35,908 nucleotides of DNA from Deltaproteobacteria bacterium (GTDB taxonomy: Bacteria; Desulfobacterota; Desulfuromonadia; Geobacterales; Pseudopelobacteraceae): assembly GCA_021778115.1 (NCBI GenBank), contig JAJYCS010000018.1, forward strand, positions 1-35,908, written 5' to 3'. The position numbers and the translations under genes were made by a program. Shown piece after piece: positions 1-35,908 of the stretch. The stretch's first letter is position 1. Each line of letters begins with the position of its first letter. The notes beneath the pieces are model-generated. The model was not told where the DNA came from. It made no database searches and worked only from the letters and a program-made list of their open reading frames with translations.

Positions 1-35
1 TTGCTGACTTTATTGATCGTATCCAGTACAAGTAG
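1..35 (+). CDS. 3' end of an unidentified upstream gene (partial)
   Basis: One frame is open from the window start and ends at TAG 33-35, giving the C-terminal residues ADFIDRIQYK. It lies 11 bases before the next start codon on the same strand, as expected for the preceding gene of an operon. Ten residues are too few to name the protein, and a chance open frame is possible. Confidence 0.35.
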   Translation, partial: ADFIDRIQYK

Positions 36-46
36 GGGAGACTCAG

Positions 47-1126
47 ATGTACATCGTTATTCTGGCGGGTGGCTCCGGAACCAGGTTCTGGCCTCTTTCC
101 CGGACCGCCCGTCCCAAGCAGCTGATTGCCGTGGTGGATGGCCCTACCATGCTGCAACGGACCGTTGAACGGGTACTGCCGATGCATCCGAAGCGGATCC
201 TGGTGGTGACCAATCAGCTCCAGGCCGAGGAGAGCGAACAGCAGCTGGTCCGTTATCGTCAACAGGCGCCGATCGATATCATTGCAGAACCGGTGGGACG
301 GAACACGGCGCCGGCCATCGGTCTGGCCGCCGCCCTGATCGCCGCCCGGGATCCGGAAGGGGTAATGGTGGTACTGCCGGCCGATCATTTCATACGGGAT
401 GAGGAGGGGTTGCGTACCTGTCTGCAGCGCGCCGTCCAAACCGCCCGTAACGGCTATCTGGTGACTTTGGGAATTGTGCCGACCCGTCCTGAAACCGGCT
501 ACGGTTATATCGAGGCCGACATGACGCTGCGGGGAGACGGTCCCTTTCCGGTGCTCAGGTTTATTGAAAAGCCCCCCCTTGACCAGGCGGTCCGCTATCT
601 GGAGGCGCGTAGCTTTCTCTGGAACAGCGGCATGTTCGTCTGGCGGGCTGATGTGATCCTTGATGAGCTGGCGCGTCAGATGCCGGAGCTGGCCGCCCGG
701 TTGGAGATGCTCCAGTTCGGCGGCCAGGTCTGGGACCTGGTCGATATGGCGCCGCAGATCGCCGCTATGTATGCCGAGGTGGCGGCACAGTCCATCGACT
801 ACGGTGTGATGGAACGGTGCCGGCGGGTACAGGTGGTCCCTGCCGAGATTGGCTGGAGCGACGTCGGCAGCTGGTCGGCCCTCCCGGAGGTCCTGGCGGC
901 AAACGATGCCGGTAATGTGGTAACCAACTGTGCGGCCCATATCGCGGTGGAGAGTACCGGCTGCATCGTCTCCGGCCACGGCGCCCTGGTGGCCACGGTG
1001 GGGGTGCGCGATCTGGTGGTGGTCAACTCCGGCGATGCCGTCCTGGTCTGCCCCAAGGAGCGGGCTCAGGATGTACGGGCCGTGGTTGAGGCGCTCAGGG
1101 TACAGGGGCTGGACCGCTATCTGTAG
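47..1126 (+). CDS. manC: mannose-1-phosphate guanylyltransferase
   Basis: Makes GDP-mannose from mannose-1-phosphate and GTP in the cytoplasm, a precursor for surface polysaccharide and glycolipid. The 359-residue protein opens with the nucleotidyltransferase signature [12 protein letters not shown] followed by PKQ, then has [15 protein letters not shown] near residue 80 and the sugar-binding FIEKP near residue 172. It is the short form: only the transferase domain is present, without the C-terminal cupin phosphomannose isomerase domain of bifunctional ManC/AlgA proteins. The ATG at 47 has a good ribosome site (AGGGGAGA) nine or so bases upstream. A terminator-like hairpin follows, so it is probably not cotranscribed with bioF. 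The family also includes close GDP- and other sugar nucleotidyltransferases, but the mannose-specific motifs make this call firm. Confidence 0.93.
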
Positions 1127-1132
1127 GAGACC

Positions 1133-1159
1133 GGGGCAGCCTGCGGGGGCGCCCCTTTT
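1133..1159 (+). terminator. probable Rho-independent terminator after manC
   Basis: GGGGC (1133-1137) can pair with GCCCC (1151-1155) and is followed directly by TTTT (1156-1159). It sits just after the manC stop and before the bioF operator. The stem is short and the loop GC-rich, so the strength is uncertain. Confidence 0.45.
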
Positions 1160-1170
1160 ACGCGCGTCAG

Positions 1171-1204
1171 TTGTCAACTTATTTCGTTGGAACGAGGTTA
1201 ACAA
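1171..1204 (+). promoter_or_regulatory. probable BirA operator (biotin box) overlapping the bioF ribosome site
   Basis: TTGTCAACT (1171-1179), a 16-base spacer, then GGTTAACAA (1196-1204). These half sites and their spacing match the known BirA box form (TTGTnAACC, 14-16 bases, GGTTnACAA). The right half covers the bioF ribosome-binding region and touches the A of its ATG. Biotinyl-AMP-bound BirA would be expected to repress bioF-bioH-bioC here. The match is by eye, and birA is not in the window. Confidence 0.7.
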
Positions 1205-2379
1205 TGAGCCATCACCTCCTGCAGGAACGACTCGATGGGATCCGTACCGGTGGTCTGTTCCGTTCGCTGCGGCAGATAGCAGGGGTCGGCCCCCGTGTCT
1301 CGCTGGGGGACCAGGATTGTCTTCTGCTCTGCTCCAATAACTATCTGGGGCTGGCCGATCACCTGGACCTTAAACGGGCCGCAGTGGAGGCCGCTTTCCG
1401 CTTCGGCACCTCCAGCGGCGCCTCGCGTCTGGTTTCAGGCAGTTTCTCCCTCCATGACGAACTGGAACAGAAGGTGGCCGAATGGAAGGGAACCGAGACG
1501 GCCCTGCTCTTCAACAGCGGGTATGCGGCCAACACCGGTATCATAGCCGCTGTCGCCGGTCGTGGCGATATCATCTTTTCCGACCGTTTGAACCACGCCA
1601 GCAGTATCGACGGCGCCCTGCTGTCAGGGGCGAGGCTGGTGCGGTATCCCCATAATGACTGCGTCGCCCTGGCCAGGCTGTTGGCACGGCATCAGACCGA
1701 CGGCCTCCGCCTGATCGTCACCGATGGGGTGTTCAGTATGGATGGCGATCTGGCACCCTTTGAGGAGTTGGTGGCCCTGGCCCGTCATCACGAGGCCCTT
1801 CTGATGGTTGATGATGCCCATGGCGGGGGCATTCTGGGGCCTGAAGGACGTGGCAGCGCGGCACTGGCGGGGCTGCAGGAGGGGATTCCCCTGCAGATGG
1901 GAACCTTTGGCAAGGCATTGGGGAGTTTTGGGGCCTATTTGGCCTGCTCCCAGGCGATGCGGGAGTATCTGATCAACCGTTCCCGCAGTCTGATCTTTTC
2001 AACGTCTCTGCCGCCGGCGGTACTGGCGGCCTCCCTTGCGGCAATCCGTTTGGTGCGCAGTGAGGAGGGGGAACAGCGGCGGCGTCGGCTGGCGGAGAAC
2101 GTGGCCCTGTTTCGCCAGGGTCTGCAACGGGCCGGTTTCACGGTGCCTGAGGGCTGCACGCCGATCGTGCCGATCCTGGTGGGTGACCCGGTCGTCACCA
2201 TGACCTTTTCCGAGCGTCTCCTGGAGGCGGGTTTTTTTGTCCAGGGTATCCGTCCACCCACGGTGCCCCGCGGCACCAGCAGACTCCGTTGCACCGTCAT
2301 GGCCAGCCACACCGCCGCGGACCTGGATGGAGCCGTTGAGGCCCTGGGCCGGATCGCCCGGGGGCTGGGGGTGCTCTGA
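1204..2379 (+). CDS. bioF: 8-amino-7-oxononanoate synthase
   Basis: PLP enzyme of the alpha-oxoamine synthase family. It condenses pimeloyl-ACP (or -CoA) with alanine to form 8-amino-7-oxononanoate, the first step of biotin ring assembly. Visible family motifs are [11 protein letters not shown] near the N terminus, [13 protein letters not shown], the [15 protein letters not shown] cofactor region, and the Schiff-base lysine K237 in [12 protein letters not shown]. The length of 391 residues is normal. I chose ATG 1204, which has GAGG shortly upstream and lies next to the BirA-like box; a TTG at 1171 in the same frame lies inside the operator and is less likely. The stop TGA shares one base with the start of the following hydrolase gene, so the two are translationally coupled. 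bioA, bioB and bioD are not in this window. Confidence 0.93.
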
Positions 2380-3206
2380 TGCCGTTTCTGCAGTCTCGCG
2401 CAGGTGGTGATATCTGGTATCTGGAGGAGGGGGCAGGGCGTCCCCTTCTGTTTGTCCATGGCTGGTGTATGTCGGGAGCGGTCTGGCAGTTGCAGCAGCG
2501 CCCCCTGGCGGACCGGTACCGTGTCATCACCGTCGATCTGCGGGGGCATGGCCGATCGTCGGCGCCCCAGGAGGGGATGGGCGGTATCGACGGCCTTGCC
2601 GGTGACCTGCTGGACCTGGTGCAACTCCTGGACCTGCGTGACCTGGTTGCCGTGGGGTGGTCGCTGGGCGCACAGCTGCTGCTCACGGCATATACGAGAG
2701 CTGCACGAAGGTTTGCCGGCATGGTGCTGGTGGGGGCGACCCCCCGTTTCACCGCAGCGCCGGATTTTCCGTACGGTCTGCCCGTAATCGAGGCCCAGGG
2801 GATGCGGCTCAAGATACGGCGCAACCTGGCGAGGGCACTGGATGGGTTTCATCAACGGCTGTTTGTCGCAGGAGAACTGGACGAGGCCACGGTCGGCTGC
2901 CAGGTGGCGGCGGTGCTGGCCGATGTTGTCCCACCAACAGCTGCTGCCGCTCTGGATGGACTGGAGGCGTTGATGGGGGCCGAGATGCTTCAGGAGGCGA
3001 CTCGCGTGCAGTGTCCAACCCTGCTGATCCACGGGGAGCAGGACCGTATCTGTCTCCCCGATGCCTCCCTCTGGCTGGCCCGGGCGGTGCCGGATAGCCG
3101 GCGGATCGTCTATCCCGGCTGCGGTCATGCCCCGTTTCTCAGTCGTCCCGAGCGGTTCAATCGCGACCTGATCGAATTCATGGAGGGGCTCCGTGACCGG
3201 CAGTAG
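2379..3206 (+). CDS. bioH: alpha/beta hydrolase, probable pimeloyl-ACP methyl ester esterase
   Basis: A 275-residue alpha/beta hydrolase with the oxyanion HGW motif near residue 27, DLRGHGRS, the nucleophile elbow GWSLG near residue 94, and a C-terminal HGEQDRI (acid) and CGHAPF (histidine), so the Ser-Asp-His triad is complete. BioH-type enzymes remove the methyl ester from pimeloyl-ACP methyl ester and end the disguised fatty acid cycle started by BioC. The general fold alone would not prove this. Its position between bioF and bioC, overlapping bioF by one base and bioC by 14 bases, makes the biotin role likely. Another esterase of the biotin pathway type (for example BioG- or BioJ-like) is possible. 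Confidence 0.8.
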   Translation: MPFLQSRAGGDIWYLEEGAGRPLLFVHGWCMSGAVWQLQQRPLADRYRVITVDLRGHGRSSAPQEGMGGIDGLAGDLLDLVQLLDLRDLVAVGWSLGAQLLLTAYTRAARRFAGMVLVGATPRFTAAPDFPYGLPVIEAQGMRLKIRRNLARALDGFHQRLFVAGELDEATVGCQVAAVLADVVPPTAAAALDGLEALMGAEMLQEATRVQCPTLLIHGEQDRICLPDASLWLARAVPDSRRIVYPGCGHAPFLSRPERFNRDLIEFMEGLRDRQ

Positions 3207-4011
3207 TCTGGCTCGGGTCGGCCGGGCGTTTCACCGGGGTGCCCCCCAGTACGACCTGCATACCCCGGTGCAGCAGCGGGTGGTGCGGCGGCTCCTGGAG
3301 CTGACGTGTCGGCTGCTGGGGAAGGGGGGGGCGCAGCAGGTGCTGGATATCGGGTGCGGTACCGGCCAGCTTCTGACCGCACTGGCGGACTGCCTGCCTC
3401 AGGCGGCGCTCACCGGCCTTGATCTGGCCCCCGACATGCTACGACTGGCCGGGGAACGTCTGTCCAACAGGGCCACCCTGATACAGGGGGATGCCGAACG
3501 GTTGCCCTTTGCCGCAGCCAGGTTCGACCTGGTGCTTTCCAGCTCCACCTTCCAGTGGCTTGAACGGTGTGATCTCTGTTTCAGCGAGGCGCATCGGGTA
3601 CTGCAGCAGGGGGGGACCTTTTGCTTCGCCCTGTTTGGGGACGGGACCTTGGCTGAGCTGCACAGCTCCTGGCAGGAGGCGCTACGGCGCTGTGGGAGGT
3701 CGTTGCCCCCCGGCCGGGACGGCACCCATCGTTTCCATGATGCGGCAACGATCCGCCATGCCCTTGTGAGCCAAGGCTTTCAGCAGGTGATGGTGACCAG
3801 GGAGCGGGAAGAGGTCTGGTATCCCGACCTGCCCAGGATGTTGCAGGCTATCAAGCGGATCGGGGCTGGAACGGCACGCCCCCCGGCGGGGGGGGGGCTG
3901 GGATGGCGGCAGACGCTGCATGAGATGGCAGCGATCTATGAGGAACGGTTTGGCGCCGAACGGGGGGTGCCGGCCGGTTATCAGGTGATCTATGGGGCAG
4001 GGAGGCGGTGA
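3193..4011 (+). CDS. bioC: malonyl-[ACP] O-methyltransferase
   Basis: SAM-dependent methyltransferase that methylates the free carboxyl of malonyl-ACP so that fatty acid synthase can extend it to pimeloyl-ACP methyl ester. The N terminus (VGRAFHRGAPQYDLHT) is typical of BioC. SAM motif I is VLDIGCGTGQLL near residue 51, followed by LTGLDLAPDMLRLA and the post-motif SSSTFQWL. The end QVIYGAGR also fits the family. It has 272 residues and starts at GTG 3193, overlapping the bioH end by 14 bases, consistent with translational coupling. The gene ends at 4011, with the convergent arsR-type gene ending at 4012, so there is no spacer between the two stops. Confidence 0.9.
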   Translation: MTGSSLARVGRAFHRGAPQYDLHTPVQQRVVRRLLELTCRLLGKGGAQQVLDIGCGTGQLLTALADCLPQAALTGLDLAPDMLRLAGERLSNRATLIQGDAERLPFAAARFDLVLSSSTFQWLERCDLCFSEAHRVLQQGGTFCFALFGDGTLAELHSSWQEALRRCGRSLPPGRDGTHRFHDAATIRHALVSQGFQQVMVTREREEVWYPDLPRMLQAIKRIGAGTARPPAGGGLGWRQTLHEMAAIYEERFGAERGVPAGYQVIYGAGRR

Positions 4012-4296
4012 TCAGCGAGCCATGAGGGCGGTGATCAGACTGCGGGCCAAGGGGTGCACGACGCTGTAGTGCACCTCCACCCCGTCACGTTTTCCCTCAA
4101 TGATCCCCTTGTTCTTAAGCAGGGCTAGGTGTTGGGAGACGGTGGCCTGGGGCAGGTTCAGGCATTCCCAGATATGCTTGACATTGCACTCGTTGGTACA
4201 GAGGCCGGCCACAATCTTGAGACGGATCGGATGGCCCAGGACCTTCAGGATCTCCGCTTCGTTGGTAAAATTTTTGTTCTTGTCAAAATCAGCCAT
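4012..4296 (-). CDS. ArsR/SmtB-family transcriptional repressor
   Basis: A 94-residue single-domain winged helix protein. The ArsR-type core is clear: EILKVLGHPIRLKIVAGL, then the recognition region LPQATVSQHLALLKNKGI and the wing KRDGVEVHYSV. Three cysteines (C33, C37, C45) lie in and before the recognition helix, a place where several ArsR proteins bind metal(loid) or sense thiol oxidation. The exact ELCVCDL arsenic motif is absent, so the signal is unknown. Members usually repress their own promoter, and a perfect dyad lies in the promoter just upstream. The neighbouring ABC ATPase genes upstream on the same strand may be coregulated. The ribosome site is weak. Confidence 0.85.
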   Translation of the reverse strand: MADFDKNKNFTNEAEILKVLGHPIRLKIVAGLCTNECNVKHIWECLNLPQATVSQHLALLKNKGIIEGKRDGVEVHYSVVHPLARSLITALMAR

Positions 4297-4327
4297 GGTG
4301 GACTCGCCCGGTAAGAAAATTTACAAA

Positions 4328-4356
4328 ACTATATATAGTAATACTATCCTTGTCAA
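4328..4356 (-). promoter_or_regulatory. promoter with embedded dyads for the ArsR-type gene
   Basis: On the minus strand TTGACA (4356-4351), a 17-base spacer and TATAGT (4333-4328) form a near-ideal sigma-70 promoter. ACTATATATAGT (4328-4339) is a perfect 12-base palindrome over the -10, and ATAGT-AAT-ACTAT (4335-4347) is a second dyad within the spacer. ArsR-family repressors commonly bind AT-rich dyads in this position, so autorepression is inferred. Confidence 0.65.
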
Positions 4357-4394
4357 TTCATGGCGCATGCATTCGCTGTAGCGGGGAATGGCCG

Positions 4395-5363
4395 TTACCT
4401 GAGATGGCAGGCCGCAACATGGCCGGGGGAAAGCTCGGCAAGGGGCGGCGGCTGCGTGCGGCAGCGATCCTGTGCATAGGGGCACCGGGCGTGGAAACGG
4501 CAGCCCTGTGGGAGGCTGCTGGGGGAGGGCGGTTCCTGGCTGATGCTGATCCGGTCAGGGCGATCATGGAACGCGAGCTGGGGAATGGCCGACAACAGAG
4601 CCTCCGTGTAGGGATGGCGACAGCCGTTAAAGATGGTCGCAGCCGGGGCCGATTCCACCACCGTCCCCAGGTACATCACGACAATACGGTCGCTTACGTG
4701 GCGCAACACCGCAAGATCGTGGCTTATGACCACCATGGTAAGCCCCTGCCGCTGTTTCAGCTCCAGCAGCAGGTTGATGATCTGGGCCTGGATGGAGATA
4801 TCCAGTGAGGAGACCGGTTCATCCGCCACCAGGATGGTCGGGTCTGCCGCAAGTGCCCGGGCGATACCGATACGTTGCCGCTGGCCACCGGAAAATTCGT
4901 GGGGAAAGCGGTCATAGAGCTCCGGCGCCAGTCCTACCTGTGCCATCAGGCGTTGTGCCTGATCACGGCGCGTACTGGCCGGCGCCAGACCGTGTATCGC
5001 CAGTGGCTCGGCGATGGCTGCGCCGATACGGAGGCGGGGGTTCAGGGAGGAGAACGGGTCCTGAAAGATCATCTGCACCGATCGCCGGAACAGGCGCTGC
5101 TGCTCCGGGGTCTGGCGGTTCAGCGGGATCCCCCGGAAGCGTATCGTGCCGCTGTCGGGCGGCAGCAGGCCGGTGAGCAGCTTGGCCAGTGTCGATTTGC
5201 CGCAGCCCGATTCGCCGGCAATCCCCACGGTTTCGCCGGGGGTGAGCGTCAGGCTGACCTGATCCAGGGCCGTCATCAGTCGTCCGGGACCGCTGCGGAG
5301 TGTCCCGTCCCGTTGGGCAAATCGTTTCGATACGGCCAGCGCTTCCAGGATCGGCTCTGTCAT
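4395..5363 (-). CDS. oligopeptide/dipeptide-type ABC transporter ATPase (DppF/OppF-like)
   Basis: ATP-hydrolysing subunit of a peptide/nickel-type importer, on the cytoplasmic face of the membrane. It shows Walker A GESGCGKST, the Q-loop region MIFQDPFSSLNP, signature FSGGQRQRIGIARAL, Walker B ILVADEPVSSLD and the switch histidine in VVISHDLAVL. The C terminus carries the oligopeptide-transporter extension with CRFHARCPYAQDRC, whose cysteines bind a metal cluster in some DppD/DppF proteins. I chose ATG 5363 because it overlaps the stop of the upstream ATPase as ATGA; this gives 322 residues. An in-frame start at 5378 is possible. Permease and binding-protein genes are absent from both sides, so the substrate cannot be inferred. 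Confidence 0.87.
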   Translation of the reverse strand: MTEPILEALAVSKRFAQRDGTLRSGPGRLMTALDQVSLTLTPGETVGIAGESGCGKSTLAKLLTGLLPPDSGTIRFRGIPLNRQTPEQQRLFRRSVQMIFQDPFSSLNPRLRIGAAIAEPLAIHGLAPASTRRDQAQRLMAQVGLAPELYDRFPHEFSGGQRQRIGIARALAADPTILVADEPVSSLDISIQAQIINLLLELKQRQGLTMVVISHDLAVLRHVSDRIVVMYLGTVVESAPAATIFNGCRHPYTEALLSAIPQLAFHDRPDRISISQEPPSPSSLPQGCRFHARCPYAQDRCRTQPPPLAELSPGHVAACHLR

Positions 5364-6319
5364 TGATGGTTCCAGCACCGTACGGTGTGGCCTGGCGCCA
5401 TGGTAGTCAGCTCAGGCATGGCGGTGTCGCAGGGGGGAAGAGCGGCGGGACAGCGGCTTCGGAACGGACAGCCGGTCTGCTCCCCGGTAAGATCGGGAGG
5501 CTGGCCGGGTATCGTGGTGAGCGGGGTGCCGGGGGGGACGTTGCCCGGCAGCGAGGCCAGGAGTCCCCGGGTATAGGGATGGGCGGGTCTGGCCAGCAGT
5601 TCGGCGGTGGCGGCCGATTCTACGATCCTTCCGGCATACATCACGTGGAGTTGATCGGCCCGTTCCGCCACGATCCCCAGATCATGGGTGATCAGCAGCA
5701 GGGCCAGCCCCTGCTCCTTCTGCAACCGGTCGATCAGTTCCAGGATCTGCGCCTGGATGGTTACATCCAGGGCGGTGGTCGGCTCATCGGCGATCAGCAG
5801 GGCGGGATTGCAGGCCAGGGCCATGGCGATCATCACCCGTTGCCGCTGTCCGCCGGAGAGCTGGTGCGGGTAATCACGCAGCCGGAGCTCCGAATCTCCT
5901 ATCCCTACGTGGCGCAGCAGAGCGGCTGATTCGGCGCGGGCAACCGGACGTTCCATGCCGCGGTGCAGAAGTAGCGGTTCCATCAGCTGTTCACCGATCC
6001 GGAGCACCGGATTCAACGAGGTCATCGGTTCCTGGAAGACCATCGCCATCCGGCTGCCACGCAGCGATCGCAGCGTCTCCGACGACAGCTCCGTCAGTTC
6101 TAGGCCATCGAGGCGGATTGAACCGCTGACGATCCTTGCCGTGCCGGGAAGCAGCCCCATGATGGAACGGGCGGTCATGCTCTTGCCGGAACCCGACTCG
6201 CCCACCAGGGCCACGGTCTGTCCGTGGGGGACCGTCAGGGTCACCTCCTGTACCGCCCTGACCAGACCGCCGGGGGTGCTGATGGTCGTGGTCAGTCCGT
6301 TGAGTTCGAGTAATGCCAT
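5360..6319 (-). CDS. oligopeptide/dipeptide-type ABC transporter ATPase (DppD/OppD-like)
   Basis: Partner ATPase of the preceding entry; the two form the heterodimeric engine of a peptide-type ABC importer. It has Walker [10 protein letters not shown], the Q-loop region [12 protein letters not shown], signature [15 protein letters not shown], Walker [13 protein letters not shown], switch [10 protein letters not shown] and the C-terminal [14 protein letters not shown] cysteine extension. The start is uncertain. ATG 6319 gives 319 residues beginning MALLELNGL, which aligns with the family start; a TTG at 6355 would add 12 residues but lies in a promoter-like element. The 3' end overlaps the next ATPase gene by four bases. 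Only the ATPase pair is here, without permeases or a solute-binding protein. Confidence 0.87.
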
Positions 6320-6447
6320 GCCCGGCAGGGTACACTGACGGTGCCGCCCTGTCAAATTCCGTCATCACCCTGCCTGGGTGCAGCTGCAGGGTGAAACTGT
6401 TTGACAGGTGAACGGCAGTATGGTTCTATTTGACGGTTTGTACGGAT
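6320..6447. promoter_or_regulatory. divergent intergenic region with promoter-like elements
   Basis: It separates the minus-strand ATPase genes from the plus-strand SpoIID-like gene. On the minus strand TTGACA (6355-6350) lies 17 bases from TACCCT (6332-6327), which would place transcription start close to ATG 6319. On the plus strand TTGACA (6401-6406) lies 17 bases from a poor -10 (TTCTAT, 6424-6429). CCCTGCCTGGGTGCAGCTGCAGGG (6368-6391) contains short inverted arms. Both -10 boxes are weak. Confidence 0.35.
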
Positions 6448-7543
6448 ATGCATAAGCTCGTCAGTCTGATCATAGCCGTCATGGCGTTCGGCCTGGTTAC
6501 GGTGCCGGCCATGGCCCTGGAGCGGGACCTGATCCGGGTGGCGGTTGGCCGCTCCACCGGCAGTGTCACCCTGCAGGGGGATGGTATGCTGGCCCTGCGC
6601 GAGTCCGGTACGGCGCTGGTGTTGCCTCCTTCCGCCACCATTGTTCCCGGGCATGGTCATCTCCTTCTGGATGGTGCCCCGTACCGCAGGCTTCGGGTGA
6701 CGGCGGCAGGCCCCGTCCGGCTGAACGGCACCTCTTACCGGGGGGTGCTGGAGGTTCTGCCGCAGGGTAACGGCATTCTGGTAGTGGATGAGCTCCCCCT
6801 TGAAGAGTACCTGGTGGGGGTGATCAACAGCGAGATATCCTCCACCTGGCCCATGGAGGCGATCAAAGCCCAGGCGGTGATCGCCCGCACCTATGCGGTA
6901 GCCAAGCGCCAGGAACGTCGCAACGCCCTCTATCACCTGGAATCAACGGTCATGGACCAGGCGTATGACGGCAGCGATCAGGAGGACAGCAGGGCCGCCC
7001 GGGCGGTCCATGAGACGGTCGGTCAGGTGCTCACCTATCATGGCGCCGTGATTCAGGCCTATTACCATGCCAGCTGCGGCGGCAAGACCGAGGATGCGGC
7101 CAATGTCTGGGGCGGCGTCTCTCCACCGTACCTGAAGGGGGTGGACTGTCAGTACTGCGCAAAAAGCCCGGCCAGCAGATGGGAACTGAGCATGCCGCTC
7201 TCCAAGCTGGAGACGGCCCTCCGGCTGCCGGGGATTACCGACATCCGGGAAGGTCCCCGCAATAACCGGGGACGCTTGAAGACGGTCATCCTGACTACCG
7301 CCCGTGGTGCGGTGACCATGCTGGCCACCAGATTCCGGATGACGGTCGGTTCCACCGTGATCAGGAGTACCAACTTTACCGTACGGGTGATCGGTGGTGT
7401 AGCCCTTTTCAGCGGTCTGGGGTATGGCCACGGGGTGGGACTCTGCCAGTGGGGGGCCAAGCAGCGCGCCCTGGCCGGCTTCAGCTACAGCGAGATCCTC
7501 TCCTATTACTATCCGGGGACCGAACTGCGCACCCTTCCCGCCG

Positions 7544-7557
<14 letters not shown>
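6448..7557 (+). CDS. SpoIID/LytB-domain protein, exported
   Basis: A 369-residue protein with an N-terminal signal peptide (MHK, a hydrophobic stretch, cleavage probably after PAMA). It then has the SpoIID/LytB domain: DELPLEEYLVGVINSEIS, WPMEAIKAQAVIARTYA, YHASCGGKTEDA and the C-terminal GYGHGVGLCQWGA. In spore formers SpoIID is a lytic transglycosylase acting on denuded glycan strands. In non-sporulating deltaproteobacteria the role is unknown but presumably concerns peptidoglycan outside the inner membrane. ATG 6448 is chosen because it begins a proper signal sequence; its ribosome site is weak, and an earlier TTG at 6430 is possible. The 3' end overlaps queA by 14 bases, so the gene probably heads the queA-tgt-sec transcription unit. 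Confidence 0.85.
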
Positions 7558-9713
<2,156 letters not shown>

Positions 9714-9716
9714 ACT

Positions 9717-10037
9717 ATGTTTGGAGTCGCATTTGCAATGGGAAGCCCCGTCGGCGGAGGGGCCGCGCCGCAGGGCGGTATGGCCGCCTTCATGAACATC
9801 GTGCCGCTTATCTTCATGTTCGCCATCTTCTATTTTCTGCTGATACGTCCCCAGCAGAAAAAGGCGAAGGAACACCGCGCCCTGCTGGATGGCCTCAAGG
9901 TTGGAGACAGCGTCAAGACCGCCGCCGGGATTCACGGCAAGGTGGCAGCCATCGAGGAGCAGGTGATCACCCTTGAGGTTGCCACCGGGGTGAAGGTCAA
10001 GATCGACAAACCGTTCATCAGTACGGTTGTAAAGTAA
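9717..10037 (+). CDS. yajC: Sec translocase accessory subunit YajC
   Basis: Small inner-membrane protein that associates with SecD and SecF and supports preprotein export. It has 106 residues with one hydrophobic segment (MNIVPLIFMFAIFYFLLIRP) followed by the signature PQQKKAKEH and a small soluble domain containing GDSVKTAAGIHGKV. The N-terminal stretch before the membrane segment is Gly/Ala/Pro-rich, as often in this group. The ribosome site AAGGAGGAG lies across the tgt stop. The order tgt-yajC-secD-secF is the classical one. Confidence 0.95.
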   Translation: MFGVAFAMGSPVGGGAAPQGGMAAFMNIVPLIFMFAIFYFLLIRPQQKKAKEHRALLDGLKVGDSVKTAAGIHGKVAAIEEQVITLEVATGVKVKIDKPFISTVVK

Positions 10038-10064
10038 CTACTACCTGCAAAGGAGATTGTGCCG

Positions 10065-11654
10065 ATGCCTAAGGGAGCCGGATGGCGCATCACCCTGATT
10101 ATCACCTTTATCGCCCTGTCCTGCATCTACCTGGTGCCTACACTGGCCCCCACGCTCCCCTCCTGGTGGAAGGGGCTGTTGCCCAAGGATAAGATCAGCC
10201 TGGGACTTGACCTGCAGGGAGGGACTCATCTGGTGCTTGAGGTGGAGACCCAGAAAGCGGTGGAAGGGACTCTGGATCTGGTGGCGACCGATCTTGAGGA
10301 TACCCTGAACGGCAAAAACCTGCGGTTCAAGCGGATCAGCCGCTCCGGGCCCGACACGGTCACTATTGTGCTGTATGAGAAGGATACCGCCGCAGCGGTG
10401 CAGCAGCTGCTGAAGGACAAGTACCGGGAGTACGAGATCACCCCGTCGGTGGAAGATGGGGGGATGTTCGGTATCCGTCTGCGGATGAAGGAACAGGACA
10501 TCCAGGATCGCAAGGATAAGGCGGTGGCCCAGGCCCTGGAGACCATCAGGAACCGGATCGATCAGTTCGGCGTCTCCGAACCGGTCATTGCCCGTCAGGG
10601 GACGAATCAGATCGTTGTGCAGCTGCCCGGTATCAAGGACCCCCAACGGGCCATCGACCTGATCGGAAGGACCGCCCGTCTTGAGTTCAAGATGGTTAGG
10701 GAGGGGGTCACCCCAACCGGTCCGATCCCGGATGACGCCGAGGTGCTGAACGAAAAGGTCGTTGATCCCACCACCGGCGCGGTCAATGAGACCCCCTTCG
10801 TGGTGGATAAGAAGGCCCTGATCACCGGTGATCTTCTCACCGACGCGCAGGTCCGGATCGACTCCCAGTTCAACCAGCCGTACGTCGCCATTGAATTCAA
10901 TTCGCTGGGGGCCAAGCTGTTCGACCAGATTACCGCCGCTAACGTGGGGAAACGGTTTGCCATCGTGCTGGACAACACCATCTATTCTGCGCCGGTGATC
11001 AGGGAACGGATCTCCGGAGGTTCCGCGCAGATATCGGGAAACTTCACCGAGAAGACCGCCTCCGATCTGGCCATTGTGCTGCGGGCCGGCGCCCTGCCGG
11101 CGCCGGTCAAGGTGATCCAGAACGTGACCGTGGGGGCCTCCCTGGGTAAGGATTCCATCGACAAGGGGCTCATGGCCGGCGCCATAGGGGTGCTGCTGGT
11201 GATCGGCTTCATGGCCGTCTACTACAAGCTGGCCGGTATGGTGGCCAATCTGGGGATGGTGCTGAACATCATCTACCTGTTGGGTTCCCTGGCGGCCCTG
11301 GGGGCAACCCTCACCCTGCCGGGTATTGCCGCCATCGTGTTGCTGATCGGGATGTCGGTGGACGCCAACGTGATCATCTTTGAGCGGATACGGGAAGAAC
11401 TGCGGTTGGGCAAATCCCCCAAGGCGGCCCTGGATGCCGGTTACGATCGGGCGTTCTTGACCATCATGGACTCCCACGTCACCGCCCTGATTACCGCTGC
11501 GGTCCTGTTTCAGTTCGGTACCGGCCCGGTGAAAGGGTTTGCGGTGTCGCTGTCACTGGGTATCATCATCAACCTGTTCACCTCCCTGACCGGCACCAGG
11601 GTGATCTTTGACCTCTTCCTGCACAAGGGGCGGGTCAAAAAGATGAGCATATAA
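10065..11654 (+). CDS. secD: protein translocase subunit SecD
   Basis: Proton-driven subunit of the SecDF complex that helps pull proteins through SecYEG on the periplasmic side. It has one N-terminal membrane segment, then LGLDLQGGTHLVLEV near residue 46, a large periplasmic region with IRNRIDQFGVSEPVI, and five C-terminal membrane helices with the conserved TLPGIAAIVLLIGMSVDANVII segment. I place the start at ATG 10065 (529 residues), because AAAGGAGA at 10049-10056 is correctly spaced from it; the GTG at 10059 is too close to that ribosome site. It is separated from secF by only 16 bases. Confidence 0.95.
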   Translation: MPKGAGWRITLIITFIALSCIYLVPTLAPTLPSWWKGLLPKDKISLGLDLQGGTHLVLEVETQKAVEGTLDLVATDLEDTLNGKNLRFKRISRSGPDTVTIVLYEKDTAAAVQQLLKDKYREYEITPSVEDGGMFGIRLRMKEQDIQDRKDKAVAQALETIRNRIDQFGVSEPVIARQGTNQIVVQLPGIKDPQRAIDLIGRTARLEFKMVREGVTPTGPIPDDAEVLNEKVVDPTTGAVNETPFVVDKKALITGDLLTDAQVRIDSQFNQPYVAIEFNSLGAKLFDQITAANVGKRFAIVLDNTIYSAPVIRERISGGSAQISGNFTEKTASDLAIVLRAGALPAPVKVIQNVTVGASLGKDSIDKGLMAGAIGVLLVIGFMAVYYKLAGMVANLGMVLNIIYLLGSLAALGATLTLPGIAAIVLLIGMSVDANVIIFERIREELRLGKSPKAALDAGYDRAFLTIMDSHVTALITAAVLFQFGTGPVKGFAVSLSLGIIINLFTSLTGTRVIFDLFLHKGRVKKMSI

Positions 11655-11670
11655 AGGGGAGGCCACTGCC

Positions 11671-12615
11671 ATGCTTGAACTGTTAGGCAAGACCAACATA
11701 GACTTCATCGGAAAACGGAAATACGCCTTCGTGATCTCCGCCCTCATCTCGATCATCGGGATCATCGCCATCATCCAGATGAGCAGGGGTGTCGCCAACA
11801 TGGGGGTCGATTTTACCGGTGGCACCACGGTGCAGCTGAAGTTCGACCGCCCGGTGGCCCTGGCCGATGCCCGTGCGGCGCTGCATGCAGCCGGGATCAC
11901 CGATCTGGAGCTCCAGGAGATCAAGGAGGGGAATAAGCTGCTGGTGAAGCTGGGCAAGCAGGACCACCTGGCGGTGGGGCAGGCGGCGACCGTGATACCG
12001 GCCGCCTTCACCAAGGCGATGCCCAGCCTGCAGGTGACCATCGACAGCACCACGGAGATCGGCCCGGCCATCGGCGACAAGCTGCGCAAGGATACCATGA
12101 TCGCGGTGGCCATCTCCATGCTGGGGATCATCCTCTACATCGCCTGGCGTTTTGACTTCAAATTCGGCATCGGCGCCGTAGTGGCCACCCTCCATGACGT
12201 GTTGGCCATGTTTGCCGCCTACTACGCCACCGGCCGTGAGTTCAATCTGCTTTTCATCACTGCGGTCTTGACCATCGCCGGTTACTCCCTGACCGATACG
12301 GTGGTGGTCTTCGACCGGATTCGGGAGAACCTGCACAAGGATCTGAAGGGCTCACTCCATACCATCTTTAATCGCAGCATCAACGAGGTGCTCTCCCGAA
12401 GCATCATCACCTCCCTTACCACCTTCCTCTCCGCCTCGGCACTCTTCTTCTTCGGGGGTGAGGTAATCCACGACTTCTCCTTCGCCCTCCTGGTGGGGAT
12501 TATCGTTGGGGCCTATTCATCGGTCTTTGTGGCCAGTCCCATCGTGATCCTTCTGGAGGAACGGGCGCAGCGCAAGCACAATGCCGCGGCCCCCTCGCCG
12601 GTCAAGGCCTCGTGA
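11671..12615 (+). CDS. secF: protein translocase subunit SecF
   Basis: Partner of SecD in the inner membrane. The 314-residue protein has an N-terminal membrane helix, the periplasmic MGVDFTGGTTVQLKF motif, TEIGPAIGDKLRKDT, and then five membrane helices with GYSLTDTVVVFDRIREN, the SecF counterpart of the proton-conducting region. The ribosome site AAAGGGGAGG precedes ATG 11671. The following TPR gene starts 9 bases after the stop. Confidence 0.95.
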   Translation: MLELLGKTNIDFIGKRKYAFVISALISIIGIIAIIQMSRGVANMGVDFTGGTTVQLKFDRPVALADARAALHAAGITDLELQEIKEGNKLLVKLGKQDHLAVGQAATVIPAAFTKAMPSLQVTIDSTTEIGPAIGDKLRKDTMIAVAISMLGIILYIAWRFDFKFGIGAVVATLHDVLAMFAAYYATGREFNLLFITAVLTIAGYSLTDTVVVFDRIRENLHKDLKGSLHTIFNRSINEVLSRSIITSLTTFLSASALFFFGGEVIHDFSFALLVGIIVGAYSSVFVASPIVILLEERAQRKHNAAAPSPVKAS

Positions 12616-12624
12616 GGAGCAGCC

Positions 12625-13185
12625 ATGCGTAAGGAATCCATCACCTTCGGGATAGCCGGCCTGATCATCGGTTTTCTGTTGGGGATACTGGTGGAGGGAA
12701 AGCTGATGGAGCGCCATGGCGTCCCGGTGCCGTTAACGGCGCAAAGCGGGGGCGCGATGCTCAATCCGGCGGCTATGAACACCCGGATTGCCGAGCTTGC
12801 ACGGCTGGCCCTCAAGGACCCCACAAACGCCCAGGGGTGGGCGGCCCTGGGCAATGCCTATTTTGACGCCCATAATCCTCAGAAGGCGGTACAGGCTTAT
12901 GCCAAGGCGTTGCAGCTGAATCCGAACGATCCCAATGTCCTGACCGATCAGGGGGTCATGTTCCGCGCCCTGGGTTTTTTCGACAAGGCGCTGGATAACT
13001 TCGAGAAGGCCAACCGTCTCAATCCGCACCACCTGCAGAGCCTCTTCAACAGCGGTATTGTTTATGCGGTTGACCTGAAACAACCGGCCAAGGCACGGCC
13101 GATTTTCGAGCAGGTGGCGCGCCTGGCGGGCGGTAGCGACCTGGGCAACCAGGCCCGTGATATGCTGCAACAGCTGCCCAAATAA
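12625..13185 (+). CDS. membrane-anchored TPR protein
   Basis: A 186-residue protein with a single N-terminal membrane segment (about residues 7-24, rich in Gly, Ile and Leu) and no cleavage site, followed by about three tetratricopeptide repeats from residue 55 on. Repeat features such as AWAALGNAYF-type WxxLG spacing and ALQLNPNDPNVL and ANRLNPHHL linkers are plain. TPR domains bind other proteins; the topology implies a periplasmic or cytoplasmic scaffold at the inner membrane. Its position directly after secF suggests a role near export or envelope assembly, but no specific partner can be named. Confidence 0.82.
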   Translation: MRKESITFGIAGLIIGFLLGILVEGKLMERHGVPVPLTAQSGGAMLNPAAMNTRIAELARLALKDPTNAQGWAALGNAYFDAHNPQKAVQAYAKALQLNPNDPNVLTDQGVMFRALGFFDKALDNFEKANRLNPHHLQSLFNSGIVYAVDLKQPAKARPIFEQVARLAGGSDLGNQARDMLQQLPK

Positions 13186-13196
13186 GGAGCCGGTAG

Positions 13197-13214
13197 CCCC
13201 CTCTCCGGAGGGGG
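13197..13214 (+). promoter_or_regulatory. hairpin that would occlude the recJ ribosome site
   Basis: CCCCCTC (13197-13203) pairs perfectly with GAGGGGG (13208-13214) around a TCCG loop. The 3' arm contains the only good Shine-Dalgarno sequence for recJ ATG 13224. It could limit recJ translation, or it could be a weak terminator after the sec-TPR genes, though only a few T residues follow. Confidence 0.45.
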
Positions 13215-13223
13215 TTGCTGTTT

Positions 13224-14942
13224 ATGCCGACCGAATGGATTCTGAAAGAGGCCGATCAGGCCGTTGTTACCGCCCTGGCCGGGGAGTTGCACCTGCAACC
13301 GGCCACGGCGCGGCTCCTGGTGAGCCGTGGCCTGGAGGATCCGGCCACGGCGCGGGCCTTTCTGAACCCCTCCCTGACCGATATGCTGGACCCCTTTCTG
13401 CTGGCCGGCATGGAACAGGCGGTGGCGCGACTGGTCACCGCGCGGCGAAAGCAGGAACAGGTCTGCATCTACGGTGACTACGACGTGGACGGTGTAACCG
13501 CCACGGCCATGCTGGTGTCGGGCCTGACCTCCCTGGGACTCCGTGTGGGGTATCATATCCCTCACCGGCTGGAGGACGGTTACGGTCTGAACAACGAGGC
13601 GCTGCAGGCGATACGAACCTCCGGCGCCACCCTCTGCGTTACGGTGGATTGCGGGATGACCGCCCTTGCGGAGGCCGCCTTCTGCCAAACCATCGCTCTC
13701 GACCTGATCATCACCGATCATCACCAGCCGTTGGAGCGGTTGCCTGACGCCTGTGCGGTGGTCAACCCCCACCGGTCGGATTGTGGGTATCCGTTCAAGG
13801 GGCTCGCCGGGGTCGGGGTGGCCTTCAATCTGCTGGTGGCGCTCCGTGGGCGGCTGCGGGGAGAGGGGACCTTTGCGGATAACGGTCCCGATCTGCGGCA
13901 ATGGCTTGATCTGGTGGCCTTGGGGACCGTGGCCGATGTGGTGCCCCTTACCGGGCAGAACCGGCTGCTGGTGGCGGCCGGTCTGCAGCGGATGGGCGCC
14001 GTTACCCGCATCGGGATGGCGGCGTTGAAAAAGGTTGCCGGCATCAGCGGCGAGGTTACCGCCGGTCAGGTCGGGTTCAGGCTGGCGCCGCGGGTGAACG
14101 CCGCCGGCCGTCTGGAGAGCGCCGTGCCGGGGGTTGAACTGCTCCTGACCGCTGATCCTGTGGTGGCGGAGACCTTGGCAACAGAACTGGATGAGGCCAA
14201 TAGCGAACGCCAGGCGGTGGAACGGCGCATGCTGGAAGAGGCGGTGCGCCTGCTTGAGCAGGGAGGCGGGGTCAATGGCCGGCATAGCATCGTGCTGGCC
14301 TCCGAAGGCTGGCACCCCGGCGTGGTCGGGATCGTCGCCTCACGGCTGGCTGAACGGTACTATCGTCCGACGATCCTGCTGGCGTTGCAGGATGACGGCG
14401 CCGCCAAGGGGTCCGGCCGCAGTATCCCCGGCTTTCATCTGTTGGAGGCGTTGCATGATTGCGCCCCGCTCTTGACCCGCTACGGCGGTCATCGGGCCGC
14501 TGCCGGGGTAGCGTTGTCCGCCGACCAGGCCGATGCCTTTGTGGCGGCCTTTGAACGGGCCGCTGCCGAACGGCTCGATCAGCAGACCCTGATTCCTCGC
14601 CTGTCGCTGGACGTGGAACTGGAGCCAGGCGAGTTGACCCCGACGCTGGTTGCCGACCTGCAGCGGCTGGCCCCGTTCGGCGCCGGCAATCCTGAGCCGG
14701 TGGTCTGTATCAGAGGCCTGACGGTGATGGAACAGAAGGTGGTGGGCAGCGAACACCTGCGGTTGAGGCTGGGGCGGGGACGACACTACATCAACGCTAT
14801 CGCCTGGCGGATGGCGGGGCGTCCGGCGCCGGAATTGCTGGATCTGGCCGGAGTGCCCGAAATTGATACCTGGGGCGGGGGGAGCAGGCTCCAGATACGG
14901 GTGAAGGATCTGAAACCGACGGAGCGGCGCCATGCTACGTGA
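13224..14942 (+). CDS. recJ: single-stranded-DNA-specific 5'-3' exonuclease RecJ
   Basis: Degrades single-stranded DNA 5' to 3' in recombination and mismatch/base-excision repair. The 572-residue protein shows the DHH phosphoesterase motifs: IYGDYDVDGVTATAML (motif I), VTVDCGMTALAEA, ITDHHQP (DHH motif), VALGTVADVVPL, and the C-terminal DHHA1 motif RYGGHRAAAGVALS, followed by the OB domain. The ATG at 13224 is preferred over TTG 13215, because the ribosome site GGAGGGGG is too close to the latter. That ribosome site lies in a hairpin. The 3' end overlaps the cation transporter gene by 11 bases. Confidence 0.95.
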   Translation: MPTEWILKEADQAVVTALAGELHLQPATARLLVSRGLEDPATARAFLNPSLTDMLDPFLLAGMEQAVARLVTARRKQEQVCIYGDYDVDGVTATAMLVSGLTSLGLRVGYHIPHRLEDGYGLNNEALQAIRTSGATLCVTVDCGMTALAEAAFCQTIALDLIITDHHQPLERLPDACAVVNPHRSDCGYPFKGLAGVGVAFNLLVALRGRLRGEGTFADNGPDLRQWLDLVALGTVADVVPLTGQNRLLVAAGLQRMGAVTRIGMAALKKVAGISGEVTAGQVGFRLAPRVNAAGRLESAVPGVELLLTADPVVAETLATELDEANSERQAVERRMLEEAVRLLEQGGGVNGRHSIVLASEGWHPGVVGIVASRLAERYYRPTILLALQDDGAAKGSGRSIPGFHLLEALHDCAPLLTRYGGHRAAAGVALSADQADAFVAAFERAAAERLDQQTLIPRLSLDVELEPGELTPTLVADLQRLAPFGAGNPEPVVCIRGLTVMEQKVVGSEHLRLRLGRGRHYINAIAWRMAGRPAPELLDLAGVPEIDTWGGGSRLQIRVKDLKPTERRHAT

Positions 14943-15831
14943 CGAGAGATTTGACAAGGCTGAACGGATCATCACCATCGGTTTCTGGATCAATGCCGTT
15001 CTGATGGCGATGAAACTGGCCGCCGGCCATTGGGGCCATTCGGAAGCGGTCTTTGCCGACGGTATTGAGAGCGGCTGTGACTTTGTCGCCATCTTTACCA
15101 CCCTGTTCGCCTTGCGAATGGGGCGCCAGAGGTTCGACGAGCGTCATCCCTACGGCCATGGCAAGGCGGAATCCCTGGCAGCGGCGGTGGTGGCCCTGCT
15201 GATCATCGGGACCGGTCTCTGGATCCTGGTTGAGTCGGTGCAGATCATCCTCCAGCACCGGTACCAATCGCCGGGCCTGATCGCCATTGTTGCTGCTACG
15301 GTCACCATTGTCATCAAGGAGCTGCTCTACCGCTGGTCCATGAAGACCGGTTCAAGCCTGGGCAGTCCGGCCCTGATGGCGGTGGCCAAGGACCACCGCA
15401 AGGATGCCGTCACCTCGGTTTCGACGCTGGTCGGGGTCGTGGGGGCCTGGTTCGGCTACGGCATCATGGACCCACTGGCCGCCGGGCTGACCGCCTTCTT
15501 CATCCTGCATATCGGGTGGGAGACCATGAGCGGCGCAGCCCATGACCTGATGGACGGCGCCGCCCCCGATGAGTTCAACCGTGCGGTGGCTGAGCTGGCC
15601 GCAGGGGTGGAGCATGTCGAGCATGTCCATGAGATACGCACCCGGCGCTCAGGCCAGTATTACATCGTCGATCTCAAGCTGGACATGGATCCGGAGATGA
15701 CGGTGAAACAGTCCCACGACGTGGCGACGGCGGTCAAGCGGCTGATCTTTGACCGGATGCACAACGTCGGTGATGTGATGATCCATGTCAACCCCCACGA
15801 TGAAGAGCATGAAGACCTGATCAGGTTATAG
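14932..15831 (+). CDS. cation diffusion facilitator (FieF-like metal/H+ antiporter)
   Basis: Exports divalent metal ions such as Zn2+ or Fe2+ from the cytoplasm by proton exchange. The 299-residue protein has about six membrane helices, the metal-site aspartates in FADGIESGCDFV (TM2) and AKDHRKDAVTSV (TM5), the conserved HPYGHGKAE loop after TM3, and a soluble C-terminal domain with VEHVHEIRTRRSG and MIHVNPHDEEH. Metal specificity cannot be read with certainty: the TM2 site has the order D-x3-C/D rather than a classical DxxxD. The start ATG lies inside the end of recJ, and an orphan cas6 follows three bases after the stop. Confidence 0.9.
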   Translation: MLRDERFDKAERIITIGFWINAVLMAMKLAAGHWGHSEAVFADGIESGCDFVAIFTTLFALRMGRQRFDERHPYGHGKAESLAAAVVALLIIGTGLWILVESVQIILQHRYQSPGLIAIVAATVTIVIKELLYRWSMKTGSSLGSPALMAVAKDHRKDAVTSVSTLVGVVGAWFGYGIMDPLAAGLTAFFILHIGWETMSGAAHDLMDGAAPDEFNRAVAELAAGVEHVEHVHEIRTRRSGQYYIVDLKLDMDPEMTVKQSHDVATAVKRLIFDRMHNVGDVMIHVNPHDEEHEDLIRL

Positions 15832-15834
15832 GTC

Positions 15835-16620
15835 GTGGATCTGAACCTTGTCAGGCTCTGTCTGCCGATTCCCCGTGCCGCCGAACAGCTGCTGACCCAG
15901 GCTCTGGCCAGTAATCATGCCGGGTTCGAGCAGTCCCTGCCGTACCTCTGCCGCCGTGCCCTTGCCACTGATCCGGAACTGGTGCGTCGGCATCAGAAGC
16001 CGGGGTTGCCGTTCATCTTCTCCATCCCCAGTGCAGGCAGTATGCAGTGCACGCTGCTGGGACCCGCCATTGCCGAACTGTCTCTCATAGTGGCCACCGT
16101 GGCCTCATTGGCCCATCTGCCGCCGATCTCTCCCCTCACTGCCCTGGATTATCAGGGGCAGACCGTTCCGCTTCGCCCGGCATCGGCAGAGCTGCCCGTG
16201 CTGTCGCTGGCCCAGATGCTGGACCTTGCTACCCCCCGCTATGCCGGCTGTCGCAGCATCCGGGTGACGGTGCAGACCCCGTTGCGTCTGATGGCCGTGG
16301 GGCGGGAACAGACCCGCTTCGACGGGTCCCGGTTTGTGCGTGCCGCGCTGCGGCGGCTTTCTTCGTTGGCGGCCTATTACGGCGTTGCTGCCGATCCGGA
16401 ATTGATCATCCGCCTGATCGGATCCTCTGCTGCGCTCCACCTGCGGGATGCACAGCCGTTACCTCCAGGCCGGGGGTGGCGGGGGATGCTGGGCAGTTTC
16501 AGTCTTGCAGGCGAGTCGTGCCAAGAGCTGGGACCGTGGCTGGAGGTGGGGTCGTTGCTGCATCTGGGTAAAGGCGCCGCCTTCGGTCAAGGCGCCTTTC
16601 AGGTGGTCCCGGTTTCTTGA
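15835..16620 (+). CDS. cas6: orphan Cas6-family RAMP protein (CRISPR RNA endoribonuclease-like)
   Basis: A 261-residue protein. The second half matches Cas6 C-terminal RAMP domains: IRVTVQTPLRLMAVG, then FVRAALRRLSSLAAYYG near residue 180, and the terminal glycine-rich loop HLGKGAAFGQGAFQVV. Cas6 enzymes cut CRISPR repeat RNA. Here no repeat array and no other cas gene is visible within the window; the gene is coupled to the cation transporter gene (three bases apart, GTG start, weak ribosome site). The catalytic residues of Cas6 are poorly conserved, so activity cannot be judged. It could process RNA from a distant array in trans, or be a domesticated RAMP with another RNA target. Confidence 0.78.
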   Translation: MDLNLVRLCLPIPRAAEQLLTQALASNHAGFEQSLPYLCRRALATDPELVRRHQKPGLPFIFSIPSAGSMQCTLLGPAIAELSLIVATVASLAHLPPISPLTALDYQGQTVPLRPASAELPVLSLAQMLDLATPRYAGCRSIRVTVQTPLRLMAVGREQTRFDGSRFVRAALRRLSSLAAYYGVAADPELIIRLIGSSAALHLRDAQPLPPGRGWRGMLGSFSLAGESCQELGPWLEVGSLLHLGKGAAFGQGAFQVVPVS

Positions 16621-16646
16621 CAGGATAACTGCCGCTCAGGTATTAC
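16617..16646 (+). promoter_or_regulatory. promoter of the radical SAM/ACP gene cluster, possibly leaderless
   Basis: TTGACA (16617-16622), an 18-base spacer and TATTAC (16641-16646). The predicted start of transcription falls at about 16652-16654, on the ATG at 16653, which has no Shine-Dalgarno sequence. This points to a leaderless mRNA for the first gene. The -35 box overlaps the cas6 stop codon. Confidence 0.6.
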
Positions 16647-16652
16647 ACTGCA

Positions 16653-17507
16653 ATGTCCGTTCTCCGCTCTCGGGCCTCGGCCTGCCATGCCATAACCGTT
16701 GATGTTGAAGACTGGTACCATGTCTGCGGTTACCTCCCTGCCCAGGAGCGGATGCGCCAGCACGAGCGGGTTGAGCAGGCGGTTGGTCTTGTGCTGGAAC
16801 TGCTGCGGACCTGCGGGGTGCGGGGGACGTTCTTTATGCTGGGTTCCGTGGCGCAGCAGCACCCGGACCTGGCGCCGCGCATTGCCGCAGAGGGGCACGA
16901 ACTGGCCTCCCACGGCTGGTCGCACCGGTTGGTGACCGAACTCACGCCTGAAGAGTTCGGCGTGGAGCTGGCACAAACCGCCGATCTGCTGGAACGACAG
17001 ACCGGATACCGCCCGTGGGGGTTTCGCGCCCCGCGCTGGTCCTTAAGCAGGGAGACGACCCCCTGGGCCTTTGCGACCCTGGCAGCGCAGGGGTATCGTT
17101 ACGACAGTAGCCTGACCCCCCTGGCACTGATCGGTGATCCTCAAGGGCACCGCAGTCCCCACCGGATTGAAACCCCCAGCGGTCACCTCTGGGAGCTGCC
17201 CCCCCTGGTGACGCCGACCCCGTTCGGCAATCTCCCCACCGGCGGTGGCTGGGGATTCCGTTTTTTCCCCAGGTCATTGCTCAGATGGACGTTGCAGGGG
17301 TACCAGCGGCACGGACTGCCGGGGGTTTTGTTTCTGCATCCCCGCGAACTCGATCCCGATGGCCCCCGGCTGCACCTGGGCCCGCTACGGGAGTTCGTTG
17401 CCTATGGTCCCCGTTCCAGCGCCGCCGACCGCCTGGAACCGCTGCTGAGACGTGGTACCTTCAGGCCGTTGCGGGAGCTGGTGGAATCATGGCAGACTGC
17501 ATCCTGA
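16653..17507 (+). CDS. polysaccharide deacetylase, DUF3473 type
   Basis: NodB-fold carbohydrate esterase expected to remove N-acetyl groups from an amino sugar using a divalent metal. The 284-residue protein shows TVDVEDWYH (metal and catalytic aspartates, residues 15-23), SHGWSHR with metal-binding H87 and H91, FRAPRWSLS, and a C-terminal region (FLHPRELDPDGPRL to FRPLREL) typical of the DUF3473 deacetylases associated with exopolysaccharide loci. There is no signal peptide, so it should act in the cytoplasm on a nucleotide sugar, lipid-linked sugar or glycolipid. It is the first gene of the cluster and overlaps the glycosyltransferase gene by 19 bases. The substrate is unknown; the neighbours suggest a glycolipid-like molecule. 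Confidence 0.85.
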   Translation: MSVLRSRASACHAITVDVEDWYHVCGYLPAQERMRQHERVEQAVGLVLELLRTCGVRGTFFMLGSVAQQHPDLAPRIAAEGHELASHGWSHRLVTELTPEEFGVELAQTADLLERQTGYRPWGFRAPRWSLSRETTPWAFATLAAQGYRYDSSLTPLALIGDPQGHRSPHRIETPSGHLWELPPLVTPTPFGNLPTGGGWGFRFFPRSLLRWTLQGYQRHGLPGVLFLHPRELDPDGPRLHLGPLREFVAYGPRSSAADRLEPLLRRGTFRPLRELVESWQTAS

Positions 17508-18151
17508 TACCGGCCTATAACGCCGCCCGTACCCTGCGGCAGGTGGCTGTCGACGCTCTGGCGCAGGGGCTGCCAGTGGTGGTGGTAGATGACGGCTCCC
17601 ATGACGGCACGGCAAGCCAGGTTGACGGTCTGCCGGTAACCGTCATTCGCCATACAGCCAACCGGGGGAAGGGGGCAGCCCTGCGTACCGGTTTTGACTG
17701 GGCCCTGGCAAACGGGTATACTGGCATCATCACGCTGGATGCCGACGGACAGCATGATCCCTCCGCCATTCCCCGTCTGGCGGCCGCTGCGCAGGTAGGG
17801 GGCTTCGGCATCCTGCTGGCCTCGCGGCAGAGCCAGTTTGATCAGATGGCGGGCCTGCGCAAGGTATGGAACCGTTTTGGCGTCTGGTGCCTCCGCACCC
17901 GGACCGGGTTTGAGATCAGCGACAGTCAGTCCGGCTTTCGTTACTATCGAGCCGACCTGCTGCGGTCGGTGGTGCTGGAAAAGGATGGCTACGACCTGGA
18001 GATGGAGCTGCTCATGAAGTGCTGGCGGGCCGGTTTCCGTATCGGTTCGCTGCCGGTGCCGGCACGGGTGGCAGACGGCCGCGCAACCAGCCATTATCGG
18101 GCGGTGCCGGATACCTGGAACATCTGTATGACGTTCCTGAAGTATATGTAG
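17489..18151 (+). CDS. family 2 glycosyltransferase, polyprenyl-phosphate-sugar-synthase-like
   Basis: A 220-residue GT-A fold glycosyltransferase without membrane helices. It has ILIPAYNAARTL at the N terminus, VVVVDDGSHDGTA, the metal-binding DxD in ITLDADGQHDP (D84, D86), and DSQSGFRYYR, which corresponds to the acceptor region of dolichyl/polyprenyl-phosphate mannose synthase-like enzymes. It would move a sugar from a nucleotide donor to a lipid-phosphate or other lipid acceptor. ATG 17489 is chosen because the family starts there; GGGAG lies about ten bases upstream. It overlaps the deacetylase gene by 19 bases and precedes a radical SAM gene by 12. Donor and acceptor cannot be told. Confidence 0.85.
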   Translation: MADCILIPAYNAARTLRQVAVDALAQGLPVVVVDDGSHDGTASQVDGLPVTVIRHTANRGKGAALRTGFDWALANGYTGIITLDADGQHDPSAIPRLAAAAQVGGFGILLASRQSQFDQMAGLRKVWNRFGVWCLRTRTGFEISDSQSGFRYYRADLLRSVVLEKDGYDLEMELLMKCWRAGFRIGSLPVPARVADGRATSHYRAVPDTWNICMTFLKYM

Positions 18152-18163
18152 CGAGGGCGCTGG

Positions 18164-19540
18164 ATGCTGCGATCACTGAAAACCTATACCCGCGACAAGC
18201 TGGTTTCCTATCTGCTCTCGCTGGCGACCTCCTCGTCCGACGAGACCCTGATCAAGATGACGCACCTGATGGAGCTGATTCCGCAGAAGGAGTACTACAA
18301 GGCCCGTATCCGCTGGATCCGTGAGTTGATCCGGACGAAGCACCCCTCCATAGCGTTTCCCCGCCGTATCTTGCGGGAGCTGCACCCCAACCAGCGCGAC
18401 AAATGGATCACCAATCTGGCGGTCAATCACCTGCTGTCCGGCACCAACCGACGTAAGGAGTGGGCCGACAGGCACGGTTGCTACCCCCCCTCTACCGTGG
18501 TCATTTCGGTCACCATGCGCTGCAACCTCTCCTGCTACGGCTGCTATGCCGGCGATTACAACAAGGCCCTGGAGCTGTCGCTGGAGGAGATCGACGGCGT
18601 GCTGACCCAGATGAAGGAGATGGGGATCTATTTCGCCGTCATCTCCGGCGGTGAGCCGTTTTTCATGGATGGCATCTTCGAGCTGTTCAAGAAACATAGC
18701 GACATGGCCTTCCTGGTCTTTACCCACGGCGGCCTGATCGACGAGGCGATGGTTGAGCGTCTGATTGAGGTGGGCAATGTCATGCCGGCCTTCTCGCTGG
18801 AGGGGTACCGCCAGGAGACCGACGAACGGCGTGGTACCGGGCATTTCGACAAGGTGCTGCACGCCATGGGGCTGTTGCGGGAAAACGGACTCTCCTTCTG
18901 TGGCTCCTTCACCCACTCCAGCAAGAATACCGCTATCATCACCGACCCCAACTATATCGACTTCCTGCTGGAACAGGGGGTCTTCGCCCTCTGGTTGTTC
19001 TCCTACGTGCCGGTGGGGAGGGAGCCGAACCCCGATCTGATGCCCAGCCCGGAACAGCGCGACCGTCTGCGGCGGGCCACGGTGCAGTTCCGGGCCACCC
19101 GGCCGATGCTGTTTGTCGATTTCTGGAACGACGGCCCGCTCATTTCAGGTTGCCTCGCTGCCGGCCGCAAGTACCTCCATATCAACGCCAATGGCGATAT
19201 CGAACCCTGCGTCTTCTGCCACTTTGCCGTGGACAACATCCGCCGCAGCAGCCTGCAGGAGGCGCTCGGCTCGCCGCTATTCCGCATGATCCGGGAACGT
19301 CAGGGAGAACATGACAACCTGTTGCGCCCCTGCATGCTGATCGATCATCCCGACTACGGCCGTGAGTTCTTTGCGAGCGAGGGGGCCTACCCGACCCACG
19401 AGGGGGCCGAGACGATCTTTACCACGCTGGCAGACCGGATGGATGATTATGCGCGTAGGTACGGTGAGATCGCCGATCCGGTGTGGGCGCAGGAGTTCAG
19501 TGAGTATCCGGTGCGAAGCCGCATAAGCGGCGTTCGTTAA
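18164..19540 (+). CDS. radical SAM enzyme with SPASM-like C-terminal cluster region
   Basis: A 458-residue radical SAM enzyme. The 4Fe-4S motif is C120-x3-C124-x2-C127 (MRCNLSCYGCYAG), followed by the SAM-contacting VISGGEPFF. The C-terminal part has NANGDIEPCVFCHF with C349 and C352, plus C330 and C390, resembling SPASM/twitch auxiliary-cluster domains. An alpha-helical region of about 100 residues precedes the core. There is no B12 domain. SPASM proteins often modify peptides, but no precursor peptide gene is visible next to it. Within this cluster it more likely acts on a lipid or sugar intermediate, for example C-C bond formation, dehydrogenation or epimerisation. The exact reaction is not known. 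Confidence 0.82.
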   Translation: MLRSLKTYTRDKLVSYLLSLATSSSDETLIKMTHLMELIPQKEYYKARIRWIRELIRTKHPSIAFPRRILRELHPNQRDKWITNLAVNHLLSGTNRRKEWADRHGCYPPSTVVISVTMRCNLSCYGCYAGDYNKALELSLEEIDGVLTQMKEMGIYFAVISGGEPFFMDGIFELFKKHSDMAFLVFTHGGLIDEAMVERLIEVGNVMPAFSLEGYRQETDERRGTGHFDKVLHAMGLLRENGLSFCGSFTHSSKNTAIITDPNYIDFLLEQGVFALWLFSYVPVGREPNPDLMPSPEQRDRLRRATVQFRATRPMLFVDFWNDGPLISGCLAAGRKYLHINANGDIEPCVFCHFAVDNIRRSSLQEALGSPLFRMIRERQGEHDNLLRPCMLIDHPDYGREFFASEGAYPTHEGAETIFTTLADRMDDYARRYGEIADPVWAQEFSEYPVRSRISGVR

Positions 19541-19546
19541 CGCGGT

Positions 19547-20446
19547 ATGGCCCTTTACAGTAGCTTCAACCTGGCGTTGATCTCACTTTTTACCCGCGTG
19601 GCGCCGCGTTCTTTGATCCCCCCGTGTGCCGCCCTGACCGCCACGCTGTTCTACCTGTTGTTGCCCCGGCAGCGGCAGGGGATGCGTGCCAACCTGCGGG
19701 TGGTGACCGGTCGTCAGCGGGTGGAGCGGTTGGTCTGGTCCGGTTTTTACCAGTTTGCCCGTAACTGGTGTGATCTGATGCTGATGGCGCGTCTGCGTGG
19801 GGATCGGCTGCAGGCGTTGATCGGTAGACGTAGCGCCCCTGAGCCGTTGGAGAGGGCTTTGACAGCGGGAAATGGGGCGATCCTGATCTCGGCGCACCTC
19901 GGCACCTGGGAGTTGGGGGGACTCGCACTGGCCGATCTGGGGTACCGGGTGAACGTCCTTACCTTCCGTGAACCGGACGAACAGGTCAACCGCCAACGTC
20001 GGCAAATCCGGGAAGAGCGGGGGATCGGGGTGATCTATGTCGATCGGGATGACAGCTCCCCCCTGGCCATCATCGAGGCGGTCAATGCCCTGCGCCGTAA
20101 CGAGATCGTCTGCCTGATCGGCGATAGGGACGGTTCCTCCAATACCGTGACGGTCCCGTTCTTTGGCCATCCCACGCCCTTACCGGCTGGCGCCGCCCAT
20201 TTATCACTGGCCACCGGAGCGCCTATAATCCCCGCGTTTGTGGTGCGTGAGGCGGATGGACGCTACACCACGTTGATGGAGGAGTCGATCTTTTTCACGG
20301 GACGTCCGGGCCGCAACCGCGAGGTGGTAGAGGAGGGGATGAACCGTCTTGCACGGGTGTTTGAGCGGTATATCCGGCAGTATCCCGATCAGTGGTATAC
20401 TTTTTTCGATTTCTGGCATTCTACACAAAGGAATGAACATGTCTGA
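19547..20446 (+). CDS. LpxL/HtrB-like acyltransferase
   Basis: A 299-residue membrane-associated acyltransferase of the lysophospholipid/lipid A late acyltransferase group. It has a hydrophobic N-terminal segment, the catalytic H-x4-E box SAHLGTWELGG (H117, E122), and the conserved DRDGSSNTVTVPFFGHPTPLPAG and DQWYTFFDFW regions. Family members move an acyl chain from an acyl-ACP to a sugar or lipid hydroxyl on the inner membrane. The gene for an acyl carrier protein starts inside its 3' end, so a dedicated ACP donor is likely. LpxL-like proteins also occur in aryl polyene clusters, where they attach the chain to a lipid. It is probably not the housekeeping LpxL, given its surroundings. Confidence 0.85.
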   Translation: MALYSSFNLALISLFTRVAPRSLIPPCAALTATLFYLLLPRQRQGMRANLRVVTGRQRVERLVWSGFYQFARNWCDLMLMARLRGDRLQALIGRRSAPEPLERALTAGNGAILISAHLGTWELGGLALADLGYRVNVLTFREPDEQVNRQRRQIREERGIGVIYVDRDDSSPLAIIEAVNALRRNEIVCLIGDRDGSSNTVTVPFFGHPTPLPAGAAHLSLATGAPIIPAFVVREADGRYTTLMEESIFFTGRPGRNREVVEEGMNRLARVFERYIRQYPDQWYTFFDFWHSTQRNEHV

Positions 20447-20696
20447 TGAGCTGCTGCCTCAGGTAAAACAGATGATCATTGACGCGCTGCGGATCGAGGG
20501 GATGGCCCCCGATGAGATCGACAACGATGCCCCCCTGTTTGGCGAAGGGCTGGGGCTTGATTCCATCGATGCCCTGCAGCTGGTGGTTGCCATGGAGAAG
20601 GAGTTCGGTGTGGTGGTGCCGGATGCCGCCACCGGCACCACGGTGTTCGCCTCGGTGCGTGCCATGGCGGCCTATATTGCAGAACATCGTAAGTAG
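20439..20696 (+). CDS. dedicated acyl carrier protein
   Basis: An 85-residue ACP with the phosphopantetheine serine S42 in GLGLDSIDALQLVVAMEKEFG. ATG 20439 has AAAGGAA at the right distance and overlaps the acyltransferase gene by eight bases. It ends in a typical helix (ASVRAMAAYIAEHRK). It is not placed with fab genes as the housekeeping ACP usually is; it lies among acyltransferase, radical SAM and thioesterase genes, so it presumably carries the intermediate that these enzymes modify. Compared with primary ACPs the stretch PLFGEGLGLDSID is closer to ACPs of specialised lipid pathways. Confidence 0.93.
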   Translation: MSDELLPQVKQMIIDALRIEGMAPDEIDNDAPLFGEGLGLDSIDALQLVVAMEKEFGVVVPDAATGTTVFASVRAMAAYIAEHRK

Positions 20697-20711
20697 CGGT
20701 AGGCCCTGGCC

Positions 20712-22010
20712 ATGAAGATCCTCTTTCTCTCTCCAGGCTGGCCCAAGGGACGGTTGTGGGGAGAGTTGGGTTTTAAGTTTCCCACCCTGTCGTTGGCCGC
20801 CCTGGCGGCGGTCACGCCACCGCAATGGGAGGTGGCGTTTCATGATGATGCCATCCGCCCCACCCCGTTTGACAGCGATGCCGATCTGATCGCCCTGACC
20901 GCCATGACCGCCCAGGTTACCCGGGCCTACCAGCTGGCTGACGCCTTTCGTGAACGGGGCAAGACGGTGCTGATGGGCGGTTTTCACGCCAGCAACCTGC
21001 CGGAGGAGGCGCTCCAGCATGTTGACAGCGTGGTGGTGGGGGAGGGGGAGCTGGTCTGGCCGCAGCTCCTGGCTGATTTCCAGGCCGGTCGGTTGCTGCC
21101 TGTCTACCGGGCCGATGGCCTGCTGGACGCCAGTCTGATCCCGCCGGCCCGCCGAGAAATATTCAACGGTTCGGGCCATTTCTTCACCAATACCATCCAG
21201 ACCACCCGTGGTTGCCCCTTTGATTGCGAGTTCTGTTCCGTAACCGCTTTTTATGGTCGCAACTACCGCAAGCGGCCGGTTGAGCAGGTGCTGGCCGAGC
21301 TGGAACAGCTGCGCAAGGTCAATTCGTTCATCTTTTTTGTCGATGACAACATCGTGGCCGACCGGCGTTACTCCCTACCGTTGTTCGAGGGGATGCAGGG
21401 GATGGGGATCAAATGGCTCTCCCATGCGCCGATCGATTTTGCCGAGGATCGGGAGATGCTCAAGGCTGCCGGTGCATCAGGCTGCGTGGGGATGTTTGTC
21501 GGGTTTGAATCGCTGAATCAGTCCTCCCTGGCCGCCATGGGCAAGGTCACCAACAAGGCGGCGTCCTACAAGGCATACGCCCAGCAGTTCCGCGACCACG
21601 GTATCGGCATCCTCGGTTCATTCGTGATGGGCTGCGACGGTGATACCCCGGCGGTGTTCGAGCAGACCTTACGCTTTTGCGAGGATGCCCGGCTGGAGTC
21701 GGCCATCTTCCCGATCCTGACGCCGTACCCCGGCACCACCGTCCGCCGGCGTCTGGAGGCGGAAGGCCGCATCTTCAACAACAACTGGCAGGATTACGAC
21801 ATGGAGCATGTCACCTTCCACCCCAGAGGGATGACCGTCAAGGAGCTGCAGGACGGCTATGACCGGATCTGCCGCTCGTTCTATTCCTTTGGTTCCATGT
21901 ACCGTCGTCTGTTCAAGCTGCACCGCTCGTTGCAGGTATTCGGCGTCATGAATATCGGTTTCCGCTCGGCCATCCGCAGGAAACGGGCTGACACAGGATG
22001 TGTCGTATGA
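20712..22010 (+). CDS. B12-binding domain/radical SAM enzyme (first of three)
   Basis: A 432-residue class B-type (cobalamin-dependent) radical SAM protein. Residues 1-130 form a B12-binding Rossmann-like domain with VLMGGFHASNLPEEA and VVVGEGELVWPQLL; the DxHxxG cobalt-ligand motif is absent, as is usual in this group. The cluster motif is C168-x3-C172-x2-C175 (TTRGCPFDCEFCSVTAFYG). The region after the core resembles the C-terminal part of hopanoid C2-methylase-like enzymes. Family members mostly methylate unreactive carbon atoms, and some make or rearrange rings. Its gene follows the ACP gene by 15 bases and overlaps the next radical SAM gene as ATGA. The substrate is inferred to be an acyl chain, possibly ACP-bound. 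Confidence 0.87.
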   Translation: MKILFLSPGWPKGRLWGELGFKFPTLSLAALAAVTPPQWEVAFHDDAIRPTPFDSDADLIALTAMTAQVTRAYQLADAFRERGKTVLMGGFHASNLPEEALQHVDSVVVGEGELVWPQLLADFQAGRLLPVYRADGLLDASLIPPARREIFNGSGHFFTNTIQTTRGCPFDCEFCSVTAFYGRNYRKRPVEQVLAELEQLRKVNSFIFFVDDNIVADRRYSLPLFEGMQGMGIKWLSHAPIDFAEDREMLKAAGASGCVGMFVGFESLNQSSLAAMGKVTNKAASYKAYAQQFRDHGIGILGSFVMGCDGDTPAVFEQTLRFCEDARLESAIFPILTPYPGTTVRRRLEAEGRIFNNNWQDYDMEHVTFHPRGMTVKELQDGYDRICRSFYSFGSMYRRLFKLHRSLQVFGVMNIGFRSAIRRKRADTGCVV

Positions 22011-23434
22011 ACATCCTGCTGTTGCGCCCCCATCCCGGTAATGACCGGTTCGGGCTCGGTCCGTTCTTTTGCGTGGAGCCGCTGGGGCTTGAGTATATCG
22101 GCGCTGCCCTGTTGCAGGCGGGCCATCAGGTGACCATCGCCGACCTGCGTTTCAGGCCGGCCCTTGCCAGCTGGGTACGACGTTCCCGTCCCCAGCTGGT
22201 GGGAATCAGTTGCCTGCATACCCTGGAGTTTGACCGGGTGTTGGCAACCGCCCGTGAGGTGCGGCGGCTGGCGCCGGAGGCGTTCATCATGGTGGGGGGG
22301 CATGCCGCGGCGGCCTTCAGCGGTCCGTTGGAGGATGCCGCGGTGGATGCCGTGATGGTGGAGGATGGCGAGGTGCTGATGCCGCGCGTGGCGCAGTGTC
22401 TTGCACAGGGTGCGGCGTTAACCCAGGTGCCCGGTCTGCGGCTGCGCACCGCTGACGGCTGGATCGGCACGCCGGAACTGGCTGAACGTCCGTCCCTTGA
22501 TCTGGTGCCGCTGCCGGCGCGACACTTGGTCAGGCAGCACCGCAACGGGTACCACTGCCTGCTGTTCAAGCCGGTCTGGCTGATCGAGACCGCCCGGGGA
22601 TGCCCCCACCGCTGCTCGTTCTGCTCGGTCTGGCAGCTCTACGACCGGACCTGCCGCGAGCGTTCGATAGAGGCGGTGGTGGAGGATTTTGCAGAGAGCG
22701 GCGATGCGGTTTTTGTGGCGGACGACCTGTTCTGGCACAACCCCGCCCGTAGCCTGGAGCTTGCCGCGGCGCTTAAAAAACGGGGCGTCTACAAGCGCTG
22801 GATACTGGTGCAGACCCGCACCGATTTGATCTGCAGGAGCGCCGAGATCATGGCCGCCTGGCGGCCACTGGCCAAGGATTTCGATATTTTTCTGGGGTTG
22901 GAGGCGGCCAGTGACCGTGGCCTCAAGGGCCTGGACAAGGACTCCGGCATCACGGAAAGCATTGAGGCGGTGCGGATCGCCCGTGAGCTCTCGTACGGCA
23001 TCAACGGTAACTTCCTGGTGGACCCGGAATGGGATGAACAGGACTTCCACCAGTTGTGGGGGTTTGTGGAACGGTATGGCCTGCAGCGGGCCGGTTTCAC
23101 CATCCTGACCCCGCTGCCCGGTACCGACTACTACCGGTCGGTGGCCCACAAGACCGCAGGCCAACCCTGGGCCAACTTCGACATGCACCATCTGCTGTGG
23201 GAGCCGAAGCTCGGGCCGCGGCGGTTTTTCGAACTGTACGCCGAGACCTGGCGACGTTCGATCCTGAACACCGCCGGCGATAAGGGAATCCTGGACTGGG
23301 TGCGCCAGGTGCGCCTCTCACAGATCCCCTACATTATCAGGGTGTTGTGGCGCACGCAGACCATGATGAAACCGGCCGAATACCTGAAGGAGTATTACGC
23401 CTCCTGTCCGGCCATGGCAGGAGTGGCGCCATGA
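22007..23434 (+). CDS. B12-binding domain/radical SAM enzyme (second of three)
   Basis: A 475-residue cobalamin-dependent radical SAM protein. The N-terminal domain has EPLGLEYIGAALLQAGHQV, VGISCLHTLEFDRVL and VMVEDGEVLMPRV. The iron-sulfur motif is C199-x3-C203-x2-C206 (ETARGCPHRCSFCSVW). ILTPLPGTDYY and a long helical C-terminal tail follow. It differs clearly from the preceding paralogue around the cluster motif, so it probably performs another step rather than being a recent duplicate. ATG 22007 overlaps the preceding stop by four bases and its own stop overlaps the FabD-like gene by four, so translation is coupled on both sides. Confidence 0.87.
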   Translation: MNILLLRPHPGNDRFGLGPFFCVEPLGLEYIGAALLQAGHQVTIADLRFRPALASWVRRSRPQLVGISCLHTLEFDRVLATAREVRRLAPEAFIMVGGHAAAAFSGPLEDAAVDAVMVEDGEVLMPRVAQCLAQGAALTQVPGLRLRTADGWIGTPELAERPSLDLVPLPARHLVRQHRNGYHCLLFKPVWLIETARGCPHRCSFCSVWQLYDRTCRERSIEAVVEDFAESGDAVFVADDLFWHNPARSLELAAALKKRGVYKRWILVQTRTDLICRSAEIMAAWRPLAKDFDIFLGLEAASDRGLKGLDKDSGITESIEAVRIARELSYGINGNFLVDPEWDEQDFHQLWGFVERYGLQRAGFTILTPLPGTDYYRSVAHKTAGQPWANFDMHHLLWEPKLGPRRFFELYAETWRRSILNTAGDKGILDWVRQVRLSQIPYIIRVLWRTQTMMKPAEYLKEYYASCPAMAGVAP

Positions 23435-24276
23435 CCCTCTGGCTGTTTCCCGGCCAACCGTTGAAACGGGAGGCCGCGCTGCCTGAAGATGACGATTTCC
23501 GGGGCATCGATCGGCTCTGCCGGGAGTGTTGCGGTTATGATCTAAGGGATCATCGTGCACTTTCCGGCCACCAGCTAAGCCCTCATACCATGTTGCAGCT
23601 CTACGGCGTGGCCATGTCGCTCTACCGGGCCCGACGGTTGCGTCGTGGCGGAGACCGACCCGATCTGATCGCCGAACATTCTCTGGGCATCTATGCCGCC
23701 CTGGCGGCAAGCGGCAGCATTGCGGAAGGGGATGCCCTGGCGCTGGCCGGCCGGATCGGTACCTGCATGGCCACCCTGGGAGAGCGACAGCCCTACGCCC
23801 TGGGCTGCGCCGTCGGCATCAGACGCCAGGCGTTGGAATCGGCAGTAGGCGGGAGCGGGGCCTATCTGGCCAACTACAACACTTCCAGCCATTTTTTGTT
23901 GGCAGGGACGGCGTCAGCCGTTGAAACGGCCCTGGCAGCCTGCCAGGAGGCGGGGGCATTCTCGGTGAGTCAGTTTCCCTGTGAGGCGCCGCTGCATACC
24001 CCGCTGATGGCTGAGTTGAGCGGCCAACTGGCTGCCATCGTCGCCGATTACCGGTTTGAGGAGCCGTTGGTGCCGCTGGTGGAGCATATCGGCCAGACTC
24101 GCCTGACCGCTTCGGCCATCCCGTCCTTTGTGGTGGACGAACTGCTGCAGCCGGTCTACTGGGAACAGACCTGGCGGCATCTGCGTACCGCCGGCTGCAC
24201 CCGTTTCTGCGAGGTGGGCAGCGGCCAGGCCCTGACCAAATTCAACCGTTGGATCGATGCGGAGGCGGCAGCGTGA
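23431..24276 (+). CDS. FabD-like acyl-CoA:ACP transacylase
   Basis: A 281-residue acyltransferase of the malonyl-CoA:ACP transacylase fold. It starts WLFPGQ, has the nucleophile S84 in IAEHSLGIYAALAASG and the catalytic histidine H189 in EAPLHTPLM, and ends YWEQTW and CEVGSGQALTKFNRWI. Two features differ from housekeeping FabD. The GHSLG motif reads EHSLG, and the arginine that binds the malonyl carboxylate (in the usual LRG motif) appears to be alanine (LALAGRIG, A106). This suggests a substrate other than malonyl-CoA, though only an alignment can settle it. It probably loads the ACP of this cluster. Starts and stops overlap both neighbours by four bases. Confidence 0.85.
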   Translation: MTLWLFPGQPLKREAALPEDDDFRGIDRLCRECCGYDLRDHRALSGHQLSPHTMLQLYGVAMSLYRARRLRRGGDRPDLIAEHSLGIYAALAASGSIAEGDALALAGRIGTCMATLGERQPYALGCAVGIRRQALESAVGGSGAYLANYNTSSHFLLAGTASAVETALAACQEAGAFSVSQFPCEAPLHTPLMAELSGQLAAIVADYRFEEPLVPLVEHIGQTRLTASAIPSFVVDELLQPVYWEQTWRHLRTAGCTRFCEVGSGQALTKFNRWIDAEAAA

Positions 24277-24701
24277 TCTGGGATGAAACCAGCATTACTG
24301 TCCGGTTTAATGAGGTGGATGCCTACCGGGTGGCCTGGCATGGCCACTATGTAAGCTGGCTGGAGGTGGGACGCACCAACTTTGCCCGGCGTTTCGGCCT
24401 CGATCCGTTCCAGTTGTCCGAACTGGGATTTCTGGGACCGGTGGTTCAGCTGGAGATCAAGTACCTGCGACCGGCCCGCTGCGATGACACCCTCACCATC
24501 CGCACCACTCTGGAGGCGAGCGAGGCGGCCAACCTGATCTTTGTGAGCGAGATTACCAGCGACGATGGCTGCAGGCTCGCCACTGCCCGGACAACCCATG
24601 CCCTGACCGACTTGCAGGGGATGCTGCAATTCAGGCTGCCGGATGCGGTGGCCCCGCGGGTGGCGCAGATGCAGCGATGGGCAGCGGGAGAGACGCCGTG
24701 A
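24273..24701 (+). CDS. 4-hydroxybenzoyl-CoA-type hotdog thioesterase
   Basis: A 142-residue hotdog-fold acyl thioesterase. It shows the family active-site region VRFNEVDAYRVAWHGHYVSWLEVGR with the catalytic aspartate D16, then FLGPVVQLEIKYLRPARCDDTL. Such enzymes hydrolyse acyl-CoA or acyl-ACP. Here it may release the product or clear misloaded acyl groups from the dedicated ACP. The GTG start at 24273 overlaps the stop of the FabD-like gene as GTGA, and the next gene uses the same arrangement. Similar thioesterases occur in aryl polyene clusters. Confidence 0.87.
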   Translation: MIWDETSITVRFNEVDAYRVAWHGHYVSWLEVGRTNFARRFGLDPFQLSELGFLGPVVQLEIKYLRPARCDDTLTIRTTLEASEAANLIFVSEITSDDGCRLATARTTHALTDLQGMLQFRLPDAVAPRVAQMQRWAAGETP

Positions 24702-26089
24702 AGCTGCTGTTGATCTCGGCCAATCGCGAGCGCTCACCCTATCCGGTCTTTCCGATCGGGCTGGCCTTTCTGGCCGGGCCGCTGCGGGTGGCGGGCCATG
24801 AGCTCTCGCTCCTCGATCTCTGCTTTGAGGCCGACCCGCTCGCGGCGGTGACTGCATCACTGGCCGCCCAAAAGCCGGAGGTCGTGGTCATTTCGCTGCG
24901 CAACCTGGATAACGTCACCTGGCCGGATGCGGTCTCCTACCTGCCTGCCCTGCGCGAGCTGGTTGCTGCCTGCACGGGCAGGGCCACCGTGGTGCTGGGT
25001 GGCTCCGGCTATTCGTTGATGCCGGTGGAGATCCTGGCGGCCTGTGGTGCCGATTACGGGGTGGTGGGGGAGGGAGAGGAGCTGCTGCCCCGTCTGCTGG
25101 ACTGTCTGGCCGTTGGCGCCGATCCTGCCGCCCTGCCGGGCCTGGTGGTGCCCGGCAGGGAAACGTTCCTCCCACCGCGGCCGATTCAGGGCATCGGCAC
25201 CCCCGACCGGCAGCTGTTCGAGGTGGCCCGTTACGTAAACGAGGGGGGGATGGCCAATCTGCAGACCAAACGGGGCTGCCCCTTTGGCTGCAGTTACTGC
25301 ACCTATCCGCTGCTGGAAGGGCAACTGGTGCGGCTGCGGCAGGTCGACCGGATCATTGCCGAGATACGGATGCTGGTCGATCAGTTTGGGGTAGATTACC
25401 TCTACTTTGTCGATGACATCTTCAACTATCCGGTCAGTTTTGCCGAACAGCTCTGCAACGCCATGGTGGATGCCGGCCTGCGGGTCAGCTGGTCGGCCTT
25501 CATCAACCCCGAGTTCATCACCCCGCAGCTGTTGGGGCTGATGCAGCGGGCTGGCTGTGACGGGGTGGAGTTTGGCACCGATTCCGGCTCACCGGTCATG
25601 CTGGAAAATCTGCGGAAGTCGTTCACCCTTGAGCAGGTGCGGTCTGCCACACAGCTGTGCCACGGGGCGGGGATGGACGTTGCCCACTACCTGCTGTTCG
25701 GTGGTCCGGGTGAGACTGACGAGACCGTTTTGGAGAGCTTCCGGCTGATGGATGAGCTGGCGCCCACTGCCGTGATCGCCATGACCGGTATCCGTATCTA
25801 CCCCGGCACCCCCCTGTATCGAACGGCCCTCGATGAGGGGGTCATCACCGCAGAGACCGATCTGTTGCAGCCGGTCTTCTATCTGGCGCCCGGTGTGAAA
25901 GACCGGCTCTCGGCACTTGTCACCGAACAGGCGATGCAGCGCAGGAACTGGATCGTGCCGGGTCTGGAGGTGAATGTCAGCCCGGCCATGCTGGAGGCGA
26001 TGCGGATCTTCAAGGTACGCGGCCCCCTCTGGAAGATGATCAAACGGCTGGGGCGCAGCCATCAGCACCCCTTGTCAGGCGGCCATTGA
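24698..26089 (+). CDS. B12-binding domain/radical SAM enzyme (third of three)
   Basis: A 463-residue cobalamin-dependent radical SAM protein. The B12 domain covers roughly residues 1-140 (FPIGLAFLAGPLRVAGHEL, VVLGGSGYSLMPVEIL, GVVGEGEELLPRLL). The cluster motif is C194-x3-C198-x2-C201 (KRGCPFGCSYCTYPLLEG), followed by YFVDDIFNYP, CDGVEFGTDSGS, HYLLFGGPGETDETV and IRIYPGTPLYR. The latter blocks resemble B12-radical SAM proteins annotated in lipid biosynthesis settings. GTG 24698 overlaps the thioesterase stop by four bases. It is the last gene of the cluster; a new promoter begins at its stop codon. Confidence 0.87.
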   Translation: MKLLLISANRERSPYPVFPIGLAFLAGPLRVAGHELSLLDLCFEADPLAAVTASLAAQKPEVVVISLRNLDNVTWPDAVSYLPALRELVAACTGRATVVLGGSGYSLMPVEILAACGADYGVVGEGEELLPRLLDCLAVGADPAALPGLVVPGRETFLPPRPIQGIGTPDRQLFEVARYVNEGGMANLQTKRGCPFGCSYCTYPLLEGQLVRLRQVDRIIAEIRMLVDQFGVDYLYFVDDIFNYPVSFAEQLCNAMVDAGLRVSWSAFINPEFITPQLLGLMQRAGCDGVEFGTDSGSPVMLENLRKSFTLEQVRSATQLCHGAGMDVAHYLLFGGPGETDETVLESFRLMDELAPTAVIAMTGIRIYPGTPLYRTALDEGVITAETDLLQPVFYLAPGVKDRLSALVTEQAMQRRNWIVPGLEVNVSPAMLEAMRIFKVRGPLWKMIKRLGRSHQHPLSGGH

Positions 26090-26113
26090 CGTGGTTGTCG
26101 TATCTTGTATAAT
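26086..26113 (+). promoter_or_regulatory. promoter of xseB-ispA-dxs
   Basis: TTGACG (26086-26091), a 16-base spacer and a perfect TATAAT (26108-26113). Transcription would start near 26120, about 24 bases before xseB ATG 26144. The -35 box overlaps the stop codon of the last radical SAM gene, so the isoprenoid genes can be expressed independently of the upstream cluster. Confidence 0.75.
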
Positions 26114-26143
26114 GAATGCCCACTTTTACGCAGGGGAGAACCG

Positions 26144-26383
26144 ATGGCAGCGGAAAAATTCGAGACCTCGCTGAAAAAGCTGGAAGAGGTTGTGCGGAGG
26201 CTGGAAAGTGGCACCCTGCCGCTGGATGACGCCATCAAGGCCTTTGAGGAGGGGGTGAAACAGGCCGCCTTCTGCGCCAAAAAATTGGACGAGGCCGAGC
26301 GCAAGGTGGAGATGCTGATCAAACAGCGCGATGGTTCTTTCAGGCGCGAACCGTTTGGCGCCGGTGACGAGGAAGACGATTAG
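26144..26383 (+). CDS. xseB: exodeoxyribonuclease VII small subunit
   Basis: A 79-residue helical protein that binds several-fold to XseA to form exonuclease VII, which degrades single-stranded DNA. The motif FETSLKKLEEVVRRLESGTLPLDDAIKAFEEGV is the whole family signature (quoted in parts: FETSLKKLEEVVRRLESG, then LPLDDAIKAFEEGV). ATG 26144 follows CAGGGGAG. xseA is not in the window; the order xseB-ispA-dxs is common in many bacteria. Confidence 0.93.
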   Translation: MAAEKFETSLKKLEEVVRRLESGTLPLDDAIKAFEEGVKQAAFCAKKLDEAERKVEMLIKQRDGSFRREPFGAGDEEDD

Positions 26384-26396
26384 GAAAGGGTACTGC

Positions 26397-27290
26397 ATGG
26401 ACCTTACGACATACTTACACGAACGGATCGCCCTGATTGATGCCGCCCTGGAGCGGTATCTGCCGGGGGAGGAGGAACGCCCCCAAAGCCTGCACAAGGC
26501 GATGCGGTACTCCCTGTTTGCCGGCGGCAAGCGGGTGAGACCGGTACTTATGCTGGCCGCCTGCGAGGCGGTTGGCGGGGACATTGACCAGGCACTGCCG
26601 GCGGCCTGCGCCATGGAGATGATCCATACCTATTCCCTGATCCACGACGATCTGCCGGCCATGGACGATGATGATTTCCGCCGTGGGCGCCCCACCAACC
26701 ACAAGGTGTTCGGTGAGGCGATCGCCATCCTGGCCGGTGACGGCCTGTTGACTGAGGCGTTCAAGCTGATGAGCGACCCTCGTTTTGCTGCCGGCAGTGA
26801 TCCGGCTGCCCGGATTGCCGTGATCAACGAGATCGCCACCTGCGCCGGTTCCTACGGCATGGTGGGGGGGCAGGTGGTGGATATGGAAAGTGAGGGCAAG
26901 CCGGAGATGGACCTGCCCACGGTGCAGTATATCCACACCCACAAGACCGGGGCGCTGATCAAGGCCTCGGTGGTGGCCGGGGCGCTCCTGGGCGGCGCCG
27001 ATGAACGGCAGCTGGCCGCTATCCGCCGCTATGGCGAGGCCGCAGGTCTGGCCTTCCAGATTGCCGACGACATCCTCGATATCGAAGGCACCACCGAAGA
27101 GATCGGCAAGGATGCAGGCTCCGACGAGGCCCGCGGTAAGGCCACCTATCCGGCGGTAATGGGGTTGGCGGCCGCCAAGGAGGAGGCGAAGGGGATGATG
27201 GACGAGGCGTTAAGCGCCCTGTCGCTCTTTGCCGACCGGGCCGAACCGTTGCGGGCCATTGCCCAGTATATTGTGGAACGGAAAAACTAG
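26397..27290 (+). CDS. ispA: short-chain polyprenyl (farnesyl/geranyl) diphosphate synthase
   Basis: Condenses dimethylallyl and isopentenyl diphosphates to C10-C15(-C20) prenyl diphosphates. The 297-residue protein has FAGGKRVRP, the first aspartate-rich motif LIHDDLPAMDDDDFRRGRPT, HTHKTGALI, and the second motif FQIADDILDI. Residues before the first motif are typical of type II bacterial farnesyl synthases. Product length is not certain from sequence. ATG 26397 has AGGAAAGGG upstream and lies 13 bases after xseB; dxs follows after 3 bases. Confidence 0.93.
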   Translation: MDLTTYLHERIALIDAALERYLPGEEERPQSLHKAMRYSLFAGGKRVRPVLMLAACEAVGGDIDQALPAACAMEMIHTYSLIHDDLPAMDDDDFRRGRPTNHKVFGEAIAILAGDGLLTEAFKLMSDPRFAAGSDPAARIAVINEIATCAGSYGMVGGQVVDMESEGKPEMDLPTVQYIHTHKTGALIKASVVAGALLGGADERQLAAIRRYGEAAGLAFQIADDILDIEGTTEEIGKDAGSDEARGKATYPAVMGLAAAKEEAKGMMDEALSALSLFADRAEPLRAIAQYIVERKN

Positions 27291-27293
27291 CCC

Positions 27294-29177
27294 ATGCCAT
27301 TTTTGGACCAAATCAACGACCCCAAGGATCTCCGGCAACTACCCGCCCAGGCCATGCCGGCGGTGGCAGCGGAGCTGCGGCAGCTGATCATCGAGACCTG
27401 CGCCAAAAACGGCGGCCACCTGGCCCCCAGTCTCGGCGTGGTGGAGTTGACCATCGCCCTGCACCGCGTCTTTCAATCCCCTGAGGATAAGCTGATCTGG
27501 GATGTGGGCCATCAGGCCTATGCCCACAAGATCCTCTGCGGCCGTCGCGACAGTTTTCACACGCTGCGCACGTTGCACGGCATCAGCGGTTTTCCCAAAC
27601 GTTGCGAATCGATCCACGACGTCTGGGAGGTGGGTCACTCCTCAACCTCACTCTCCGCCGCCACCGGGTATGCCGTGGCGCGGGATCTGGACGGCCGCCG
27701 CAACAAGGTGGTGGCAGTAATCGGCGATGGCTCCATGACCGGCGGCATCGCCTATGAGGCGCTGAACCACGCCGGTGACCTGAACCGGGACCTGGTGGTG
27801 GTGCTGAACGACAATGAGATGTCGATTGCCGAGAATGTTGGCGCCCTGTCCGGCTTCCTGTCCCGTACCTCGTCGAGCGAGTTCGTCCATAAGATCAAGC
27901 GGGAGATGGAGCTGTTCCTCAAGAACGCCAAGGAGGGGATGGGGCATAGCGTCCTCAGGATGGCCCGTAGGGCCGAGGAGTCGTTCAAGGGGCTGTTCAC
28001 CCCGGCCATGCTGTTTCAGGCCTTCGGTTTCGAGTATATCGGCCCGATTGACGGACACAATCTGCCCCTATTAATCGAGACCCTGGAACGGGTAAAAAAA
28101 CTGGACGACGCCGTGCTGGTGCATGTGCTCACCACCAAGGGGAAAGGGTACAAGCCTGCCGAGGATAACCCGGCCCTGTTTCACGGCGTGGGGCCGTTCG
28201 ATATCACCACCGGCAAGGTGCTGAAAGGGAAGGGTGGGGCCGCATCCTATACCGCCATCTTTGGTGCCACCATCTGCCGGCTGGCTGAGGACGATGAGCG
28301 GGTGGTGGCCATCACCGCCGCCATGCCTGACGGCACCGGCCTGGCCGGCTTTGCCAAACAGTATCCGGAGCGTTTCTTCGACGTCGGTATTGCCGAACAG
28401 CACGGCGTGACCTTTGCCGCCGGCCTTGCCGCCGATGGCAAAAAGCCGGTCTTCGCCGTCTATTCCACCTTTCTGCAGCGAGCCTACGACCAGGTGATGC
28501 ATGATGTCTGTCTGCAGAACCTGCCGGTGGTTTTCGCCCTCGATCGGGCCGGTGTGGTGGGCAGTGATGGCCCGACCCACCACGGGGTATTCGATCTCTC
28601 GTACCTGCGGCATCTGCCCAACATGACCCTGATGGCACCCAAGGATGAAAATGAGTTGCAGCACATGCTGGCGACCGCCGTGGCCCACGACGGCCCGGTG
28701 GCGGTGCGGTATCCCCGGGGCAACGGCTACGGTGTGCCGCTTGATCAGGAGCTAAAGGCGTTGCCGATCGGCAAGGCCGAGCTGCTGCGGGATGGAAACG
28801 GTGGCGTGGTGATCGCCCTGGGCACCATGGTGATGCCTGCCTGCGAGGCAGCCCAACTGTTGGCCGATGAGGGGATCAGTCTGGCGGTGGTCAACGCCCG
28901 TTTTGTCAAGCCGCTGGATCGGGAGTTGATCCTCTCTCTGGTGCAACGGTTTGGGCGCCTGGTGACGGTTGAAGAGAGTGCCCTGCAGGGCGGTTTTGGC
29001 ACGGCGGTGCTGGAACTGTTGGAGGAAGAGGGGATCAACGGCGTGCCGGTGCTGCGGTTGGGGTATGGCGATCAGTACATCGAACAGGGGGAACAATCCG
29101 AGCTGCGGGCGCTGTGCGGACTCGATCGTGACGGTATCGCCGCCTCGCTGCGGGATTTCTTTGCCAGCGGCGCGTGA
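27294..29177 (+). CDS. dxs: 1-deoxy-D-xylulose-5-phosphate synthase
   Basis: First enzyme of the MEP isoprenoid pathway; makes DXP from pyruvate and glyceraldehyde-3-phosphate with thiamine diphosphate. The 627-residue length is typical. It has [30 protein letters not shown], the ThDP motif [18 protein letters not shown] with the metal-binding LNDNEMSI, the catalytic glutamate region [16 protein letters not shown], and [18 protein letters not shown] 27294 is three bases after ispA. The stop overlaps the J-domain gene by four bases (GTGA). Confidence 0.96.
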
Positions 29178-29491
29178 CGCACATCATGACCTATGACGAG
29201 TTGAAGGCGGCGCTGCACCTGTTTGGTCTCCACGAGAACGACCTGCTCACCATCCGCCGTATCAAGGAACGTCATCGGAGTTTGCTGAAACAGCACCATC
29301 CCGATCATGGGGCCAATGACCCGGAAATGATCCGACTCCTGAACGCCGCACATCGGTTGCTGATGGAGTATCTGCAGACCTATCGTTTTTCCTTCAGTGA
29401 AGAGGAGTTTTATCGCCAGAACCCGGAGGAACACCTTCGGCGTCAGTTCCAGTGGGATCCGGCCTGGTCGGCGCGGCTGGAAGAAAAATAA
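29174..29491 (+). CDS. small J-domain protein
   Basis: A 105-residue protein. The J-domain core has helix [20 protein letters not shown] with the essential HPD tripeptide, then [19 protein letters not shown] (helix III). Such proteins stimulate the ATPase of DnaK-type chaperones and bring particular clients. There is no Gly/Phe or zinc domain; the C-terminal tail ([21 protein letters not shown]) is a separate acidic/aromatic stretch. The GTG at 29174 forms a GTGA overlap with dxs; ATG 29186 is the alternative start and neither has a good ribosome site. The client is unknown. Confidence 0.8.
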
Positions 29492-29502
29492 GGCGCTCTT
29501 TC

Positions 29503-29532
29503 TTGCCTTTAGGACGAAGGATGTGCTATACA
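29503..29532 (+). promoter_or_regulatory. promoter of tRNA-Pro
   Basis: TTGCCT (29503-29508), an 18-base spacer and an extended -10, TGCTATACA, with TATACA at 29527-29532. The start would fall about 7 bases before the mature tRNA. AGGACG (29511-29516) and CGTCCT (29536-29541) can also pair before a run of T, so the same stretch may end transcription from dxs. Confidence 0.55.
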
Positions 29533-29545
29533 GAACGTCCTTTTT

Positions 29546-29622
29546 CGGAGCGTAGCGCAGCCTGGTAGCGCACCTGCCTTGGGAGCAGGGGGTCGAACGT
29601 TCGAATCGTTTCGCTCCGACCA
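29546..29622 (+). tRNA. tRNA-Pro, anticodon TGG
   Basis: A complete cloverleaf of 77 bases including the encoded CCA. The acceptor stem CGGAGCG (29546-29552) pairs with CGCTCCG (29612-29618); the D-arm has GCGCAGCCTGGTAGCGC; the anticodon stem CCTGC/GCAGG holds the loop CTTGGGA with anticodon TGG; the T-arm GAACG/CGTTT (one G-U pair) carries TTCGAAT. Its 3' part, from base 31 onward, is the left copy of the integration repeat, so everything from 29576 on was probably supplied by the integrated element. The reconstituted tRNA looks fully functional. Confidence 0.97.
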
Positions 29623-29632
29623 ATAAAAACAA
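29576..29632 (+). repeat. left attachment site (57-bp direct repeat, inside tRNA-Pro)
   Basis: Begins GCCTTGGGAGCAGGGGG in the anticodon arm and ends ATAAAAACAA ten bases past the tRNA CCA. It is identical over 57 bases to 34014-34070. After the identity the two sites differ by one base and then share GGCTTA of the following hairpins. Confidence 0.92.
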
Positions 29633-29659
29633 CGGCTTATCGATTTAATCGGTAAGCCG
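29633..29659 (+). terminator. Rho-independent terminator of tRNA-Pro, supplied by the element
   Basis: CGGCTTATCGAT pairs with ATCGGTAAGCCG (one T-G pair) around a 3-base loop, followed by TTTTGTTTTG. It lies directly after the left attachment repeat, on the element side. The right repeat is followed by a different hairpin with the same outer bases. Confidence 0.85.
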
Positions 29660-29680
29660 TTTTGTTTTGGGATGTGCTAT

Positions 29681-29702
29681 TGTTGCCGTTTTGTTGCCGT
29701 TT
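29681..29702 (+). repeat. tandem 11-bp repeats near the left end, candidate integrase arm sites
   Basis: Two adjoining copies of TGTTGCCGTTT (29681-29691, 29692-29702). The same tandem pair occurs at 33853-33874 upstream of the integrase, and a single copy at 34118-34128. Two copies of TACCTCAA (29720-29727, 29742-29749) lie just inside, and a third copy at 33840-33847. Tyrosine integrases with an N-terminal arm-binding domain need such repeats beside the core site. Confidence 0.65.
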
Positions 29703-29723
29703 TGATTTTTAGTGACAACTACC

Positions 29724-30536
29724 TCAAATAGGTAAGTAAACTACCTCAATTCTATCGCGATGATCTTCTAGCCATGCCTCCGTCGTATTATTTATGTGGA
29801 GGCAGGCTATTTTCTTCACGAGCAAAAATACCTTCTTATCCAGTTCAGAAGTAAGTCTACAAAGGAATTCTCTAAACATTTTTGGTGTAATCTCCTCCTG
29901 GTGAATCGCAAAACGAATCTGACCTTGCCTGGAAATCGATGCCAGCATTGGATAGTATTGCGTAGATGGAGCCCAATACTGGTCTTCCTGGCGGTGGCTT
30001 GCCATCTGTTCTACATACCAGTGCAGTTCTCCATTTTCAGCTTCTACTCTTTTCAATAACCTTTTGTACTCAGTATTGAGCCATTTTGGGATAATCGGCG
30101 CATTGATATTGCTTATATCTATCGGTTTCTGTGGGATCATCACCCAATGCGACAACAATCCTCCAATAGTTCGGATTGATACCTGGATTTTTAAGTGCTG
30201 TTTCACTACCTGCTGCAATCGGCATCTTGTCCAGAGCTCTCCTGATATACCGATATCTGTTGGTTTATCGAGCATAAGCCTGAAAATCTTGGTAGCCTGT
30301 GTATCACCTATTTTTTTGTGTTGTCCGCATCTGCGCCCGCGTTTCTTACTCGTAAGCGTTTCAGCCCCATCCTTAAGATACCGTTGCCATACCACACTGG
30401 CATGTCGTTCGCTGACGCCTACAGTGCTGGCAACCTCCCTGTTTGTTTTCCCGGCCTGGCGTAGCTTGACAATCTGAACACGTAAATACTGCTGGATCTC
30501 AGGGGATAGGGAACGAGTGTCGTTATTCGTCGTCAT
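29724..30536 (-). CDS. IS630-family transposase-like protein lacking the DDE triad
   Basis: A 270-residue open frame aligning along its whole length with the intact IS630 transposase at 34863-35897. The N-terminal helix-turn-helix part (about residues 15-60, KLRQAGKTNREVASTVGVSE) and the second HTH region (IRTIGGLLSHWVMIPQKP) are kept. The catalytic part is altered: WGDET of the intact protein is WYVEQ here (first Asp is V175), LILDN is LLVKK (second Asp is K241), and the protein stops at YLPI, just before the segment with the catalytic Glu. About a dozen residues around the first motif are also missing. No frameshift or internal stop is present. It is either a decaying transposase or a DNA-binding protein recruited by the element. 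No Shine-Dalgarno sequence is evident at ATG 30536. Confidence 0.75.
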   Translation of the reverse strand: MTTNNDTRSLSPEIQQYLRVQIVKLRQAGKTNREVASTVGVSERHASVVWQRYLKDGAETLTSKKRGRRCGQHKKIGDTQATKIFRLMLDKPTDIGISGELWTRCRLQQVVKQHLKIQVSIRTIGGLLSHWVMIPQKPIDISNINAPIIPKWLNTEYKRLLKRVEAENGELHWYVEQMASHRQEDQYWAPSTQYYPMLASISRQGQIRFAIHQEEITPKMFREFLCRLTSELDKKVFLLVKKIACLHINNTTEAWLEDHRDRIEVVYLPI

Positions 30537-30791
30537 GGCTCAAGCATACATCGATTAATGTCAGTTTGATATGTTTTGTTGCGCCATATTGTATTTTTAT
30601 TGTTCAATACTATTAAATTGTTATGTGGATATTCAGCCTTTGACAACCAACTTCAGTCACACTTTCAATTCCATCATTCTGCACATCGGTCTTCTTTCTT
30701 CTGAAAGCACAACGTTTGAGGATATCACCACGGTTATGAGCAAACAGGTACTCGCGGTATATGCTGGGCATCACTTGTAGATATTGTGTCA
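30537..30791. other. AT-rich gap without a recognisable gene
   Basis: Upstream region of the transposase-like gene (minus) and of the Cys-motif gene (plus). A 66-codon minus-strand frame (30613-30813) is open but overlaps the start of the plus-strand gene and resembles nothing I know. I see no clear promoter. Confidence 0.4.
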
Positions 30792-30995
30792 ATGCCAGCA
30801 CCACAGTGCACAAAATGTTTGTGGTTTAAGGTGGATCACACCTGTCCAGCATTTCCATGTGGTGTGCCTGATGAAATTTTCTTGGGTAGTTTTGATCATC
30901 GACACCCATATCCCGGTGACAACGGATACAGGTTTCAGAGAAAGCAAGGAGGAGACAAAAATGAAACTAGCACAAGCTTTGATAGCACGGGCTGA
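30792..30995 (+). CDS. small Cys-motif protein of unknown function
   Basis: A 67-residue protein with CTKCLWF, a third cysteine in HTCPAFPCGVPDEI, then DHRHPYPGDNGYRF. The pattern CxxC ... CxAFPxGxPxxI ... HxxPYPGDxGxxF recurs in small uncharacterised bacterial and phage proteins, from memory, and the cysteines and histidines suggest a zinc site. ATG 30792 is taken; the ribosome site is weak. Its end overlaps the start of the DIP1984-family gene by 35 bases in another frame, and that gene's Shine-Dalgarno lies inside it, so the two are coupled. Confidence 0.62.
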   Translation: MPAPQCTKCLWFKVDHTCPAFPCGVPDEIFLGSFDHRHPYPGDNGYRFQRKQGGDKNETSTSFDSTG

Positions 30996-31419
30996 TTGTC
31001 AACAACGGATCAGCCAACTTAAAGAACGTTTGATTGCTTCAGCAAAGGTGCAGGAAGGTGATAATCCGCCCGAGCCACCCGAGTCGTTGCTCGCTGAAGT
31101 AGATCGGTTGACGGAAGCACTTGAGGACCTGATCCGCAGGATTAATCGTACTAACTCTCAGACCATTTTCAGTGGCGATTTGACTCTGTCTGATGCCTTA
31201 GCAACGCGGGATATCCTGCAGATGCGACAAAACATCAACCGTCATGTGGCGCGTGCAGGCATTGTCGAGCAGAACCGATATAGCCGCTCTGAAATCAGGT
31301 TTGTCAGCACGGTCGATGTAAAAGAGTTGCTGAAGCAGGCGGATGAAATCAGTAAGCGGCACCGTGAGCTGGATGCTGATATTCAAGAGGCCAATTGGAC
31401 AACGGATCTGCTGGATTAA
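30961..31419 (+). CDS. DIP1984-family protein, septicolysin-like annotation, function unknown
   Basis: A 152-residue, highly charged helical protein that matches the DIP1984 family by its landmarks: MKLAQALIARADCQQRI at the start, VQEGDNPPEPPESLLAEVDRL, the highly conserved IRRINRTNS near residue 60, NRYSRSEIRFVSTVDV, and the end IQEANWTTDLL. Coiled-coil tendency is evident in both halves. Members are scattered among bacteria and often sit in accessory regions. The family function is not established; I do not infer one. ATG 30961 is preceded by a strong AAGGAGGAG, which settles the start against longer in-frame options. Confidence 0.85.
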   Translation: MKLAQALIARADCQQRISQLKERLIASAKVQEGDNPPEPPESLLAEVDRLTEALEDLIRRINRTNSQTIFSGDLTLSDALATRDILQMRQNINRHVARAGIVEQNRYSRSEIRFVSTVDVKELLKQADEISKRHRELDADIQEANWTTDLLD

Positions 31420-31681
31420 CTTTTAGCTGGTAGCCGATATAAAACAGGGGCGGGCACAAAACCTCAACGTCTGATGCGCCTATAATCCGAAATGGATGAA
31501 GATCATCGACGTCTCTCGACATGATTCATGTCTCCAGATGCTTGGGCAGGCATCCCTACTAGAGGGACAAATTAGGCCCTGCATTGTTACATGAGTACTG
31601 TTATGCGGCATTGTCACTACCGTGTGCTGATCTGTTCAATCGGTGAGGGTTGGGATCGGGGAGCTAAAGAAAGGAATAATG
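31420..31681. other. gap without a recognisable gene
   Basis: 262 bases between the DIP1984-family gene and the secreted-protein gene. Short inverted bases (GGGAC...GGCCC area near 31562-31582) are seen, but no convincing terminator, promoter or frame. Confidence 0.4.
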
Positions 31682-32008
31682 ATGAAAAAAACCATATTGA
31701 TTTTAAGCGCATTAGCGGCCTTCACTGTGCCAATGGCAGCAACAGCTGAAGACTGGTATGTGGTCAGTAACTCTGATAACAAGTGTGCAAAAGATGCCGG
31801 ACCAGCAAAATTCATCAAAATTATGCAGGATTTAAAGCAACCTTACCGAGCTGACGACACCGTAAGAAATGGGAAAATTGTCAAGACAGTTGTGATCGAC
31901 AGCGAGGCTGGTATTGCGATTACTTACTACCGTGGGCGGCAAGAATGTCTTCTCGCACAGCAGCAAAGACAGGCACAGCAAAATAGAGAGCTCGACAAAT
32001 ATCGCTAG
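31682..32008 (+). CDS. small exported protein of unknown function
   Basis: A 108-residue protein with a clear signal peptide (MKKTILILSALAAFTVPMAATA, about 22 residues, quoted as MKKTILILSALAAFTVPMAA plus TA; cleavage before EDWYVV). The mature part has two cysteines (in NKCAKD and QECLLA) that may form a disulfide, and a glutamine-rich charged end (QQQRQAQQNRELDKYR). AAAGAAAGG precedes ATG 31682; ATG 31679 is one codon earlier. I do not recognise the family, although short proteins of this type with one disulfide are common in betaproteobacteria and geobacters. Confidence 0.7.
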   Translation: MKKTILILSALAAFTVPMAATAEDWYVVSNSDNKCAKDAGPAKFIKIMQDLKQPYRADDTVRNGKIVKTVVIDSEAGIAITYYRGRQECLLAQQQRQAQQNRELDKYR

Positions 32009-32058
32009 TTTGCCTTCAATCTAACATGGGGAGACTCGTTAAGTCTCTTGGTTGCTGC

Positions 32059-32352
32059 TCAGAACGCTGTCTGTACGTCCGGGCGTGAGTTTTCCGGCAG
32101 CATCAGGGAACGACGCTTGATAAAGTCACCCTTTACCAGTGGGCGATCCGGCATCTTACCGGCTGCCTGATCAGCCTTGATCTGCTCCAGGGCAGACTCA
32201 TAGCGATTGCTGGCATGGCGCAGGAAGATGATCCCCAGCACCGGCATGCAGTATTCGCTGGAGGTCAGTTTTGAGTTGGCACGAAGCTGATCGGCTGCTT
32301 CCCAAAGCTGGGATTCGATCTGTTCGATGGAGTGCATGGCATTAACGGACAT
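32059..32352 (-). pseudogene. 5' remnant of a type I restriction-modification methylase gene (hsdM)
   Basis: Ninety-seven residues matching the N-terminal helical domain of HsdM: IEQIESQLWEAADQLRAN, SEYCMPVLGIIFLRHASNRY and the RSLMLPENSRPDV stretch. After that it leaves the family (QTAF, stop), so the whole N6-adenine methyltransferase domain with its NPPF motif, and hsdS/hsdR, are gone. ATG 32352 has GGAG upstream; longer in-frame starts at 32427 are less likely. It indicates that the element or a forerunner once carried a type I system. A short stable product cannot be excluded. Confidence 0.8.
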
Positions 32353-32446
32353 GTAGTAGGTACTCCGGAGAAAAGAGCTGACGCTCATTGAAGTTTGATC
32401 TGCACGGTTATACCACCGCATCACCATCGCTTCAATGAGTTCAATG

Positions 32447-32475
32447 CAAAACGGGCACCTGTTGCCAGATGCCCG
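32447..32475 (-). terminator. terminator of the integrase gene
   Basis: On the minus strand CGGGCA (32475-32470) and TGCCCG (32457-32452) form a stem followed by TTTTG, 40 bases after the integrase stop. Confidence 0.6.
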
Positions 32476-32514
32476 CTCGTGTTGCCGAATTGTAATGTGT
32501 AGTGCCTCAGTTGA

Positions 32515-33831
32515 TTATCCTTCAATGAGCGAGAGCAGCTTTTGCTCCCACTTTTCAAGTGCAGCCTGTTTCTCTTTATCGTAGCGGTATTGGTTGTACA
32601 CCTTGATGACACCGCGTTTGATGTGATTTAACACTGCGTCGATCACTTCATCCATCTCACCGGCTTGTGCCATAAAGGTTGCAGCGGTACGCCTCAGATC
32701 ATGGGGGGTGAAATGGGTTATTCCCAGCTTGTTCTTTTCCTGTAGGCTCCGTGGATCTTCTTTACAGGCCGTTACATCACACTTGTCACAGTTGAGCGTG
32801 CACCCAGAAGGGCAGTTGTTGATAATTGCCCGTGACAGGGCATGGCGGTGAATTGATTTTTCCTTGTCCTTGTGGCGGCACGGGAAGATGTAGGTCTTAG
32901 TTTTGATTTTGCCAGTATCCGGATCAGTATAGTGAGTACCGTCAATCAGCTCGAGTGCAATATCGGTGAGATATACCCTGTGCGACTTGCCGTTCTTGGC
33001 TCGTTCGCTGGGAATTGTCCACCAGCGTCCATCCAGCTCATTGACATGCATCCCTACGACTTCACTTGGGCGCTGGCCGGTTACCAGGATCAGCTTCAGT
33101 GCACGGCAGACATCTACCGTCATATTGGCCTTGTTGATGGTGCTTAGCAGTGTTTTTAGCTCTGCCTCGGAGAGGACACGTTCCCGCTCAACTTTGGGAG
33201 AAGGGAGTTTTATGCCGACAGCAGGGGAGTGAAGAAGGATATCCTTCTCAACAGCATAGTTAAGCATCCTGCGTACGATCTTGAAGGTGTTGTTGGCCAT
33301 CGCTGGTGCGCCACGGTCAACGATATCCTCCAGAAGCAGATTAATGTCCCGCTTGGTAATGCTGGCGGCCTTGCGTTTACCCCACTTGGGAAGTACATTC
33401 CGATTGAGGATGCGCTCGTCTTCCTGCCAGGATCGTTTGAACTTTTGGGCATGACGCTTCAGGTATTCTTCGACCAATTCTTCAACGGTGTGGGCATCAC
33501 GCTCTTCTTCGCGTTGCTGCCGTTTTTCTTGCTTCACCTGGACAGGATCTACACCTTCTGCCCGGCCAGCTTTTAAGGCTTTCACCTTGGCCCGTTCCAG
33601 CTCATACTCGTCATGTGCTATCTTAAACGAAATGCCATCGGGGTGGTTCTCGTCTTTGTAGGTGCCGAGATTCAGGAAACGACGTTGCCCATCTACGCGA
33701 TAGAGGTAGAAGAAAACTTTGCGTCCAGACGGTAATACTCTGACTCCAAAGCCGCCTTTTTCTCGCTTTGTATATTCCTTCTCAGTGGGCTTCAATTTCC
33801 TGACTATCATGTCATTGAGTGTATCGGCCAT
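32515..33831 (-). CDS. int: tyrosine recombinase (P4-type integrase) with a Cys-rich insertion
   Basis: A 438-residue site-specific recombinase that inserts and excises the element at tRNA-Pro. Residues 1-95 form the arm-binding DUF4102 domain (LKPTEKEYTKREKGGFGVRV). About 112-205 is the core-binding SAM-like domain. The catalytic residues are R254 (TGQRPSEV), H377 and R380 (HDLRRTAAT), H403 (LNHIKRG) and Y412 (VYNQY), so it appears active. Between R254 and H377 lies an unusual insert with C340, C344, C348, C351 and C356, spaced like a small zinc or iron-sulfur knuckle. AAGGGGAT precedes ATG 33831. Candidate arm sites and an inverted repeat lie in its promoter region, so it probably regulates itself. 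Confidence 0.93.
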   Translation of the reverse strand: MADTLNDMIVRKLKPTEKEYTKREKGGFGVRVLPSGRKVFFYLYRVDGQRRFLNLGTYKDENHPDGISFKIAHDEYELERAKVKALKAGRAEGVDPVQVKQEKRQQREEERDAHTVEELVEEYLKRHAQKFKRSWQEDERILNRNVLPKWGKRKAASITKRDINLLLEDIVDRGAPAMANNTFKIVRRMLNYAVEKDILLHSPAVGIKLPSPKVERERVLSEAELKTLLSTINKANMTVDVCRALKLILVTGQRPSEVVGMHVNELDGRWWTIPSERAKNGKSHRVYLTDIALELIDGTHYTDPDTGKIKTKTYIFPCRHKDKEKSIHRHALSRAIINNCPSGCTLNCDKCDVTACKEDPRSLQEKNKLGITHFTPHDLRRTAATFMAQAGEMDEVIDAVLNHIKRGVIKVYNQYRYDKEKQAALEKWEQKLLSLIEG

Positions 33832-33852
33832 TATCCCCTTACCTCAATTTTT

Positions 33853-33874
33853 TGTTGCCGTTTTGTTGCCGTTT
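33853..33874 (+). repeat. tandem 11-bp repeats upstream of the integrase, candidate arm sites
   Basis: Two adjoining copies of TGTTGCCGTTT (33853-33863, 33864-33874) within 45 bases of the integrase start. A TACCTCAA copy (33840-33847) lies between them and the gene. The arrangement matches 29681-29749. Confidence 0.65.
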
Positions 33875-33903
33875 TTGTGTGAGAAACAGCAATACAAATT
33901 GAG

Positions 33904-33921
33904 ACAGCATGACAATGCTGT
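33904..33921. promoter_or_regulatory. inverted repeat in the integrase upstream region
   Basis: ACAGCAT (33904-33910) and ATGCTGT (33915-33921) are perfect arms around GACA. It lies about 75 bases upstream of the integrase start, where an operator or accessory factor site would be expected. A hairpin without function is possible. Confidence 0.4.
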
Positions 33922-34013
33922 TAAGACTAAAAAGGATAATAGTCAAGAGATATTAATATGTTTAAGATGCAAAATTGGATCAGGTGAGACAGGTTGAATA
34001 GGCGATATTGGGA

Positions 34014-34070
34014 GCCTTGGGAGCAGGGGGTCGAACGTTCGAATCGTTTCGCTCCGACCAATAAAAACAA
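34014..34070 (+). repeat. right attachment site (57-bp direct repeat)
   Basis: Identical over 57 bases to 29576-29632, comprising the 3' half of tRNA-Pro plus ten bases. It has no 5' half of the tRNA and so is not a gene. Confidence 0.92.
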
Positions 34071-34095
34071 GGGCTTACAGATATTCTGTAAGCCC
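34071..34095 (+). terminator. terminator-like hairpin after the right attachment site
   Basis: GGGCTTACAGA (34071-34081) pairs perfectly with TCTGTAAGCCC (34085-34095), followed by TTTTG. It takes the same place as the hairpin at 29633-29659 but has different inner bases. Confidence 0.8.
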
Positions 34096-34266
34096 TTTTG
34101 CTATGGTAAAAATATTTTGTTGCCGTTTTGCCTCGGCAATGTTTCTCAAGGCAAGAAGAAACGCTTCCCGGTCTCCTTCCCCCATAGCAGCGTTCAGGTA
34201 TGCTGCTGCCTCTGCCGGATTTTTTAAAACCTCTATCAAATCGTGCTGGTATTCGGTCTGTCTCAT
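34075..34266 (-). pseudogene. truncated addiction-module antidote (HI1420-like) gene
   Basis: Sixty-three residues. The first 48 (HDLIEVLKNPAEAAAYLNAA, then GDREAFLLALRNIAEAK) match the N-terminal half of the antidote family whose members are about 95-100 residues. The DNA-binding helix-turn-helix half is missing. From residue 49 the frame reads RQQNIFTIAKGLTEYL, encoded by the 11-bp arm-type repeat and the hairpin next to the right attachment site. The join falls at the arm repeat, so recombination probably cut the gene. AGAGAGGT gives a good ribosome site at ATG 34266. The gene lies 30 bases after the XRE antitoxin gene. Confidence 0.7.
34118..34128 (+). repeat. single 11-bp arm-type repeat outside the right attachment site
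   Basis: One copy of TGTTGCCGTTT, 22 bases past the hairpin that follows the right repeat. At the left end the first copy lies 21 bases past its hairpin. It lies inside the truncated antidote frame. Confidence 0.6.
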
Positions 34267-34296
34267 TTTCTGTACCTCTCTTGGTGATTTTGCAAG

Positions 34297-34617
34297 CTAC
34301 GCTACAGCTGCAAGACCTTTCTGTTTCACCAAGTTGAGAAGCTTGAGCGCCGGGCCGCTTGGGTGTTTTTTGCCTTGTTCCCACTTGCTTATGGTATCAG
34401 CAGACACATTCAGGTAGTGAGCAAAAACTGCCTGACTTACTCCTGATTGTGTCCTGGTTTCGACGATCTCGGCTGGTGCGAGCTGTTTGATAGGGGTAAG
34501 ACAGCTTTCGTCAAATTCCCGCATAGTTTTTGAATCCACCAGGTCAATGACGTGAAAATCGCTCACAGTCTCGTGCAAGGCTGCAACTGCCTTGCTTTTA
34601 TAGGTCTTGTTTTTCAT
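34297..34617 (-). CDS. XRE-family antitoxin/regulator (HigA/NadS-like)
   Basis: A 106-residue protein with a C-terminal helix-turn-helix: ETRTQSGVSQAVFAHYLNVSADTISKWEQGKKHPSGPALKLL (seen as ETRTQSGVSQAVFAHYLNVS, then DTISKWEQGKKHPSG). It is typical of HigA/MqsA-like antitoxins that repress their own operon through the HTH and bind a toxin with the N-terminal part. The usual RelE/HigB toxin is not present; the frame directly upstream is a HepT-like HEPN fragment whose stop overlaps the alternative TTG start at 34623. ATG 34617 is the more likely start. It may now be an orphan antitoxin. Confidence 0.78.
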   Translation of the reverse strand: MKNKTYKSKAVAALHETVSDFHVIDLVDSKTMREFDESCLTPIKQLAPAEIVETRTQSGVSQAVFAHYLNVSADTISKWEQGKKHPSGPALKLLNLVKQKGLAAVA

Positions 34618-34619
34618 GT

Positions 34620-34808
34620 TCAACCTACATATCCTGTAACGGTAGAGGCAAAACGTGCATAAACTCCTTCAATAGCACCCAATCCATCCTTCATCCGATT
34701 CCAATCAAATTGGAAGCCATATCCGTGATAGACCACATGGCGAAATTTTCGGAACGGAGCCAAATCAGTTGCCAATAATTCATCAAACAAAACCGGGAAT
34801 GGCGAGTA
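34620..34808 (-). pseudogene. C-terminal fragment of a HepT-like HEPN toxin gene
   Basis: The frame is open for 62 residues (starting YSPFPVLFDE) and has no start codon; a stop TAA precedes it at 34811-34809. It holds FRKFRHVVYHGYGF, which contains the HEPN RNase motif R-x4-H-x-Y, followed by FDWNRMKDGLGAIEGVYARF, as in HepT-like toxins. The N-terminal half is missing and the sequence changes at about 34807-34812, where an IS630-type insertion begins. HepT toxins usually pair with a MNT nucleotidyltransferase antitoxin, of which nothing is visible. Confidence 0.65.
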
Positions 34809-35908
34809 TTACCGCGGCAAATAAATAGAGTAATTTAGTCCAGTTTATGCTATAGTCCGTGCATGGAAAAGATCGATGCACGAACCTTAACCCAAGATGC
34901 CCAGGAGTCACAGCGCAGGCAGATCATCCGTTTGCGGAAGTCTGGCCGTGCAAACAAAGAAGTTGCCGAGATTGTCGGTGTCAGCCCAGGCCACTGCTGC
35001 AGAGTCTGGAAGCGTTACCAGCAAGACGGAGCAAGCGCTGTTGCCAAAGGCAAGCGTGGTCGCCGTCTTGGTAGTCAGCGTACACTGACTACAGAGCAGG
35101 AAGAGACAATCAAGCGCCTTCTGACAGACAAGGCTCCAAACCAGCTAAAACTCTCATTTGCTCTTTGGACCCGTGAAGCAGTCCAACTTTTAATTCAGCA
35201 ACAGTGTGGTTTTACCATGCCTATCCGCACTGTTGGTGAATACCTGAAGCGTTGGGGCTTTACTCCCCAGAAGCCGGCAAAATGGGCGAAAGAGCAAAGT
35301 ACACCTGCTGTTGCCAAGTGGCTTCTCAAGGACTACCCAGAAATAGCCAAGAGAGCAAAACAGGATAAAGCTGAAATCTATTGGGGCGACGAAACCGGCA
35401 TTCAGACTGGTGCCAATGTGGAGAAGGGCTACTCTCCCAGAGGCAAGACACCAGTTCTTCGCCAGACAGCCCAGAAGCACCGGATCAACATGATCTCCGC
35501 TATTAGCAACCAAGGCAGAGTCCGGTTCATGTTCTATCGTGACAATATGAACAGCAAACGCTTGATCACCTTCATGCGCAGACTGGTTAAAGATGTCGGT
35601 CGCAAAGTCTACCTGATTCTTGACAACCTCAAAGTTCACCACAGTGAACTGGTAAAACGGTGGCTGGAGAAACACAAAGAAAAGATCGAAGTGTTCTACC
35701 TGCCGTCATACTCACCGGAGTTAAACCCGGACGAATATCTCAACAACAGCCTGAAAGGCAGCGTCCATTCAGGAGTACGAGCAAAAAACAAAGAGCAGCT
35801 GGAATCAAAGGCCCGAAAGCATATGCGGCATCTGCAAAATAGGCCAACCAAGGTTAAAAAGTTTTTCGAACACCGTTGCGTTACCTACGCAGCATGATTG
35901 CTATGTTT
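34809..35908 (+). mobile_element. IS630-family insertion sequence (right end beyond window)
   Basis: One transposase gene with about 54 bases of left flank. The left boundary is placed at a TA (34807-34808), the target of this family and the point where the HepT-like frame breaks; TA at 34810-34811 is the alternative. The right terminal inverted repeat is not included, so the ends cannot be checked. Confidence 0.65.
34863..35897 (+). CDS. IS630-family transposase, apparently intact
   Basis: A 344-residue DDE transposase. It has an N-terminal helix-turn-helix (IIRLRKSGRANKEVAEIVGVS), a second HTH region (PIRTVGEYLKRWGFTPQKP), and the catalytic triad D176 (IYWGDETGIQTG), D254 (YLILDNLKVHHS) and E291 (YSPELNPDEYLN). 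The family moves by cut-and-paste into TA. An extended -10 (TGCTATAGT, 34848-34856) lies so close to ATG 34863 that the mRNA may be leaderless. It is the full-length relative of the dead protein at 29724-30536. Confidence 0.92.
   Translation: MEKIDARTLTQDAQESQRRQIIRLRKSGRANKEVAEIVGVSPGHCCRVWKRYQQDGASAVAKGKRGRRLGSQRTLTTEQEETIKRLLTDKAPNQLKLSFALWTREAVQLLIQQQCGFTMPIRTVGEYLKRWGFTPQKPAKWAKEQSTPAVAKWLLKDYPEIAKRAKQDKAEIYWGDETGIQTGANVEKGYSPRGKTPVLRQTAQKHRINMISAISNQGRVRFMFYRDNMNSKRLITFMRRLVKDVGRKVYLILDNLKVHHSELVKRWLEKHKEKIEVFYLPSYSPELNPDEYLNNSLKGSVHSGVRAKNKEQLESKARKHMRHLQNRPTKVKKFFEHRCVTYAA

Follow-up and report, generated by a model that had tools for sequence, protein, structure and literature searches.

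A compact radical SAM and acyl carrier protein locus

The window, by which we mean the whole stretch of 35,908 nucleotides that was analyzed, carries ten open reading frames between positions 16653 and 26089, all on the plus strand. A sequence-only reading of the same DNA had named ten genes of these families on one strand, and it is borne out by the open reading frame list together with Pfam and NCBIfam, which back the named family of each. The starts given here are the likely ones, slightly off those of the longest open reading frames, and that of the FabD-like gene was also set by orthologues. Locus counts refer to 40 loci from other genomes, which were selected for a FabD-like match and are not a random sample.

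16653..17507, plus strand: polysaccharide deacetylase with DUF3473, XrtA-system-like (197 bits, cutoff 276); 38 of 40 loci
17489..18151, plus strand: GT2 glycosyltransferase, matching the N-terminal half of E. coli ApeJ; 38 of 40 loci
18164..19540, plus strand: radical SAM/SPASM protein, lengthened at its N terminus by a helical stretch of about 105 residues
19547..20446, plus strand: LpxL/PatA-like acyltransferase (Lip_A_acyltrans), matching the C-terminal half of E. coli ApeJ
20439..20696, plus strand: private acyl carrier protein (ACP) of the ApeE type (NF006617, 76.2 bits, cutoff 70)
20712..22010, plus strand: B12-binding radical SAM enzyme a (gene 6), a core gene; 37 of 40 loci
22007..23434, plus strand: B12-binding radical SAM enzyme b (gene 7), optional; 9 of 40 loci
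23431..24276, plus strand: FabD/MdcH-like acyltransferase with an acyl transferase domain
24273..24701, plus strand: 4HBT thioesterase, ApeK-like (Pfam, NCBIfam and a match to ApeK)
24698..26089, plus strand: B12-binding radical SAM enzyme c (gene 10), a member of TIGR04072; alternative start 24677

The genes are tightly spaced, but the claim that ATGA or GTGA overlaps join most of them is too strong: with the likely starts, neighbouring genes overlap by 4 bases at four of the nine junctions (22007, 23431, 24273 and 24698) and by 8 and 19 bases at two more, and the other three are gaps of 6-15 bases. Adjacency to xseB-ispA-dxs was seen in the window's own genome and at one other locus (L033) only, and is functionally uninformative.

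The nearest models to the GT2 protein are polyprenyl-phosphate glycosyltransferases, with scores far under cutoff, and membership of the XrtA deacetylase family was rejected for the deacetylase on the score listed above. The earlier proposal of a private carrier protein is supported. The protein passes NF006617, it matches ApeE better than AcpP, and the serine of its LGLDSIDAL motif is invariant in 21 sequences.

The presence of several radical SAM enzymes was likewise confirmed, Pfam and NCBIfam recognizing one SPASM and three B12-binding proteins, and two to four B12 radical SAM genes are found per stretch in 39 of the 40 loci. Six cysteines of the SPASM protein (C120, C124, C127, C330, C349 and C390) are invariant in 16 sequences and C352 is nearly so. 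Its closest fold by E-value is SkfB (TM 0.48); Tes-type tetraether chemistry was rejected for this gene, 7tol giving only 21 bits (E 8e-4). The models nearest to gene 6 are BchE (94 of 481 bits) and HpnJ (94 of 578 bits), and the one nearest to gene 7 is HpnR (235 of 650 bits), yet both genes fail the membership cutoffs. Hopanoid tailoring was rejected, as scores to HpnR, HpnJ and HpnN are far under cutoffs. Among solved structures, 9ccb is the one most closely related to gene 6. Gene 10 reaches 390 bits against a cutoff of 360 for TIGR04072 ('rSAM_ladder_B12'), a model that gave no above-cutoff match in any of 14 control genomes.

Conservation of the locus and its probable chain-building module

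The ten-gene arrangement is real and beyond chance, with nine of the genes forming the core of a cluster that Geobacter-like bacteria conserve. All nine (the ten minus gene 7) are present in 35 of the 40 loci. Wherever nine or more genes could be mapped, out of the core set plus the next five, all the mapped genes share a single strand and a single order (38 of 38 loci). Among 141 genomes of the order, the FabD-like protein (>200 bits), the inactive ketosynthase CLF (>140 bits) and the SPASM protein (E 1e-60) are all found in 79, none of them in 54 and some in 8; the Fisher p of 7e-33 for this co-distribution overstates independence because the tallied genomes are related. The FabD-like and CLF genes are found on the same contig in 61 of 81 genomes, and in 53 the distance between them is no more than 7 kb. 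The sequence-only reading had proposed a search for co-occurrence, and conserved linkage with a shared distribution is what such a search finds.

Across the phylum, the SPASM family occurs in 86 of 395 genomes. Twenty loci were chosen from these relatives, of which four (L181, L190, L192 and L197) have a ketosynthase (KS) match; most of these distant SPASM relatives thus do not adjoin a KS, a point against the lipid system proposed below. At three distant Deltaproteobacteria loci, the SPASM gene adjoins KR-ACP-TE-DH-GT2-KS-CLF-B12c.

In most relatives examined, the operon runs on into a module of the order KR-KS-CLF-DH-LolA-LolB-MMPL, and in 30 of the 34 loci with both genes no more than 300 bp lie between the end of gene 10 and the start of the KR gene. 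The earlier statement that the cluster lacks ketosynthases and a dehydratase is therefore correct inside the window only: KS, CLF and DH follow the ten genes in most relatives and lie on another contig in the window's own genome (locus L160). Three further assemblies, from close relatives, have the module in the same carB-greA-MT context, away from the ten genes. In the lineage of the window, this probable chain-building half has been relocated to a different contig. Since the system is split there, its halves must act in trans, which also tells against the system proposed below. Altogether, the halves are on different contigs in 20 genomes, of which four were inspected; contig ends may account for the others.

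The catalytic Cys, His, His and Lys of the KS are intact in all 33 cluster sequences. The CLF has lost the Cys and both His in 36 of 36, the His columns falling in its diverged C-terminal part, and 32 of these sequences have Phe in place of the active-site Cys. The KR was recognized by adh_short_C2 (216 bits), MMPL by PF03176 (121 bits) and LolB by PF03550 (30.9 bits); LolA falls just below the PF03548 cutoff (23.3 against 23.6 bits), and DH was recognized weakly, as FabZ-like (57 bits, cutoff 113) and just under the Pfam 4HBT cutoff. LolB and MMPL were each counted in 19 of the 40 loci, counts that are low partly because loci end; LolB is also diverged, and some MMPL-bearing loci give no LolB match. 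In the window's own genome, PF00109 has three full-length matches, one adjoining the primary ACP (contig C94) and the other two being KS and CLF (contig C69), plus two partial ones (21-25 bits), and PF00550 finds two ACPs, one of which is the private ACP.

Comparison with aryl polyene clusters and a proposed pathway

The ten genes together with the module resemble, at the level of protein sequence, the toolkit for aryl polyenes. We took as reference apeA-R of E. coli CFT073 (locus L172), assigning the gene letters by their order in the record; the parts of PMC8253772 available to us give roles for ApeJ, K, L, M and N, and the E. coli pathway shares much of this toolkit. BLAST identities are 44% between the ACP and ApeE and 30% between the thioesterase and ApeK, while the GT2 and LpxL-like proteins show 32% and 25% with the two halves of ApeJ (E 1e-19 to 6e-13 throughout). 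Both systems have a catalytic KS with an inactive KS/CLF, a dedicated KR and a DH, the ACP and thioesterase types just named, a glycosyltransferase with an LpxL-type acyltransferase, and LolA-like, LolB-like and MMPL export genes. Where the halves are split, in four genomes, the module also has a neighbouring O-methyltransferase that is 28% identical to the aryl polyene one. The kinship with aryl polyene clusters that the sequence-only reading had suspected is therefore upheld.

There are also differences. The glycosyltransferase and acyltransferase are fused as ApeJ in E. coli but separate here, and the SPASM, B12 radical SAM, deacetylase and FabD-like genes are additions. Several comparisons count against an aryl polyene-like system. 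The LpxL-like protein matches ApeJ and not ApeD, and the KR and KS resemble FabG and FabF of E. coli more than the aryl polyene enzymes of the same kind. By BLAST, MMPL matches ApeM weakly (E 2e-4), DH, LolA and the LolB-like protein have no E. coli aryl polyene counterpart, the CLF matches aryl polyene ketosynthases but not ApeC, and no match was found to the second aryl polyene ACP (below E 0.1), ApeD or ApeG. As for flexirubin, compared through NCBIfam models only, the KR scores 228 bits to FlxB (equivalog cutoff 340), the MT 50 to FlxJ (cutoff 560) and LolA 30 to LolA2_flexi (cutoff 125).

Families, gene order, linkage, co-distribution and active-site residues can be read directly from the sequences. 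Building on them, we consider it likely that the locus belongs to an aryl polyene-like type II polyketide lipid system, with the ten genes as the half that serves as carrier and for tailoring and attachment, and KR-KS-CLF-DH-LolA-LolB-MMPL as the half for chain building and export. The cluster probably builds an unusual polyene-type lipid that is mounted in the outer membrane.

Synthesis could begin at the FabD-like protein. Arg117 of FabD binds the malonyl carboxylate. The catalytic pair is kept in the FabD-like family (Ser92 in 17 and His201 in 18 of 18 sequences), but Arg117 is absent in all 18, being replaced by Ile (8), Val (5), Leu (2), Ala (2) or Phe (1); an Arg one position before this site is common without being invariant. 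Because of this loss, the protein would charge the private ACP with a starter acyl group that is not carboxylated, perhaps replacing ApeH, the acyl-ACP synthetase that handles the aromatic starter of aryl polyenes; the own genome gave no match to ApeH in a search without a positive control. For this step alone, the missing Arg would also suit an editing acyl-ACP hydrolase like PksD of trans-AT polyketide synthases, itself a structural neighbour (rank 48, TM 0.77); however, FabD-type malonyl transferases rank above it (TM 0.82) and the cluster already has a separate thioesterase, so that we find such a role rather unlikely.

After starter loading, KS/CLF would extend the chain, with KR and DH leaving its double bonds; a polyene is expected because the enzyme set is as for aryl polyenes and no enoyl reductase was recognized in the module. 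B12 enzymes a and c, with b where present, may then methylate or cyclize the chain, and the SPASM enzyme may bring a further radical change to the chain or its anchor. By virtue of their ApeJ and ApeK counterparts, the thioesterase, GT2 and LpxL-like enzymes would release the chain and attach it to an anchor, a glycolipid that the deacetylase would trim; the likely transfer to a lipid or sugar acceptor already envisaged by the sequence-only reading is supported. Finally, in view of the roles of ApeLMN, the MMPL, LolA- and LolB-like proteins would carry the lipid to the outer membrane. Overall, that reading's interpretation is partly supported.

Ladderane-type alternatives and significance

On the other hand, the same genes recall another family. 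Rattray et al. 2009 (PMC2649909), in the parts of its text available, describes clusters of Geobacter and Pelobacter carbinolicus, which may be the present one, as 'similar' to proposed ladderane clusters. No product of the cluster is reported in the literature searched, largely at abstract level, and in this respect the earlier claim that no such pathway has been described stands; these 'similar' clusters and the shared aryl polyene toolkit count against it.

One could propose a pathway of the ladderane type, or one for anaerobic PUFA synthesis, in which a polyunsaturated KS/CLF chain is cyclized by the TIGR04072 enzyme and other radical enzymes to an acyl lipid that is strained or polycyclic, or yields a polyunsaturated hydrocarbon. 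Gene 10 is the only above-cutoff TIGR04072 match in its genome, and the Phe of the CLF is found, according to the same partial text, at Cys163 in Kuste2805 of Kuenenia and in G. sulfurreducens NP_951518. As far as that text allows comparison, the clusters of Kuenenia stuttgartiensis and Desulfotalea psychrophila also share with ours a B12 radical SAM protein (Kuste2803), ACPs, a glycosyltransferase and a deacetylase-like protein (Kuste3351), and differ in that Lol/MMPL export genes are present here. However, those two clusters are described as sharing phytoene-dehydrogenase-like genes, for which PF01593 found no more in the window's own genome than two fragments, 30-31 positions long, and D. 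psychrophila, with the most similar cluster, is reported there to have no detected ladderanes. Nor do the genes mapped here include a phenylacetyl-CoA ligase, which lies in synteny in clusters of the ladderane type. We regard this proposal as quite improbable.

It is very improbable that the ten genes act alone on a fatty acid of primary metabolism, the KS module serving another pathway: the split in four genomes and two distant loci (L186 and L187) that hold SPASM, LpxL, ACP, FabD-like and TE genes with no KS match within the stretch would fit, but the halves are contiguous in most relatives examined, with one shared distribution, and the FabD-like gene occurs without CLF in just 3 of 84 genomes.

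Returning to the aryl polyene-like lipid system, a bolder and unlikely version would be that the B12 radical SAM set turns the polyene into a new carbon skeleton, cyclized or C-methylated and ladderane-related. Geobacterales would then make an outer-membrane lipid so far undescribed, and the clusters for aryl polyenes and for ladderanes would be branches of one anaerobic lipid system.

If the proposed pathway is right, many metal-reducing anaerobes, namely the 79 of 141 genomes with the three marker genes, would share a conserved but uncharacterized route to an outer-membrane lipid, a type II polyketide chain being modified along it by radical enzymes that work without oxygen. Trichlorobacter thiogenes, Oryzomonas japonica, Geomobilimonas luticola and Pelotalea chapellei are cultured hosts in which TIGR04072 enzymes, with their possible part in ladderane formation, could be studied. 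The system would also join two families so far treated apart, the aryl polyenes and the proposed ladderane clusters.

The ten genes and the half that lies elsewhere

We read ten open reading frames on the forward strand of the window, and profile searches upheld the family names that the sequence-only reading had given to all ten. These genes, the gene before them and the complementary locus of the same genome are as follows.

15835-16620 (+): lone Cas6-like protein (PF10040, 42 bits), directly preceding the deacetylase gene
16653-26089 (+): deacetylase, GT2, SPASM, LpxL-like, ACP, B12-binding radical SAM gene B12a, gene 7 (B12b), FabD-like, thioesterase, gene 10 (B12c)
L160, on contig C69: carB, greA, O-methyltransferase (-), KR, KS, CLF-like KS, hotdog DH, LolA-like, LolB-like, MMPL, small ORF, B12 radical SAM gene (-); the names carB and greA were assigned from sequence

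Cas6-like matches of at least 80 bits were seen upstream of the deacetylase gene in 12 of 40 fetched loci. A second dxs-like stretch, with 68% DNA identity to that of the window, lies on another contig (G000:C85:6712-8330). Likelier starts were taken from start-codon lists, and additionally from orthologues for the FabD-like gene; with these, the ATGA/GTGA overlaps said to join most of the genes are present at four of the nine junctions. Among the best 80 of 384 loci, the nearest named matches are Geobacter/Trichlorobacter records.

The cluster had been described as devoid of ketosynthase and dehydratase; this does not hold for the genome, in which KS, CLF (a ketosynthase-like partner without active site) and DH are all present on C69. 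PF00109 retrieved three full-length ketosynthases, namely the tandem pair on C69 and a single gene next to the primary ACP (C94); two more matches exceed the family cutoff, but with 21-25 bits over 38-45 positions. The genome has two PP-binding matches, the C94 ACP and the private ACP of the window. In most relatives examined, the module KR-KS-CLF-DH-LolA-LolB-MMPL comes after gene 10. KR is present in 34 of the 40 stretches: in 30 of them it starts no more than 300 bp from where gene 10 ends, and in the other four the spacing is 0.9-7.1 kb. FabD-like and CLF genes occur together in 81 genomes, on the same contig in 61 (median spacing 4.9 kb, 7 kb or less in 53) and on separate contigs in 20. 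Across the 141 genomes of the order, FabD-like, CLF and SPASM genes are found together in 79, are all absent in 54 and are discordant in 8. GC content is in weak agreement with a common origin of the halves only so far as the ten genes (62.8%) and the module (62.5%) both lie above the remainder of the window (59.2%).

In our genome and in G130, G136 and G129, the module follows carB, greA and the O-methyltransferase gene on a contig different from that of the ten genes. Each half in G130 is inside a long contig (228,744 and 127,463 bases), and xseB comes after gene 10 there, as it does in the window, so the split in that genome is not an assembly-end effect. The O-methyltransferase gene, divergent, precedes KR in all four split genomes (L160:3701-4693 and L205-L207); its product shares 28% identity with the aryl polyene O-methyltransferase, and no match of at least 80 bits was obtained among the 40 fetched cluster loci.

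A fixed core and its variable parts

FabD-like matches above 200 bits were found in 84 of the 141 genomes, and each of the 40 loci was fetched for such a match. The conserved co-occurrence that had been proposed as a check was observed: nine core genes (gene 7 excluded) are complete and linked in 35/40 loci, and all mapped genes share a single strand and order in the 38 loci with at least nine of them. L038, incomplete in its core, adjoins a contig end, and a search of its genome found no SPASM gene elsewhere either; L039 and L068 are complete but for B12a, and L049 is without LpxL. The diverged locus L063 (G042) retains relatives of GT2, ACP, FabD-like and LolB only, and its FabD-like protein has Gly where the active-site Ser is expected. 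Gene 7 was found in 9/40 loci, and B12 radical SAM genes vary in count per whole stretch (two in 15, three in 11, four in 13, none in one), so that the radical SAM enzymes resemble interchangeable tailoring components added to a constant core. Two loci carry insertions: five ORFs, restriction/defence-like by impression only, between FabD-like and thioesterase (L034:920-9352), and a KilA-N protein with an N6 methylase of the HsdM type, which separate B12a from FabD-like (L058:10251-12618).

Farther afield, three distant Deltaproteobacteria loci (L146-L148) display KR-ACP-TE-DH-GT2-KS-CLF-B12c on one strand and SPASM and MMPL on the opposite one. Within the phylum, 86 of 395 genomes have a member of the SPASM family. 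Among 20 of these loci that were read, a KS match is close by in 4 and the SPASM-LpxL-ACP-FabD-TE set occurs in 2, so this enzyme may also have roles in other settings. In a Nitrospirae MAG (L142:3477-10296), the genes after a SPASM relative (54% identity) encode an ATPase of the BadF/BadG type, alanine racemase and Mla proteins; no other cluster protein matched within that stretch.

Catalytic residues and comparison with known clusters

KS retains Cys, both His and Lys in 33/33 cluster sequences; CLF has lost Cys and both His in 36/36, with Phe replacing Cys in 32. The ACP serine is invariant across 21 sequences. All four radical SAM translations of the window contain CxxxCxxC, whose conservation was examined for two, and structure searches returned no close solved relative of the SPASM protein. 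The FabD-like protein has a predicted FabD fold (pLDDT 91.6; top structural match 6u0j, TM 0.82), with Ser in 17/18 and His in 18/18 aligned sequences. FabD Arg117 binds the malonyl carboxylate; the aligned site is hydrophobic in 18/18, which would make a non-carboxylated acyl group the likelier substrate.

Against the aryl polyene operon of E. coli CFT073, GT2 aligns to ApeJ residues 5-225 and LpxL-like to 363-550. Since they match different parts of ApeJ, the latter is a fusion, joining in one protein two functions ensured here by separate genes. The ACP is closer to ApeE (44%, 2e-18) than to AcpP (36%, 2e-7), the thioesterase resembles ApeK (30%, 3e-13) and MMPL matches ApeM weakly, whereas KR and KS score higher to FabG and FabF than to their aryl polyene counterparts. 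BLAST gave no CFT073 counterpart for DH, LolA or LolB, nor matched CLF to ApeC; ApeH had no match in our genome, in a search run without positive control. Passages of PMC8253772 assign attachment to ApeD and ApeJ, release to ApeK, export to ApeL/M/N, starter loading to ApeH and the starter ACP to ApeE.

Gene 10 is the sole match in our genome above the cutoff of TIGR04072, the ladderane-associated B12 radical SAM family. In passages of Rattray et al. 2009 (PMC2649909), the Kuenenia proteins listed are Kuste2803, of the B12 radical SAM type, Kuste2805, an inactive KS that has Phe163, and Kuste3351, which is deacetylase-like. They also mention similar clusters in Geobacter members and P. carbinolicus, among which the present one may be. 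No phytoene-dehydrogenase-like gene, a type which they describe as common to the clusters of Kuenenia and D. psychrophila, was found in our genome; ladderanes, according to the same passages, were not detected in D. psychrophila.

Altogether, the window contains one half of a type II polyketide lipid cluster that is aryl-polyene-like and tailored by radical SAM enzymes. Its starter, its lipid anchor and the chemistry of the radical enzymes are our inferences, and its assembly logic is well supported.
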